A stretch of DNA of 64,000 nucleotides from Parietichytrium sp. I65-24A (Eukaryota > Sar > Bigyra > Thraustochytrida > Thraustochytriidae): the NCBI GenBank assembly GCA_012862575.1, contig BLSF01000028.1, positions 186,001 through 250,000 on the forward strand, read 5' to 3'. The translations under genes were made by a program, and so were the position numbers. Positions 1 through 64,000 of this stretch are shown piece by piece. The notes beneath the pieces were generated by a model. That model searched no databases, was not told the origin of the DNA, and saw only the letters and a program-made list of their open reading frames with translations. Each line of letters begins with the position of its first letter. The first letter of the stretch is position 1.

Positions 1-1
1 C

Positions 2-1843
2 TTTGCACCATCGCTCGGTTCCAACTCGGCAGGACCTGGTAATTGGCCCCAATCCAGTGCCGGCAGCAAGACGGAATGGGGCGCCTCTGGCGAAAATCGT
101 GGGCACGGTGGAGGTTTTGGGAGTTCTGAGCCTGGGCAATTTGTCTCGACGAGCGGTGGCGTCACTGGTGGTCACAGCCAGGAGACGTTGATGTCACCTT
201 CAGGACATATGGATATACACCGGGATGGAGGAGGTAATGGTGGCGGGGCTAGAGGGGTGGGGAAAGAAGGGGGTTTCGGAAGCAATGCCGGGATGCAGAG
301 CAATGGGAATGGTGGAGGCGGGGTTGGCAGTCTCGGTGCAACAGATCCTTTGGATGTTAGTATTGGCGGACCAGCAGAGTCAGGCAGACGCACCAAGGTT
401 GTGCAATTAAGCGGTGAAGAGCTTTGGGAAATGTTTAAAGGAGAGGTGATAGGTGCTTTCGGACTTGTTCCAATGCTCTTTGAGCGCCACAAAGAAATAG
501 AAAAGAAAAAGCAGCGTGATGCGGCTCAAGGGGCTCTCAAGCCAGAATCACACACTTTAGAGGAGAAGACAAAGGTGCAGGCGCCTGCGGTTGCCGCTGC
601 GGAGCTCGTCAAGCAAAAGTTAAAGAAGAAAAAGCCGCTTGGTCCAAAGTCTGACACGAAACGTGTGCACTGGGACGTGCTCGAGGATACCGAAGGAACA
701 CTCTGGGACAGCGGTGTAGACAGTAGCGATATCGAGTTCTCAGATTTGGCGTCTGAATTTTCATCCAAAGTGGTTGTGAAAAAAGCTTCTGAAGAAGAGG
801 AAAAAACTAGCAATAAGCGTCAAGAAGTCGTCTTGATCGCGGACCCGAAAAGAAGGCAAAATATGAGCATCTTTGCTAAGACGTTAATGAAAGGCGGGCG
901 AAACTTGAATCAGGTGGGCGAGAGTCTCAGAAAGATGGAACTGTCGAAATTTGGCCCAAACGCTCTCGAGTCCCTGAAGGAGTTCCTCCCAGAAAGCGAC
1001 GAAATTGACTCAGTCACGACCTTCATGGAAGGTGGTGGGGACGAGTCCTTACTTGGCCCAGCAGAAAGTTTTGTGTTGGCGCTTACATCTGTGCCGAGAT
1101 TGTCGCAGCGCATTTCGAGTCTGTTCATTCTTTCTCAGTTCCAGGATGAAGTCGACGAGGTGATTGCTAAAGCCAAAGTGGTAATAAGCAGTTGCGAGCA
1201 GATCCGCAAGTCGCAACGCTTTGTTCAGCTCTTGCAAATTATTCTCAGGGTTGGCAACGAACTCAACAAGGGTACGAACAAAGGCGAGGCTCAAGGAATT
1301 CGTCTAAGTTCGCTCGTCAAGCTCACGCAGACGAAATCAAATAATAACACAACATTGCTCGAGTACCTGGTGGAGAACCTCGACTCCAAGCAGCCAGAAC
1401 TCCTTGACGTGGCTGAGGACTTTCCACTTTTGACTGAGGCCTCGCGTTTCAACATGCAGCTATTCAACTCCGATGTTGGCAAGGTCAAAAGTGGGTTTGC
1501 AACTGTCGACAACAATTCCAAGGCTGCAGAAAAGGCTGGGGACGACGCAGACTTCACGATGGCAACACGTGCTTTTCTCGATAGTGCGAAAGCTCAAGTG
1601 GAAACTGTGGAAGCTCTGGTAAAAGAGCTCCAGAACGAATTTCAAACTGTTTGCAAATATGTCGGGGAAAACTCCAACTCGTCGACGCCAGAAGACATCT
1701 TTCAGCATCTGCAGAACTTTCTTACTACGCTAGGCTCAACAGTGAGAAAATCGCGTGAGGTGCGGGAGCGAAGGGAACGACGCGAGCGTCACGAGAAGAT
1801 AAAGACGGAGCGTCAGCAGCGTCGGTCGTCCGGCGACGAGTAA
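2..1843 (+). CDS. Formin, FH2 domain (5' end outside window)
   Basis: The reading frame is open from the left edge, so this is the C-terminal part of a longer protein; the first in-frame ATG is at 188 but need not be the start. The first ~100 residues are Gly/Ser-rich low complexity. From about nt 655 a formin homology 2 domain follows, opening with VHWDVLEDTEGTLWD, the counterpart of the formin lasso Trp region. The helical core follows, including IADPKRRQNMSIF, LRVGNELNKGTNKG (the GN-N-G signature) and IRLSSLVKLTQTKS. A basic Arg/Glu-rich tail ends the protein. FH2 domains dimerise, nucleate unbranched actin filaments and ride their barbed ends in the cytosol or cell cortex. No proline-rich FH1 is visible here; it may lie to the left. 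The domain call is firm, the formin subclass is not. Confidence 0.9.
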   Translation, partial: FAPSLGSNSAGPGNWPQSSAGSKTEWGASGENRGHGGGFGSSEPGQFVSTSGGVTGGHSQETLMSPSGHMDIHRDGGGNGGGARGVGKEGGFGSNAGMQSNGNGGGGVGSLGATDPLDVSIGGPAESGRRTKVVQLSGEELWEMFKGEVIGAFGLVPMLFERHKEIEKKKQRDAAQGALKPESHTLEEKTKVQAPAVAAAELVKQKLKKKKPLGPKSDTKRVHWDVLEDTEGTLWDSGVDSSDIEFSDLASEFSSKVVVKKASEEEEKTSNKRQEVVLIADPKRRQNMSIFAKTLMKGGRNLNQVGESLRKMELSKFGPNALESLKEFLPESDEIDSVTTFMEGGGDESLLGPAESFVLALTSVPRLSQRISSLFILSQFQDEVDEVIAKAKVVISSCEQIRKSQRFVQLLQIILRVGNELNKGTNKGEAQGIRLSSLVKLTQTKSNNNTTLLEYLVENLDSKQPELLDVAEDFPLLTEASRFNMQLFNSDVGKVKSGFATVDNNSKAAEKAGDDADFTMATRAFLDSAKAQVETVEALVKELQNEFQTVCKYVGENSNSSTPEDIFQHLQNFLTTLGSTVRKSREVRERRERRERHEKIKTERQQRRSSGDE

Positions 1844-2016
1844 ATGATATGTACAGTTCGTCTGATGCAATTCAGTTTTCCCCTCTCAGAGAAAACCCCA
1901 AAGATCGTCAGAGCAGGGGAAATGTTTGTTCTCATTTTTTTTTAATATTCGAACGCAATCGAGGCCAACTTTTCTCTTTACAATCTATTGATGATTGAGA
2001 TGGAAAAGAAAATCAC

Positions 2017-2851
2017 TCACGCGCTCATGATCTCTTTCTCCCTATCTTCACACCATTTTACTACCTTGTTTTGTTCATCCTCGAACATCTTCTCCACTTC
2101 CTTTTGTTTCGCGAAAAGCTCATCTTCGGACAGCGTTTTGCCCTTCTTCAAGTCGCTCACTTGTTTCAAGACATCCCTACGGATGGTGTTGATGGACGTT
2201 TTTCGTCTTTTCTCTGAGATCGCGCGCCTTCTTTACTACGTCATTGCGAGACTCCTTGGTGAGTTTCGGGATAGGTACATTGATTGTGGTTCCTTCCACC
2301 GAGGGGTTCAAGCCCATGTTCGACTGCTGAATTCCGGCGCGAACAGCCTCGAGCAAAGATGCGTCAAAGACACTAATCGAAAGTAGCTTTGGGCTCTTGA
2401 GCGTAGCTTGAGCAACATTCGTCAGCGGAGTTTGTTGGCCATATGCGTTGATTTTGAGGTGATCCAACATGGACGGATCCGGTCTCCCTGTCCTAAGCTT
2501 AGAAAGTTCGCCTTTGTATGCTTCCATCACCCTTTGAAGCTTGTCGCTCGCCTTTGAAAGATCAAGCTCCGCAGCGGCTTCTTCGCCTGCGTCCTCCGCA
2601 GAAGCATTTTTAGCCGCCTTTTTCTTCTTGCCTCTGGTCCACGACGCAAGGTGCGACTGCTGCTTTTCAAAAATCGCGACCTGCTCAAACCCGCCGAGCT
2701 TTGAAGTCCCAGCCACGCCTCGGAGCCCTTGCCACTGCACAGCCTTGCACGAGTCCCTAGGCGCCACAAAACCTTTCCCCAAAGCGCGCTTGGCGAGTGT
2801 CCGGGACTGCGGCCGCCAGAGCGACTTGAAGCTCAAAGTTGCAGAATACAT
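2017..2851 (-). CDS. Mitochondrial ribosome recycling factor, apparent one-base frameshift
   Basis: The product splits post-termination mitochondrial ribosomes together with EF-G. I start it at the ATG at 2851 because it opens a basic, Ser/Arg-rich presequence (MYSATLSFKSLWRPQSRTLA); an earlier in-frame ATG at 2950 gives a less typical leader. The RRF fold is clear: KASDKLQRVMEAYKGELSKL, LRTGRPDPSMLDHLKI, then INVPIPKLTKESRNDVVKKA. In this frame the protein stops early near 2176. The missing last helix is fully present in the overlapping frame (TSINTIRRDV, LKKGKTLSEDELF, EKEIMSA) and ends at 2017. The switch lies in an A-rich stretch (minus strand) at about 2200-2214. Dropping one base there restores the spacing seen in E. 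coli RRF. I see no intron that explains it. Sequencing error, allele-specific mutation and true frameshifting all remain possible. Confidence 0.85.
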
Positions 2852-3912
2852 TGTCAGTGTGTTTCTCTCTTGTTTCCCGTGGAACGAGGACCTTTTGAAA
2901 TGCACAAAATGCACACAGCTTGGCTCAGCAGACTGACAAACAATCTTCATTCTATTTCATTCTTCATCATGTCATCAAAAATGTTATCAATGTTATCAAT
3001 ACTTCTAAAACTTCTCTTACTTGCCATGAATCTCAGCCACGAATTTCGCTCGTAACGTCAGGGTGTCCGTGACGCGATTTACTCCCTGCTTCCCGTCATT
3101 TACTCATATTTACTCTTTAGCTACTCCAGATAATAGAGCAGAGTAGCTATCTAGCTAGTAGCCATCTAACTCTCAGAGGCTCGAACTTTAGCTAACGTAG
3201 GGAAGTAGTAGTCTCCGTGTCAATCACGAATCAGAAAAATACTATTAATCAATGACTACCACTTGGAAAGCCGGTCGACCCATGAATGAACTTGAACGCC
3301 ATAACCCTGACAAAATAACTGAAGAGAACGATCTTGTTACGCCTGCGGATCGAGGAAACTGCACGCAGTCGTAGCAGACACACCAGCCAGAGCGGCGATT
3401 TATAAATACCGGCTTGCTAGCCGAAAAAAAACATATATCCGTTTCTAACTATGATTACTAGTACTAAGTACTACAACTATTTAGATTACATTCGAGTCAA
3501 CAATGCACTTTTGTAGGTGACACGAAGATGCCGCGAATCGTAAATTCGTATTGCCAGTCATCGGTCGTTTCTGCTCAGCGCAAACCCACCTGGCGCTGCA
3601 AAGTTCGCGTTAAGGTCGCCTTTTCCCAAGCGATGCCTTGCCAACGCTACCTTTTTCGACTTCAATGAATTCGTTTTGATCAGCGCTAGTGTTGCCAGTG
3701 TTGCGATGTGACTGGCACATACGATGGCTTGCGGGTATCCGCTCTTCCAGACTCGGACCTGACCATCAGCAGACTATGGTCGTCTTAGAATTGAGATAGC
3801 GTTCTTGCGATTGTGTTGAACGCTGAGTTCGCGATTGATGAGAAGCCGAAATACAACTTCCAGCGAGGAGCTTTGGTTGAGCATGGACGTCTGAAGACGT
3901 GGCTCAAGGATA
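2852..3912. other. Intergenic, no gene seen
   Basis: This lies between the divergent recycling-factor and EGF/7TM genes. It holds AT-rich stretches and CTAGCTAG-like runs near 3150. I see no ORF with coding character and no RNA gene. A missing signal-peptide exon of the next gene could lie in the right half, but I cannot point to one. Confidence 0.4.
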
Positions 3913-5028
3913 ATGTCTTGCCGCTTTGGATGCGGGGCGGACGGGGTATGCGCAGCCAACGGGACATGCTTGTGCAGCGCGAATGGCCAAAGCTTGGAGT
4001 TCAACTTTTGGGCGGGGTCCGTGTCTGAGTCGCCTTGTGATTATAACTCCAGGATCATCACGGTGCTTGATGCAATAGGTGGCGCTCTGTCTCTACTTTG
4101 CTTCGTTTTTCTGATATCAATCACCAACAGGCGCTCGCAGCTGACACGCCGAGCTCCCGCTCTTTGCGGTCTTGTTTGCGGCTTTGTTACTTCCTGTATG
4201 AAAGCGTCAAATCCGGGCAAATACTTATTTTGCATCGACTTCACAACCACCTTCATCTATTCGATTGGGCTGGGATGCTCGTTTGTGGGATGCGCGGTTT
4301 TCCTTCTCAAATACATCAACTTTTTAGAGGTTCAGGCTCGCTGCATGTCAGACAGTGTTTTGCAAAACTATCAGCACAAAATCGTCTTTGTTAGGAAAAT
4401 GCACCGTGTTCTGACCCCGAGCTCGATGGTTGCCTTCCTGCCCTTTACCATTGCGTGCTATCTGGAAGGAGAGCAAAAGTATCACTCGTTTATGACAGGC
4501 ATGCTGCTCTTTACCATCTATCCAATCTTTTTTGGGCTCTTTACGGTGTACATCTTAAAAGAGATCGAGGTCGTCTTTAAACACTGTATGACGCCCTCAC
4601 AAGTCAAGTCGGATGGAAGTTCCAAACTTCAACTCCGGCTAGAAAAGCATTCCAAGGCGCTCAAGCAGGTGTCAAGATTGACCAGCATAATTACGATGAT
4701 AATGGTAAGTTTTGGCTTTAGTATTTATATGCGCAGCTGTTCCGCACCAAAACTTACCAGACTTTGGTTCTCAGATCGCATTTGGGCTCGCGACACTCTT
4801 CTCTCCGCACTTCGTCTTGAGCATGAAGTATATCTTGCCATCGTAAGTCCAGACCAGGTTGTGTTAGAGACAAGACGTTGCAGGTCTAACCGCTAGCTTC
4901 GCAGGTTCAATGTGTCGTGGTTCATTTTCATGCTTGTCGCGACAAACGCAGTGTATAGACACCGAGCTCGCAATTTAGGAAGCCGCTTCTCTTCGATCAC
5001 CCCTACTCGAATTAACTCGCGAGGGTAA
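3913..5028 (+). CDS. EGF-like plus seven-transmembrane protein, receptor-like
   Basis: Three exons: 3913-4704, 4775-4842 and 4905-5028. Both introns are GT-AG (GTAAGT donors) and joining them keeps the frame, giving 327 residues. The N-terminus has an EGF-like cysteine pattern (CRFGCGADGVCAANGTCLC). About seven hydrophobic segments follow: residues ~45-70, 80-97, 105-135, 170-190, 195-220, 255-275 and 285-305. The last is supplied by exons 2 and 3 (YILPSFNVSWFIFMLVATNA). The topology suggests a GPCR-like or other signalling membrane protein, but I do not recognise the family and see no class A landmarks. No signal peptide precedes the EGF module and an in-frame stop lies at 3892, so a 5' exon may be missing. 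The neighbouring carboxypeptidase gene converges with it. Confidence 0.65.
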
Positions 5029-5216
5029 TCATCTGTTTCTGAAGCCCAACTTTGCTTTGTTGTGCAACCACAATTTTTGGGTGGGTAGACAGTTCAAGCG
5101 CTGTTTGCAGCTGATCATTATAAAAAAAAAAGGTTTAAAATCTCGTAGTACTTGCTGTTTTGAATAATTGAGCGAGGGCGATACTCAGTACCTATTGTTT
5201 GCTGGGATGTCAGCCT

Positions 5217-6796
5217 CTACGGTGTGTATCGCTTCAGAGGTTCATTTGCAATGAAACTGCGGAGCATCTCAAACGCAGCTTTTGGCTTCATTTGAGGGAC
5301 CATGTGCCCGCTGCCACGGATAGTGATGTATTGGAAGTTTCCTTCATAGGTGGTAACGTATCCAACGGTGCGTTTTTTGCCATCCAAGGTCCACGCTCGC
5401 CACGCTTCCTCCTCCTTCAAGCCCAGCTGCGACACCCACCATTCGGCGATGAAAGAGTTCAGTCCTGGATCCGTGTCTCCATTGTAGATGGCAACGCGCA
5501 AATCCGTGTCAAGGGCGAAGGACTTGTGCAATGGAAGGAGGTTCTTCTCGGTAAGTTTGTAATCTAGGCCTTGCGAGTTGTCCCCGCTAACAAATTTTGC
5601 AGTGCGGTCCACGCCAATGGCGTCGCGCACGGTTGGGTGCTGAATCCAGTTGTTCAAGGCTCCGCCTCCCCCGCAAGGGTAATCGTTAAGAGCCGCAAGC
5701 TGGCGTCGCTGCAGAGCCTCGGGGTCAACGGGGAGCTCACTCACAGAGTTAGCAAGCAGCACCTCTGATGTTGGCAAATTCGCTTCGTCCCAGCACTCGT
5801 CATACAGGTTGTAGTCAAAGTAGTACCCTACCTTACTTTTCATCTCTGCAACAAGAGCGTTGCATTTGTCATTGTCTCCAGATTCATTTGGGTTGCAGAA
5901 TTTGTCCAGCTCCTTGTACATTTTAGTGGAAATTTGATGGTGCCCGTACAAGAATTTAGCCTTGAACCACCACTCGCGGCGCGTACCTTTTCCGCCCCCA
6001 GCGCTGTTGCACAATATGTCTGTGCCCACGCATCCGTCACCCACAGCAATGCCGCGAAGTTGCCTACGTGCGTGGGACTCGGTCTTGTTTCGCTTCATGA
6101 TTTCGCGAGCAAGTGTAGGAATATAGATCCCAGCATAGCTCTCCCCTGTGAGATAGAGGTCGTTGTCAGCAAACTCTGGGTGAGTCTTGTAAAAGCTTTC
6201 CAAGAATTGATAATTTGCGCGTGCGGTGCTATCGTCGTCCCAGGTTCCGCAATCGAACCCGGTGCCATTTGGTCCGGGGGGATCGCAGTATGAGAACGAA
6301 ACTGGCGGTGGCCCGTTCAGAACGAGAAGCGTACCCAGCTTTGACCAGGAGTACTCATTCCTGAAGAGTGAAGGAATGCCTGTCTCATTGAAAGATTTGG
6401 TTCGCATGGATGCGCTAGACAAGTAGAACGGCCCAAGCTCCGTGAACAAACCCTTTATTTTCCCCCATTCCATTCCATTCAATCTGGTTAGCACCAAATC
6501 TCATACGAAACCAGTCATCAGTGAAAACTTACAAAATTGCTGCTGGCGCCTGGCCCGCCGTTGGACCACAGGATGAGCGGGTCATTCTTTGGATCGCCTT
6601 CGGAGAGAATCAGCGAATAGTGATACCAGAGCTGACGACCATCATCTTTCTTTCCGCCATCAAGATACCCTGTGTACCACGTAGAAGGCAGTTTGCCTTC
6701 CCAGCCCGGGAGTTCATCCACTTCTACTCGCGTTGGAGGCACGCCCGATGCAGCGGCGCCGACCAACAACAGCGCAATTCCTGCGGCCACACGCAT
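5217..6796 (-). CDS. Secreted serine carboxypeptidase (peptidase family S10)
   Basis: Two exons on the minus strand: 6533-6796 and 5217-6452. The intron runs from GTAAGT to AAATAAAG, both ends phase 0, giving 499 residues. I start at 6796 because it gives a clean signal peptide (MRVAAGIALLLVGAAASG); an upstream in-frame ATG at 6883 spoils it. Family S10 enzymes remove C-terminal residues from peptides in the lysosome or vacuole, or outside the cell. The triad is complete: Ser193 in TGESYAG, Asp416 in NGDTDPG, His471 in GSGHMVPQ. The oxyanion-hole segment reads WSNGGPGASSN, with Ser and Ala where the family usually has Leu and Cys (WLNGGPGCSS). The intron falls exactly between that segment and GLFTELGPF. 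Nothing suggests inactivation. Confidence 0.92.
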
Positions 6797-8210
6797 ACTG
6801 TCTCTGCCTGCTTGCTTCTCCAAAGTCCACTTCCCTGCACCTGCCTGATAACCTACCCTACACGCACACGGCCTTGCCTCCACGACTTATACGACTTCAC
6901 GACTCCACGACTCCGCACTCCCTGTCTCGACGAGTCACTGCTCAATCGTGCGTTTTGGGACTGGATTGACCCAAACTTGGTTTCCCTGTAGCTACTACAC
7001 ACACTCCAAAGACTCCAAAGATACATTTTTTCCCAAAGTCGGATCTTCGACACATGTTTACCGTGGCGATAACTGTAGTACTTGAGAATTGCGCTCGAGT
7101 ACTGATAGCAACCAGAGCTTCCGCCGCTGGGCCACACTCGTTTCTTCCGGATCTTCCGAACTGATGTTCCGAATTTCGATTTTGTTATTCCGATCGGTCG
7201 TCAAACTCGTCGTTTGCCAGTGTTTTAACTCTGAAGTGGGCCAGCGCGACAGCTCGCTTTGGCCTGAAAGCTTTGGGTGGGCATTGAGCCCGCATCTCGA
7301 TAATCTTCGCTCTTTCAGTGTATGTATAGATTCATTTTTAAATAATCAAAAGCAATCTTTGATGATTGAATGCAAACGTTCGTTCATTGGGAATGAGAGA
7401 GGATTACGGACGATGTAAAAATTAAAAAAATAATTGGATCGCTCATGAGTTCTGATCATGATCATTGAACACATTGAACTTGGGAAGTCAGATTAACCAG
7501 CGAGTATCTTGTGTCCGTTTCCCTCCTAAGGATTCGAGGAGCGAGGCAATAAGATAGTCGGAGAACAAGATGCGGCTCGTCGGTGTTCACCGGGAGATCA
7601 GTTCCTTGTTCGAGACCGTTTGCCGTGCTACCGTGATACCTAGCACAATTTATTACTTGTACGGTAATGCCAACGTTTCCCTTCTGCTCTGCTTCTCGAT
7701 GGACTAAAAATAAATAAAATAAAATAAATCATCGATGGAACATCGACCATCATCCATCATTGTCATTCCATCATCATGAATAATTTAAGATAACCATCCT
7801 AAACAGGTTCACTCGCTTGTAAATCACCTATCCCACCATTCTGGACGGGCGATGACGAGTTGCGTGTATTTGTTTCGACAAACTTGGTCTGGCTGGGTTC
7901 ACCTTTCAACCAAGGTGGACGATCTTCATGACCAGTAGCATCACCATCATCACCATCGATCGACCTGGAATGTGCTGTGGCGCCTTCGGGACCTCGCGTT
8001 TCTCGCCCTTAGTTTCAACCGACTGTGAAGTGCCGGACGAGGCAACTTTTCCTAACGCGCACGCAATCCACATTGGCAACGAAGTCATTTAACCAACACC
8101 TTTGACACGTGAGCTCGTTTTCATCGGTTTTGCCGTGGACCATCGTGGACCCCAAAAGCCAGTAACTCACAGGCGCAATTGCAATTAACGAGTGTGCCTC
8201 AGCGAGCAAG

Positions 8211-8250
8211 CCTCTCCAGATCTCTCCAGATCTCTCCAGATCTCTCCAGC
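8211..8250. repeat. 10-bp tandem repeat, four copies
   Basis: Four head-to-tail copies of TCTCTCCAGA, the first and last differing by one base. The array lies about 260 bp upstream of the WDR62-like ATG. The 10-bp period is close to one DNA turn; any regulatory role is speculation. Confidence 0.85.
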
Positions 8251-8464
8251 CTGCGGACTCTGCGGACACGTTGCCGCAAAGCGCGCTTCCGAATTCCAAC
8301 TGTATTTGCCGAGACCTTTGGCAGTTGAGCGGGCAAAGCCGGCTGACCTGGTTGGCCATCTTGCGCATACTCGCCAGCCCGAAGACTTGCAGGTTCCAGT
8401 CTGCCAGCATCTGCCAGCCTACACTCACTGGCCGGCGCACTCGGAGCAAGTCATTCGAGTTGAA

Positions 8465-8513
8465 CAGGTGAGGAGAGTAAGGAAAGGAGGAAAGGGAGGA
8501 AACGAAGCGGAAG
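8465..8513 (+). promoter_or_regulatory. Purine-rich leader before the WDR62-like ATG
   Basis: Directly upstream of the start codon the coding strand is almost all A and G (GGAAAGGAGGAAAGGGAGG and flanks). Comparable tracts precede several other housekeeping genes in the window. It is probably 5' UTR or core promoter; I cannot place the transcription start. Confidence 0.4.
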
Positions 8514-11500
8514 ATGGCAGGTCAGTCGCCACAGGCGAGCGGCAGAGGCTTGCGGCTGGAGAAGGTGGTGGGCAGCAGCACGACAAGCAGTAACGGGCTG
8601 GACGCCTGCGGCGGGCAAGTGGCTTACCCTGCAGGGTGCGTGGTGGTGTTGTTAGGCGACGACGGCAAGCAGCAGTCTTACATGCGCATGGCCAAGCCTG
8701 TGGCCTGCGTCAGGTTCTCACCGGATGGGCGGTACCTCGCGGTGGGCGAGAAGGGCCACAACCCTGCTATCACGGTGTGGGACGCACGATCGCACGTTCG
8801 GGTGGCCGAGCTAAAGGGACACAAGATCGGCGTGACGTGCATGCGATTCTCGCCCGATTCTTCGAGGTTGGTATCGGTTGGATTCCAGCACGACGACCAG
8901 ATGATCTTGTGGGACTGGCAGAACGGGGATGCGCTTTTGAAGCAGGCCATCGGGGCAAATGTGCTGGCGATTGACTTTTGCGCAGACGGGCAGACGATTG
9001 TGACCGCCGGAGTCAAGTACATCAGATTTTGGGAGATCAAGGAGAGGAAGGGCTCACAAGGGGATGTGCTCGCTCCGGGGGAGTTTTCCGCGACGGAGCA
9101 CAAAGCTGGCATCTTGGCGGACTACCAGGACACCAGCTTTGTGGATGTGGTCTGTGGAAAGGGGGATCTGGCGGGGTCGACATTTCTGGGAACGAGCTGC
9201 GGGTCGCTCATTTGCTTGGGCTCAAATCGTCTCATGGACAAGTGGGTGTATCTGGAAACCACAGCCGTGAATGCGCTCTCGCTCGGGAACAACTTGATTG
9301 CTTGCGCTTGCAGCAATGGCGTCGGACGCGTTTTCAAGGCAGACTCTTTTGAATTTGTGGCATCGCTTCCTCACCCTCGCAAGCAACGAGTGTGTATAAA
9401 TGACCAGGACGGGAACAAAGGGGATTATGACGACGACGATGACCACCTCGTGAACCCCGGGGACGAGGAAAGTAGCGCGAGTTCAGAAGCTGGGAACGAC
9501 AGTTACGCCGACGCGGTCGCTATTCACTGGATGCACGACAATGAGCAGATTGTCATGTCCTATTCGGACAAAAGCATATATGTATGGGACGTATCGAACC
9601 GTAAATCGATTACAAAGCTCGCGAGCTACTTTGGACACACCGAGGGCGTTAGCGGAATCGTGGCCCTTCGGCAAAGCAAACGGACAAAGGCCGCCGGTAT
9701 TCCGGACTCGCTTCTGGTGACGTGTAGCGATGACCGCCGATTACGTTTCTGGAGAATGGGAACGGCCCGGAAGCGCAAATCAGCAACGTCAGGTTCGCAT
9801 CTGTGGCAAAACGAAGCGAGCCAGGAGTTGGTTAGGGAGATTCAGCTTCCAAGCCACTCAATTTCTGTGGAAGGAGCGCCGGACGGGGTGAAATCACTGG
9901 CAGTTTCCAGAGATGGGACTTTGGTTGCCGTTGGAGATCGCAGCGGTGGGATTCTGGTCTACGACCTTGTTTCTGACAAGATTGTGTTGGATGATTCGCA
10001 AGCCCACAGCGGGGAGGTACTGAGCCTCGATTTTTCTCCAAAGCTTAGCACTGGCTCAAGCTCCCGGATCTTAATGGCCTCTGGCGGTCGTGACCGCCTA
10101 GTGCATATCTACGGCTGGATTTCGGACAAAGACCGATGGATTCGTATCAAGACACTCAAGGATCATTCTGCAATTGTCACCACGACGATATTTTCGATGG
10201 ATGGACAAAAGTTACTGAGCGCAGGGGGAGACAAAACCATCGTGGTTTCGGAGGTAGCGATGGATAATGGTGAAGTGAAGATTTCGAGACAGACTTCAAT
10301 GTCAATGCCGTACGGGACCGTGCACGATATAGACGTGGATGCCAGCAATAAGTATTTCTGTACTGTGGGACAAGATAAAAAGATCAACATCTGGAATTTG
10401 CACAATGGAAAGCCGATTCGGAGCTACAAGCCAGACGGCGAGATTGGCGAGCTTAACACGGTGCAATTAGACCCCGCTGGCATGTTTTGCGCGGTGGGCT
10501 CAAACGATAAGACAGTGCGGTTGTTTGACTTTTACAACGGTGAATGCGTTGCCAAGTCAGCCGGTCATGGCGAAGCCTTATCCGGACTAGCCTTCTCCAG
10601 CGATTGCAAAAGACTGGTTTCTGTGTCCTGGGATGGGTGCATGTTTGTCTGGCGTCTCGCACCAGAGATAACCGTAGCCATCAAAGAGCGCTTAAGAGAG
10701 ATCGAACTGCAGAGCACACTTCCAACCGGTCAGCGCGCTGGTGAAGAGCAGAGGGAAAATATATTAAATGGAAACGAATCCGCTGAGCATTCTCAGCAAG
10801 AGAAGCTCGGGTCGCTGTCCGCGCTCTCCGAGAGCATCAGGGAATCAGAGGAGGAGAAGCTGAGAGAAACAGAAAAGCCGTCGCTGTACGCCTCAGCTCA
10901 GCTTCCCACATGGGCTAAAGAGCGCAGCGCAAAGGCAGGAGCTGGAGAGTCTGACGGTGATCCAGAGGCAGCGGACCTTACTGTGGAAGACCTAGGGGAA
11001 GTTTCCGATGAAGACTATACGTCAGAGGACACCTCGTCCGACCGGAACGCCCTCCCTTTGCCGACTCCAGCAGGGAGTGTGTCTGCGCTCTCTATTCTTA
11101 CGGCCCCTCGTTCACCGCCTCCCGAGTTTGGGGAGTCGAAGTCTTTAGCGCAAGAGCGGAGTGCGATGAAATTTCAAGAGCGGAGGCAAGAGTCGGATAC
11201 TGCTGTTCGCAGAATGCGAGATCAACTAAAGTCTCTCGGAATTTTGAACGCTACCGCAAAAAATCCGACCGGAAGCAAGGATGGGCAAACTATTAACGAG
11301 GAGAGCGACGAGGAAGACATTCAGTACGAGAAGGCGGAGCACGCGGCGCCATCTGACGATGCGGAGGATTCAATTGCGGGAATGTTGAGCCCTTTTCCTG
11401 CGCGCGTGAATAACAGCAAGTCTTCCAGCCGGAAAGCTTCCGAAAACGAAGAGTACATTTCGACAAGCATGATGGAGAGGCAGCGTGAGAACTTGGGGGT

Positions 11501-12104
11501 CCCAGGGTCCAAGCAGAGCGCAGTGCGCAATCGCGCCTCTGTGATGGCGACAGAAACGTCAAAGCCAATGTTGAGCCCACCGAAAACACTGGAAATGACT
11601 GCCGAGGGATTCAACTCGACTTCTTCTGGGCCGATGCGAACCGCAGAGGATGCACGAGCGGCGTGTGACGTTGCCTTGGGCCAATTGAAGTCTGCACTGG
11701 CAGCAACGACGCAGGTTTTTCGCCAGGTTGAGGCGCTGGAGGGAAATCTGTCTGTCTCACTCGAAAGCGTTCATGGTCAGGATGCATTTACACGTGATGT
11801 ACTTGAGACTTCCCGAGGTCACGTGCAAGGTATTATGAGCGAGTTCTGTAGCCAGCTGCAAGATATGGTCGAGACGCAAGTGGGGCAACTCTCATCCAGA
11901 AGGCAGGGCTCCGTTGTAGGTAGCGGGAACGCCCATGCGAATGCGAATGCGAATCATTTGCTCGGGCGGTCAATGTTTGTCTCCACTTCTTCGCAGGGTG
12001 GCCTGCCTTCAGCGAATTCAGAGGCCCAGATGCAAACCGTCCTCTCCAAGCTTTCAGCAATAACTGATATGTTGGAGCGCGTTGTTGTTCCCACGCCAAA
12101 GTAA
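8514..12104 (+). CDS. WDR62/MAPKBP1-type WD40-repeat protein
   Basis: An intronless 1196-residue protein. Residues ~60-720 form two tandem WD40 propellers. The placement in the WDR62/MAPKBP1 group rests on specific stretches as well as on the repeats. FVDVVCGKGDLAGSTFLGTS followed by LMDKWVYLETTAVNALS matches the conserved mid-propeller block of that family, and HWMHDNEQIVMSYSDKSIYV resembles its second-propeller entry. The rest is acidic and Ser-rich, with a helical, probably coiled-coil segment at ~1045-1125 (EDARAACDVALGQLKSALAA), where the family carries its C-terminal oligomerisation helix. In animals these proteins act at spindle poles and as JNK scaffolds; a centrosome or basal-body role here is inference. 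A purine-rich leader and A at -3 support the start. Confidence 0.85.
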   Translation: MAGQSPQASGRGLRLEKVVGSSTTSSNGLDACGGQVAYPAGCVVVLLGDDGKQQSYMRMAKPVACVRFSPDGRYLAVGEKGHNPAITVWDARSHVRVAELKGHKIGVTCMRFSPDSSRLVSVGFQHDDQMILWDWQNGDALLKQAIGANVLAIDFCADGQTIVTAGVKYIRFWEIKERKGSQGDVLAPGEFSATEHKAGILADYQDTSFVDVVCGKGDLAGSTFLGTSCGSLICLGSNRLMDKWVYLETTAVNALSLGNNLIACACSNGVGRVFKADSFEFVASLPHPRKQRVCINDQDGNKGDYDDDDDHLVNPGDEESSASSEAGNDSYADAVAIHWMHDNEQIVMSYSDKSIYVWDVSNRKSITKLASYFGHTEGVSGIVALRQSKRTKAAGIPDSLLVTCSDDRRLRFWRMGTARKRKSATSGSHLWQNEASQELVREIQLPSHSISVEGAPDGVKSLAVSRDGTLVAVGDRSGGILVYDLVSDKIVLDDSQAHSGEVLSLDFSPKLSTGSSSRILMASGGRDRLVHIYGWISDKDRWIRIKTLKDHSAIVTTTIFSMDGQKLLSAGGDKTIVVSEVAMDNGEVKISRQTSMSMPYGTVHDIDVDASNKYFCTVGQDKKINIWNLHNGKPIRSYKPDGEIGELNTVQLDPAGMFCAVGSNDKTVRLFDFYNGECVAKSAGHGEALSGLAFSSDCKRLVSVSWDGCMFVWRLAPEITVAIKERLREIELQSTLPTGQRAGEEQRENILNGNESAEHSQQEKLGSLSALSESIRESEEEKLRETEKPSLYASAQLPTWAKERSAKAGAGESDGDPEAADLTVEDLGEVSDEDYTSEDTSSDRNALPLPTPAGSVSALSILTAPRSPPPEFGESKSLAQERSAMKFQERRQESDTAVRRMRDQLKSLGILNATAKNPTGSKDGQTINEESDEEDIQYEKAEHAAPSDDAEDSIAGMLSPFPARVNNSKSSSRKASENEEYISTSMMERQRENLGVPGSKQSAVRNRASVMATETSKPMLSPPKTLEMTAEGFNSTSSGPMRTAEDARAACDVALGQLKSALAATTQVFRQVEALEGNLSVSLESVHGQDAFTRDVLETSRGHVQGIMSEFCSQLQDMVETQVGQLSSRRQGSVVGSGNAHANANANHLLGRSMFVSTSSQGGLPSANSEAQMQTVLSKLSAITDMLERVVVPTPK

Positions 12105-12765
12105 GGGATTTGTTTTTGAAGAATTTTTAAAACAATCTATAAATGAGACAAATGTGTGACCGTTCTTCCGCTTTTTATTTTTAATTTTTACATTCACTAA
12201 ATGAGCTGTAAAGCTTGCCGCAAGAAAAGTTTCTGATCCTTGCTTCTGAAGCCGAGCGAAGCTTCTGAGACGCTGTGCGTTCCATTTTGCCCTACCAGCA
12301 AATCGCAATCATCGCACTACAACGGAGTCAATAGGGTGAAGGAGGAAGAATGGCCTCGTCGTTCAAAAAAATCGTTTTGTGGAAGATTTTGTTCGAGTAC
12401 TAGCGAGCACCGCACACACGAAAACGAGGTTATGTTACTTCGCGCAAATTCATGGTAAATTTCTTTGGAAGAGGGGAGGTGTCCAGACCGAGAGATAGAA
12501 AAGCAATTCTGTAAAAGTAGCGCAGATTGTGTGATCAAGGGTACTGTAGCATCTTTTGTGAAGTTAAAAAAAATAAACAGGCGGCGAACTCAAGTCATCG
12601 GTTGCAGGCAAAGTCAAACCGTGGCGACAGGGATTGCGAACACCAGGACACCAAAAATAAATTGTTCTTCACAGCCCTGTTCAGTCACTGAGGAACTAGA
12701 GATGGACAGAAGGCGCTGAAGGGAATGAAGGGAACAAAATCACCCCAAAGGCTGTGCGTTATGGT
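12105..12765. other. Convergent intergenic region, no gene seen
   Basis: This is the shared 3' region of the WDR62-like gene and the minus-strand GUCD1-like gene. It is AT-rich just after the first stop (T-rich at 12160-12190) and otherwise featureless. No ORF with coding character was found. Confidence 0.5.
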
Positions 12766-14297
12766 TCACATTGCAGACGGAGACTGCGGGGGATTCTGAT
12801 GATATTGTTGAGAAGCATCTAATTCAACAAACAAGACATCTTCATCGGTGCCAACAGCCTTTCGAGCCTTTTCAAAGATGGACGCATCAATGTAGCAGGA
12901 GAAAAGGGCACTGGCCGGATCCCGGTAGGCGTATTCTTCCGTAGATTTGTCGAATCCAATAAGAACGATATAGTGCCCGCTATATGACGACCTAGTTGTG
13001 CTCGCAATTGAGCCCTTCAAGTTGTCTTGCAGCGCTTGCAAGAACCAGCGACTGTACGTGTGACTGCCGTTTTTGGGGCGCTCTCTAGCATAAGAGCGCA
13101 TAATAGAGATATCCACAAGTACAATGGCACAGCGGAGTTTCGACGGAACCGCTTTTCCGAGATGAGCACAGGGCTGGTTTCCGTCCAGCTGACATTCTTT
13201 GCAGAGCATGGGGACTTCCCCCAGAAGAATGTTTTGGACCTCCTTGGCAGCAAGTGTTCTGTTGACGACTCTGATCCCATGTGCCTGTGCCTGCTCAAAG
13301 TACTTATTTACCCTGTCCTCGTCATTGCTGATCTCATCGTAGAATGGGATGCCTCTGTACGCTGATCTGTTGATGTTGGTGCTAATTGTGTAAAAGACGA
13401 AAGGTACATGAAAGTGAGCAAGTACATAGGCAAGGTCGACTGTAGTGACAAGAAACAGACAACAGAGTTGTCAAAAGGTAAATGAAAAGTCAGCATCACA
13501 AACAAAATCCACCTCTTCCATCCGCAACGTCTTCAACTTTGCATGCCAGCTAAGGCGCAACTAAAGACATATCACTTACTTGTCCATATACTTTTGGTGC
13601 GAATAAGTCGCATGAGCGCAGCGTTCGAGAGCGCAGAGGAGTCTAACCTCGGCCGAGCAGCCCGCAAAACCATTTTCAGACTCGCAAGCCCACAGTCCCA
13701 GGCCTCCTCCTGCATTAAGTGCGGAACACGACTTGATCCACTATCGTCACTCATGATCTCTGCGTGCTCGAGATCATCAAAGGAGTTTCTCTTCTGATTC
13801 TCTGCACTCTTTTCACCGCCATTTTGATTGTTTTCATCCGAGTTTCCGCAGCAAGGCAATGTACTGAGGGCCTTGTCATTTTCATCCCGAACGATCCGGC
13901 ACATTGTGTCCTGGCGATGTGCATTTCGCCGATCCATCTCCTTGCGCATTTGCGCCAGGGACTGAACGTTCTGCTGCGCTGCTGCCTGCTGCTGCGCTTG
14001 CTGTTGGTGAGCCGCCTGCTGTGCTGCAGCCTGCTTTTGCACCTCCATCGGCTCTGCCCCGTTCATCTGTTCCAGCGCCATTTGATTCTGATTCTGACTC
14101 TGACTCTGATTTTGCTGCTGCTGCCCTTCCTGGACCTGCATCGATTGCTCTTGGCCCTGCCCTTGCCCTTGCCCTTCCACTACCATCGGCACCACGTTGC
14201 AGTCCTCTGTAGCGTCCTCCGATCCGCTCGAGAAATTCCGCTTCCGTTCCCGATGCAGCAGGCCGCTCACGCTCGCCCCAGCGTCCTGCCGCGTCAT
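12766..14297 (-). CDS. GUCD1-type guanylyl-cyclase-domain protein, Gln-rich N-terminus
   Basis: Two exons: 13580-14297 and 12766-13439. The donor is ACAA|GTAAGT and the acceptor CACTACAG; the joint rebuilds SIWTIDLAYVLAHF, a hallmark of the family, and gives 463 residues. Residues ~195-460 form the peptidase-C39-like GUCD1 domain: HLMQEEAWDCGLASLKMVL with the conserved Cys in DCG, FYTISTNINRS, then CAIVLVDISIM and YSGHYIVLIGFD near the end with its conserved His. Despite the name, no nucleotide-cyclase activity is established for this family and its function is poorly known. The first ~190 residues are low complexity, rich in Gln, Asn and Ala (GQGQGQGQEQ, then QQAAHQQQAQQQAAAQQ), and are absent from typical family members. 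The domain call is firm; the ATG at 14297 is the first plausible one. Confidence 0.85.
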
Positions 14298-14479
14298 CTC
14301 TTGCCCGCCACGGGCACCACTCCCAAGAGCCTCTCTGCTCTCAGCGTACGTACGTGCCCCAATCCACTCAGCTCCTTCCTCTTACCTCAAGCAGAGGACA
14401 CCCACCACCAAGCAAAGGACAAAGACACAAACAACGGCAAATTGTTTTCAACTTGAGAACTTCCAAGTCGGCGCCGCAC

Positions 14480-14692
14480 CGTCTCTTTCTTTTTCTCTTT
14501 CTCTTTTTCTTTTTCTTTTTCTCTTTTTCTTCCTTCCTTCCTTCTCTTTCTCTCTTGCTTTTCTCTCTCTCTCTGTGACTGCGAGCTGGAGAACGAGGAT
14601 TCTAAACCCTTCTCTCGCAACCCTTCCAGTTTCTCACTCTCCTTTCTCTCTCTCTCTTTCTTTCTCTCTCTTTCTTCCTGCGCGCCACACTT
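14480..14692 (-). promoter_or_regulatory. (GA)n/(GAAA)n purine tract upstream of the GUCD1-like gene
   Basis: The plus strand is a long CTTT/CT run, so the minus (coding) strand is purine-rich. It starts about 180 bp before the ATG at 14297. The position matches the purine tracts before other minus-strand genes in this window. Promoter or 5' UTR function is inferred from this recurrence only. Confidence 0.4.
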
Positions 14693-14970
14693 GAGCGCTG
14701 CAATCGGCGAGTGTGAGCGAGTGGTTCAGAGCGCGGACCGTTTCTTCTATCCTTTGGGGGTGCGCGTACGGTGTACGGTAGGTGTGGGGTCCGCTGTGCT
14801 TGTCCTACTGGAGATGGTAGCAGTGGAGTAGACCTGGAGAAATGAGTGGGGATGCTCCACGCTCAGTGATTCTATGGAGAACTATAGCAGTGCGTAGCAC
14901 TTGACACGGAGGCAAGTCGCAGGGCTACCGTTGCAGTTATAGCGTGGCCGTAGAAGCTGATGATAAACAG

Positions 14971-15902
14971 TTGATAGAGAATTGGGTAGAAGACGATCCT
15001 TAAAAGGAGCAAGGCTCGGGAGGGTGTGGTATCGTTTTGCATAGTAATGAATAACGAAGAGCGAATACGAAGGTGTAGTGGGAGGCACAAGGTAGGAACC
15101 TTGACTCAATTTGACTGTGTGGCTAGCATAGCTGCTATGGGGACCATTAGCGTTTTGTCAATAGTCAGGTAACAGTAGCGGCTCCTCTCATCCCTACAGT
15201 CTTCGCGTAGGAATACCTCACCGAGCTCCCACTGCTACTCCTGTGAGTGCAACACCTGAGAGAGTCTTAGACTGGACCTCGGATCCCGATCTCCCTCTTT
15301 TTCTCTCTCTCTCCTCTGTGATCTTCTGCGACTTGAATGAGAAATTAGAGCTAAATGATGCAAAATTTATCCCTTTACAGTAATGTATTCAATGGTTTTG
15401 CCTTCTTCTTGCTCTTCTTTCCTCTGCGACGATCCGCAGTCTAGGATGCACAGAGAGCAGAACAGAAAGAGAAGTGCTGTCAATCAGACTTTTCTGTTTC
15501 CTAGAGAACGACTCTTGACTTAGCGCGAGGCATGATGACGGACTAACAAACAAATGCCTTCCTTCCTCGCAGAGTTCACTTAGCGATTTTATAGGAGTCT
15601 CGAGGAGGTGAATTTTTCGACAGATTCTGCATATGCCGCCGCTACTGCTTCCTACTACATAGACACTCCCGCCAGGTGGAGTAGCATCAACGTTTATGGT
15701 ATAAATACATTAATGTTCCCGAGGGGATAGTGCTTTATATACGGATACTATGAAGGTTATAACTCTTGATTGTCGAATCACACATGAAGCAAAACAGCTT
15801 TCTCCATCTCCCAGCGAAAGCTGATTAGCGATACGGATAAGCGTTTCATAGGCTGGCAAGAAGTTTGATTCAGTGAGACTCTGCGACTCCCCGAGCCTGG
15901 TT
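14971..15902. repeat. ~940-bp duplicated sequence, copy 1
   Basis: This block matches 15910-16858 in the same orientation at roughly 98-99% identity by eye. It differs at about ten single bases and by small indels: a 3-nt insertion near 15240, and lack of the ~20-nt segment found in copy 2 near 16415. It ends directly at the single N. It carries no ORF of note and no terminal inverted repeats that I can see. Confidence 0.9.
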
Positions 15903-15903
15903 N
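15903..15903. other. Single ambiguous base N at a probable scaffold join
   Basis: This is the only N I noticed in the window. It falls exactly where copy 1 of the duplicated block ends, with seven bases before copy 2 begins. Confidence 0.95.
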
Positions 15904-15909
15904 AAGCAC

Positions 15910-16858
15910 TTGATAGAGAATTGGGTAGAAGACGATCCTTAAAAGGAGCAAGGCTCGGAAGGGTGTGGTATCGTTTTGCCTAGTAATGAATAACGAAGAG
16001 CGAATAACGAAGGTGTAGTGGGAGGCACAAGGTAGGAACCTTGACTCAATTTGACTGTGTGGCTAGCATAGCTGCTATGGGGACCATTAGCGTTTTGTCA
16101 ATAGTCAGGTAACAGTAGCGGCTCCTCTCATCCCTACAGTCTTCGCGTAGGAATACCTCACCGAGCTCCCACTGCTACTGTGAGTGCAACACCTGAGAGA
16201 GTCTTAGACTGGACCTCGGATCCCGATCTCCCTCTTTTTCTCTCTCTCTCCTCTGTGATCTTCTGCGACTTGAATGAAAAATTAGAGCTAAATGATGCAA
16301 AATTTATCCCTTTACAGTAATGTATTCAATGGTTTTGCCTTCTTCTTGCTCTTCTTTCCTCTGCGACGATCCGCAGTCTAGGATGCACAGAGAGCAGAAC
16401 AGAAAGAGAAGTGCGTCCACGTTCCTCATACACTGTCAATCAGACTTTTCTGTTTCCTAGAGAACGACTCTTGACTTAGCGCGAGGCATGATGACGGACT
16501 AACAAACAAATGCCTTCCTTCCTCGCAGAGTTCACTTAGCGATTTTATAGGAGTCTCGAGGAGGTGAATTTTTCGACAGATTCTGCATATGCCGCCGCTA
16601 CTGCTTCCTACTACATAGACACTCCCGCCAGGTGGAGTAGCATCAACGTTTATGATATAAATACATTAATATTCCCGAGGGGCTAGTGCTTTATATACGG
16701 ATACTATAAAGGTTATAACTCTTGATTGTCGAATCACACATGAAGCAAAACAGCTTTCTCCATCTCCCAGCGAAAGCTGATTAGCGATACGGATAAGCGT
16801 TTCATAGGCTGGCAAGAAGTTTGATTCAGTGAGTGTCTGCGACTCCCCGAGCCTGGTT
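15910..16858. repeat. ~940-bp duplicated sequence, copy 2
   Basis: Direct repeat of 14971-15902. It has an additional segment beginning GTCCACGTTCCTCATACA near 16415 and a few substitutions. After the shared end (GAGCCTGGTT) the sequence continues into unique DNA, whereas copy 1 stops at the N. Two contig ends from different haplotypes or copies placed side by side would look like this; a true tandem duplication is the alternative. Confidence 0.9.
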
Positions 16859-17356
16859 CTAGAAAGATGAAGTACTATGCTCTTGAGCTATAAGACGTAA
16901 TACGGTAGTGGCATTCATCTTTCCGCTTTCTCCCAGACGGATGATGCTCTCTCAAGCTGTAAAGTTGCAACGGGAGGAAGTAGTAGAAGTTGTTTGTTTT
17001 TATTTCTCATAGCGAGCCCAATAGAATGCCAATTTTATTGCCCTCTCTTTCTACATTGACAAAAACTTATTCGAGTAGCAACGTGGAAAATTCCCTCTTA
17101 TTCGCACACTTCGAGAACCCGCGACGGCTCCCCGCACTCAATCCCCTCGGAGGCGAAACCATTCACGCGTCCCGATAGGACTCGCTAGGACCATCCCACT
17201 CAAAGGGTTCCGGGAACAAAACGAAGCGCGAGGAACATTTGGACTGTCACACGAAAGACCAAGAGGACCAATTGGACCAATTGCAGAATTCAGAAGGCAC
17301 TTTTGCGAAAGGAGAACAGAACGACACGAGTGCGAAGGCCGCGCAAGTGCAGGCGA

Positions 17357-17433
17357 ATAGTTGAAAAGTTGAAAAGTTTTAAAGTTGTAAAGTTGTAAAG
17401 TTGAACAGTTGAACAGTTGAAAAGTTGAACAGT
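17357..17433. repeat. 10-bp minisatellite (GTTGAAAA-type)
   Basis: About seven imperfect copies of a 10-bp unit, variants GTTGAAAA, GTTTTAAA, GTTGTAAA and GTTGAACA. The array lies about 40 bp before the sulfotransferase ATG. The A/T-rich steps recur once per helical turn, which can favour DNA bending; any regulatory role is unproven. Confidence 0.85.
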
Positions 17434-17469
17434 GGAGTAGGTGGACGTTGGCGGGCTCGCGGTGGAAGG

Positions 17470-19077
17470 ATGCGGCTGGCACTGGCGCTGCCTGCCGTCT
17501 TTGCGACTGCCGCGGTCGTTATTGCGAAATGGTTCCCATACATGCTGCTCAAGGTTCCAGAGGTACGTTTGCGAGGATGGGTTGATTATGTGCTATGTGC
17601 TATGTGCATGGCCTCTAGTGGCTGCCCGAGCTGGGCGTGGAGAGTGGAGGGCGGAGAGCGCGTTTTTGTGGTGCTAAAGAATGTGTGCGTTCGACGTGAA
17701 GGTGGGGTACAAGCTGTGGTCGCAATGTGGGTACCAGCTTCCGCCGTACTTTGACCCCAGCGCGTTAGACGAGCCGAACAAAGTGTTCAGGCCAGGAGAT
17801 GTAGTCGTCATGACGGGCGCCAAGTCTGGGACGAATTGGCTTTTGACGATCATACACGAGCTTCGGACATGGAACCTCACGCACCTCAGGGAGTTCGAAG
17901 ACATCCTTGATGTTACGCCGTGGCTGGAGTACAGCTTTTAGTACGTTCGTTGTCCAGAGGGGAGAAGCGAAGAGGGGAGGAGTCAGGGTCGTATGGATGA
18001 TGGCGTTAAGACACTGACTTGATTCAATTATAAATGCCGTGACTTGCTTTGATATTTCCGATTCAGCCCGCAGCAAGAGTAAGTTTCGAGCCCGTGCCTT
18101 CAACTCTGATGCGAAAGGCACTGCTGACTAGTTTTCATCGACATAGTATCGACGACAGAATCAATACGTGGGGGAAGCCCAAGGGGCCTCAGACTTGGAA
18201 TTCCCCCGAATACCCGTTTCGAGTTTTCAAGACACATTTCTTGCCTAAACCCTTGGCCAATGCAACCAAGAAATCGTCGCCGGAGGTTGCCTACAGCGAA
18301 AAGCTTCCGACATTAGAGTACCCAGACGTAAAATTTGTGTCGATGACCAGGCGAGGCGAAGACGTCTTGTGCAGCTTTGTCCACTTTTTACCGATGCACA
18401 GCCAGCCATTTCGGGATACTTGGGGAGGATTTCCACCTCCATTGGTACGTTATATCCTGTCTCCCGGGCCACTCTCGTTTGCAAAGTTTGCTTGGCTAAT
18501 AGGTTGTTCGTTTTTCTTGCATTAAAGAAGGATATGGGTGAAGCCATTTCGCTCTTTACTCCGTTCGAGTCTGTATTGATCGCTGTAAGTTGTCCCTTGA
18601 GGTGCAAAGCTTCGATGATGAGATTACCCGCTGCAGTGCTAAGTAACAAATTGATGGCTGTGTTTTGTTTAGAACTACGCAAAAGTAGTGTGGGACAGGA
18701 GAGATCAGCACAACATACTAAATCTCCATTACACAGACGCTGTCGCAGATCCTCGCTCTGCAATTTTGAGGATAGCTAAATTTATCGGCATTGACATTCC
18801 CGAGCACGCTCTTGGTCAAGTATTGGAACGTGTCTCAATCCAGTTTATGAAAACTCGGAATCACAAATATTTGCATCGCTCAGGACGAGATGGACAAAGC
18901 TTTGTGTTGCAGAATGTTTCTGGAAGTCTTATCCGGAAAGGCGGCGAAGGCTCCTGCGCAACGTTGTTCAGCGAGGAGCAGCGGAAAGCTTGGCACGAGC
19001 ACGTGGAGCGTGTTGCAGCAGGTGACCAAGAGTTTTTAGAATGGTACAATACCGGCAGTCAGGATGAAAGTTTATAG
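17470..19077 (+). CDS. Membrane-anchored PAPS-dependent sulfotransferase, six exons
   Basis: Exons: 17470-17562, 17702-17940, 18067-18078, 18147-18444, 18528-18584 and 18673-19077, all with GT donors and AG acceptors; the sum is 368 codons. Residues ~1-25 form a hydrophobic signal anchor (RLALALPAVFATAAVVIA), suggesting a type II Golgi-lumen enzyme. The 5'-phosphosulfate loop is MTGAKSGTNWL, the FKTHFLP segment is the conserved KTH-type motif, and VKFVSMTRRGEDVLCSFVHF matches the 3'-phosphate region. The C-terminus has GSLIRKGGEGSCATLFSEEQ, the RKGxxGDW-like PAPS site with Asp-Trp changed. The family moves sulfate from PAPS to hydroxyls of sugars, lipids or proteins; the acceptor is unknown. 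Exon 3 is only 12 nt, yet it is required to keep the frame. The exon 5 acceptor could be 3 nt later. Confidence 0.85.
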
Positions 19078-19572
19078 GACGTATTCATGATATCTATTTT
19101 TAGAAGTTTCCGTCGTCAAGCCAAGTCTCCGTGAAAGAAATGTTAACTACGCTCGGCCGCTCAATTTCGAGGGCGGTGTCGAACCCGTCCGTTCGAGGAG
19201 TTGTGTGCGACAATTTGCTTTGCATCTCGGATTGGAGAGGGATGTTTCAATATGTGTGTGTGATCGTCAAGCACGGTGCTTTCAAAGTCTAGCTAGTAGG
19301 CAGCTCATTCATATCAAAATATCAAAATTCCTGTGAACAATTTTAGTTTTCTGCGTGTGTCGAACGCAGCTCTTTTGTATACCATCGCCCTTGACGTTGC
19401 CAGAAGCAGCAAGTGAATATGTATGCATTTGGAAAGTACACCTCAAGAAAGAAGACTGACAGTAAACACAGGGTTGATTGGAATATTGTAAAATCTATAC
19501 GTACAAGCAAGAGCAGATGCGAAAGCAAACAAAGTAGAGTAGACAAACTCTACCAGTGCCAGGCGGGAAAGA
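19078..19572. other. Convergent intergenic region, no gene seen
   Basis: Shared 3' region between the sulfotransferase and the minus-strand acidic protein. It contains a short TG run near 19252-19262 and nothing else I can name. Confidence 0.5.
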
Positions 19573-21225
19573 TTATGCCGAGACATTGAGCTTTGACCAC
19601 TTTCTTGCCAAAGTTGGGGCCAGCTTTGGACCTTTTGTGACGAAGTGCTCTGCCTTCCGGCGGCCGCAATTCTTGCATGTGCCAAACTCTCCTTCAAGGT
19701 TGATCTGGAACTTTTGGCAGCCAGAGTCGCTCTTCTTAGGCATCGTTGCAAATACTGCCCCAGTAGATTTTGGCGGAGGTGGGGTGACGCTGGCTGGCTT
19801 GGCGTATACTGGCAGAGATTTTGGTGAAGGCAACGCTGGAGGGCTTGGGCTAGCGGCCAGAGCAGGTGCTGGAGCTTTGTTGTTGTTAGGGTTGAATTTG
19901 GTAGACACCCGTGTGCTGATGCGGGCGCTGATGCCCCTGTTTCTGTTCGCGAGGTGGTTCCACTTGCGTTGCAGACTGGCGCCGACATTGCTTTGCTTCT
20001 TATGCTCTTCGATACTCTTCTTCCGCCTGGCGGTGAAGTCCGGAAAGCCGCCAGCCTTGAGGGCTGGGGGCTTGAGAGAAGAGCTACGCATTTCACCAAG
20101 AACGTTATCAGGCGCAACATGCACGCCAAATTTGGAAGCTTTGCGGATGCTGCCTTTGCGTGCATCGAAAGTGCCACCCATGGCCTCTGGCATGATTCTG
20201 GATCCTCTGGTAGCTGACGATGCCATCGATGCCATTGACCCTTGTCGGGACATTCCTGGCCCATCCATTGAGGTGAGGTTCTTGCCAAACGCCCTGAATA
20301 GCTTTACGTTTAGTCCGGTGCGGCCGTGCATTTGAAACTCTTCCATGTACTCTTCAATATCGCTCAGTGACTCAGGTTCATACTGCAAGAAGAAGCGCTC
20401 GAGCTCATTTCGGATCATCTCGTTGTTCTCCCCTGCAGTTGGTGACGCGAAGCCAAACGGTTGGCGAATTGGGGCCTCTGACTCTTCGTCGCTATCCTCG
20501 CCATCCCAGTCGGATTCTTCCTCTTCCTCCTCCTCCTCCTCAGAATCGCTGTCTCCGATAGAGTTGAAAGGGGATGAGGTCTTGGTGGTCTTGAAACTGC
20601 CATCGTCTGACCGGCTAGCTGGGGCAGTCGAGCGGCGCACCATTCCACCGTCCAGGTCATCCAGGGACTCGCCAAATCTATCGTAGAGTTTTTCGTTGAG
20701 CTCCTCCAAGGAGCCATCCTCACTCTCCAAGCACCAGCTGGTCATTCCACTAATGTCAATTTCTTTATTGCGCACGGCGTCTGGGTCATGCTTGAGATAG
20801 AACTGGACGAGTTTGTCGTGGAGCTCCCGAAACTCTGGGCCTTTGCTGCTGAGGTCCGAGGCTGCGCTCCAGCCGCTCGCAGAGCTCTTACGAACGCTCT
20901 GAAGAGCGCTCATGCGCGAGCTTTGTTGAGCCTCAAACATTGTGCTTGCCATTCGCTTCTGCATCCCCTCGCTCTGCATTGTGCCAGCCGTCATGCGCTT
21001 TGAGTTTTTCCATGGCAGCCAGGAACCCCGTTGGCCGCCTTCGTCCCAATCACCGTTGTCACTAGTTCCGTCATCAAACTCGCTGCGCATCTGCCGCTGC
21101 TGTGGAGGCATCATGTCAGGAGGCATTTCTTCACCAGGGAGTGGAGGGAGGCTCTTCTTTGGCGGCCGCCAGCTGAGGCCACGCAAGGTGAACCTCGAAG
21201 ACATCTTGTTTTGTTGGTTTCCCAT
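19573..21225 (-). CDS. Acidic two-repeat protein with C-terminal putative zinc motif
   Basis: An intronless 550-residue protein. I start at 21225 because it gives MGNQQNKM, a possible N-myristoylation site, and a purine-rich leader lies upstream; an in-frame ATG at 21333 would add 36 basic residues. Two related ~55-residue modules lie at ~131-190 (KLVQFYLKHDPD ... LNEKLYDRFGESLDDL) and ~265-320 (ELERFFLQYEPES ... LNVKLFRAFGKNLTSM). Both have the FYxKHxP ... LxxKxFxxFG pattern seen in many protist proteins of unknown role. Between them is an acidic run (SEEEEEEEEESDWDGEDSD). At ~500-525 a Cx13Cx2Cx6H pattern (GTCKNCGRRKAEHF) resembles a small zinc-binding motif found at the ends of some amoebozoan and stramenopile actin-binding proteins. 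A membrane-tethered scaffold is a guess; the biochemical role is unknown. Confidence 0.75.
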   Translation of the reverse strand: MGNQQNKMSSRFTLRGLSWRPPKKSLPPLPGEEMPPDMMPPQQRQMRSEFDDGTSDNGDWDEGGQRGSWLPWKNSKRMTAGTMQSEGMQKRMASTMFEAQQSSRMSALQSVRKSSASGWSAASDLSSKGPEFRELHDKLVQFYLKHDPDAVRNKEIDISGMTSWCLESEDGSLEELNEKLYDRFGESLDDLDGGMVRRSTAPASRSDDGSFKTTKTSSPFNSIGDSDSEEEEEEEEESDWDGEDSDEESEAPIRQPFGFASPTAGENNEMIRNELERFFLQYEPESLSDIEEYMEEFQMHGRTGLNVKLFRAFGKNLTSMDGPGMSRQGSMASMASSATRGSRIMPEAMGGTFDARKGSIRKASKFGVHVAPDNVLGEMRSSSLKPPALKAGGFPDFTARRKKSIEEHKKQSNVGASLQRKWNHLANRNRGISARISTRVSTKFNPNNNKAPAPALAASPSPPALPSPKSLPVYAKPASVTPPPPKSTGAVFATMPKKSDSGCQKFQINLEGEFGTCKNCGRRKAEHFVTKGPKLAPTLARKWSKLNVSA

Positions 21226-21620
21226 GATTGCCCGGAACCTTGAAAATGAACGCGAATCCCCCCGGACAAGCTGTGCTTTCTCGTGTACCCAGTGAAAAGA
21301 ACGTAACGATTGGAATTTCCTCGATTGATTCAAGCCCTTTCGGTCCCCTGTCTGTCTGCCCGTTGTGTCTCGCTTCGATCGAACGGTCCGGACCGCCAGG
21401 TCAGGTCGAAGGGCAGGGGCAGGTCGTGGATGAGGGGGTGGAAATCAAATTGCAGGACTGCTTCTCGTGACCAAAATTACGAGGGGTCCAGCAGTCGCCG
21501 AGGTTTTGAAGCGGGCTCTACCTTTGCACCGCAGGAGTTTCCGCTCTGTGCATGCGTCTCGACTCGGCGAATTCCAACCTTAGCTACCAGCCTATCTTCT
21601 CCCTCCCTCTATCCCTCTAT

Positions 21621-21862
21621 CCCCCTCTCTCTCTCTCTCTCTCTCAATCAATCTTGAAATCAATGAATCTCTCTATCTTTCTGCCTTTTCCCTTACACTC
21701 CTCGCTTGCTTGCTTTCCTGCGCCTACTTTTGGTCTGCTTTGGGATGGATGACCCCATTTCACTTTCTTCCATTCCATTGTTAAACTTAGCCATCATCCC
21801 AATTCCAAATCTTTTTCCTTCCCCCCTCCCTCCCTCCTCCCTCTCTCTCTCTCTCTCTCTCT
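21621..21862 (-). promoter_or_regulatory. (GA)n purine leader tracts of the acidic-protein gene
   Basis: On the minus (coding) strand two (GA)n blocks, 21621-21645 and 21841-21862, lie about 400-640 bp upstream of the ATG at 21225. They fit the recurring purine-tract pattern but are further from the start than most. Function is inferred only from that pattern. Confidence 0.3.
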
Positions 21863-22038
21863 TTCACTGCCTCTCACTCTCTCCCTCCTTACCACGCTCT
21901 ACACGCACTACACTCTCACGGGCCAAGCACCGAGGGCAATGGAGGTAATTGGTCGTCATAATAGCTTGAGTGAGTGAGTGAGTGAGAGAGAGAGAGTGTT
22001 TGGATCGTGATGTGGCTTGTGGCATGTGTCTGTCCTTC

Positions 22039-22068
22039 GATAGATAGATAGATAGATAGATAGATAGA
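22039..22068. repeat. (GATA)n microsatellite
   Basis: About seven uninterrupted tetranucleotide copies. It is probably polymorphic and has no apparent link to a gene. Confidence 0.9.
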
Positions 22069-23058
22069 AGGAAACGCCACGCAGGGAAGGAGAAATCTGT
22101 TCTAGCGATTAGTAGTGAGTGAGTGAATGAGTGGGTGAGTAAGTGCAGTGCCGACGATGTGGTCCGTGGGAAGGAAGAAAGCCTCAAGCCAAGCGAGCCA
22201 TGAGCGACTTTCTGACTTTCTGGACGGGCTCGCTCGGCGCTCTTTTTGTTTTTTGTGATAAGATGATGTGCATCGAAATAACTAAAATTCGAAATGTGAA
22301 GAAAGATTAGTTTTGACAACCGTAGAAGCACTCCCAATGCACAACAGGTGTGCGCCACCTTGTGGTATACTATATTACTGAGTACTATTTCTATTACCAG
22401 TCCTCCTGAATGCATGGTACGTACTAGTATGGTAGTTCACGAGTTCGGAGACCTTTCGCGCGCCGATGTTTGGGCGGCGCACGGATGGAAAATGGAGAGA
22501 AAAAGAGACGCTTGGTGCGATATCGCGTTGATGCGAAGCGATGCGATGTTACGTTGTTGATGGTGGGGCGTAAGCGAGCGTGGGCCCACGCGATGCGATT
22601 GGCATGTGAGTGAGTAAGCGAGTGCTCTGTTCTTGCATTCATGGATTCATGCATTCTTTCGTTCATTCATCGAACAGTGCGAGTTCATTTTGATGCTCAA
22701 ACAGCTCAAACGGCGAGAAAGTGTGCCATCAAGCATCCGGAATGGTCGATTATCGCTCAATCTAGCTGTTTTGAAATGTCTGGGACTTTTGGCAGGGAGA
22801 GCGAGGGACCCACTGTCACTACTCAGAAGCGCCGCCGTAAACAAGGCACACGACGAGGCGGCCGAGCTGTATTTTTTCACACGGTGGATCTTCTGTGATT
22901 TGTGCGTAGGCAGCCTCTCTCTTGTTAGTTCTCCGCCACATGTGTCTTCCATAAACACACACTGATTGTGACCAATACAGCACTAGCTAGCAGCAAGTGC
23001 AAGCTCCTCCATGCTGTCGCTGTTCTCTCCTCTTTTGGTGCTCGTGCACTTTTATAGA

Positions 23059-23085
23059 TTCATTCATTCATTCATTCATCCATTC
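23059..23085. repeat. (ATTC)n microsatellite
   Basis: About six copies of ATTC/CATT with one variant unit at the end. Confidence 0.85.
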
Positions 23086-24847
23086 GCAGCTCTCACCACC
23101 CAAGTTACTATGAACCTGATGTTCCGTATGCATGCGGCGCGCTAAGCTAATGGTCTGGGAGGGTGACCTGGGTGACCGCGTATAAGTTATATAACGCGAC
23201 CCAGCCCAAGCCTCTCTCTCGTGCCGAAAATGTTGCGCGAGCTAACTTTTGGCAGGATGTGAGGTTTTCCCTCCTTTCTTCCCCTCCTCTTCCCGTTTCA
23301 GCTCGGGCTGATTGCTAGAGTACTCGATATGTGCCGTAAGCCTTCCGCTGTGCAGCGAGCAACGAGCAACAAAGGATGCTGCGACTCGTACTCAGTACAC
23401 TCGCCTCCACACCTCGCTAAATTCCGGGCACGCACCCAAGTTTTGCATGTAGGTTTCTCGCACACAACCTCGGGCTCCTGGTCCTGCAGCAGGCTCAGGG
23501 TACCTCCTGGTCTGGTAGGGGGGAATTGGAAGTGCGTGAAGAGGGAGGGTCAGGATGTTGCGTGTGCTGTTGGGTAGAATGGCGCTAGCGGTGGCTATGC
23601 CTGGGAACACACCTTCATGACTCCTAGCCTTCACTAAGCGTGGGACTGTGCGAGAGATTGAAAGATGAATTGTTTTGTTTTGTTTTGATTTCATTTTGAT
23701 CAAGAATGTTGTAGCAAACTATTCGGCCCCAAGTTTGAAGCTACAATCGGTTTGATTGCAGTGCGATCGTGATGTTGGCTTTTGGAGACACTGACGCTGA
23801 AAATGGTTTGTGGAGCCCGCGTGCGTTGCATGCATCATAAGGTGCGTGACGTGGGCGAAGACGACCAGTTTTGGCAGCAGTGATTTGTGCACGAATCTTC
23901 GCACGGCAAGGCACACCGCTGAGGTTGCCGAGTTAGGTTTAGGCACTCATTCCACGTTGCACATTCGCGCACCGTGCCTCGGGCTGGCGAGAGGTGTACG
24001 GAGTACTGGAACTGGTACTGGTTACCGGAAAGGTTTTCTTTTTCCGCACTGCAGGCTGACACCAGCTGCGATCTCAGCTGCAGAGCATAGACAATTTTCG
24101 TACTAGCCGAGAATGGGATGTGCCACAACAAGAGACACGCGGCTCGATTTTCGCGGTCAGCTCTGCGGTCACTAAGCTCAAGCAGCGGCCAGAGCGTGGT
24201 GCGACGAGGCAGCTTCTGCCCAAGCCTGGCAAGACGTTCAGGGAAGAATTTCCATGCCTGTTTTGGAGGTGAATACCAACACTACCTGCACTACCGGCAC
24301 CATAGGAACATGATCAAGTGCCACGATGCGATTTCACCCACCTCGCTAGCTAGCAGTGGTTACTAGTACGGGATTAATGCTGCTCAGGATACTCAGGATC
24401 TTTCGCTCTTGCCATTCTTGGTCCATCGTAGAAGTGGTTTTGCGACTTCTCGATCGACTGGGAGTCCTGATTTTCGTTCGCTGTCGTACTCTTTCTGGAT
24501 CTGCGGAAGATCTACTTGATTACAGAGGAAAAAGATTTCATTGTATTAAAACAAGCAACACTGGTCCATCCGTGACCCCGTCTATTGGCGTTCTCGAACT
24601 GCTTGAATGGAACCTTTCTTTGAAAAGAGAGGTTTTTGCATACACATAAAGAAAGCGGCAAACTTGGCTCGCGAAGACGAGCAGCGCATCAAATTGATGG
24701 TGGCGCGAGTACATTGTTTGCTGATGGCAAACCGGCTCATTGGCCATGGGTCCCTGGGGTTCATTGGGATGCATTCTCCGGAGAGATGCTATGGAGTTTG
24801 GACCTCGAGAAACCAGAGATGCTAGCCAACTGAAAAAGGTTCTATTG

Positions 24848-25819
24848 CTAGTACAGAGCGGAATGGGCAAGGATTCTATTTTGGAGTTGAGCCTTCTTGC
24901 GAGATTTGGTGGCTCGTTGCCGAGGCCGATCGCTCTGGGTCGTTGCTGATCGCAGAGCATAAACTATGCGTTGGGAAGAATCGACCTGGGCTTTGGCGTC
25001 TTCTTTGTCTTGGCCAAACACAGCGACGCGCAATCCTGCTTCCGAAGGTGTGCGAGAAAGCTGCTTTGGGGAGAAATGGGAATGCTCCTCCGAGTGCTCT
25101 AGCACGGGTTTAATTCGTAGGTAACGGCAATGAACGCCGTTTCGCCTGTTTGAACCAGGAATGTCGCGAAGCTTGATCACCTTTTCCTCGAATGACGATC
25201 GAGGACCGCTAAATTTCCCAAGGTACACTGGAGGATAGTCGTCATCTACTTGGTACCAAACCTCGACAAACTTGAAGAAGGTGTCATGAAACCCGGAGGT
25301 CTCGACGTGCTTACCACTTGTTGATATGGCGCTGATTGTCGTCCTCTCCTGCAAGTCTATCTGCAAGAACTGCACCCCGCTCAGATTCGGGGTGAAGTGT
25401 GAGTAGTGATCTCCGTTTCTGCAGAAAGCCCTTTTTGTTGCCTTTGCCGAAGCACATCCCGCAGGTGCCGACAGAAGAATGGAGTTGAGCTCCGAGCAGT
25501 TGCTCTCGTATCGAAGAAAGCGCTTGATCGCGGAGTTTTCTTTCTCAACGCCGCAAGATCTAGGGCGTGCAATCTCTGCAATGACGAGGTCGATCCTGGT
25601 CTTGTCGCCGCCTCTTTTCTGGAGCTCCTTCCTTCCAATCTGTTGCAAGTGCCTGAGAATTTCCCATCGCCGCTCGCTCGGCGACATCCTGGCTGCAGGG
25701 TTCATCTTCAGATCAGTCTCCATCAGCCGCTCACCGGTCTCCACCCCGCTCCCGGAGTGTGTGCTCAGCACCCGAATCCTAGAGTCACAGTCTCCACCAT
25801 TTCTCCTGCTCCGAACCAT
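24848..25819 (-). CDS. Discoidin (F5/8 type C-like) domain protein, no signal peptide
   Basis: An intronless 323-residue protein. The N-terminal ~120 residues are charged and partly helical (ERRWEILRHLQQIGRKELQK). Residues ~135-275 look like a galactose-binding-like discoidin domain: HFTPNLSGVQFLQIDLQERT carries the family's LxxD-x-L strand, FKFVEVWYQVDDDYPPVYLG matches the central strand pair, and GVHCRYLRIKPV is the late R-(Y/I)-(V/L)-RI strand. Such domains bind carbohydrates, phospholipids or proteins. The usual members are secreted, but no signal peptide or membrane segment is present here, so a cytosolic role is likely. The tail is basic (RPRQRATKSRKKAQ). The ligand and pathway are unknown. 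Confidence 0.7.
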   Translation of the reverse strand: MVRSRRNGGDCDSRIRVLSTHSGSGVETGERLMETDLKMNPAARMSPSERRWEILRHLQQIGRKELQKRGGDKTRIDLVIAEIARPRSCGVEKENSAIKRFLRYESNCSELNSILLSAPAGCASAKATKRAFCRNGDHYSHFTPNLSGVQFLQIDLQERTTISAISTSGKHVETSGFHDTFFKFVEVWYQVDDDYPPVYLGKFSGPRSSFEEKVIKLRDIPGSNRRNGVHCRYLRIKPVLEHSEEHSHFSPKQLSRTPSEAGLRVAVFGQDKEDAKAQVDSSQRIVYALRSATTQSDRPRQRATKSRKKAQLQNRILAHSALY

Positions 25820-25922
25820 CTTCTATGCGTCACTTTCTATCTCGAGCTCGATTCTTTCTCGTCCGTAGTCTTCTTTGCGTTAAGGTTCTGCAAACTTTCT
25901 TCAGTCACAGTCAGGCCACTCG

Positions 25923-26003
25923 CACTGCGACACTGCGACACTGTTGCATTGTTGCATTATTGCATTATTGCATTATTGCATTATTGCATTGTTGCACTGT
26001 TGC
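25923..26003. repeat. 8-bp minisatellite (TTGCATTA)
   Basis: About nine imperfect copies, TTGCATTA and TTGCATTG variants, preceded by CACTGCGA copies. It starts about 100 bp upstream of the discoidin-domain ATG. Confidence 0.85.
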
Positions 26004-26070
26004 GCGACATCGCTTCAACGCATGTCTTCCAGCATTTGCATATGTTTGCACACCATCTTCCTCGTTCCCG

Positions 26071-26265
26071 AGGAGTTCCCGGCGGTGCTGGGTCCCGGTA
26101 TCCTTTTGCGTTCTTCACCTCAAATTGGGAGATAGAGCCACGTCCATCGATAGCCCAACTCATAAGACCTACCGAATAAACGAGTTCCTCACGGTGCTGG
26201 GTGCCGGTATCCATTTGCGTTCTTCACCGAAATCTAGAGGTCTAACCAAGTCTATCAATAGCCGG
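26071..26265. repeat. 109-bp imperfect direct duplication
   Basis: The segments starting near 26074 and 26183 share GGTGCTGGGT-CCGGTATCC and TTTGCGTTCTTCACC, followed by a weaker match (CATCGATAGCC versus CTATCAATAGCC). Identity is roughly three quarters by eye. It is old enough to have diverged and has no coding capacity. Confidence 0.7.
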
Positions 26266-26740
26266 TCTCCACAGAACTAACCCACAAATACGTTCCGAAT
26301 ACACTTAAGAGCCCTATCCGCCGTCAAGCCTTAAGATGGTACCCAACAATTATCATAAACTATAATACTTCCGGCCACTCTAACCGAGCACTACTGTTTA
26401 CAGTATTCCCCAAAGAAATGGTTTCGGGGAACAAGGAAACAAAGGAAACCAAACAAATTTGAGACATTGGTAACTTTTGATTGCACAACGTTAGAGCTCA
26501 CCTATGTGATTGGCTAGCAATGCTTGGAAAAGCAAGGGGACGCGAAGGAAGGCAAGTGCGCAAAGTGTCCAAAGTGTCAAAGTGTTGTTCATGAAACAGT
26601 GTTGAAACGCGTGCGAAGAAGGGTTTCTCGAAGTAGAGAGAGCGAGCGAGAGACAGATACATAGACACATAGATACATAGAGAGGTTTTGGTGCATAGTG
26701 TGTGGCGGTTGCAAGCGACGCGCAAAACGAAGAGGAGGAG

Positions 26741-27682
26741 ATGAAGGCAGTGGTGTACGACAGATGGTCCTCGAGCGGACGCAAGTTTTTGGAGGATGCG
26801 GAAAAGCCCACGTGCGCGCCGGGCAAGATGCTGGTGGAGGTGAAAGCGGCGGCCATTAACCCGGTGGATTACAAGCTGCCCAAGATGTTTATGCACGGCT
26901 CCTTGGTGGGCCAGGACTTTGCCGGAGTTGTCAAGCAAGTTGGCGAGGGGGTGGAAGGCTTCTCCGTCGGAGACCGCGTTTTTGGGGGCCTTCGCGGGAG
27001 CTTGGCGCAGGAGGTCGTCTGTTCTCCAAGGAGGGTAGCCAAATTTCCCGACGCCTTGACCTTTACTCAGGCAGCTGCAATGCCAACAGTTTACCTCACG
27101 GGCTATCAAGTCTTTCAGCGCCATGGGTTCAAAGAGGGCATGAAAGTACTTGTAATCGGGGCATCCGGGGGCTGCGGAACCGCCGGGGTTCAGCTCGCAA
27201 AAGCTCTTGGCGCATCAGAAATCGTAGGCGTGTGCAGCGGCAAAAACGCAGATCTCGTCCGCGAGCAAGGCGCTACCGACATTGTCGACTATACCAAGGA
27301 GAAGGTTTCCGAGAAACTCGAAAAGGGTTCCTTCGACTTTGTGTACGACTGTGCAACGTCTAGCGGCGGTGGTGAGAACTACACAGCAGAGGCCCGTAAA
27401 ATTCTCAAGCCAACCGGCATGTATGTTGGGATTAATGGGCCGATCATGAGTTGGCTACGCAAGTTTACACATATGGAGAAGGATCACACGGCGCTCTGGA
27501 TCGCGGACCTTTCTGGCAAGGACCTGACAGGTGTTGTGTCGGCTATGAATGGTAGTGACGGCTCGCTCAACTTTACTCCTATTATCGACAGAGTGCTGCC
27601 CTTTAGCGCCGAGGCCGTGGAGGAAGGCTTCGCCCACCTCAAGTCCCGCCGCGCCAAAGGTAAGATTGTCTTTGAGATGTAA
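26741..27682 (+). CDS. Zinc-free MDR oxidoreductase, NADPH:quinone reductase-like
   Basis: An intronless 313-residue protein starting at the first ATG (MKAVVYDRWSSSG). The medium-chain dehydrogenase/reductase fold is complete. The GroES-like N-terminus has MLVEVKAAAINPVDYKLPKM and GQDFAGVVKQVGEGVEGFSV, followed by GDRVFGG. The Rossmann half begins at VLVIGASGGCGTAGVQLAKA with the glycine-rich NAD(P) loop, then FDFVYDCATSSGGGE. The catalytic-zinc Cys and His of alcohol dehydrogenases are missing, which places it with quinone/enone reductases (zeta-crystallin and RTN4IP1-like). It probably reduces quinones or other activated carbonyls with NADPH; the substrate is unknown. No targeting peptide is evident. 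A GA-rich leader lies just upstream. Confidence 0.85.
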   Translation: MKAVVYDRWSSSGRKFLEDAEKPTCAPGKMLVEVKAAAINPVDYKLPKMFMHGSLVGQDFAGVVKQVGEGVEGFSVGDRVFGGLRGSLAQEVVCSPRRVAKFPDALTFTQAAAMPTVYLTGYQVFQRHGFKEGMKVLVIGASGGCGTAGVQLAKALGASEIVGVCSGKNADLVREQGATDIVDYTKEKVSEKLEKGSFDFVYDCATSSGGGENYTAEARKILKPTGMYVGINGPIMSWLRKFTHMEKDHTALWIADLSGKDLTGVVSAMNGSDGSLNFTPIIDRVLPFSAEAVEEGFAHLKSRRAKGKIVFEM

Positions 27683-28397
27683 GCCGAAGCATAAACACTC
27701 TGAAACCGAATACTCGTTGCCCCTCGGAATGACTCAGATCCACCCTTCGACGTGCCGACGTATGGTCTCATGACCTACGGGGTTCTCGCTCACGTTTGCC
27801 ACATGCACTCAGAACGTCTGAACCTTTCTGCCATCAGACACCACCCCTTCTTTCACCAGAGAATACTTTTTCTTACAATAAGCCATTTCATCACGAATCA
27901 TAGTGAATGTGAATGAATTAAAAAAGTAAACCAGAGAAATGTTCAAAAGTGCGCTCAAGCCAGTCAACACCTACCAGGACCAGAGTGCTCGTTTAACCCA
28001 TGGAACCAACCAACAGTCCATTCCCGAAAACCATGGGCAAAGACTGTACCCATACCCTCTTACTCGAGCGCTGGGCACGCAGTCAACGGCCTCTTGCTTG
28101 CCCTGTGCACCAACAGTCACAGAAAGCATCGGCCACTATCACTACAACACTCACATTTTCATCTCTGTAACTCCTGCGACTCCAAAAACCAATTTCCAAG
28201 CAATCATCACCCTCCACCAGCCCACAGTCCCCACAGTCCCCACAGTACGCCACACCACACCTCAGAGCCAATCCTTCCATCGACCAAATCGCCTACGCTC
28301 AAATACGCTCCAATACGCTCCGCACGCCTCCTCTCTCTCTCTCTCTCTGCTGCCTTTCACGTTCCCATTCCACATCCTACAAGCCTCCACCTCTCTC

Positions 28398-28443
28398 ACA
28401 ACACACAACAACACACAACAAACACACAACAACACACAACAAC
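28398..28443. repeat. AACACACAAC short tandem array
   Basis: About five imperfect copies of a 10- to 11-bp AC-rich unit about 60 bp before the THOC5-like ATG. Confidence 0.8.
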
Positions 28444-28449
28444 ACACGC

Positions 28450-28499
28450 TCCCGCAGCTAGCGAGCGAGTGAGAGGAAGAGAGATAGAGAGTTAGAGAG
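28450..28499 (+). promoter_or_regulatory. (GA)n purine leader before the THOC5-like ATG
   Basis: The coding strand is almost entirely AGAG/GAGT (GAGAGGAAGAGAGATAGAGA) right up to the start codon. This is one of the clearest examples of the recurring purine leaders and is probably 5' UTR. Confidence 0.4.
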
Positions 28500-30605
28500 A
28501 TGAGCGAGGAGGCAGAGTGCGATGTGGCGCTGGCAGGGGCGCTGTCGCGCGTGGCGGAGCTGGTGCCCAAGCTTGTGCAGGTGAGCGCCAGCAACGATGA
28601 GTCGCGCGCGGAAGAGAAGGATGTGGCGAGCGGCGTGCTGGTGTCGTTCCGCGCAGGCGCGCGAGATGCTCTGGCGGCAGGACTGGCCGTTGACGCTGCG
28701 CTGGAGAAGGAGAAGGCGCTGGCCGAGCAGGAGCGAGTGGCGCTGGAGAATGTGCAGTACGAGAAGGCGCACCTGCTCAAGGAGATTGAGCGATGCGAGA
28801 GGTTCCAGCCGCGCAAAGCAGCCGCAGTGCACCTCGTGCCTGTGCAGGTCTTTCAAGCCACGGCGCCGGAGCATCTGCTGCGGGATTTGCAAGACGGGCA
28901 AGGCGTGGGCCAAACCAATGGCAGTGAAGAAGACGGGGAGGAGAAAGAGGCCAGGGAGCACAGACTGCATTTGGCGAGGCTATCGCACGAACTGTTGCTG
29001 CGCAGGCAGCTCAAGGACGAGCTGCAGCAGGTTTTGCAGCAGGAGCGGGACGTGAAGAAGGAGACTGCGCAGCTGAAAGGCTTCTTGGACGGGCTCCCAG
29101 CCAAAGTCGCGGCCGTCAAAGAGGCTGCTAAGGAGGTGGAAGAGCACTTTGGCAAGCCCGTGCTGGCCCGCCTGGCCCGCCACGAAATGTGTAGAAAGCT
29201 GCCCGCACCACTATACATGGTGTACTGCCAGCTGGAGGCGTACGGAGACGCTTTCGGCGGAGTGTCCGTGTCAGTGGAGGAGGGCGAGGAGGAAGAGGCC
29301 GAAGAAGGTGGCGCCTCGCCAGAAGAAAAGGGAAAAGAAAAAGATGCTGATGCTGATGCTGATGTTGATGCTGATGCCGATCCGGAGGCAGATATGGATG
29401 TAGACGAACGGGGCAATGCTGGCGCGCCGGCACCAAACGCCAAGCGCACGCGCACCTCTCAAGATAAAGCAGGTTCTGCGCCTGAGAGCAAAAAGGCAAA
29501 AACTGCCAGTGCAATTCATTCGAGCGGTAAAGGGTTGTTTCATCCACACAGACTCTCTGTGAAGGCCAATTTGCAGTCCAAAAAGAGTCAGGTCAACGTG
29601 ACATTGTCATTTCAGTATTTCGTCGCTCTCAACGTAGTGACCGTGGAAGCCATTGACCACGTCGGGCTTTTGGCCAACTTGTACTCTAACGACACCGGGC
29701 AGGTCCTGCCTCACGTGCAAGCCGACAGCACAGACGGGGCGTCCGCGTCGGCGACAGTCGAAGGGACCCGCAAGCTGGCCTTTCCTGAGAGCGTGAGAGG
29801 ACGGCCGTACAAGTGGCTCCAGTGGCTTGCGGGGATCTATCAGCTCTCTCCGGACGGCATGCAGGCCGACTCGCAGCCCTCTACTCAGAGCGTTGTCAAG
29901 AGCATCCTCGGACGTGTTGGCGCCCAGGAATCCTTGTCGGAGCAGCTGAAGACTTTGGAGAGAAAACCCCACCCGGTCCCAGTTCACAGCTCTGCCGAAC
30001 ACCTGTTTCCCCCCTCTGCGTCAACTCGGCTGGTAGGGTGGCAAGAGATGAGCCCTGCGGAGGCAGACTCGCGCATCGCTCAGAAGGCCATCACAAGAGG
30101 GGTCGGGGTGCCCATCGTATACCGCAACGCCGCTGCCAAACAAGCATACCGAGAGGAACGAAGCGGTGGGTCCTCGTGGGCAAACTTTGGCCGGCGCTGC
30201 TTTTTTGGCAAGCTGCAGACGGCCAACAAGGACGTTTTCGAGACGATTGTACAAGTTTTCGTGGACTACCCGAGGCGGGCACCGCAATTTACTCTCTTCC
30301 ACGAGGACGAGACGATTGTCAAGCTCGTCGAGCGAGAGGTCAACGATTACGCCGATGAACTCCACGCCGGAGATGAGCTTTCCTTGCTCTCGCATCAGCT
30401 GCGGAGGCTTCAAATGTGCTTGGACGTTGCCTCGTCGGCCGACAGGGGCCAGACTAGTGATTCTCAGACTCCTGGTGCGCAAGACGACTCTTTGAACGCA
30501 AGCTCGTCGTCTTACTCATCGTCCCTTGACCGCAAATTTCGCGGTCGAGATCGTCGCCTCGCATTTGTCTACGACGTTCACTCGAGAACGTTTGTTCACC
30601 GTTAG
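28500..30605 (+). CDS. THO complex subunit 5 (THOC5/FMIP) homologue
   Basis: An intronless 701-residue protein. THO loads mRNA-export factors onto nascent transcripts in the nucleus. The FMIP signature is clear: ENVQYEKAHLLKEIERCERF, then HLVPVQVFQATAPEHLL, LARLSHELLLRRQLKDELQQ (coiled coil) and RKLPAPLYMVYCQLEAYGDA. At residues ~260-310 a species-specific acidic insert contains an Asp-Ala/Asp-Val repeat encoded by GATGCT triplets (DADADADVDADADPEADMD), followed by a basic segment that could be a nuclear localisation signal (NAKRTRTSQDKAGS ... ESKKAKTA). The C-terminal part continues with RRAPQFTLFHEDET and ends in FVYDVHSRTFVHR, both typical of the family. It converges with the aldehyde dehydrogenase gene 280 bp away. 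An AATAAA lies about 60 nt after the stop. Confidence 0.88.
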   Translation: MSEEAECDVALAGALSRVAELVPKLVQVSASNDESRAEEKDVASGVLVSFRAGARDALAAGLAVDAALEKEKALAEQERVALENVQYEKAHLLKEIERCERFQPRKAAAVHLVPVQVFQATAPEHLLRDLQDGQGVGQTNGSEEDGEEKEAREHRLHLARLSHELLLRRQLKDELQQVLQQERDVKKETAQLKGFLDGLPAKVAAVKEAAKEVEEHFGKPVLARLARHEMCRKLPAPLYMVYCQLEAYGDAFGGVSVSVEEGEEEEAEEGGASPEEKGKEKDADADADVDADADPEADMDVDERGNAGAPAPNAKRTRTSQDKAGSAPESKKAKTASAIHSSGKGLFHPHRLSVKANLQSKKSQVNVTLSFQYFVALNVVTVEAIDHVGLLANLYSNDTGQVLPHVQADSTDGASASATVEGTRKLAFPESVRGRPYKWLQWLAGIYQLSPDGMQADSQPSTQSVVKSILGRVGAQESLSEQLKTLERKPHPVPVHSSAEHLFPPSASTRLVGWQEMSPAEADSRIAQKAITRGVGVPIVYRNAAAKQAYREERSGGSSWANFGRRCFFGKLQTANKDVFETIVQVFVDYPRRAPQFTLFHEDETIVKLVEREVNDYADELHAGDELSLLSHQLRRLQMCLDVASSADRGQTSDSQTPGAQDDSLNASSSSYSSSLDRKFRGRDRRLAFVYDVHSRTFVHR

Positions 30606-30881
30606 AGATAGTAATGTACTTGCTCCCATTCCAATTTTCTCGTCATACAAAACAAGAAGGTGCGATAATAAAGAACACACCGACACAATTACTCTTGTAA
30701 TTTGCTCTCTTGCGATGTCGTGGAAATTGCGAACAGTAAGGTGAGAAGCCTCCGTTATAGCATTTAAAAGAGAGAGCTCCATTGGTTTTGAACAGCGTAG
30801 TTGTTTTTTCGTTTGCCTCGGAAATTAATGTATGGTAGAAAAATAAAATCGAACGTGCGTCACTCAGCTTGGGATCTTTCC

Positions 30882-32687
30882 TTAATCCAGCTTTTTCCCG
30901 GCCTTGGGCTTCGAGCTGAAAAGAATACTGCTCAGCAACCCATACAAGCCCTTGGCTTTCTGAATCAAATTGGGGTGGTAGGCCATGGTGATGAGGTTCT
31001 GGCCAGCCAAGTGGCAGTCGGAACTGGTTGGGTAGATGAATGGTTCCGGAAGAGCGGTTTGAACACCTGGAATGCGATCTTCCGTGATTGCTTTGACATT
31101 GCAGCAAGCGCGCAGCCCTTCAGGACCAGCAAACTTGTCAAAACCAGAGCCTCCGCGACCTCCAAATGGGAGACTCTGACACAGATAGTTGATGCCAAAG
31201 TCGTTGATGTTTGCCATACCTGCGCGAACGCCACGCGCGATGCGACGTGCCCGTGTAACATCCTTGGAGAATATAGACGAGCCTAGAGCGTAGGAGCAAT
31301 CGTTCACCTGCTCCAACAAGGTGCTCTCGTCCGACCAACTGCGGATGGCCATCACCGGGCCAAACACCTCCTCCTGGGCAATGCGCATGTCCGAGGTAAT
31401 GCCAGTAAGAATCGTTGGCTCGAAAAAGTTTCCTGGTCGAAGCTTTTCGTTGCGCTTGCCCCCGGTCAGCAGTTTGGCACCTTTCGCTACCGCGTCATCA
31501 ACGAGGCTCTGAATGTGGTCAATGGCTCCAGGCATCGTCATCGCACCAAGGTCTATGCCGCTTGCACAGCTCTTGCCCAGAGGCACCCCTTGACGCATTT
31601 GTTGCACGGACTGCAGGGACATTTGCACGAATTGATCATGGATGCGCTCGTGCACAAAAATGCGTTCGATGCCGATACAGTTCTGTCCACAGTTTTGAAA
31701 CACTCCGCGCATTGCGATTGGAACCACGGTCTTGAGGTCAATGTCTTCGCAAAGAATGAAAGGGTCCTTGCCGCCAAGCTCGAGCACCACCGGAGTCAGA
31801 TTCGCCGACGCACCGCGCATCACCAGGCGGCCAACCTTGTCCGAGCCAGTAAAGATGACTTTGTTCACCTTGGACTCCACGAGGGCAGCGCCAGTCTCTG
31901 CCATACCTGTTACCACCTGAACGAGGTCTGGCGAATATCCAGCCGCCTCAATAGCCTTACGCACAGGCCGCAAGAGGTAGTCCGCCGACCAAGACGTGTA
32001 CTCGCTCACCTTGCACACCACGCCGTTTCCGGAGAAGATTCCCGACACGATGTGGTTGAGCAGATTGTGCCCCACGTAATTGAACGGGGCCAGCACTCCT
32101 AACACGCCAAGCGGCTCGAACTCTACACGGACAGACTTGTGCAAGGTCATCAGCCCTTGCCCTCCGCGGCTCTCCGGCTGCAGGATGTCTTCGCCGTAGT
32201 TGATCATCCACCGAATCTTCTCGCACGTTGGCGTGATCTCGCCCAGCACAGCGCACAGCCGCGTTTTGCCAGTGTCCCTGCAGCACACCCTCGCAATGTC
32301 CTCCTGATGCCGCAGGTAATACCCGAGGATCGCGCGCAGCACCGCTCGCCGTTCCGCGAACGTGCTCTTGGCCCATTCCACCTGCGCCGCTTGAGCCTTT
32401 GCCACCAGCTCGTCCACGCGCGACTTTGACATCATCTCCACCTCGCCCAGCCGCTCTGCAGTCGCCGGATCGTAGCATTGCAGCTTACCCGGCCTGTCCT
32501 CCAGCACCAGCTCCATCTTCTCGCGCACTTGGAGCCCCGACGCACTTTCCGAGGTCTCCGTCTCCGTCATTGGCACCTCGATTTCGCCATAGTCGGGGTC
32601 GCTCACGTGCTGCAGCCCCCATCTCCACACGCTGTACGCTGCCCAGCACACCACTCCACACGCCACTGCCGCCGTGCACCACTCCAT
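30882..32687 (-). CDS. Membrane-anchored aldehyde dehydrogenase, ALDH22/Msc7 type
   Basis: An intronless 601-residue protein. Residues ~3-22 are hydrophobic (CTAAVACGVVCWAAYSVW), a probable N-terminal ER signal anchor as in plant ALDH22A1. The ALDH domain begins at ~65 (LQCYDPATAERLGEV). Diagnostic stretches include CCRDTGKTRLCAVLGEI, VRVEFEPLGVLGVLAPFNYV, VIFTGSDKVGRLVM, VVLELGGKDPFILCEDIDL (catalytic Glu303) and QNCGQNCIGIERIFVHERIH (nucleophile Cys337). The Glu-Cys spacing is the canonical 34. The enzyme oxidises aldehydes with NAD(P)+; the physiological substrate of this subfamily is not settled. A CT run upstream reads as a purine leader on the coding strand. Confidence 0.92.
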   Translation of the reverse strand: MEWCTAAVACGVVCWAAYSVWRWGLQHVSDPDYGEIEVPMTETETSESASGLQVREKMELVLEDRPGKLQCYDPATAERLGEVEMMSKSRVDELVAKAQAAQVEWAKSTFAERRAVLRAILGYYLRHQEDIARVCCRDTGKTRLCAVLGEITPTCEKIRWMINYGEDILQPESRGGQGLMTLHKSVRVEFEPLGVLGVLAPFNYVGHNLLNHIVSGIFSGNGVVCKVSEYTSWSADYLLRPVRKAIEAAGYSPDLVQVVTGMAETGAALVESKVNKVIFTGSDKVGRLVMRGASANLTPVVLELGGKDPFILCEDIDLKTVVPIAMRGVFQNCGQNCIGIERIFVHERIHDQFVQMSLQSVQQMRQGVPLGKSCASGIDLGAMTMPGAIDHIQSLVDDAVAKGAKLLTGGKRNEKLRPGNFFEPTILTGITSDMRIAQEEVFGPVMAIRSWSDESTLLEQVNDCSYALGSSIFSKDVTRARRIARGVRAGMANINDFGINYLCQSLPFGGRGGSGFDKFAGPEGLRACCNVKAITEDRIPGVQTALPEPFIYPTSSDCHLAGQNLITMAYHPNLIQKAKGLYGLLSSILFSSKPKAGKKLD

Positions 32688-33876
32688 CTCTCTCTTTCTC
32701 TCTCTTTCTCTCTCTCGAGCTCGCTGGAGCTTGACCTTGCGCTATCTCGCTATCTTGAGAGCGTTGGCTGCACCCGCTGTACTCGCAGTACTCTCGCACG
32801 GCAGCTTGAAGCAGTGACTGGCAGCGTACGTACTTGGACGTGGTACTCAGTAAGTTTAGCTTCCAAGTTTGATTTGATTGCGCCCGCAATTGTGTGAATT
32901 CGCAAGGCGAGAGTAGCTGATGGAGCAAACTTTGTTCAATGATGTACTTGATCGATCAATGAATGGAACGAATGAAACGAATGAATGCTTGTTGGTTTTT
33001 GATTTTATATGGGTGTGGTGTGGCGGGATGGGATGGGATGGGGGGGCTGATTGTGGACATCATGGGGATGGCGGTGGTGATGTGATGATGGTCATGGTCG
33101 CTCCGAGAGTTTTTTGTTTGGCGAAGCTTGGATGCGCAATCAGTGAAAATCTTCTAGGCACCCTCCCGAATAAAGTCATATGGCGTCATAGGGTACTTCA
33201 GCCGGGGATAACATAGGTACTTCGGTACTGTTAATGGCTTCTACCTTTTCAGCGACCTGAGCTTTTCAGGAACAGGTTCGTGGCGGTTCTTGCAGCGCAT
33301 TGCCACGCACACGCTGTGCCACACTCGGGTTCTCTTCCTTCGTCAATACTAGCAATGATTTGATTCAAGTAAACGAGAACTTTAAGACGCATTTTCTGAC
33401 TATGCTCAAGTAACGAGATATTGTTCTGGGTTGTAGTTCGACGTTGCCGATCTGCAGCTGGATAATTGAGCCTGCGACCAAAACCAAGATAATCGTTTCA
33501 TTTCTTCGGTTTTTACTATCTGTAAAATTATGGGCCGCAAAATTCGCTTCGAGCTTTGAGAATGCTGCAAATAAAAACTGGGCTATTTACAATCTAAATA
33601 TCGGATTTAATTTGCCAAGCTTCGCTAGACCTCACACTTACTTCATTTGTCGACTGGTCAGATTATATTGTTTAGATGATTTGAAAGTTAATGGCGGGAC
33701 ATCCGTCGTGAGGAGAGTAGAAGACTACCCTCCATGCTCTTTTCCAAAAAGAAGAAGGACGGCTAAAAGAAATCACTCCTTTTTCAAATTTCGCTCGGTT
33801 GAGCATCTCTCGATCTCGGAGAGCACTTGTTTTTGCGAATTTTGTTGTTATGGGGGATGGCAAATCTCAATTTATG
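32688..33876. other. Intergenic, no gene seen
   Basis: The left end carries a CT run (32689-32718), a GA-rich leader on the minus strand for the aldehyde dehydrogenase. GGGATGGGATGGGATGGGGGG lies at 33027-33047. From about 33350 onward the sequence becomes AT-rich and stays so through the GPCR genes. The 183-codon plus-strand ORF at 33444 has no recognisable domain and overlaps the 3' end of the GPCR gene. Confidence 0.5.
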
Positions 33877-35343
33877 TTAAAGAATATCAGCTGCTGAATC
33901 AGCGATCTCTAGATGCGAGTTTGTCTGAAGAGAACTCAGATCAGTTCGAGGATCGTAGGTGTAGCTTTGCATCGGATAGGAATTGTTTTCGCTAGTCTCT
34001 GTAGCTACTGCATCCAGCACTATGTTAGCTTTGCTACTCTCGCAACCAATTTTCCTCGCTGGCGCAGCAACTGAAGTTGCTGGACCATGTGTCACTGTCG
34101 AGCTTCGCTCTTCGTTTCGGCTTGTAATAGTCCAAAATGAGCTTAACGAGACGCAACATCGCAAGGAGCCAGATTTCGTGCTGGACTCTGAGATGACTCT
34201 TGAGGATCTTAATTGCAGTTTGCGAACAGCCCGTTCTTTACCCCGTTGAATTGCAGCTTCTTTGTATCTTCGTGGCAGGCAGCTGTAAAGCATAGCGACT
34301 TTCAAACTCTTGTTCTTGTATCCATAGATGAGAGGGCTGCACATGCTGCTCGTCGCAGCTGCGACACCAAGAAGTTTTTCTATCGCCTGGAACCCAATGA
34401 ACGTTACTCCACTCGCCAATTTAATCGCAGTGAACAAAAAGTAAATGTAGAGCGGTGTCCACATTATAAGCACACTTGCACTCATGAGCACCATTAGGCG
34501 GGTGCTTTTGTTGTGCTGATGCATTTCATGCTGGGTGAGCGGCTCGACATGTTGCTGAACAGCACGTTTTGAGTTATTGACAATCCGAAGCAAATCACGG
34601 TACACTCTCACAGTGTAGATTATTGGGCCACCAAGCGTCACTGCGCAAACTGTGATCACCTCTCCTGTCCAAAGAGGATTACAAAACGCCCCAGAACAAG
34701 CCATTCGTGCGGACGAAACGCTGGCATAAAATAAGAGGAGAACACTTGATGCCCCCCAAACCCAAAGTGTATACAGTATCACTGCACGTTTTATCGGAAA
34801 GTTCTGATTCTTGATAATGCGCACCTTGCGAGAGTATGCAATGAAGGACAGAGAAAACACCGTCGAATGGCAGGTCATTACAATTCCAAAGCCATAGATG
34901 GCACACCCTGCTGCGCCACCGACCAAGGCTCCATTGTTCAGAAGTGTACCAAGATTAAAGACGACAACAAGAACACCGACCGTAAGATCACTGACTCCTT
35001 GCCCAGCGACAAGAATGTAATGAAGCTGGTGAAGCTTTTCATCTCTCCAAATTCCAATGAGCAAGGCACTGTTTAGTAAAACCACGCAGATACCAAGGAA
35101 TGCCAGAAGGGTATAATACAGGACAAGGTAGCCACTTCCTGAGATTTTCCAGTCGATGTTGCTGCCGACGATTTTGTCGCAATCACAGAGGTCAATTGCA
35201 CTGAGCGTTTCCAAGGTAGCATTGCAAAGAGAATCTGTCATGTTGTCGAGCGAATTCATGTTGAAACACTTGGAAGTTTGGGAACTGCCAACCTCGCGAA
35301 AATTTGATGTACACACTTGTAAACTACAACCTCGTTGAAACAC
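33877..35343 (-). CDS. Rhodopsin-like (class A) G protein-coupled receptor, paralogue 1
   Basis: An intronless 488-residue protein; a start at the ATG at 35259 (MNSLDNMTDSLCNATLET) is also possible. Seven TM helices carry class A landmarks. TM1 has Asn in VVLLNSALLIGIW, TM2 has Asp in GQGVSDLTVGV, and TM3 begins with Cys in GCAIYGFGIVM and ends AYSRK in place of DRY (Arg kept). TM4 has Trp (LYTLWVWGASSVL), the second extracellular loop has Cys (GAFCNP), TM5 has Pro (LGGPIIYTV), TM6 has MWTPLYIYF in place of CWxP, and TM7 has CSPLIYGYKNKSLKVAM, an NPxxY-like end followed by helix 8. The N-terminus has N-glycosylation sequons. The C-tail is long and Ser-rich. The ligand is unknown. It is head-to-head with the paralogue at 36476. 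Confidence 0.85.
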   Translation of the reverse strand: MFQRGCSLQVCTSNFREVGSSQTSKCFNMNSLDNMTDSLCNATLETLSAIDLCDCDKIVGSNIDWKISGSGYLVLYYTLLAFLGICVVLLNSALLIGIWRDEKLHQLHYILVAGQGVSDLTVGVLVVVFNLGTLLNNGALVGGAAGCAIYGFGIVMTCHSTVFSLSFIAYSRKVRIIKNQNFPIKRAVILYTLWVWGASSVLLLFYASVSSARMACSGAFCNPLWTGEVITVCAVTLGGPIIYTVRVYRDLLRIVNNSKRAVQQHVEPLTQHEMHQHNKSTRLMVLMSASVLIMWTPLYIYFLFTAIKLASGVTFIGFQAIEKLLGVAAATSSMCSPLIYGYKNKSLKVAMLYSCLPRRYKEAAIQRGKERAVRKLQLRSSRVISESSTKSGSLRCCVSLSSFWTITSRNEERSSTVTHGPATSVAAPARKIGCESSKANIVLDAVATETSENNSYPMQSYTYDPRTDLSSLQTNSHLEIADSAADIL

Positions 35344-36475
35344 TGCGTGCGCTTCTGTAAAAGACGTTGTGAAATAGTTAACGCGAACTTCGAGTTTTCG
35401 TTTCGAAGTAAATAGATGAGTGATTGGTTTGAATTGGACATTGATTTCAAAGTTTCTATGGTCAATATGTTCGTTCGTTCACAAGCTGAACTTGCTTAGA
35501 GAAAGAATTGAATTGGAGATTACGAAGGGAGATCTCCAGCAAGAACAAATTGGACGAGTGATTGACAACAGACAAAGAGCGTTTGGCAACTCGAGATGGA
35601 CAAATAGTCAATGCCACGAGAAATGCATAAGAGAGTCGTTTAAAATGTGAATTGCAAAGTCGGGCTCTGACAGTCCAACCGAAGGAACATGGACTTGAGC
35701 AATTGACCATTCAACTCCTTGATACGTGCCTTCTAGATCCAGCAAGTAAATTCGTTTATCAAAAATTGCGCAGAAGGAAACGGAACAGGTCAAATTTTGG
35801 ACTTGGTCGAAGGCGTTGGATTTCTTGACACACTTGGTAATTCTGTGTTTTGGCACCATATTATACTTCACACAAACTTCAGCGTACACGCTGAGACGGT
35901 GCACTTGTCGTTTGCAATTTGTGAACGGAAGTGTAATACAAAACTGAAGAATGAAATGAACCCACTATGAATGGCCATGAGCGATCTCTTGGCAATTTCC
36001 AATTACAAAAAGAATACCCGCACATCCGTTGTGACTGCTAGACCGACGGATAAATCACGGGCCCAATGTGTCTTTGCTTTTGTTCTTCGCTGATTACACC
36101 TGGAAGTGCAGCCCTTTTGACCCAAATTCTGACATCAAATCATCACGCTACTTTTCGAAATTTGAAACCATTGACCAATGAGAAAGCGTTTCGAACCTCC
36201 TATAGATAGTACTACACTCTGAAGAAATTAATCTGTGGTGATTGACTCTGTTTTTTAATCTAACGAGTGATATACAATTGTTAAGACCTACTAAATCCTC
36301 GACCCATAGCACTGATTCGGTCGATACTACGCCCTCAGTACGAGTACCTATAACGTCATGGTTTCAATGTATCCCAAGTGCAGTGCACTCAACTTCACCA
36401 GTCCCGAAACGGTGTTCATATTGCAAACAGTTTGCACACTGAGAATTAGGAGGTCAAACCACTTCACACGCAAAG
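35344..36475. other. Shared upstream region of the divergent GPCR pair
   Basis: AT-rich DNA between the two receptor starts. It holds a 98-codon minus-strand ORF (35608-35904) with no recognisable domain, which I do not call. It lacks the purine-rich leaders seen before housekeeping genes. Confidence 0.45.
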
Positions 36476-37855
36476 ATGGACTCTGCAGACGGCGAAATCA
36501 TATGCGGTTTCAAACTGTATGAGAATGAAGTTGCACCTGCTAACAAATTATTCGATTGCGTGAGTGAGTTTCCTGAGGAGAACATTAATTACGACATCTC
36601 GAACCTTGCAGGCGTCATTGCCTATTACAAATGTTTGTCGCTGATCGCGGCATTGATCATCGTTTCCAACGTCAGCATAGTAGTCGGCGTTCTTCGTGAC
36701 AAAAAGCTCCGCAGACAAACATATAATCAGCAGATCGTCGGGCAAGCTCTCACAGACCTTTTTGTTGGTTCCTTGATATTCACATTCCAGTACGGAACAG
36801 TGCTAAATGATGGACGCTTTCTTGGTGCTGGAGTCGGATGTACTTTATACGGATTTGCCATTGTATCCACTTGCCATTGTACAGTTTTCTCGCTCACATG
36901 GATTGCGTACGTGAGAAAGGCAAAAATCCTACAAAATCGTTCAATTTCTGATCGCAAAATTTGGAAGATGTACATATGTTTCGTTTGGGGCGCGACTCTC
37001 TTGATTGGAATTTACTACAGCTTAGTAACGAAATCAAGAATGGTTTCGTCTGGAGCATTTTGCAATCCCATTTACAATTTTGCGGTTCTGGTTCCTTGTG
37101 CTCTGCTGATCATTGTTCCTATCATCTATATCATAGACTCGTACTGGAAGATTCATGTTTTGATGGTGAGCATGAATACCAAAGTCAACGCAATCCAGGG
37201 ACAAGCTACCCCTCCACTTCCTTCTCCAAAGTTACAAACCGGGGATTCGAAAGAGAAAGGAAAATTTCAAAAGGATGAAAGCGGAAACTCTGTTGTTGAT
37301 GCGAAAATGAGAAGAAATGGGCTTTCCATTTTCAGAAGGTCGAGATTGTATAAAAAGCCGAGCTGGAAGACAACCCGATATAAGCAGCAGAACAAAGCAA
37401 CAAAGCTCATGATTTTGATGTGTGCTTCAATCCTTTTTTGTTGGTTGCCACTCTATATTTAGTAAGTTTGGATGTATTTGTCCCACTTTGCTTCGGTGAA
37501 TTGTGAAGATCTGATAGCGTTTATGTGAAGCTTCGCATCTATATTAGTCGACTTGGTAACGCAAGGAGGATTCAAAGGCAACAGCGCATCGGAATTCGCA
37601 CTTGGACTCGCAGCAGGGGCGAGTAGTTTATGCAGTCCTGTCATATACGGTGCCAACAATCGATCGATTCGGCATGCAATGATTTGTGCGTTTCTTCCGA
37701 GATGGTGTAGAGAGAAAGTCAAGGCAGGTCTTTTCAAGTGTAGAAAGAAGCAGGGAAAGGCAACCGCTGCGGGCTATGAATACCGTAACACCAAAACTTC
37801 CGTAACCATATCGAGCACGGGCCGCACGGTATGTGATACGCTGGACGCGCGCTAG
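36476..37855 (+). CDS. Rhodopsin-like (class A) G protein-coupled receptor, paralogue 2
   Basis: Two exons, 36476-37461 and 37531-37855. The donor is TATATTTA|GTAAGT and the acceptor TTATGTGAAG; the joint rebuilds LPLYIYFASILV at the end of TM6, matching LYIYFLFTAI in paralogue 1, and gives 436 residues. Class A features: Asn in IVSNVSIVVGVL, Asp in GQALTDLFVGS, Cys in GCTLYGFAIVS, AYVRK in place of DRY, Trp in CFVWGATLL, Cys in GAFCNP, Pro in LIIVPIIYI, canonical CWLP in TM6, and CSPVIYGANNRSIRHAM in TM7/helix 8. The third intracellular loop is long and basic, about 100 residues longer than in typical short-loop receptors. Intronless paralogue 1 either lost this intron or this gene gained it. 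Ligand and G-protein partner are unknown. Confidence 0.87.
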
Positions 37856-37949
37856 TTCGCGGCTGGCGCAGTATTATATCAGACTAGAGTAACACAGCAG
37901 ATTTCTGTTTCGTTTTTCAATCAGGCAGTTTTGCGATCCTCGGCGGAGC

Positions 37950-39443
37950 TCAAAGGAAGGGTTCGTTGGGGAATCTTTTTTTCTTTTCTTCGAGCATCTT
38001 GCAGCTCAGAAAGAACTCGTCAAAGATGCGCGACCACTTCTCTGCGAGCATGCCGTTTTGGTCAACGACGTCGTTGTAGTCCCCAAGAATGCCGAGTCCG
38101 ACCTTCTTTGGAATACTGACGACAATGGCTACACGAGTGCACACCTCTCGCTCCACAAGCTGCTCGGACTCGTCGGTCTCGAAATAGTTTCCATCTGCCT
38201 CGTCCTCCTCGTTAATAACGCCCTGTTCCCATGCCACGGCCCCTTCGATCACGAGGCCGGTGATGCGCTGAACCATGCCCTTGTCGTGCCCCCCATGGTC
38301 ATCTTCAAACACATGCTGAGTGGTGGACCTAGAGAGGACCCAGGCGGGCGCTTTTCCAAAGGTTCCAAGCGTACTAAAGTCTCCCTTTTTGCACTCCGCT
38401 TTCCTGGCAACTTTCCTCTTCTTCCTCTTCACGTTGGAGTCCTGGTCCTCAATCGTAGACGTGGCTCTCTGTGTTCCCTTGCACAATCCAGGTGTCTGGG
38501 TCTTGGCAACTTTCAGGGTGGACTTGGCGAGCACTTCGCGTTTCCGCGAGATGAGAAAAACCCACTCGGCGTCTTTTTCTGGGGGAGCTCTCTTTTCCAC
38601 ATAGCACATGGTTCCAAAATTGCTGTCGCGCTCCACCGGGAGCGGCATTTTCAATGGCGTGAGAAGAAAGTCGTAATCGATGCCGTATAGTTTGCGAACT
38701 GACGCTTGGTCGGTCCACATGGACCAGTAGAGTTCCTGCACGACGTCTATGCTGACCCCAGAGATGGCAATATCGAGACGGGCTTGGAGGCACTCGCTCG
38801 GGGAGGATATGATCTTATAAGCGCCGGTGACGTTGTATCCTGGCGCGAGCACTTTAAAATGCGCGGGGTCTAGTTTGATTGGCTCCCACTGTTCCTGCGA
38901 AGACCGCGAGAGGAGGCTGTATACGAAAGTTTCGGTAAAGCTAGAGCCTTGCTCGTGAAGGTTTTGTATGGTCTTGGCAGAGCTCGGGATGCCATGATGG
39001 AGCTTGAAACAGCCGCTGAGAAATCTCTTGTGCTCTTCCAGCTGCGCTCGCAAAAGTTCGTTTTCTAGTTTGACATCTGTCTGACCGGCACTCCGCATTT
39101 CGGTCATCTTGAGCTGAAGGTCCTCGATCTTCTTTAAAAAGCTCGCTCGCTCGGAACGCAGGCGCCCATTCTCCTCCTGGAGCTCGGTCAGTTTCATTCT
39201 CCGCTTTTCTCTCGACTTGCGACTCGCGCGCGCAATCTGCTCCCGCCGACGTTTGAGCCACGCTTTGGCATCGAGCTCCTCCTTTTTGTTCTCACAAGCC
39301 GTGTCCGTTGAGGTCAAGTCGCCGAGCTCATCCCCGCGATCGCGTTCGTCTTCTTTCAGTTTCAATGTATCTGCGTCAGCCTCGTCAAAGTAATCCAGAA
39401 AGAACTCGCTGCCCTCCACTTTGAAATCCTGTAAAACATCCAT
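37950..39443 (-). CDS. bZIP transcription factor with START-like C-terminal region
   Basis: An intronless 497-residue protein. Residues ~65-85 are a bZIP basic region (IARASRKSREKRRMK) running into a leucine zipper (LTELQEENGRLRSERASFL, then IEDLQLKM). The invariant basic-region Asn is missing: in the best alignment Ile occupies its place. Oomycete bZIPs are known to include groups with this Asn replaced. After the zipper comes a ~330-residue region, with LDIAISGVSIDVVQELYWSM, DYDFLLTPLKMPL and MVQRITGLVIEGAVAWEQG, ending in MLAEKWSRIFDEFFLS. This resembles START/Bet v1-like lipid-binding modules attached to stramenopile bZIPs, but I hold that part only moderately. A basic stretch (NVKRKKRKVARKAE) near residue 335 could be a nuclear signal. 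Targets are unknown. Confidence 0.75.
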   Translation of the reverse strand: MDVLQDFKVEGSEFFLDYFDEADADTLKLKEDERDRGDELGDLTSTDTACENKKEELDAKAWLKRRREQIARASRKSREKRRMKLTELQEENGRLRSERASFLKKIEDLQLKMTEMRSAGQTDVKLENELLRAQLEEHKRFLSGCFKLHHGIPSSAKTIQNLHEQGSSFTETFVYSLLSRSSQEQWEPIKLDPAHFKVLAPGYNVTGAYKIISSPSECLQARLDIAISGVSIDVVQELYWSMWTDQASVRKLYGIDYDFLLTPLKMPLPVERDSNFGTMCYVEKRAPPEKDAEWVFLISRKREVLAKSTLKVAKTQTPGLCKGTQRATSTIEDQDSNVKRKKRKVARKAECKKGDFSTLGTFGKAPAWVLSRSTTQHVFEDDHGGHDKGMVQRITGLVIEGAVAWEQGVINEEDEADGNYFETDESEQLVEREVCTRVAIVVSIPKKVGLGILGDYNDVVDQNGMLAEKWSRIFDEFFLSCKMLEEKKKRFPNEPFL

Positions 39444-39746
39444 ACTTTTTAATCCCGCCGCCTCACTTCAACTTCCAGTCCCCAGCCCACCCGCTCAGGG
39501 GCGGCACAGGCGATAAGCAGCTGCCTTCCACAGCAGTCGACCCAGCCCGTTCGGTCTTGACCCTCTGAAGACGCGGCTCGAGTCCTTCTTGGCACTCCAA
39601 AGTGCTTCACCACTGCTATTTGGCCTGCTTTCTACACCGCGTTCCAGGCAGAATGTATGTATGCTCAGTCCCCAAAGTCAGTTCAAGTTGCGACCCTGAA
39701 CCTCCGGCTTTGAGCTTTGAGCACCAGCCGGTCAGCTTTACAGTGC

Positions 39747-39817
39747 TCAATGGTCAATGGTCAATGGACAATGGACAATGGTCGATGGTCAATGGTCAAT
39801 GGTCAATGGTCAATGGT
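39747..39817. repeat. 7-bp minisatellite (TCAATGG)
   Basis: About ten copies of TCAATGG with ACAATGG and TCGATGG variants. It lies about 300 bp upstream of the bZIP ATG. Confidence 0.9.
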
Positions 39818-41218
39818 GAGTGTGTTGCGTCTCCGTCGAACAGTCGCCTTGCGCTTGGCTCCAACAATTTCCAACGAGTCCATCCAAAGAATCCAAAGAG
39901 GGAGACACAGAAAGGAGAGAGAAAGGCGTTCGTTCGCGCATCCTCTTTCTCTATACATCTCTACATTACCTGACATAGTACTTTCGCTCAATGTTTCACT
40001 ACTATATTCATATGGCCTATTCGCTGCACTATGGTGTCTAGCTATCAAGGAGTAGCAGGAGACTAGTTTAGATTAGATAGGGTAGGATCATGCAGCCTAA
40101 GCTCTAGTATAGTAAATACACATTATTATTATAACAGCTAGTAGCTAATTAGGTGTTAGTGTTGGGAGTAGATGTGTGAACCATGGTAGTGGGGTATTAC
40201 CATGTCCAACCTTTTTTTTGAATACTGGTAGTGGTAGTGGTGGTGGAGGAAGAGCTACCAGGACACTAATCAAATTGAATGTGTTCTGTTCAACCGCTGT
40301 GTTAGCTGTGTTCAACAGAGTTTGTCACAGTGAATTGCGAATTTTGAATTTTGGAAATTAAAAGTTACAGAAATCAGTTGATTCAGTAATAATCAAACAT
40401 GTCACGGTCCGAATTTTGCTTCTTTGCACCTTGAGGAGCCAAAGCTCACGCAAGCTAGCTAGACACAGCGAGTCCTTGGTAAATATCACTTCCCTAGCAA
40501 ACCTCTACCGAGCTCCATGCTGACGTTCACGAACGCAAATTGCACACTACGCTAGTCGCGTATCTTCGCGCCACGCTCGATGCCGTCGACCCCGCGGAGT
40601 ATCAACGATTTTGATAGATGCATGGTACGTGTTCACCTGCACACACCTTTCTGAGTGTTAGTCGAGAAATACCAGTCTCTACGGCACACACCTCGTTTCC
40701 AGACGCTCCCACTGGCGCGGTGTCCTAGTGGGAGATTGGCTTAAACCATAGTCATCAGACACCAGTACCGCACGTGTATCATCGTGTATCAGCGTCAATC
40801 AGTCAAAATCAAAATGCATTCATTCTTTCGTTCATTCAATGGACATTCGCTGTCAATAAACGTTTGGTTTTCACACGAACAAGTCCAACATAAAAACTGA
40901 CTGTCTGAGAGAACGACTTGGTGAGGACCATCTCATCTGATTTAGAAACTACACAAAGTCGCATCCACCCTATCTCTCAGTCAGCACTGCAACCCGGAAA
41001 TTATTCAACTATTTTGACCTTTGAAAGTCGATGGCCTCATCCTGTTCTTTCGCGACTGTGCTTCCGAAGCAACCAAGAAAGCATTTTCGTTCTTCGTGAT
41101 AGTCTGCAAATGTCTGCAACCCCGTCCGCATGCGGAGAGATAGATAGAGAGACAGACTGACTGACTTACTGACATGGCCGACTGTGATCTGGCCATCTGG
41201 CCATCTGGCCCGGACCGC

Positions 41219-41242
41219 AGAGAGAGAGAGAGAGAGAGAGAG
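41219..41242 (+). repeat. (AG)n dinucleotide run
   Basis: About twelve AG units, 455 bp upstream of the calponin-homology gene start on the same strand. It may be part of that gene's leader or simply a microsatellite. Confidence 0.8.
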
Positions 41243-41697
41243 TAAAAGTCAAAGTTAGTGCACATAAGTTATAAGTTAGTGCACATGTGCTTATGAGCTT
41301 ATGAGCTTACTTCGAAAGAGCGTCAGGGAAAGGGCAAACTATAAGAGCACGAGTAGCTCGAGTAGTACGATGGTGTTTGCTGGATAGGGCGGAGTAGCGA
41401 GGTGTCAGCCGCATGTGAACGCGTGACTTGAGCTACTTGAGTAGATGGTGAATCATAGGCGGAGCTAATCGTGCGCGAAGAGTTTGGCGGGCTTTTGATT
41501 GAGTTTGCGTGCCAGAGGACTAGCGCGTAGGATTTTCGAGTGGGCCCAGGTCCTTGCACTGAGCAGTCTGAGCAGTCTGAGCGGTCTGAGCTGAGGCCGA
41601 GACAGGTGTTGACGGTCCCAATCAGTCAGCTTCGCGAGCTGTGGTTGCCGAAGGTCTCGTGGAGTTGTGCACGCGCACGCTCGAGGAAGGAGGAGGC

Positions 41698-43521
41698 ATG
41701 GCGGAAGAGAGGAGGCGAGGGAGGAAGGGCAAGGCGGCGACGATGAAGAGGAGCCAGAGCGCCAAGGGGCGAATGGACAAGCTGTTTGGACAAAACGCGG
41801 CCGTGCCGATGTGGACTTCGAGGTCCAGGACCAATTCGGTGTCAGGAATGTCCACGACAAGCTCGGTACCGTGCTTCAATGTCCTGGTGGAGACAGGAGC
41901 CGCAATGGAAGAGCACGTGGTGCGGTGGATGAATCGAGTCACAGAGAGGCAACACTCCACCGCCACTTTGTGTGAGGACCTGATGGATGGCGTTTCTCTG
42001 TGCCAGGCAGTCTCCCGCATTGAGGGATCCGGCATCCAAGGCTTCTATCAAGTGCCACGTACAAAGGGCGAGGCACAAGAGAATGTGGATGCGTTTCTTC
42101 ACGCATGCGCACAGCTGGGCTTTCCAAACCTTCTGAGTTACGAAGATCTGCGATACAAAAACAAAGACGTGGTGGTCGGCGCACTTGTCTCTCTAGCATC
42201 TGCAATCGACGGCGTGTATTGGCACAAAATGAGGTCTCCAAGCTTGCGGAGGTCGCGCTCATCGATCTCCGCTCCAGAAGAAGAGAGCGGTCTGGACTCG
42301 TCCGCCGACGACAAGGATGACGAAGACGATGAACTTCACAACGATTCGGGGGCGGAACTCATCTCAGAGTCCGACGCTGATTCTGAAGATGTAGAGTCTT
42401 CAGACGACGAGGAGGATGAACTTGAGGAGGAAGAGGAAGAAGCGTGGATAGAAGACGAAGGCGGCTCAGACCTGGTGGACTCCGAGGAGGATGACGATGA
42501 CGATGACGATGGTGACGAGGAAGAGGAGAATTTAGTGGTTGAAGAGGAGGTCATCGAGCCCAAGCTCGTAAAGAGCGCAGCTGCTGGCAAATTCGCAAAG
42601 GTTGCACGTACAATTTCTGCGGTCAACAAAGCAGCCAAAGTGGATAGCAAGCCTGGCGTAAACGTCGAAGAGAAACGTGAACAAGTTGAGTCAAAGGGCC
42701 CGGAGAAGACTTCTTCAAAAAAGCTGGCCGCGGTAGCCAGCACACTTGTAGCGGTTAAGAGCGCAGCCAAGAAGGCAAAGAAAAAGTCTCAAAATGAAGA
42801 GGCTCCTCAAGCTGCGTCTAATGAAACTCAGGAAACCAAAAAAACTGCCGGCAGGAAACAGAGCCAATCCAGTGCTGCAGCTCTGGATCAACCGGTTCCC
42901 ACTCGCGCACCTCAAGAGGAAATAGCTACAGCGGAGGAACCAGACTCTGACTTTGAGTCTGTGGTCTCCCAAGCTGGCGAGAAAACTGAAATGCTTTCAA
43001 GGCAGGCTCCTAAAGAAATCGAAATTCCTGGACTCGACATGACAAAGGAAAGCAAAACATCGCTGCAACCAAAACAGACGATCGAGGTCGTCTTCGTGCA
43101 CGAAAAGGCTTCATCTGAATCCTCTTTATCCTCGTCGTCTTCTTCTTCCTCGTCCTCCTCTTCAAGCAGCAGCAGCAGCAGTAGTAGTAGTAGCGAAAGC
43201 AGCGACGACAGCAGCAGTGAAGACGATGATGACGAATACCTTTCATCCGAATCGAACTCGACGAAGAAGAAAAAGAAGCTCTCTGGTCCGATTACACGAA
43301 AAAAGACCGCGAAGAAGGACAAACACAAGAGCAAGAAAAAGTGCAAGGAAGATGAAGACAGCGCAGGAGTGTCACTTGTGATGGGGATTGTCGGGCTAGG
43401 CATGATGGGGGTTGCTGCGACGAGCACCATAGTCATTGCCGAAATAATCGGATTGTTTAATATGCGCGTCGCGGAGTCAATCGGGATCTTGGAGCCAGAG
43501 CCTCAGCCGTGGTTTTTTTGA
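41698..43521 (+). CDS. Calponin-homology domain protein with acidic/Ser-rich body and C-terminal TM
   Basis: An intronless 607-residue protein starting at the first in-frame ATG (MAEERRRGRKGK). A single calponin-homology (CH) domain spans ~75-175: VRWMNRVTERQHSTATLCED, LMDGVSLCQAVSRIEG, ENVDAFLHACAQLGF, LRYKNKDVVVGALVSLASAI. CH domains bind actin or microtubules, or serve signalling. Next come an acidic Asp/Glu/Ser region (~210-300), Lys/Ala-rich stretches, a run of about 25 serines near 485-510 that switches from TCN to AGY codons, and a basic segment (TKKKKKLSGPITRKKTAKKD). A hydrophobic segment at ~565-590 (SLVMGIVGLGMMGVAATSTI) lies close to the C-terminus, so it is probably tail-anchored. 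A cytoskeleton-to-membrane tether is inference. I do not recognise an orthologue. Confidence 0.75.
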   Translation: MAEERRRGRKGKAATMKRSQSAKGRMDKLFGQNAAVPMWTSRSRTNSVSGMSTTSSVPCFNVLVETGAAMEEHVVRWMNRVTERQHSTATLCEDLMDGVSLCQAVSRIEGSGIQGFYQVPRTKGEAQENVDAFLHACAQLGFPNLLSYEDLRYKNKDVVVGALVSLASAIDGVYWHKMRSPSLRRSRSSISAPEEESGLDSSADDKDDEDDELHNDSGAELISESDADSEDVESSDDEEDELEEEEEEAWIEDEGGSDLVDSEEDDDDDDDGDEEEENLVVEEEVIEPKLVKSAAAGKFAKVARTISAVNKAAKVDSKPGVNVEEKREQVESKGPEKTSSKKLAAVASTLVAVKSAAKKAKKKSQNEEAPQAASNETQETKKTAGRKQSQSSAAALDQPVPTRAPQEEIATAEEPDSDFESVVSQAGEKTEMLSRQAPKEIEIPGLDMTKESKTSLQPKQTIEVVFVHEKASSESSLSSSSSSSSSSSSSSSSSSSSSSESSDDSSSEDDDDEYLSSESNSTKKKKKLSGPITRKKTAKKDKHKSKKKCKEDEDSAGVSLVMGIVGLGMMGVAATSTIVIAEIIGLFNMRVAESIGILEPEPQPWFF

Positions 43522-43678
43522 ACGTGAGCTCACTTGTTCGAAGGAGACAGTGGGACCCGGACTTGCAAAAGAAAAAATATTTGATGGACTGATTAAACTG
43601 AACAAACATTCTATCTATTGATGTCGTGAGTGTGTATGTTTGACAAAAGCTATAAAAGGGAATGCGCGTTTGTTCTAT

Positions 43679-44745
43679 CTACAGCTTGAAGCCAGAGTGC
43701 ATAGCCACGACTGTGTTGATGAAATCACGTGAGTATTACGAGTCAGAGTTTTAACTCACACGAGCACCAGGTAAAACTTAAAGTTAACAAAAGCAAAACT
43801 AAAACTCACCGCCAAAAGTAAAATTCTCGTGTGTCACATATTGAAATCCAGCCTCACGGATCATTCTTTCAAACTCGCGCTGTTTGGGGAACTTGCGAAT
43901 CGACTCTACCAGATATTGATAGCTTTCCCTATCGTTCGCCACAAGCTGGCCCATTGCGGGAATGACGTGAAAGCTATACTTGTCGTATGCAGCTGCAAGG
44001 ACTGGGTTCGCAAGATGCGAAAACTCTAGACACATAAATCGGCCGCCCGGTTTCAAGACGCGGAATGCTTCGCTCAGCGCCTTGTCAATGTTTGTGACGT
44101 TGCGAATACCAAAAGCGCTATCGTTGTCTTCAGTCAGCCCAGCATATTTGCGAATAACTTCGAAAACCATTTGCTAAGAAGCACTTACATCGTGAAAGCG
44201 TCAAAAGTATTATCCTCAAATTTTTCCAAGTGTTCGGCATTTTGCTGCACGAATTCCAAGCCGCACTGTCCCAGCCCGTAGCGCTCGGAGCGAACTTTGC
44301 CCACGTCAAGCATATTCTGGTTAATATCTACCACAAACACCTTTGGCGTCGGCTCCCGCGGAGCGATCGCCTTGCTTCGCTCCACAATGCGGAACGCAAT
44401 ATCTCCGGTACCCCCGGCCAGGTCAATGACTTTCGCTTGCTTTCCGTCCACGGCAAGCGGCAGCAATGTTTCGACAAACGCGTCCTTCCATCTCCTGTGC
44501 AACGTCCCGGACATGAGGTCATTCATCACATCGTATTGTTCCGCCACGTTGCTGAACACCTGTCCAACCAGTCGCTCCTTGTCCTCCGAGGCCACATCAC
44601 GAAACCCAAAGTGCGTCGTGCCTGCCGTGCCTGCCGTGCCTGTCTTTGGGCCCATATTATCCCCCACCCCGGTGCTTAAAGCTCTTCCCGCGGACACGCC
44701 TACTCTCCGCGCCAACATCCTCTGCGCGCGAGCTGAAGCTAGCAT
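43679..44745 (-). CDS. COQ5: Mitochondrial ubiquinone methyltransferase COQ5 (UbiE family)
   Basis: Three exons: 44189-44745, 43810-44117 and 43679-43710; 298 residues. The joints rebuild conserved text: [17 protein letters not shown] at the first and [14 protein letters not shown], the family's C-terminal signature, at the second. I start at 44745 because it opens a basic, Arg/Ala-rich presequence ([20 protein letters not shown]); the ATG at 44919 gives a non-mitochondrial leader. SAM motif I is [16 protein letters not shown], motif II lies around [14 protein letters not shown], and [15 protein letters not shown] is the post-II motif. The enzyme C-methylates the 2-methoxy-6-polyprenyl-1,4-benzoquinol ring in ubiquinone synthesis on the matrix side of the inner membrane. 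Without splicing the frame ends early at both donors. Confidence 0.93.
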
Positions 44746-46040
44746 CTTTCCTTCTTCCCTAAGGGCCCTCGACTCTCTCGTCACTCGACGGACGCAATGC
44801 ACCCGCAACTCGGATACTCTGGGCAGTGCGTTGGCATAGTTGGCATAGTTGGCATTGGTTTGGAGTCCGTCAGAACTTCGCTCGTTCCTCGCTCCTGTTC
44901 CTAATCCCCATTCATTCATTCATTCATTCGCTACTTGCTGTCTAGCTCAAAGCATGTGACCTCCTTCCACTACATGATGATACATGAATTATGATGTCTA
45001 CGTCGTGGTCACCGTCCTCATCCGTCCTCGAACGAACGATCGGAGTTGTTGTTTTTGGTTGTCCCTTTTCAAGTTCATCAGAAAGATCAGCCCCGTCTGC
45101 ACGCTTGCTTGCTTATTTGCTCGTTGCTCGACGCGGACATAGTCTCATCGAAGCGCGGCCCCCCCGCTTTTCAGTGCATGCCATAGAATGACAGTGGTGG
45201 AACCACGGATACAATTAGGAGATCTTCCCATACGAACATATCATGGATTTCGAGGAATTATATTTTAAATATTTGAGCAAATGTGAATCCGCCTTGGGCC
45301 CCTTGGGCCCAGCTTCTGAGTTCACCAGAATACAGAAAGTGTTTTTTGCAGTGAATTTGGCACATGCTCTCGTGCGAGCCAATTCGTGACCTCATGGCCA
45401 ACAAAGCTCAAAGCGGGAACCGAGAAGGCTATACTGTGCGGGTCCAAACTGCGCCCTTTGCGGTAAAGATTACAACTCCCGCGAGACCATTCAGAGACGC
45501 TGTGAACGCTCCAACCCCCCTCCCCCTCCACTTCACTGTGACGGAGGCCCGAGGCCTGTCACTGGCGCTCATTTTGTAGAGAGCGGGCGGGCAGGCATTG
45601 GAAATGGACGAAAGTAGCCTCGACCTTTTCTCAAATACCAGTTTCCATCTCACTTGAATCCATTTCCGAGCCACACGCAAGCTTCGAGTCTCCATCTGAA
45701 AGTTGACCAAACGCTGTCCGAAGGGCGCAGGCAAAACGGACCCCAAGGCCACTTTTTCCACCTTCCACTCAGCATTTGCCTAGCGTCCACCAACGAAACG
45801 AAAGCTGCATCGATTCGCGCCTCGTGTCAGTCTGACATTCCAACATGCGCTTTTGTTATATTTTCATGAACAGTCCACTGCCACACCCTCGGCCAGGAAA
45901 CAAGAACCCAGCAAGTCAGACTTACCGCAGCAGAAAAATTGCGAGCACCAAGGTCGCAGCATGGCAATTCACTCTCCTTCAACCTGTGCGGCCGTAGAAG
46001 GCCTTCGCATCAATCAAACCACGCATGCTTTCATTTTCTC

Positions 46041-46078
46041 ATCGCATTGCATCGCATCGAATCGCATCGCATCGCAGC
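46041..46078. repeat. 5-bp minisatellite (ATCGC)
   Basis: About seven imperfect copies of ATCGC with TTGC and ATCGA variants. Confidence 0.8.
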
Positions 46079-47810
46079 TAAGGCCAACCGCCGCTTCGGT
46101 TGCAAAAGTAAGAAACAAAGAATAATCATAACAACGAAATGCAATGCAACAGAGACAACAGAGACATTTTCCAAGCACACGCCCACTTGTGCACCCATCC
46201 ATAATCACAGTCAGTACTTGTACCACCATGCAAAACTACAATACAAGCACACGCAAGCAGTGATGGCAAGTAAACTTCTTCTAGTTCTAGCTAGAGCCAA
46301 CCACTGGCACCATGAGTAGCCAGCCGCAAACGTCCAGTGTCCAGGTCCCACATGGTCCCACGGATGCTGTACAACAGGTTAGCACGTGAGAACGTGAGCA
46401 CGGGAGATTGGTAGTACACACGCAGAGGCAAATAGTGGCACGGTCAAAGCAAAGCGAAGCAAATCGGAGGCAATTGGAAGTTGGAAACAGCGCTGTGTTG
46501 TGAGTGAGAGAGTGAGTGAGCTAGTGAAGTGGTCGATTGCACGTAGCGACAAGCAGGTGAACGATAGGAGTGTTGGGTAGTTGAGTTGGATTGGTTTGAT
46601 TTGGTTTGATCGTGCTGCGGCAGCAGGGCACACGCCACGGAACGAACGTGCTGAGCTAGTACAAGTAAGTTAGTGTGTGTATTTTCTTGTATGGCACAGG
46701 GCGTGAGCTTGGAGGAGACCACTGTGCTGGTTGGTTGGTTTCAATTCTTTAGACCAAGAGAATGGATGAATGAAAGCTGAGAGACAGCGAATTAGTCGAG
46801 GACGATCTTGCCGTCGTCGAAAGTGTTTGGAATGATAAGCTCTCTCAAGACAGAAAATGCAGAAAAGTGCACTTTCCTGACAGTGAACTGTGAATTCCGA
46901 AAATAACGGACCGTGCCACTATTTCTTCTTTTATGATTATGCCAATAATATATCAAATCGGTATGCAAAAGATACCAAAGCATTGATCGCGAGGCAATAT
47001 GGCCAGGTGCCCAGGGACACTTCGAGTTTGGTTGGCTACGTTAGCTCTCCGTGCTTGCGTGTTCATTCCTCCTTGTCATGCTCCGCCAACACTGAGCTCA
47101 GCTCAGCTCAGGCTCTATTAGAGTAGTGTCCTGCACTCGTACCGTTGTGAGTACCACGCACAAGAGGGAAGCAGTGAATCGGTGATCCAGATCACGTGCG
47201 GGCCAAGTAGAATCGGCAGAGCTCTAGCTGGCCTTGGAGACGGCGCATTGGTGACATTGTTAGCAAGGTAGTGGCAGTAGTTGGAAAAGATTTGCCAAGT
47301 GCACATGAGCGCAGTTCTCGGCCCACTTTCGGATTCGTGAAACTCACACAATGCACAATGTGTGCTGCAGTAAGCGAGAAGCGAGATGTAAATAAATTCG
47401 AGAAATTGATGTGCGCGCTCGGCTCGAGAGAAAAAGAAAAAGGTTCTTCGACCTAGCCCATAGTTGAACCGATGCTACTAAAGTGTGTGTGGAGCCACAC
47501 CGACCAAATGGCGCCACACGCCACCATTTCGAGCCTCACGGGTAGGGCGTGGGCTCCAATGGCTAACCAGCAGGGCCGAGCGTACTAGCACAAGGTAAGC
47601 AAGATACCCAACCGACTCGACAGCGCAATGTTTGTACACCACTTGGTGCGCGTTGTGTATCGGTGCAGTAATTGCCCTCTCTCAATCACTCGGTTACCGA
47701 CCAAAATTCCTGCAACCTGTGTGGTGCTTGCTTTGGATCACCGCGATCTTCCAGAATCTGGCGGCCGGTCATCGACAGCAAACCCAAAACTCAAGCACCT
47801 TGCAACAAAG

Positions 47811-47846
47811 CAAGAGCAGCAAGAGCAGCAAGAGCAGCAGCAAGAG
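47811..47846 (+). repeat. AGCAAGAGC tandem run in the DD3-3-like 5' leader
   Basis: About four copies of a 9-bp CAAGAGCAG unit, 45-80 bp before the ATG at 47891. It is probably part of the 5' UTR and has the purine bias of other leaders here. Confidence 0.7.
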
Positions 47847-47890
47847 AATCCAAGTACCATATCAATCCAAGGAGTCATCGTGCAGCAAAG

Positions 47891-50200
47891 ATGAAGGTCG
47901 GCGCAGCAGCAATCCTCGCTGCCATGGTGGCATCTGTGCACGCTGATGTGTACATGCACAACCCTCGCGGAAGCAACAACCGCAACTGCAGAACCGACAA
48001 CAACAAGGAGCGCCGCAACGCTAACCGCCTGTTCGACTCCCAGAACAACGACAACGGTGGCTACTCTTGCCCTCGCGCATTTCCTTTTGACTGCTACGTC
48101 TACGTTGATGACGGTGGCGCTTTCAACAACTGCGTCAACCAGAACAACAATGCCAACAAGGACATGGTCAACAAGGATGGCACACTCGTCAACACAAATG
48201 CCATCAACACCGACATCATGACCTACTACTCTGGCTCGGAGCTCTCCCTGGAGTGGACCGCACAGCACGGTCTCGGAACCAACAGCGAGCTTCACAGTGA
48301 CGTCATCGTGCAGTATGCTTGTGAGGACACCTTGACTGACAACTGCGCAGCCGCAGCTGCTGGAACCTCTCCTTTCGTCGCTGCAGCCGGAACCACTTGC
48401 GGTCTTCGCGACGGAACCCCAGTTCGCAACAAGGACGGTAACAACGGACTCAATGCCGAGGCCACCAACACCATCCCTGACAATGCAAACAGGCAGGATG
48501 ACTACCGCTACGGCCGCCACGAGACCTTCGCATTCTACGACGAGTGCAAGAACCGTGCACGCAACGAAGGTCTCTTCATTGCTGACCAGGACCTCAACGG
48601 CAACGATGCCCGCTACACCCGCCAGAACCCTAACGGCAACAGGAACGGTCTCGAGTGCCCAGAGGAGTCCGAGTACTACCCATACTGGCATTACACGCCA
48701 TGGAAGGATGTGGCAGTCGTCACCAGCGACCTCTCCAAGTGCGCGCTCTACCAGACTGAGTCCGGAAACGTCAAGGCAAAGGGCCGCTGCGAATGCAATG
48801 GCAACTGCAATGGCAACGGCAACCAGCCAAACAACGCAGCTGACTGTGCCAAGGTCACTGGCGCGGAGTGGGTTATGGACCCAGCTCACGGAATCGCCCC
48901 ACCAGAGTGCGTGATCGGACAATACTCCCGCCAAAACCATCTCGGAAACACTGGCGCTGGCCCAAACAACCAGCAGTACAACTGGACCCTCCCAGAAGTG
49001 GCAACGGAGCAGACCTGTGTTCTCCGCATTCGCTACAACATGTCTTCGTACGACTTTGGCGATGTCTCCCGCAACGGAGACAGCACCTACAATGGCAACA
49101 ACTCCCCACTCAAGGACAACGACGAGAGCGAGGCACTCACCTACGTTCCAGTCCAGGGCATGGCTACCGGCGCAACCCTCAGCTTCACCATGAACACTGA
49201 CCAGGTGGCTCGCACCTTCCAGGACCGCTCGTACACCTTCAAGATCTTGCCAAAGCCTGCTGGACGCCGTCTCCAGGGAACCGCAGGAGAATGCGAGAAG
49301 ACCTACAACCTCAACGTTCGTGGCAAGCGCGGAAACATCGTGCAGACCTACCCAGCTGTTGAGTACGACTTTACCCCTGATCACCTTGTCGTCGAGCAGA
49401 ACGACTGCATCCACGTGCAGTGGACCGGATCCGACTACAACCCAAACCGCAACGGCAACAACGGTGAGGGTGGTCCATACGCAGCAAACAACCGCAACAA
49501 GGAAACCAAGTCTGATCGCAGCAACATTGTGCAGATGGACAACGCTGGCAACAACCAGCCGATCATGACCGCCGGCAACTTCAACCTGTTCAAGGGAGCA
49601 GACACTGCCACCTACCAGAAGCTCGCCTTCCTGGAACAGGATATCTCCGATACTTCCAATTGCTTGGACTTTGAGGCTCTTCAAGACAAATTCAACAACC
49701 GTGCTGAGCGTGAGGAGACCCACTTGAACTGCATGAAGCTTTCGGGTGTCAAGACCCCATACTTTGATGCTGGAATCATGTCCGTGGGTGCTGAGGGCGA
49801 CTACAAATATATGAGCACTCGCAACAACAACTTCTCCAACCGTGGCCAGAAGGGTGCCATCAAGGTCATTGCAAAGGGAACCAAGCCAACCGTTCTCCCA
49901 GACGGTTCCACCATCCCTGCAGGCGAGGACCCAGAGACCTACGTTGCCGGAGAGAGCTCCTCTTCCTCCAACGGAATGGCCATCGGAATCGCCGGAAGCG
50001 TTGTTGGAGTGCTTGCAATCGGAGCATTTGTCTACAGCCGCAAAAAGAACGCTGGCTCTGCAAAAACCCAGGAGCCTTACTCCGCGCAGCAGGGCGCAGT
50101 CAGCCCATACGGCGGACAAGGCTACCCTCAACAGCAGCAAGGCTACTCGCAGCAATCTGCCAACCCATACTATGGCAACAGCAACCAACAAAGGTATTAA
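47891..50200 (+). CDS. DD3-3-like secreted or surface glycoprotein
   Basis: An intronless 769-residue protein with a signal peptide (MKVGAAAILAAMVASVHA). The mature N-terminus, DVYMHNPRGSNNRNC followed by ANRLFDSQNNDNGGY, matches the start of the Dictyostelium DD3-3 family, which is also present in diatoms and oomycetes; so does YYSGSELSLEWTAQHGLG. The function of that family is unknown. The ectodomain is Asn/Gly/Cys-rich with several N-glycosylation sequons (NNSPL and NMSSY regions). Near 755 nt before the end is WTLPEVATEQTCVLRIRYNM, a conserved-looking core. Residues ~695-715 are a membrane helix (MAIGIAGSVVGVLAIGAFVY), followed by a short Gln/Gly/Tyr tail (YPQQQQGYSQQSANPYYGNS). Strong preference for C-ending codons suggests high expression. 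Probably a cell-surface or wall-associated protein. Confidence 0.8.
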   Translation: MKVGAAAILAAMVASVHADVYMHNPRGSNNRNCRTDNNKERRNANRLFDSQNNDNGGYSCPRAFPFDCYVYVDDGGAFNNCVNQNNNANKDMVNKDGTLVNTNAINTDIMTYYSGSELSLEWTAQHGLGTNSELHSDVIVQYACEDTLTDNCAAAAAGTSPFVAAAGTTCGLRDGTPVRNKDGNNGLNAEATNTIPDNANRQDDYRYGRHETFAFYDECKNRARNEGLFIADQDLNGNDARYTRQNPNGNRNGLECPEESEYYPYWHYTPWKDVAVVTSDLSKCALYQTESGNVKAKGRCECNGNCNGNGNQPNNAADCAKVTGAEWVMDPAHGIAPPECVIGQYSRQNHLGNTGAGPNNQQYNWTLPEVATEQTCVLRIRYNMSSYDFGDVSRNGDSTYNGNNSPLKDNDESEALTYVPVQGMATGATLSFTMNTDQVARTFQDRSYTFKILPKPAGRRLQGTAGECEKTYNLNVRGKRGNIVQTYPAVEYDFTPDHLVVEQNDCIHVQWTGSDYNPNRNGNNGEGGPYAANNRNKETKSDRSNIVQMDNAGNNQPIMTAGNFNLFKGADTATYQKLAFLEQDISDTSNCLDFEALQDKFNNRAEREETHLNCMKLSGVKTPYFDAGIMSVGAEGDYKYMSTRNNNFSNRGQKGAIKVIAKGTKPTVLPDGSTIPAGEDPETYVAGESSSSSNGMAIGIAGSVVGVLAIGAFVYSRKKNAGSAKTQEPYSAQQGAVSPYGGQGYPQQQQGYSQQSANPYYGNSNQQRY

Positions 50201-52009
50201 ATCAGTCAGTTACTTTTGTGGTCTCCGAACTGCTTGACAATGCGAGCTCAGTTCTCGCAATGCAAAAGAATGACCAACATTATATCAGCCAGCATCTCAT
50301 TGTGTAATACATCGACTTGGCATCGCGCTGGCCACAGATAGATCAATAGATAATGCAATCACATATTTTTATTCATAGTCCATCAGTTTCTCGCTCTCGA
50401 CTCTCCCTCCTCGTCCGTGACTGGATTCCACTTAAATTCCCGCTTGTCTGCCTTTCGCATGCACCTACTTTGCCACCGCGGAGAAAGTGCTCCAGAGGAT
50501 TCCTTTCCCGTGACCACCCACCGATCTAGAGCTTGCAAGAACCTGCATCATTACACCGGTCGATGATGTCTTTTCCGTGTCCAGCAACCGATCTTGAGCT
50601 TGAGAAAATCTGTATCTTACCCCATCGATCGAGCGTTTTGGCAAACACCCAGGGTTGATCTTAACGGCCCAGAACCCCGGCGATCCCTTCTGCGATGCAT
50701 CAGACGCGGTTTTAAACCTCCGGAGAGCATCCAGCGTCAGCGCAGAGGGAACGAAGTCCTCCGGACGTTTCCTTCCCGCGACGCAAGCACATGAGTTGAT
50801 TTGGGAACTCCAGAGCGCGATCAGCGCCAGTGCGAACTGAACCACATTGGAGCGTCTTCAGCGTCACGCATCTGCATTATGTTGCTTTTGAACATTTTTG
50901 CACGCGTGTTGCCACGATCGGGCACGTTGGGGCTTTGAACTTTTTTGTCAAAGCACAAAGGTTGTTTGATTTGCAGCGAGGTGTTTCTTAAACGGACTGT
51001 AGAAGAGAACTTGAACACCATAAATATTATGCGATAGCGGCGGCGATCTTGCTCTCTTGATTGAGAGTACACTTGGATATGTGAGTGCCTGGGTATGTTT
51101 TCCAGGGACACACGACATCTTCATTGCTGGAAAACTGATCTCGTGGCCAGATCTTACGTCTTCTTGTCCCCAGGCACCTCGACAACGTAGCCATTTGCGC
51201 TATCCACCCCTTGATCTCGACGCATCCACTCTGGTCGGAACTGCCACTCGCCAAGAAATCTACAGAGAATAATCCTGCGAACTAAAACGTTTTGTAACTC
51301 TACTGTAACCCATCTTTATATCGTCAATGCTGACTTCAATCTGCACCAAGCACATCCATGATCTGTGATCATTTCTTTCGCAGTGGAGCAGCTCACTCAC
51401 GAACTGCAAAACTAATCAACAAGTTAAGTTTCAGCAACGAGTGGATCGTGACTTATATTCGCTCCCAGATCGTGATGCCGATCAACTTCTCCAAACATCT
51501 CCAAACTCGAAATCTAAACCCACACACAAATTACACACTAGAGCACATGGAGACGAGAAGCCTACGGCCACATCTGTCTGCCAACCTAATTCACCGGGAG
51601 CCAGGGACAAACACTTCCAGAATCTCAATCAGTGTCAGCTCCAGTGTAAAAGCTAGCACACACCCATTTTTGACCCTATGCTAACTTACTTTTCCTTTGT
51701 TTCTCAAGTATTCGCTGTCAGCTGTCACTAGTTAAACCCCGAAAGTGTGTCAGTGAACCAACATAAAAGACCATAACAGTACCAGTACACGAGATGGAGG
51801 TCGGAAGAGAGCAGTGTACGCCATACTATGGAAAAGGTTGGGCGAAGCGGGTAAGGTCCAATGTGGAAAAGAGGAGTGTGCCGTGAAGCTCGAGTTCGAA
51901 AGAAACGTGTTGGAATGGAAAAACATTGTTGCCAAATTGCACTTGTGAACAAAAGTCGTGAATAGGAAAGACAGTGTTTACTGAAGCTAGTCTCTACACA
52001 ACCCATCCA
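50201..52009. other. Intergenic region with a small duplication and doubtful ORFs
   Basis: It lies between the DD3-3-like gene and the convergent TMEM175 gene. On the minus strand at 50465-50845 an ORF has mildly coding-like composition and could be spliced (donor GGG|GTAAGA near 50630, acceptor GATGCAG near 50550), but it has no ATG and no recognisable domain. I leave it uncalled as a gene. The rest is featureless. Confidence 0.35.
50500..50623. repeat. 67-bp imperfect tandem duplication
   Basis: The segment around CCGATCTAGAGCTTGCAAGA (50521) recurs around CCGATCTTGAGCTTGAGAAA (50588), with shared flanks (TTTCCCGTG/TTTTCCGTG). On the minus strand both copies can read SSRSV-GHGK, but in different frames. 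Probably a local duplication. Confidence 0.7.
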
Positions 52010-53665
52010 TCACCAAAGTGGGCCGAGCACAATTCGGAGGATCGCAACCAAGACAGGAAGGACGGTCGCTGGGAACAGCAGAACTCTGTTCTCGCCGGAA
52101 CTTGTCAAAATCAAGCCGAGGAGTGACAGTGCCGGGATCATGGAGAACTTTACCCATTGATAGCTAGCAAGCTTCAGACGCGATTTGATATAGTGGTGGC
52201 AAAGGATGCCCAACAAACAACTGGATGCAAAAAAGAGCACAAGACAGGCAAACACCGAGGCCGTGGAGGCGGCCTCTTCGTCCAGTTTGAGCTTCTCGCT
52301 TGGACGAAATGGATCGATCTTGTGTTTTGTCACGGGCTTGATTGCATAATCCGTTACCAAGTCGAACGTAAAGGGAAGCAACGAAACGCAGATGCAAAAG
52401 TGCAGATTCAATGTCCGTGTCCACATGTCTCCGCATGAAGCAGTAGGAATTATTCTGTTGAACAGACTGTGATGCAGAGTCCACAAAATGTTGATTACAA
52501 CAAAGCAGCTCACATACGCAAGAACCAGCCTACAACATTGCAAAATATGTGAGCATACACCAACATTTATTTCGATTTCGACGATGAGAGGTCCGACAAG
52601 ACCAGAAAAAGAAAAGACTTACCAGTTCCGCCGCTCTCCTGCTTCGGAGTCGTCGTACTTGCACGACTCCTCAAGCAAGTACGACAATGAAGGGCGACAA
52701 CCTTCGGACCAGTGCAGAACGCATTCTTCAAAACTGCCGAGGTCTTTGCACGCTGGAATGGGCTGGATGTCCAAGACGATGAGCGTGGCCGAAATGGCCA
52801 ACACCCCGTCAGTGAAGGTCTCGATTCTTTTGCGGAAAGCTTCCCTAAACTCCATATTGTCTGCGTCAACAGACAATAAGCTAGCTGGGGATTCTGCGTT
52901 CGAAGGGGAAAGCGCTTCGCGCTCTTGCTGTCGCTCTATTCTTTGACTAAACCTCTGGACATCTTCTTCGCGAGAGAATCTGCGATGAAAGTATCCCAGC
53001 GTGGGCAAAATCAGAATATAAAACAGGACGCCATAAGCTGGAGCCCAATAGCTGAGAACAAATGCTGCCAACGCAATAAGAAATACGCAGATTGCCTCAT
53101 ACAGATAGATCTTGGAGTACCAGGAGAACCGGACGTACAAGGCGATGAGCTGGAAGACTAAATGGGCTGCGGTAATCAGGAATACGTTGCCGTACAAGAG
53201 CTGCACGTAGTTCTGTTTGGTTTCCGCTTCCCCGCCTGACGCAGAGTCAGCATTCGCAGCAGTTGCCGTGGTGAATGGGAGCAGACTCACCGCAAGGAGC
53301 TCGAGCCAGTTCGCGTACACCAAAACGGTATTGCCGTTCTCAATCCCCCTGAATCCGCGGCCATGCCAGACAAACACCAAGAACACGACAAAGAATGCGA
53401 CCCAACATATAATAAAGGCCTGAATGCGATAAGGCGAGGTGAGAACCTCAAAAAGAGTTGTTTTCGTGAGAAGCGTCTCCCTCTTGGCGCTCTCATTCAC
53501 TTTCATCAACGGCACCACCAGCACTGTGGCCACAATGCTCAGCACCGCATCCGAGTAGGCTTGCACGCGCTCCATCCCCAGCGAGTGCCCCATGATGCCT
53601 CGCAAGCTGAAAAGCTCTCGCCATCCTTCCGAGGCACCATCACCCACGCTGCGCTCGTCTTCCAT
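52010..53665 (-). CDS. TMEM175-type lysosomal potassium channel
   Basis: Two exons, 52623-53665 and 52010-52529. The GTAAGT...TTGTAG intron splits the Trp codon of ERRNWLVLAYVSCF, and the total is 520 residues. The two-repeat architecture of TMEM175 is visible. Repeat I starts RVQAYSDAVLSIVATVLVVP and repeat II RIETFTDGVLAISATLIVLD. These correspond to the RxxxFSD helix that builds the K+ filter-like constriction; the motif reads YSD and FTD here. Each repeat has about six TM helices, and the linker (~210-260) is charged. In animals the channel conducts K+ and protons across endo-lysosomal membranes. Repeat II continues into the second exon with ILWTLHHSLF and SLLPFTFDLVTDY. The start ATG at 53665 is the first in frame. 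Confidence 0.87.
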
Positions 53666-54900
53666 GCCCCTTTTCCACTTGGCTCACCTGCTTGGGTGTC
53701 CCATAGATCGCCACACGTGACCAATGGTCCTGCCCTAGTGTGTCTGTGTCTGTTTAAGCTGTTTAGTCTGTTTGTTCGTTCTCCTCTTCGATGTTCAGTT
53801 AGTTCAGTTGTTTGCAACTTGACAAAAAGTTGAACCAACTTATCCCAACTTTGTCGAAGAGCAACTTGAAGAGAGAAAGAAGAGAAAGCGTCTCCGTGAG
53901 CGAATATAGTTTGTAAATAGTTGGATATCTTGATAGTGGTAGATACGATTCGAGCGGAACGCAATTTTCAAGACGAGAGGCTGCCAAGTCCTATGTGGGA
54001 AATAAGCGCGAGGCTAGAGTCGCAGTGCGGGCGGGCTTCTTAGAGCAATGGAACTTGTTTTTCGAGATTGTTTCGAAAATGTTCGCAGAAATGTGAATTG
54101 AAATTTCAGAATTCAGAATTCAGTTCGTGGCAAGAAAAGCATGCACTGCGTAGTCCCAGTACTCGATTACTCGTAATTTTTAATCTGCAGTCTTCTGTTT
54201 TGACAGAGTTCTGTTTCTTTCATTCTCAAGAGTATTGCGCCATCGCTCTCGCTTTTCCCGTTTCCTTACACTCTGTTTGAGCTAATATAAGAGTATTTAG
54301 TAGCTAGAATATCCCTTCGTTCACGTTGGTAATCCTCTCTAGCTACGAGGTAGTGCTCTTAGTTTAACTCATATCACCTGCTAGCGATGGACTAACCAAA
54401 ATTGTAAAAAAGTTCTTTACCACCATCTGACACCTTCCTATGGCGTGTCGGTAGGTTTCCGCGCCTCACATTCTCAACATTCTCACGTCTTAGAGAGTCT
54501 ACTAAACGCAGCTACCCAAAAAGGCATAACTCCCTACCAACCCTACCAACACATAATACCCCGAAGTAGTGGAAGTGGTACCTTACCCTATATAATAATC
54601 CCAAGGTAACAGTCCACGCTATTCCCAGCCTTAATCCGTGAATAAGCCAAGCAAAGCAGGGAATGAAAGGATAAGAAATCAGGCAGCACTTGGTTAACGC
54701 CAAGCGCTAGCTCCCCCACCACTCTCCCCTTAGGCCCAACCAGGCGCATCAGCTAACCTTATAGTAGAGTGTTATGCGCGCTTACGCCACCAGATCATCG
54801 GGAGTGCTACCGCGACGCGTAGGAGAGGGTAGGCGGCGAGGATAAGGAAAAGGAGATCATATCATAATTATCATGATTATCATGATGAAAGGAGATGAAA

Positions 54901-54936
<36 letters not shown>

Positions 54937-55069
54937 GAGATAGATAGAAGAAGAAGAAGAAGAAGAAGAAAGAGGCAGATAGATAGATAGAGAGAGGGAG
55001 AGAGAGGGACAGAGGCAGAGAGAGAGAGAGAGAAGAGAGAGAAGAGAGAGAGAGAGAGAGGGAAGGCGG
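53666..55069. other. Intergenic between divergent genes, no gene seen
   Basis: It holds the promoters of TMEM175 and alanyl-tRNA synthetase. The stretch 54360-54840 is rich in ACC/CCT short motifs without recognisable coding or RNA structure. A long purine tract fills 54899-55069. Confidence 0.5.
54899..55069 (+). promoter_or_regulatory. Long (GA)n/(GAA)n purine leader before alanyl-tRNA synthetase
   Basis: About 170 bp in which nearly every base on the coding strand is A or G, apart from GATA units. It comprises (GA)n, (GAA)n at 54947-54970 and GATA at 54980-54993, and runs up to the ATG at 55070. It is the longest of the purine leaders in the window. Possible roles are nucleosome exclusion or a GAGA-type binding site; this is inference. 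Confidence 0.45.
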
Positions 55070-58000
55070 ATGGAGGATCGAGTGCGAGAGTTGGAAGCGC
55101 AAGTGAGTGAACTGCGTTCTCAGTTGGCAGCAAAGGACGCGGAGATCAAAGACCTTAGGAGAGAAGTCCCGTTGGGAGTTGGGAACAAAGGTCTGCGGCT
55201 GGGGTTGGACGAGCGCAGGATGGCGACAGAGGACAACGGAGAGCAGTGGCCGGCGTACCTTGTGCGCGACACTTTCATCAAGTTTTTTGAGGAAAAGTGC
55301 GGGCACAAGTTCTGGCGCAGTAGTCCGGTGGTCCCGCACAGCGACCCAACTTTGCTTTTTACGAATGCTGGCATGAATCAGTTCAAGCCGCTGTTCCTTG
55401 GACAGGCGGACCCCAACTTGGAAATTTCGAAACTCAAGCGCGCGGTCAACACGCAAAAGTGCATTCGCGCGGGCGGCAAGCACAATGACTTGGAGGATGT
55501 GGGCAAGGATGTGTACCATCACACCTTCTTTGAGATGTTGGGTAACTGGAGTTTTGGAGACTACTTCAAGAAGGAGGCAATCGACTGGGCATGGGAGCTG
55601 CTGACCGAGGTCTTCAAGCTTGATCCTGACCGTATTTACATCACCTACTTTGAGGGCAACGAAGCCGTGCCGGCTGATAACGAGGCCCGCGAGCTTTGGC
55701 TTCGCCACGTGCCAGAGAGCCGCGTACTTCCTTTCGACGCCAAGGACAACTTTTGGGAGATGGGAGATACTGGTCCGTGCGGTCCGTGCAGCGAGATCCA
55801 TTACGACAGAATCGGTGGCCGCGACGCTGCCAGCCTGGTGAATATGGATGACCCGAACGTTGTGGAGATCTGGAACTTGGTTTTTATCCAGTTCAACAGG
55901 AAGCCTGACGGCTCTTTGGAGAAACTCCCAGCCTGCCATGTGGACACCGGTATGGGCTTTGAGCGCCTCACCTCCGCTCTGCAGAACAAGATGTCCAACT
56001 ATGACACCGATGTGTTCACACCCATCTTCAAGGCCATTGAGTCTTACGCAGACGTGCACGCATACACCGGCAAGGTCGGCGCCGAAGATGAGGGCAATGT
56101 GGACATGGCCTACCGCGTTGTGGCTGATCACATCCGCACTTTGTCATGCGCAATCGCCGATGGTGCGTTCCCAAGTAACGAAGGCCGTGGCTACGTTTTG
56201 CGCCGCATTCTGCGCCGTGCTGTCCGCTACGGACAGGAAGTCCTCAAGATGCCGCAGGGGTCTTTCTCAAAGCTCGTTGCGGTTCTCGTGCGCCATCTGA
56301 GCACCGCGTTCCCTGAGCTTACCGAGAAGGAGTCCTTGATCTACGAAGTCATCCTCGATGAGGAGGAGACCTTTGCTCGCACTCTCAAGCGCGGAACCGA
56401 AAAGTTCGAGAAGGAGTGCGCCAAGCTCACCGAAGCTGGCAAGAAGGTTGTGCCAGGTTCCCTCTCCTTCTTCCTCTACGAAGCAATGGGCTTCCCTTAT
56501 GACCTTACCGAACTCATGGCCGCCGAGCGCGGCATGGTGATGGACAAGGAGGGATTCGATACCAAGTTGGCCCAGCACGTTGAGCGCTCGAGAAACGCTC
56601 GCAAGGTTGCATCCGGCGGAGAGGAGATCCGCAAATTGGAAGCCAAGGAGACTTCCTACCTCGAGGACGACCTCAAGCTTGTCCCAACCGATCACAGCAC
56701 CGTTTACACGTGGCACAAGGATCTCCCTGGTGTGACTCTCCAGGCAATTTTCGATGGCGAGAATTTTGTCGAGAGCGTTGAGCTCTCCGCCGATGGCTCT
56801 GGCAAACAGTATGGCTTTGTGTTGGACCAGTCCAACTTTTACTATGAGTCAGGCGGCCAGATCGCAGACACTGGTCTGCTGTTGCTCGAGTCCGATCCTA
56901 GCTTGGTCGTTGCCGTGTCCAACTGCCAGTCCTCCAAAGGCTTCATTGTCCACACTGGCGTGGTAGAGCGCAGAGAGGACGAGGAGAACAAGGCATCCGC
57001 CACAACCCTCAAGCTCGGCGACAAGCTCACCTGCAAGGTTGACTACGAGCGCCGCGGAGACCTTGCCAAGAACCACTCCTCCACTCACATGCTCAACTTT
57101 GCTCTCCGCAAGGCCGTTGCTCCTGACGTCGATCAGAAAGGATCCCTTGTCACCGACGAGAAGCTTCGCTTTGATTTCAACTCTACAAAGGCAGTGCCTC
57201 TTGAGAAGCTTATTGAGGTGGAGAAGATTGTTCGCGCAAAGATCCGCGAATCCTTGCCAGTGCACACAAAGGTTGTCCCTCTTGCCGATGCCCGCCGCAT
57301 CAACTCCCTCCGCGCCGTGTTCGGAGAGACCTACCCCGACCCAGTCCGCGTGGTTGCCATCGGACCAACCGTCGACGATGTCGTAGCTGACCCACTCAAC
57401 GAAAAGTGGCAGGACTACTCCATCGAGCTGTGTGGAGGTACCCATCTGACCAAGAGCAGCGAAGCTCGCGCCTTTTCGCTAGTTTCCGAGGGCGCTCTTG
57501 CCAAGGGCATTCGCCGTGTGATCTGCTTGACCGGCGATGCTGCTTTCAAGGCCGCTTCGGACGCCGAGGCCCTCCGTGCGCGCCTCGACAACACTGCTTC
57601 CCTTACCGGAAAGGCTCTTCTCACAGAGCAGAAGGCTCTCCAGAGGGACCTTGACGAGGCCGTGATCAGTGTCTCCGACAAGCATGAGATCCAAATGGAG
57701 GTGGAGAAGCTCGCTCGCAAGCTGATTCAGCTCCAAAAGGAGGAAATTGCTGCTGCTTCCGAGAAGGCCATGCAGGTCGTTACTGACGCTGCTTCTAATG
57801 GAGCAAAATACGTTGTGTATGCTGTGCCTGAGAGTGGCTCCTTTGTGTCCAAGCTTGGTGGAGAGTTGACCAAGAAGACCAAGAAGACACCAATCTCCAT
57901 TTTTCTCGTGCAGGGAGACGATGAGGACAACACAGTGCACTTCTTCGCTTGCGTGCCAAAGAGCGAAACTGCTGCTCTATCGGCCCAGCATTGGGTTGAG

Positions 58001-58132
58001 AGCGCTGGAGAGCCTTGCGGCGTCAAGGGAGGTGGCAGCCCTGCCATGTTCAACGGCAAGGGCAGCGGTATGGCTTCCATTCAAGGATGCGTTGAGCTTG
58101 CCCAACAAATCGCCTCCACTGCCTTCAACTAA
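55070..58132 (+). CDS. Alanyl-tRNA synthetase with N-terminal coiled-coil extension
   Basis: An intronless 1020-residue protein. The class II catalytic core begins at ~residue 57 (WPAYLVRDTFIKFFEEKCGH) with SSPVVPHSDPTLLFTNAGMN, RAVNTQKCIRAGGKHNDLED, HHTFFEMLGNWSFGDYF and GPCGPCSEIHYD. The editing domain has the zinc ligands HSSTH (HxxxH) and CGGTH. The C-Ala domain ends with GGGSPAMFNGKGSG. It charges tRNA-Ala and clears mischarged Ser/Gly. The first ~50 residues are unusual: a short heptad-like segment (VRELEAQVSELRSQLAAKDA) precedes a second ATG at 55220 (MATEDNGEQWPAYL) that matches normal family starts. Two starts could give two isoforms, but the extension does not look like a mitochondrial presequence. 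C-ending codons suggest high expression. Confidence 0.95.
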   Translation: MEDRVRELEAQVSELRSQLAAKDAEIKDLRREVPLGVGNKGLRLGLDERRMATEDNGEQWPAYLVRDTFIKFFEEKCGHKFWRSSPVVPHSDPTLLFTNAGMNQFKPLFLGQADPNLEISKLKRAVNTQKCIRAGGKHNDLEDVGKDVYHHTFFEMLGNWSFGDYFKKEAIDWAWELLTEVFKLDPDRIYITYFEGNEAVPADNEARELWLRHVPESRVLPFDAKDNFWEMGDTGPCGPCSEIHYDRIGGRDAASLVNMDDPNVVEIWNLVFIQFNRKPDGSLEKLPACHVDTGMGFERLTSALQNKMSNYDTDVFTPIFKAIESYADVHAYTGKVGAEDEGNVDMAYRVVADHIRTLSCAIADGAFPSNEGRGYVLRRILRRAVRYGQEVLKMPQGSFSKLVAVLVRHLSTAFPELTEKESLIYEVILDEEETFARTLKRGTEKFEKECAKLTEAGKKVVPGSLSFFLYEAMGFPYDLTELMAAERGMVMDKEGFDTKLAQHVERSRNARKVASGGEEIRKLEAKETSYLEDDLKLVPTDHSTVYTWHKDLPGVTLQAIFDGENFVESVELSADGSGKQYGFVLDQSNFYYESGGQIADTGLLLLESDPSLVVAVSNCQSSKGFIVHTGVVERREDEENKASATTLKLGDKLTCKVDYERRGDLAKNHSSTHMLNFALRKAVAPDVDQKGSLVTDEKLRFDFNSTKAVPLEKLIEVEKIVRAKIRESLPVHTKVVPLADARRINSLRAVFGETYPDPVRVVAIGPTVDDVVADPLNEKWQDYSIELCGGTHLTKSSEARAFSLVSEGALAKGIRRVICLTGDAAFKAASDAEALRARLDNTASLTGKALLTEQKALQRDLDEAVISVSDKHEIQMEVEKLARKLIQLQKEEIAAASEKAMQVVTDAASNGAKYVVYAVPESGSFVSKLGGELTKKTKKTPISIFLVQGDDEDNTVHFFACVPKSETAALSAQHWVESAGEPCGVKGGGSPAMFNGKGSGMASIQGCVELAQQIASTAFN

Positions 58133-60133
58133 GCCAAAAAAAACGCACATCTTGGGATCTTTTGGGGCCCTTTGTCTAATCTAGAGTAAGAGAATGCCTG
58201 CTGCCAAAAAAATATTGTTTCCCATCGTTTCTTCTTTGTTTCTTGAAATCACAGTCAGCCCTCCACGAATGTGCGAAAATTTTGGGATCCACCTGGACAA
58301 CACAAATTGCATCGAGTATGCCAATCCATCCCACTGATACATTTTTCAGGCACAGCAAGGAGGAGAAACTTGCATGTCCCAACGGTTCGACCAGCGTCAG
58401 AGCGTTGTTCGTTCTGCATGAGGAAGACTTGTCGGAAGGCGTAGACCCCGTGCCTCAATCAAATCTCTTCTCATCTTTTGCCATTTGCCAACCAACAACA
58501 TTCAAGGAATTTCAAGGGACTTCTAGGAAAGCCAGAAATGCGGAACTTTGCAATTTCACGCTCGAGGCGTATCGTTTCACCTGAGTGTTCCTAAGCACAC
58601 ACCGCTCGGATCTTGGCTGGACTGAATGAGTGAGTACTACTAGTACTCACTAGCGTGTGTATACAGCAGGGTTTGGGTTTGTTCAATTGTTTGGTTGGTG
58701 CATCGTCACTGACGCGAAAAATCTATGTATCTACGTGATCTACGTTGCAAGTTTCTTTTTTTGCTTGACATTTTTAATCATCTCACTGAACGGAAATTTA
58801 ATCAAAAAACACTCGTTCACGTGGTTCACGGTGCTATTTATCTTTTGTTTCTGACATTTTGCGCTTTGAAAACGTCTTGATTTCAACAGGTAGCGGATTC
58901 CTGAACGTCCTAAACCCGAACTGTCGAATGAATTGACTGTGAATGAGAAAGAACGAGGACCCGGAGAAAGAAGGACGCAGTCCCGATTGTTGGCATATTA
59001 TTTCATGCTCATTGAAGGCGCGAAGTGAGTGAGTCATCCAGTCAGTCATGCAGTTTGACGGGGTGACGGCGGTGACGGTCAGAAATTGGGTAGAGTACAC
59101 TCAGTACTGTACTATTTTTCGCGATCGATGCAATCGATGCCACGTTCTGCGTGAGACGAAATCCTCACATCGATTGGCTGCCACATGCTGCCGCCACCCG
59201 TGTCGTATTGGAGATCCACAGGAGTGCCACGAAGAGTCTCACACTTTGACCTGGCGTGTTTGTGTCCTCCCCGGGTGAGTCTGGAGTGAACGCCACAATT
59301 AGCCATGTTTGTCGGACCCGCTGTTTTCGCGATTTCAACTCGCTGTGCGGAAACAAACTGCGTCCTACGGCGAGGCTGTGAGCGTAGGATGGTGGCCTCG
59401 CTGCCTGGCCGGGGAAACACGGGAAACGCTCTCCTCGCGTATTTCACTCCTCGTAAACTTCCATGGCCATCGCATGGCTAGTAAAGTACACACAATACGA
59501 GCGTCGGTGCACACTCGGTAAGCTCAGCAAGAGAAGCTTTCCAACCTCCTTTCTTTCGCTCGAGTAGGTCGCTCCCTTCCTGCCTCTCGCTTAAAAGCAT
59601 CTGACAGAGCATTGGCTCATTCTTGATCTCTGACCATCATTCTGTGTTCACTGATGCATAATTGATGCTGCAACTTGAAAACTCCATTCAACTCGTTGAT
59701 TCTAATCTTCACCACGTATTGCTTGAAAAGCGGATTGACAGTTTGACTGACAGGTGCCGTGCATGGGATGCAAAACAAACTCAGTCTTTAAAAATACAAT
59801 AACTTACAAAATGCGAATGCAGGCCAAGCATTTCCGAGTTACAAAGCATTGTTTGGCAGATAACCTTGGCGCAAGTGCACACCCGTTTGGAGGAGATAAA
59901 GTGAGAGAGAGAGAGGGAGAGAGGGAGAGTAAGAGAAAGTGAGGTCAGGTATGGTCAGGTGCCAAAAGCAGCTACAGACGCACATAGCTGTGCGCGTAGC
60001 GAGAGACTGTGAGCACACGGAGAGAGGCAGTCTCGGAAAAGGAAAAGGACGAGTTGTCGGAGGGCGCAAAAGCCGTGGTGGGAAGGCATTGCGGAGGGAC
60101 AGGTGACGGTCGCGATCGCGGAGAAGGAGCAAA
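58133..60133. other. 2-kb intergenic region, no gene seen
   Basis: It lies between alanyl-tRNA synthetase and the glycerophosphocholine acyltransferase gene. It contains the near-palindrome AGTACTACTAGTACT at 58634-58648, a T-rich span near 58740-58860 and the GA leader at 59899-59941. ORFs here do not resemble proteins. Confidence 0.5.
59899..59941 (+). promoter_or_regulatory. (GA)n purine leader upstream of the GPC1-like gene
   Basis: The run GTGAGAGAGAGAGGGAGAGA and its continuation lies about 190 bp before the ATG at 60134. The 120 bp after it is also purine-biased. It fits the recurring pattern. Confidence 0.4.
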
Positions 60134-61568
60134 ATGAGCCTCAGAAGGAACACTTCGCTGGTGGACAAGCAAGCCAAGTTTGTCCGCCAGGTGTCCGAGC
60201 TGCTCAATAAACTGGACGAGCGCAAAGGCGAGCTGAGCGAGAAGCTAGACGACAGAGTCGCCAAGCTGCGCGAAAAGGTGGACGAGCAGCAGCACGTGGT
60301 GGCTAAGATTCAGGAGACCTTCGAGAAGATCGATTCCCAGAAGGAAGATGTCAAGGCGAAGACCACGCCGATGGTTCGCCGCGCAGTCACCGGCCATGAA
60401 GGTCTCTCCATCGAGGAGTGGCTCAACAAGTACAAAGTCGTGAAGATGATTGACAAGTTTACTTTTGTCGGCGGCGTATTCTTCATGCAGCTCACCCAGT
60501 TTGCCATGCTTCGCTTTCCGGAGTACTTCCGCTTTTACTTTATCCTGAGCGCCGCGGTGCTGTTGAGCTTGCGCTTGTACACGTACAAAAGGGATGGCTA
60601 CCATTACTTCTTATTTGACTACTGCTACCTCATCAACACCATGTGCATCATCAACGCGGCCTTCTTCCCCAAAAACGCATTCTTCTGGCAAATCAACTTC
60701 GTAGCAACCAACGGACCGCTCATGTGGGCGATCGTGGCGTGGAGAAATTCACTGGTATTTCACAGTCTGGATAAGGTGGTGAGCATTTTTATCCATGTTG
60801 TCCCCGCCCTGTTGACCTTCACCGAGCGCTGGGGAGTGGCAAATTCTCCGATGTGCTCGAACGGCTCTTGCAGCATGGACATCAAGTCTGCTCTTCTTGC
60901 ACCGATGGCTGTTTTCTTGTTCTGGCAGATTAGCTACTTGGTCATCACGGAAATTTTGCGTAAACACCGATTCGAGGAGGACCCAGCTCTTATGACTAGT
61001 TTGAGATGGATTGCCAAGGACAAGAAGAATATGGTGCACCAGCTCATCCTCCGCTTTGGTCGCGAGACCGGCCAGCTTAGAAAGGACGAGGGGCTTGACA
61101 TCAAGGAGAAGCCGTTTCTCATTATCTCCATCTTTGTGGCCTTTCAGACTATGTACACGCTGGGAACGTTTGTGCCGACCTGGCTCCTCTTCAAGAGCCA
61201 AATTCTTCATCTTGCTTTCATTGTGTTCAGTAAGTTTTCCCAGTCTCAAGGCAGCTCGTGACATTTGCAAACTAACATCACTTTTTGCTCGGATTTGATC
61301 GTGGCCAACAGTCATTGTGATGGCATGCTGGAATGGAGCCAACTTTTACTTTGAGGTCTTTGCCAAGCGCTACGAGGAAGGTCTGCAGAAGGCTGCGGCC
61401 AAAGAAAAGCGCAGGTCCTCCAAGCGTAACTCTAACAAACCTACCAAAGGACTTTGCGCCATGCCGAGCGAGAAAGATCGCGCTGCTCTCAAGGAAGAAA
61501 AAGAAGCTCTCCTTGCCTCTGAAGAGCCTGAGGGCGAGCCTGCTCTTGAGCGTGTGCCTACCCTCTGA
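60134..61568 (+). CDS. Glycerophosphocholine acyltransferase 1 (GPC1) family membrane protein
   Basis: Two exons, 60134-61229 and 61312-61568; GTAAGT donor and CCAACAG acceptor rebuild IVFIIVMACWNGANFYFEVF and give 450 residues. GPC1 enzymes use acyl-CoA to acylate glycerophosphocholine to lysophosphatidylcholine at the ER, recycling phospholipid head groups. The first ~85 residues are a charged coiled coil (LLNKLDERKGELSEKLDDRV). From ~100 a multi-TM region shows DUF2838/GPC1 signatures: HYFLFDYCYLINTMCIINAA, GPLMWAIVAWRNSLVFHSLD, then KVVSIFIHVVPALLTFTERW with the conserved His and Trp. The C-terminal ~60 residues are Lys/Glu-rich. Family assignment is good; enzymatic activity is by homology. 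Confidence 0.87.
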
Positions 61569-61753
61569 TTGTTATATCTCCGTTGTTTACTGAGCTGAGA
61601 TGAATTCTGAGGACGATAATGTTTTTCGTGATAATTACACCAATTTCTGTTGTTGGAATTTGTCTTTACTTCACAAATGCTGTTTTCAGCGAGGTTTCTT
61701 TTACAATCATAACGCTCTTCATTGTCGTCCTAATTCTTGCGATAGCACTTTGA

Positions 61754-63493
61754 TCAAGCCAAGGCAGGAGGAGTGGACTGGTGCTCTAAATTTATGAGCG
61801 AGGGCGGGCGTAGTGTTTTGCTCAGGATTTCAAAGTCTGCCTTTGCTCTTCGAGCCCCCTGTCCGGCTGGCGTATAGTACTCCTTCCGAAAAGACGAGAA
61901 AGCGCACAAACATTTTGCTACACCACAGAGCAGTCTCCGCAGCCTCAATCTTCGAAATGTCAGATTACGGTTCACAGCAGCCTCTAGACCGGCCATGTCA
62001 AACCCAAAGTTCCGCCGAGCGCGAGTATTTCCCATAACAAGTATATGCAGATTGTTATTTCGAGCAAGAGCGCTGGACATTGATGCTGATCCGTGCGAGG
62101 ACAGGTTGTGGCCCTGAATGTTCAGGGAAAGCAATGTATGGTTTTCCTCGAGCATCACGGCAAGATAAGATATGAAATCGTCATCAATTGCGTTGAAGGC
62201 AAGATTCAGACTTGTGAGGGTAGAGTTGGTCGTCAAGCTCTCGGCCAAATCAGCTGCGCCGTTCGCTTGGATGTCGTTTGAGCTGAGATTCAGTGACTGC
62301 AGCGTGCAATTTCCAGCAAGAGCTTTAGAGAGGTAGCGCGCCCCAACATCTTGACATTTGTTGCCAGTGATCGAGAGCGACAGCAGCACCTTGTTATGTT
62401 CCAGTGACTCCGCAAGTTCTGCGATTCCCGTTGATGTCATTTGCGTACGCTGAGCGCTGAGCTTTTGTAGTGAGGAGCTTCCGTCCAGAATTGTCGCCAG
62501 ACTGGATGCGCCAAGGTCTCCTAAGGGGTTGTCATCAAGGTTGAGACTGACAAGGCTTCGATTAATCTCTAGAGCCCAAGTAATCGATGCAACAGAATGG
62601 ATGTGATTGTGGTCGAGGTCAAGAATTTGAAGGCTGCACCTCTCCGAAGCCAAGCCTTCTCCAAGTGCGGCGAGACTATCCTCGGACAACTTGTGACCAC
62701 CCAAGCTCAGGCACTTTAAAGACCTGCTTTTCCCGAGTATCATTCCTATTTCCTTTGTGTCTGAATAATTTCCCGATGACAGCACCCTGACAACATGCCC
62801 GTGCAAGTCGAGACATCTTAAGGTCTTGTTCCCTCTCAAACCGTTGCACAGGTACGACAGGCCCACATTTGTTCCGTCATGTCCTGCCAGCACTAGAGTA
62901 TCCAACCTTGAATTTTTTTTCATCGCTTTTCCTAGATCCCGGAACCCTGAGTCTTGCACGTGATTGTCGCTCAGGCTACGAAACTGTCAGCGGAGGTGAT
63001 CTTATTCCCTCTAAAACCAACTACAAAACTTACTCCAGGTATTGCAAAGCGGGATTTTTGCGAAGTGCGCATGAGATTGCGTATATACCAACCGGCCCAA
63101 GTTGATTGGAAGCTAGATTTAACTGCAGCAGGAACTCATTCCCATCTAGTAAACGGACGATTGAATCACAACCTCCGAGAGAAATCCGATTTGACGCGAG
63201 ATTCAGGTTGGTCACCTTGTCGTTCATGTGCAGCGCAAAACACACCTTGTGGGTGACATCGTCGTCTAAATACTCCCTTTCGAGTCTGTTACCGTCCAAC
63301 ACGCTTGTATCATCAGTCTCTCATGCGCACTGAAGCTAAGGATGCACTCTTCAACTTACTCGACACTGGCGCTTCCATTCACGATGCCTTCGAGCGCCAC
63401 CTCCAGCTTGCCACGCTTCTCTTGCACAGCATTCTTCACGTACTCCGCGTTCAACGCCGGCACCAACGCTGGCTTCGCCCCCACGCACCCCAT
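61754..63493 (-). CDS. Leucine-rich-repeat (RNI/NLRC-like) protein with MGC N-terminus
   Basis: Three exons: 63360-63493, 63034-63303 and 61754-62975. The acceptors are GATACAAG and TTTCGTAG; both joints keep the repeats in register (SASVDVLDGNRLE; ALQYLDLSDNHVQ). Length is 541 residues. The protein begins MGCVGAKPALVP, a good N-myristoylation plus palmitoylation signal, so it is probably tethered to a membrane. About twelve 28-residue ribonuclease-inhibitor-type repeats follow (LTSLNLAFNAIDDDFISYLA, LQSLNLSSNDIQANGAADLA). There is no nucleotide-binding NACHT domain, kinase or TM segment. The C-terminal ~60 residues are basic and not repeat-like. Such proteins usually mediate protein binding; the partner is unknown. 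Confidence 0.85.
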
Positions 63494-63875
63494 CTCCCAC
63501 CAGCTAGCTTAGCTCCCTGTCCCACCCAGGTCTGTATGGATGTGTCGCGTTCCAGCAAGCCAAAGGCCAACTTGGACGGCCTACTGTGACCCGTCAGAAA
63601 TCTTCGCGAACCTTGGCTGGCTTCTCAATCGCGTGCAACAATAACGTCTCCGACGTCTCACGAAGCACAGCTTGGAGCCAATGCGCACTCTGCGTACACG
63701 GCTTGACTGGGTTTCGCAACGGCGAGTTTCGCTGCCGCCCTCTAGCGTTAGTAGCATTTTCGGCCAGGAGCACTGTATGCATGGATCAGGAAAGTCTACT
63801 AGTCTTCTGAATTCTGAATTCTGAATGCTGGGCGTTTCCACTCTTTTTAACAAGAATCTCCCATTTGCCTCGCAG
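63494..63875. other. Intergenic or degraded 5' part of an ABC gene
   Basis: It lies between the LRR gene start and the ABC-like exon at the right edge. GSGKSTSLLN, a Walker A-like peptide, is encoded at 63783-63812 but its frame stops soon after. Hydrophobic pieces (FATASFAAAL; LALVAFSARS) fall in other frames. I cannot assemble a continuous gene here. Confidence 0.35.
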
Positions 63876-64000
63876 AGACTTCTTCTGCCGAACACCTCGG
63901 TGAAAGAGAATATATCAGTGGGGAGCTCCTTGCAGCCAAATCGCTTTCAAAAGCTCATCTCCGTATGCCAGCTCGAGAAGGATCTCCAAGAGCTACGCAA
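63876..64000 (+). CDS. ABCC-type transporter nucleotide-binding domain, exon fragment (runs off window)
   Basis: After an acceptor-like TTTGCCTCGCAG, the frame reads LLLPNTSVKENISVGSSLQP, then FQKLISVCQLEKDLQEL, and stays open to the window edge. This matches the segment after the Q-loop of ABCC/MRP proteins (NTSVRENILFG ... Y..VI.AC.L..DL..L), just before the signature motif. ABCC proteins use ATP to export conjugates and other organic anions. The Walker A, signature and transmembrane parts are not in this fragment. Upstream sequence is discontinuous, so exon boundaries, and whether the gene is intact, are unknown. Confidence 0.5.

What the first reader, a model, noticed from the sequence alone, without database searches (positions are those of the whole stretch)
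33877..37855. Head-to-head pair of class A (rhodopsin-type) GPCR paralogues in a protist
Both proteins keep most class A landmarks in order: TM1 Asn, TM2 Asp, TM3 and loop-2 Cys, TM4 Trp, TM5 Pro, CWLP/MWTP in TM6 and SPxxY plus helix 8 in TM7. DRY is reduced to S/V-R-K. Rhodopsin-type receptors are rare outside animals, fungi and amoebae relatives, so a divergent duplicated pair in a probable stramenopile suggests a lineage-specific chemosensory family. They share ~1.1 kb of upstream DNA, and only one has an intron.
Basis: partly seen in the sequence, partly recalled or inferred. Interest (0 to 1): 0.75.

Follow-up and report, generated by a model that had tools for sequence, protein, structure and literature searches.

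The report
Paired rhodopsin-type receptors in a protist
Two neighbouring genes of a non-animal, non-fungal single-celled eukaryote encode divergent receptors of the same broad class as animal hormone and odour receptors, which matters because this class is usually traced only to the animal-fungus-amoeba branch of life.

Summary
Gene A (33877-35259, minus strand, 460 aa) and gene B (36476-37461 plus 37531-37855, plus strand, 436 aa, one 69-nt intron) are head-to-head paralogues (34% identity, E 1e-67). Both match Pfam 7tm_1 (E 7e-17 and 2e-19) and no other family above cut-off; 0 of 4 reversed or shuffled controls match it. N1.50, D2.50, C3.25, R3.50, W4.50, P5.50, Y5.58, W6.48, P6.50, P7.50 and Y7.53 are kept in both; DRY is S/V-R-K, NPxxY is SPxxY, and K7.43 is absent, arguing against opsins. 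Structure models are too weak to add independent proof. The host eEF1A lacks the opisthokont 12-residue insertion, so it is neither animal nor fungus; stramenopile is likely but rests on recalled 18S features. The pair are the only full class A matches found in the 42.5 Mb genome, so the 'family' is just two. The genome also has about 13 G-alpha genes, 52 RGS and 82 class C matches. Most likely they are G-protein-coupled chemoreceptors, ligand unknown. New members of a known kind; horizontal transfer is not excluded, and their GC3 is unusually low.

The parts
33877..35259 (-). Gene A, 460-aa class A-type 7TM receptor, no intron; short N-terminus with two N-x-T sites, about 125-aa tail (both read from the sequence)
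   Evidence: 7tm_1 E 7.4e-17, residues 63-312, profile positions 2-260 of 260
36476..37461 (+). Gene B exon 1: N-terminus to TM6, with a long third intracellular loop
   Evidence: 7tm_1 E 2.2e-19, residues 65-334
37462..37530 (+). Gene B intron, 69 nt, GTAAGT...AG, between TM6 and TM7
   Evidence: only one of 13 acceptors tried that restores a full TM7 matching A
37531..37855 (+). Gene B exon 2: TM7 (SPxxY), helix-8-like segment, short tail, stop
35260..36475 (.). Shared 1,216-bp upstream region between the two start codons; GC 0.415, longest stop-to-stop frame 118 aa, only short imperfect repeats

Best explanation
A and B are two divergent class A (rhodopsin-type) G-protein-coupled receptors produced by an old duplication. 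Inferred mechanism: a small extracellular ligand enters the transmembrane bundle, capped by loop 2, which is tied to TM3 by the C3.25 disulphide. The W6.48/P6.50 switch opens TM6, and R3.50, Y5.58 and Y7.53 form the contact that drives GDP release from one of the cell's many G-alpha proteins. RGS proteins end the signal. Loss of D3.49 and of an acidic 6.30 removes the usual ionic lock, so basal activity may be high or regulated otherwise. Shown: genes, homology, residues, partner families in the genome. Inferred: surface location, ligand, G-protein coupling, shared regulation.
For: 7tm_1 is the only Pfam family above cut-off for either protein. phmmer against PDB: the 60 shown of A's 137 hits (best E 5.7e-8, NPY2R) and the 60 shown of B's 64 (best 3.2e-8, NPY2R) are all class A receptors or fusions of them. 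The A+B profile gives 18 hits at E up to 1e-6, all 18 class A, best E 4.5e-11. Landmark residues and near-equal spacings. Signalling partners: G-alpha, 24 matches, 17 over cut-off, about 13 genes by my count; RGS, 52 of 52 over cut-off; one arrestin-like gene with both arrestin domains. Foldseek with two weak models: of the 50 hits listed for each, 50 and 47 are class A, the other 3 class B PTH1R.
Against: DRY is reduced to SRK/VRK and NPxxY to SPxxY, and 6.44, 7.45 and 7.49 depart from the usual residues (usual residues recalled). Both AlphaFold2 models are poor (mean pLDDT 43.7 and 50.7), TM-scores are only 0.2-0.6, and Foldseek also uses amino-acid similarity, so the fold is not independently shown. 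A simple hydropathy scan found only 6 (A) and 5 (B) segments over its threshold. No expression, ligand or coupling data.
Confidence: 0.75

Rival explanations
1. The pair (or its single ancestor) was acquired by horizontal transfer from an animal, fungus or amoeba and then diverged, so it says nothing about the age of class A receptors.
For: GC3 is 0.473 and 0.474, below all 21 other ORFs measured (0.561-0.726) and below the longest ORFs of 17 receptor loci (0.524-0.698). Only two such genes were found in a genome rich in class C receptors.
Against: Best PDB matches are spread over unrelated subfamilies (NPY2R, S1PR, 5-HT, D2, tachykinin) at similar weak scores, so there is no close donor family among solved structures; fungal and amoebozoan receptors could not be compared. 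The two copies share only 34% identity. GC3 lies near the GC of the intergenic stretch (0.415), as weak codon selection would also give.
Confidence: 0.3
2. They are opsin-like light receptors, as suggested for diatom rhodopsin-like GPCRs.
For: PDB rhodopsin entries appear among B's matches (best E 3e-7); a blue-green-light-upregulated diatom gene is reported in PMC7335047 (passages).
Against: Position 7.43, the retinal lysine in opsins, is Ala in A and Gly in B.
Confidence: 0.03
3. They are non-signalling 7TM proteins (or cAMP-receptor-like proteins) that resemble class A by chance or through common descent of the wider GPCR clan.
For: Signature motifs are eroded; cAMP receptors share D in TM2 and the loop cysteines (PMC3251606, passages).
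Against: No Dicty_CAR match was listed at E up to 1 for either protein, while the genome has a separate Dicty_CAR-matching frame, L053. R3.50, Y5.58 and Y7.53 are kept in both after deep divergence. 0 of 4 controls match 7tm_1.
Confidence: 0.12

Closest known systems
Class A / rhodopsin-family GPCRs (Pfam PF00001, 7tm_1) of animals
   Same: Significant 7tm_1 match (profile positions 2-260 of 260 in A, 2-227 in B), N1.50, D2.50, C3.25 and loop 2 Cys, R3.50, W4.50, P5.50, Y5.58, WxP in TM6, P7.50, Y7.53
   Different: S/V-R-K instead of D/ERY, SPxxY instead of NPxxY, no close match to any one subfamily among PDB sequences
Metazoan-like Rhodopsins of choanoflagellates and an ichthyosporean (PMC12716839, passages and section 7)
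   Same: Divergent 7tm_1 receptors; the choanoflagellate ones have lost E/DRY and the retinal lysine
   Different: Those lie in close relatives of animals, and the choanoflagellate ones are nearest opsins by the authors' account; here the host is not an opisthokont and no subfamily is near
Fungal Rhodopsin-family receptors (Krishnan 2012, PMC3251606; class 15 of PMC12842992; passages)
   Same: Class A receptors in microbes; chytrids are also reported rich in class C homologues
   Different: The 12 fungal sequences of 2012 are reported to keep D/ERY; the host here is not a fungus
Diatom GPCR rhodopsin-like proteins, Seminavis robusta (PMC7335047, passages)
   Same: Reported rhodopsin-like GPCRs in a stramenopile (ten putative, seven in one tandem-duplicated family)
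   Different: Sequences not available to me, so relationship untested; the authors propose light sensing, which position 7.43 argues against here

Membership tests
Class A (rhodopsin-like) GPCR | Significant match to 7tm_1 over the curated cut-off | tested here: met
   62.1 and 70.4 bits, cut-off 30.5; 0 of 4 controls
Class A (rhodopsin-like) GPCR | Seven transmembrane helices in the class A fold, with helix 8 | tested here: inconclusive
   Models show seven helical regions and a short helix after TM7 but have mean pLDDT 43.7 and 50.7; hydropathy scan 6 and 5 segments
Class A (rhodopsin-like) GPCR | Asp in TM2 and cysteines in TM3 and loop 2 | tested here: met
   D91/D94, C119/C122, loop 2 C193/C196; the bond itself not testable
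Class A (rhodopsin-like) GPCR | E/DRY at the end of TM3 | tested here: not met
   SRK in A, VRK in B; only R3.50 kept. PMC12716839 lists it among characteristic motifs but accepts choanoflagellate Rhodopsins that lack it
Class A (rhodopsin-like) GPCR | CWxP in TM6 | tested here: inconclusive
   Met in B (CWLP); A has MWTP, so WxP without the Cys
Class A (rhodopsin-like) GPCR | NPxxY in TM7 | tested here: not met
   SPLIY and SPVIY: P7.50 and Y7.53 kept, N7.49 replaced by Ser
Class A (rhodopsin-like) GPCR | Activates heterotrimeric G proteins | not testable with these tools
   Partner genes are present, coupling unknown
Opsin | Lys at 7.43 for retinal | tested here: not met
   Ala in A, Gly in B
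cAMP-receptor family (Dicty_CAR, PF05462) | Match to PF05462 | tested here: not met
   No match listed at E up to 1 for A or B
Aminergic class A receptors | Asp at 3.32 (recalled) | tested here: not met
   Ile in both

The most novel reading that the evidence does not exclude
Class A receptors were already present before the split between the animal-fungus-amoeba lineage and the stramenopile lineage, that is, near the last eukaryotic common ancestor. They were lost or shrunk in many protists, and this pair is a surviving, divergent branch that signals without DRY and NPxxY.
Probability: 0.3. Interest if true: 0.7.

Novelty: new member of a known kind. Interest (0 to 1): 0.45.

Why it matters
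A 2025 survey infers from its detections that metazoan-like Rhodopsins predate the amoebozoan-opisthokont split (PMC12716839, section 7). A well-supported pair in a non-opisthokont protist, if the host is a stramenopile and the genes were inherited vertically, would push that date back further; if transferred, it would be an unusual receptor transfer. The pair also gives two natural receptors that keep R3.50/Y5.58/Y7.53 without DRY or NPxxY, a useful test of which parts of the class A switch are essential. If the host is a thraustochytrid, relatives can be transformed in the laboratory (recalled), so function should be testable.

Tried and rejected
Chytrid-fungus origin: considered because chytrids are reported to have class A and class C receptors (PMC3251606, PMC12842992, passages); rejected because the genome's eEF1A (L022) lacks the 12-residue insertion present in all 5 chains whose alignments were shown (yeast and mammal by entry code, recalled; no non-opisthokont eukaryote chain was shown as a control). 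The insertion is described as opisthokont in PMC3938643 (passage).

More paralogues: protein search with A found none beyond A and B (a 27%-identical stretch at E 0.3 was set aside). The 7tm_1 search listed three other matches: L003 just over the cut-off (31.1 bits against 30.5) and two below it. Scanned against all of Pfam, L003 fits Frizzled best (E 5e-12; 7tm_1 then 23.8 bits, below cut-off), L004 fits 7tm_2 best (E 4e-6; 7tm_1 below cut-off), and the third place (read as L052) fits Frizzled best (E 6e-9; 7tm_1 below cut-off). So I do not count them as class A.

Relatives elsewhere: 0 relatives in viral contigs (84 pattern matches) and 0 in genome contigs (27 pattern matches), each scan with two short peptide patterns. 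No eukaryote collection is available, so no tree was possible.

Tandem-ACP PUFA synthase as a thraustochytrid marker: 11 PP-binding matches but no tandem ACP array, so no support for a DHA-producing thraustochytrid.

Shared promoter motif: two direct and one inverted short imperfect repeats in the intergenic region, likely chance. RNA families: 0 matches in the window at gathering score.

Structure: two predictions, both low confidence; Foldseek results given little weight.
Full report
What is there. Two genes lie head to head in the window. Gene A is on the minus strand, 35259 to 33877, 460 aa and intronless. Gene B is on the plus strand, exons 36476-37461 and 37531-37855, 436 aa, with one 69-nt GTAAGT...AG intron. 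Of the 13 acceptors tried with this donor, only the one ending at 37530 gives a complete TM7 matching A. The start codons have 1,216 bp between them with no obvious gene (longest stop-to-stop frame 118 aa). A and B align over 392 columns with 134 identities, E 1e-67. Downstream of B lies a convergent reading frame on the minus strand (37950-39443) without a Pfam match at E 0.001. Downstream of A lies an aldehyde dehydrogenase gene (30882-32687, minus strand).

Family. Against all of Pfam at E up to 1, A matches only 7tm_1 (7.4e-17). B matches 7tm_1 (2.2e-19) plus two matches far below their cut-offs. Of six reversed or block-shuffled versions made, four were scanned: reversed A, reversed B and one shuffle of each; 0 of 4 match 7tm_1, and one has a sub-threshold Ferlin_C match. 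Against PDB sequences, A had 137 matches at E up to 0.1, of which 60 were shown and all 60 are class A receptors or constructs of them. B had 64 at E up to 0.001, and all 60 shown are class A. A two-sequence profile gave 18 at E up to 1e-6, all 18 class A, best D2 dopamine receptor at 4.5e-11. The hits spread over peptide, lipid, amine and opsin receptors, so no animal subfamily with a solved structure is close.

Residues (Ballesteros-Weinstein numbers assigned by me from the motifs, their roles from general knowledge). Kept in both: N1.50, D2.50, C3.25, R3.50, W4.50, a loop 2 cysteine, P5.50, Y5.58, W6.48, P6.50, P7.50, Y7.53. Distances are nearly the same in A and B: C3.25 to R3.50 is 25 in both, D2.50 to R3.50 is 53 in both, W4.50 to P5.50 is 44 in both, and N1.50 to D2.50 is 28 and 29. 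Changed: 3.49 Ser/Val, 3.51 Lys, 6.30 His/Gln, 6.47 Met in A, 7.45 and 7.49 Ser. Absent: Asp at 3.32 (Ile in both) and Lys at 7.43 (Ala/Gly). Blocks conserved between A and B include SGAFCNP around the loop 2 cysteine, TCHxTVFSL in TM3 and the TM6 end PLYIYF, which may be a signature for finding orthologues.

Structure. AlphaFold2 with three-row alignments (A plus the two exons of B as separate rows) gave mean pLDDT 43.7 (full length) and 50.7 (7TM part). Both show helices in a seven-helix layout and a short helix after TM7, but at this confidence the fold is not established. Only 2 and 8 hits passed E 0.001, TM-scores were about 0.2-0.6, and amino-acid similarity contributes to these scores. 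I treat this as weak support only.

Host. The window is part of a 42.5 Mb, 172-contig genome. Its eEF1A lacks a 12-residue insertion present in all 5 PDB chains whose alignments were shown (yeast and mammal by entry code, recalled; no non-opisthokont eukaryote was shown as a control). That insertion is described as an opisthokont feature (PMC3938643, passage). So the host is not an animal or fungus. The 3' end of 18S at the end of contig C16 has a sequence I recognise from memory as stramenopile-like, perhaps labyrinthulomycete; this was not tested. Enrichment of G proteins and of three GPCR domains (class C by their InterPro numbers, recalled) has been reported for thraustochytrids (PMC6050695, passages), which fits the genome described next. 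No tandem-ACP PUFA synthase was seen. Exact placement remains open.

Signalling context in the same genome. G-alpha: 24 matches, 17 over cut-off. Eleven places cover most of the model (one, on C43, with stops inside) and at least two more genes are split on C45, so about 13 genes by my count. RGS: 52 matches, all over cut-off, some of them two or three in one frame. Class C 7tm_3: 82 matches, 81 over cut-off, some of them fragments of one gene. Dicty_CAR: 2 matches, one of them (L053) a separate frame and the other inside the L004 frame. Arrestin_C: 1 match, in a gene that also has Arrestin_N. Class A: A and B are the only full matches. A third 7tm_1 match just over the cut-off (L003) and two below it belong to long frames that fit Frizzled (two) or 7tm_2 (one, L004) better. 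The receptor system of this cell is therefore large and dominated by class C; class A is a minor component, not an expanded family. By the tool's own statement matches are exon by exon and counts of large families are lower bounds.

Composition. GC3 is 0.473 (A) and 0.474 (B), against 0.561-0.726 for 21 other ORFs (10 in the window and 11 of 13 loci; 2 loci gave no frame on the strand read) and 0.524-0.698 (mean 0.600, SD 0.043) for the longest ORFs at 17 of 20 fetched receptor loci; 3 loci had no ORF of 400 aa and were dropped. Not every one of these ORFs was checked to be the gene's own frame. Low GC3 may mean weak expression, because it approaches non-coding GC (0.415 in the intergenic stretch), or foreign origin. 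It counts against a simple vertical story and is reported as such.

Mechanism. I commit to class A-type GPCRs that sense a small extracellular ligand within the bundle and activate one or more of the host's G-alpha proteins. The transmission residues (W6.48, P6.50, R3.50, Y5.58, Y7.53) are intact in both copies despite only 34% identity, which suggests selection on the switch. The missing acidic partners of R3.50 suggest a looser inactive state. Ligand class is open; amines of the classical type and retinal are disfavoured by 3.32 and 7.43. The common upstream region may permit co-regulation, but no clear shared motif was found.

Comparison with the literature. PMC12716839 (passages and section 7) accepts Rhodopsins that match 7tm_1, have helix 8 and show characteristic motifs, including choanoflagellate ones without E/DRY, and dates them before the amoebozoan-opisthokont split. 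PMC3251606 (passages) placed the origin at the opisthokont ancestor and found none in Alveolata. PMC7335047 (passages) reports rhodopsin-like GPCRs in diatoms, so class A-like claims in stramenopiles are not new in principle. PMC10445921 (passages) uses 'rhodopsin-like' for receptors with GpcrRhopsn4/Lung_7-TM_R (ITR/GPR108-type) domains in amoebae, a different thing. De Mendoza et al. 2014, cited in these papers, was not held and I have not seen it. I found no report of 7tm_1 receptors in labyrinthulomycetes in searches (listings, plus passages of PMC6050695, PMC10445921 and PMC12258536); the open-licence library is incomplete.

Verdict. A real, well-supported observation; a new, divergent member pair of a known receptor class in an unexpected host. 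The strong reading (class A near the eukaryotic root) is possible but untested, with ancient horizontal transfer the main rival.

Noticed in passing
Genome G000, e.g. C71:6970-155242, C19:466591-493933, C85:42942-57166: Class C (7tm_3) receptors are strongly expanded: 82 matches, many in local clusters.
   Followed up: partly
L026 (G000:C23:388566-388922): A 576-aa frame with six hydrophobic segments by a simple scan, followed by an RGS domain, like a 7TM-RGS fusion.
   Followed up: partly
L025 (G000:C37:114083-114499): An RGS domain behind what look by eye like cyclic-nucleotide-binding repeats in one 579-aa frame.
   Followed up: no
L003, L052 (G000:C11, C119): Long frames with a cysteine-rich N-terminal part and a Frizzled-like 7TM region: Frizzled E 5e-12 and 6e-9. 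Of interest because Frizzled is said to have possibly arisen in the ancestor of opisthokonts and amoebozoans (PMC12716839). L004 (C74) is similar in layout but fits 7tm_2 best.
   Followed up: partly
window 3895-4896 (+): A 333-aa frame with a short cysteine-rich start and, by eye, several hydrophobic segments, possibly another 7TM protein; no Pfam match at E 0.001.
   Followed up: partly
window 47672-50200 (+) and 47738-50191 (-): Very long open frames on both strands (842 and 817 aa); the plus-strand one has, by eye, a C-terminal hydrophobic segment and no Pfam match at E 0.001 for the part scanned. The minus one is probably a shadow of codon bias.
   Followed up: no
G000:C7:19811-27643 and C66:7956-22997: Two giant open frames (4460 and 5583 aa) with 3 and 5 separated acyl-carrier domain matches, probably FAS/PKS megasynthases.
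   Followed up: no
window 33877-37855: GC3 of both receptor genes (0.47) is below every other ORF measured; cause unknown.
   Followed up: partly
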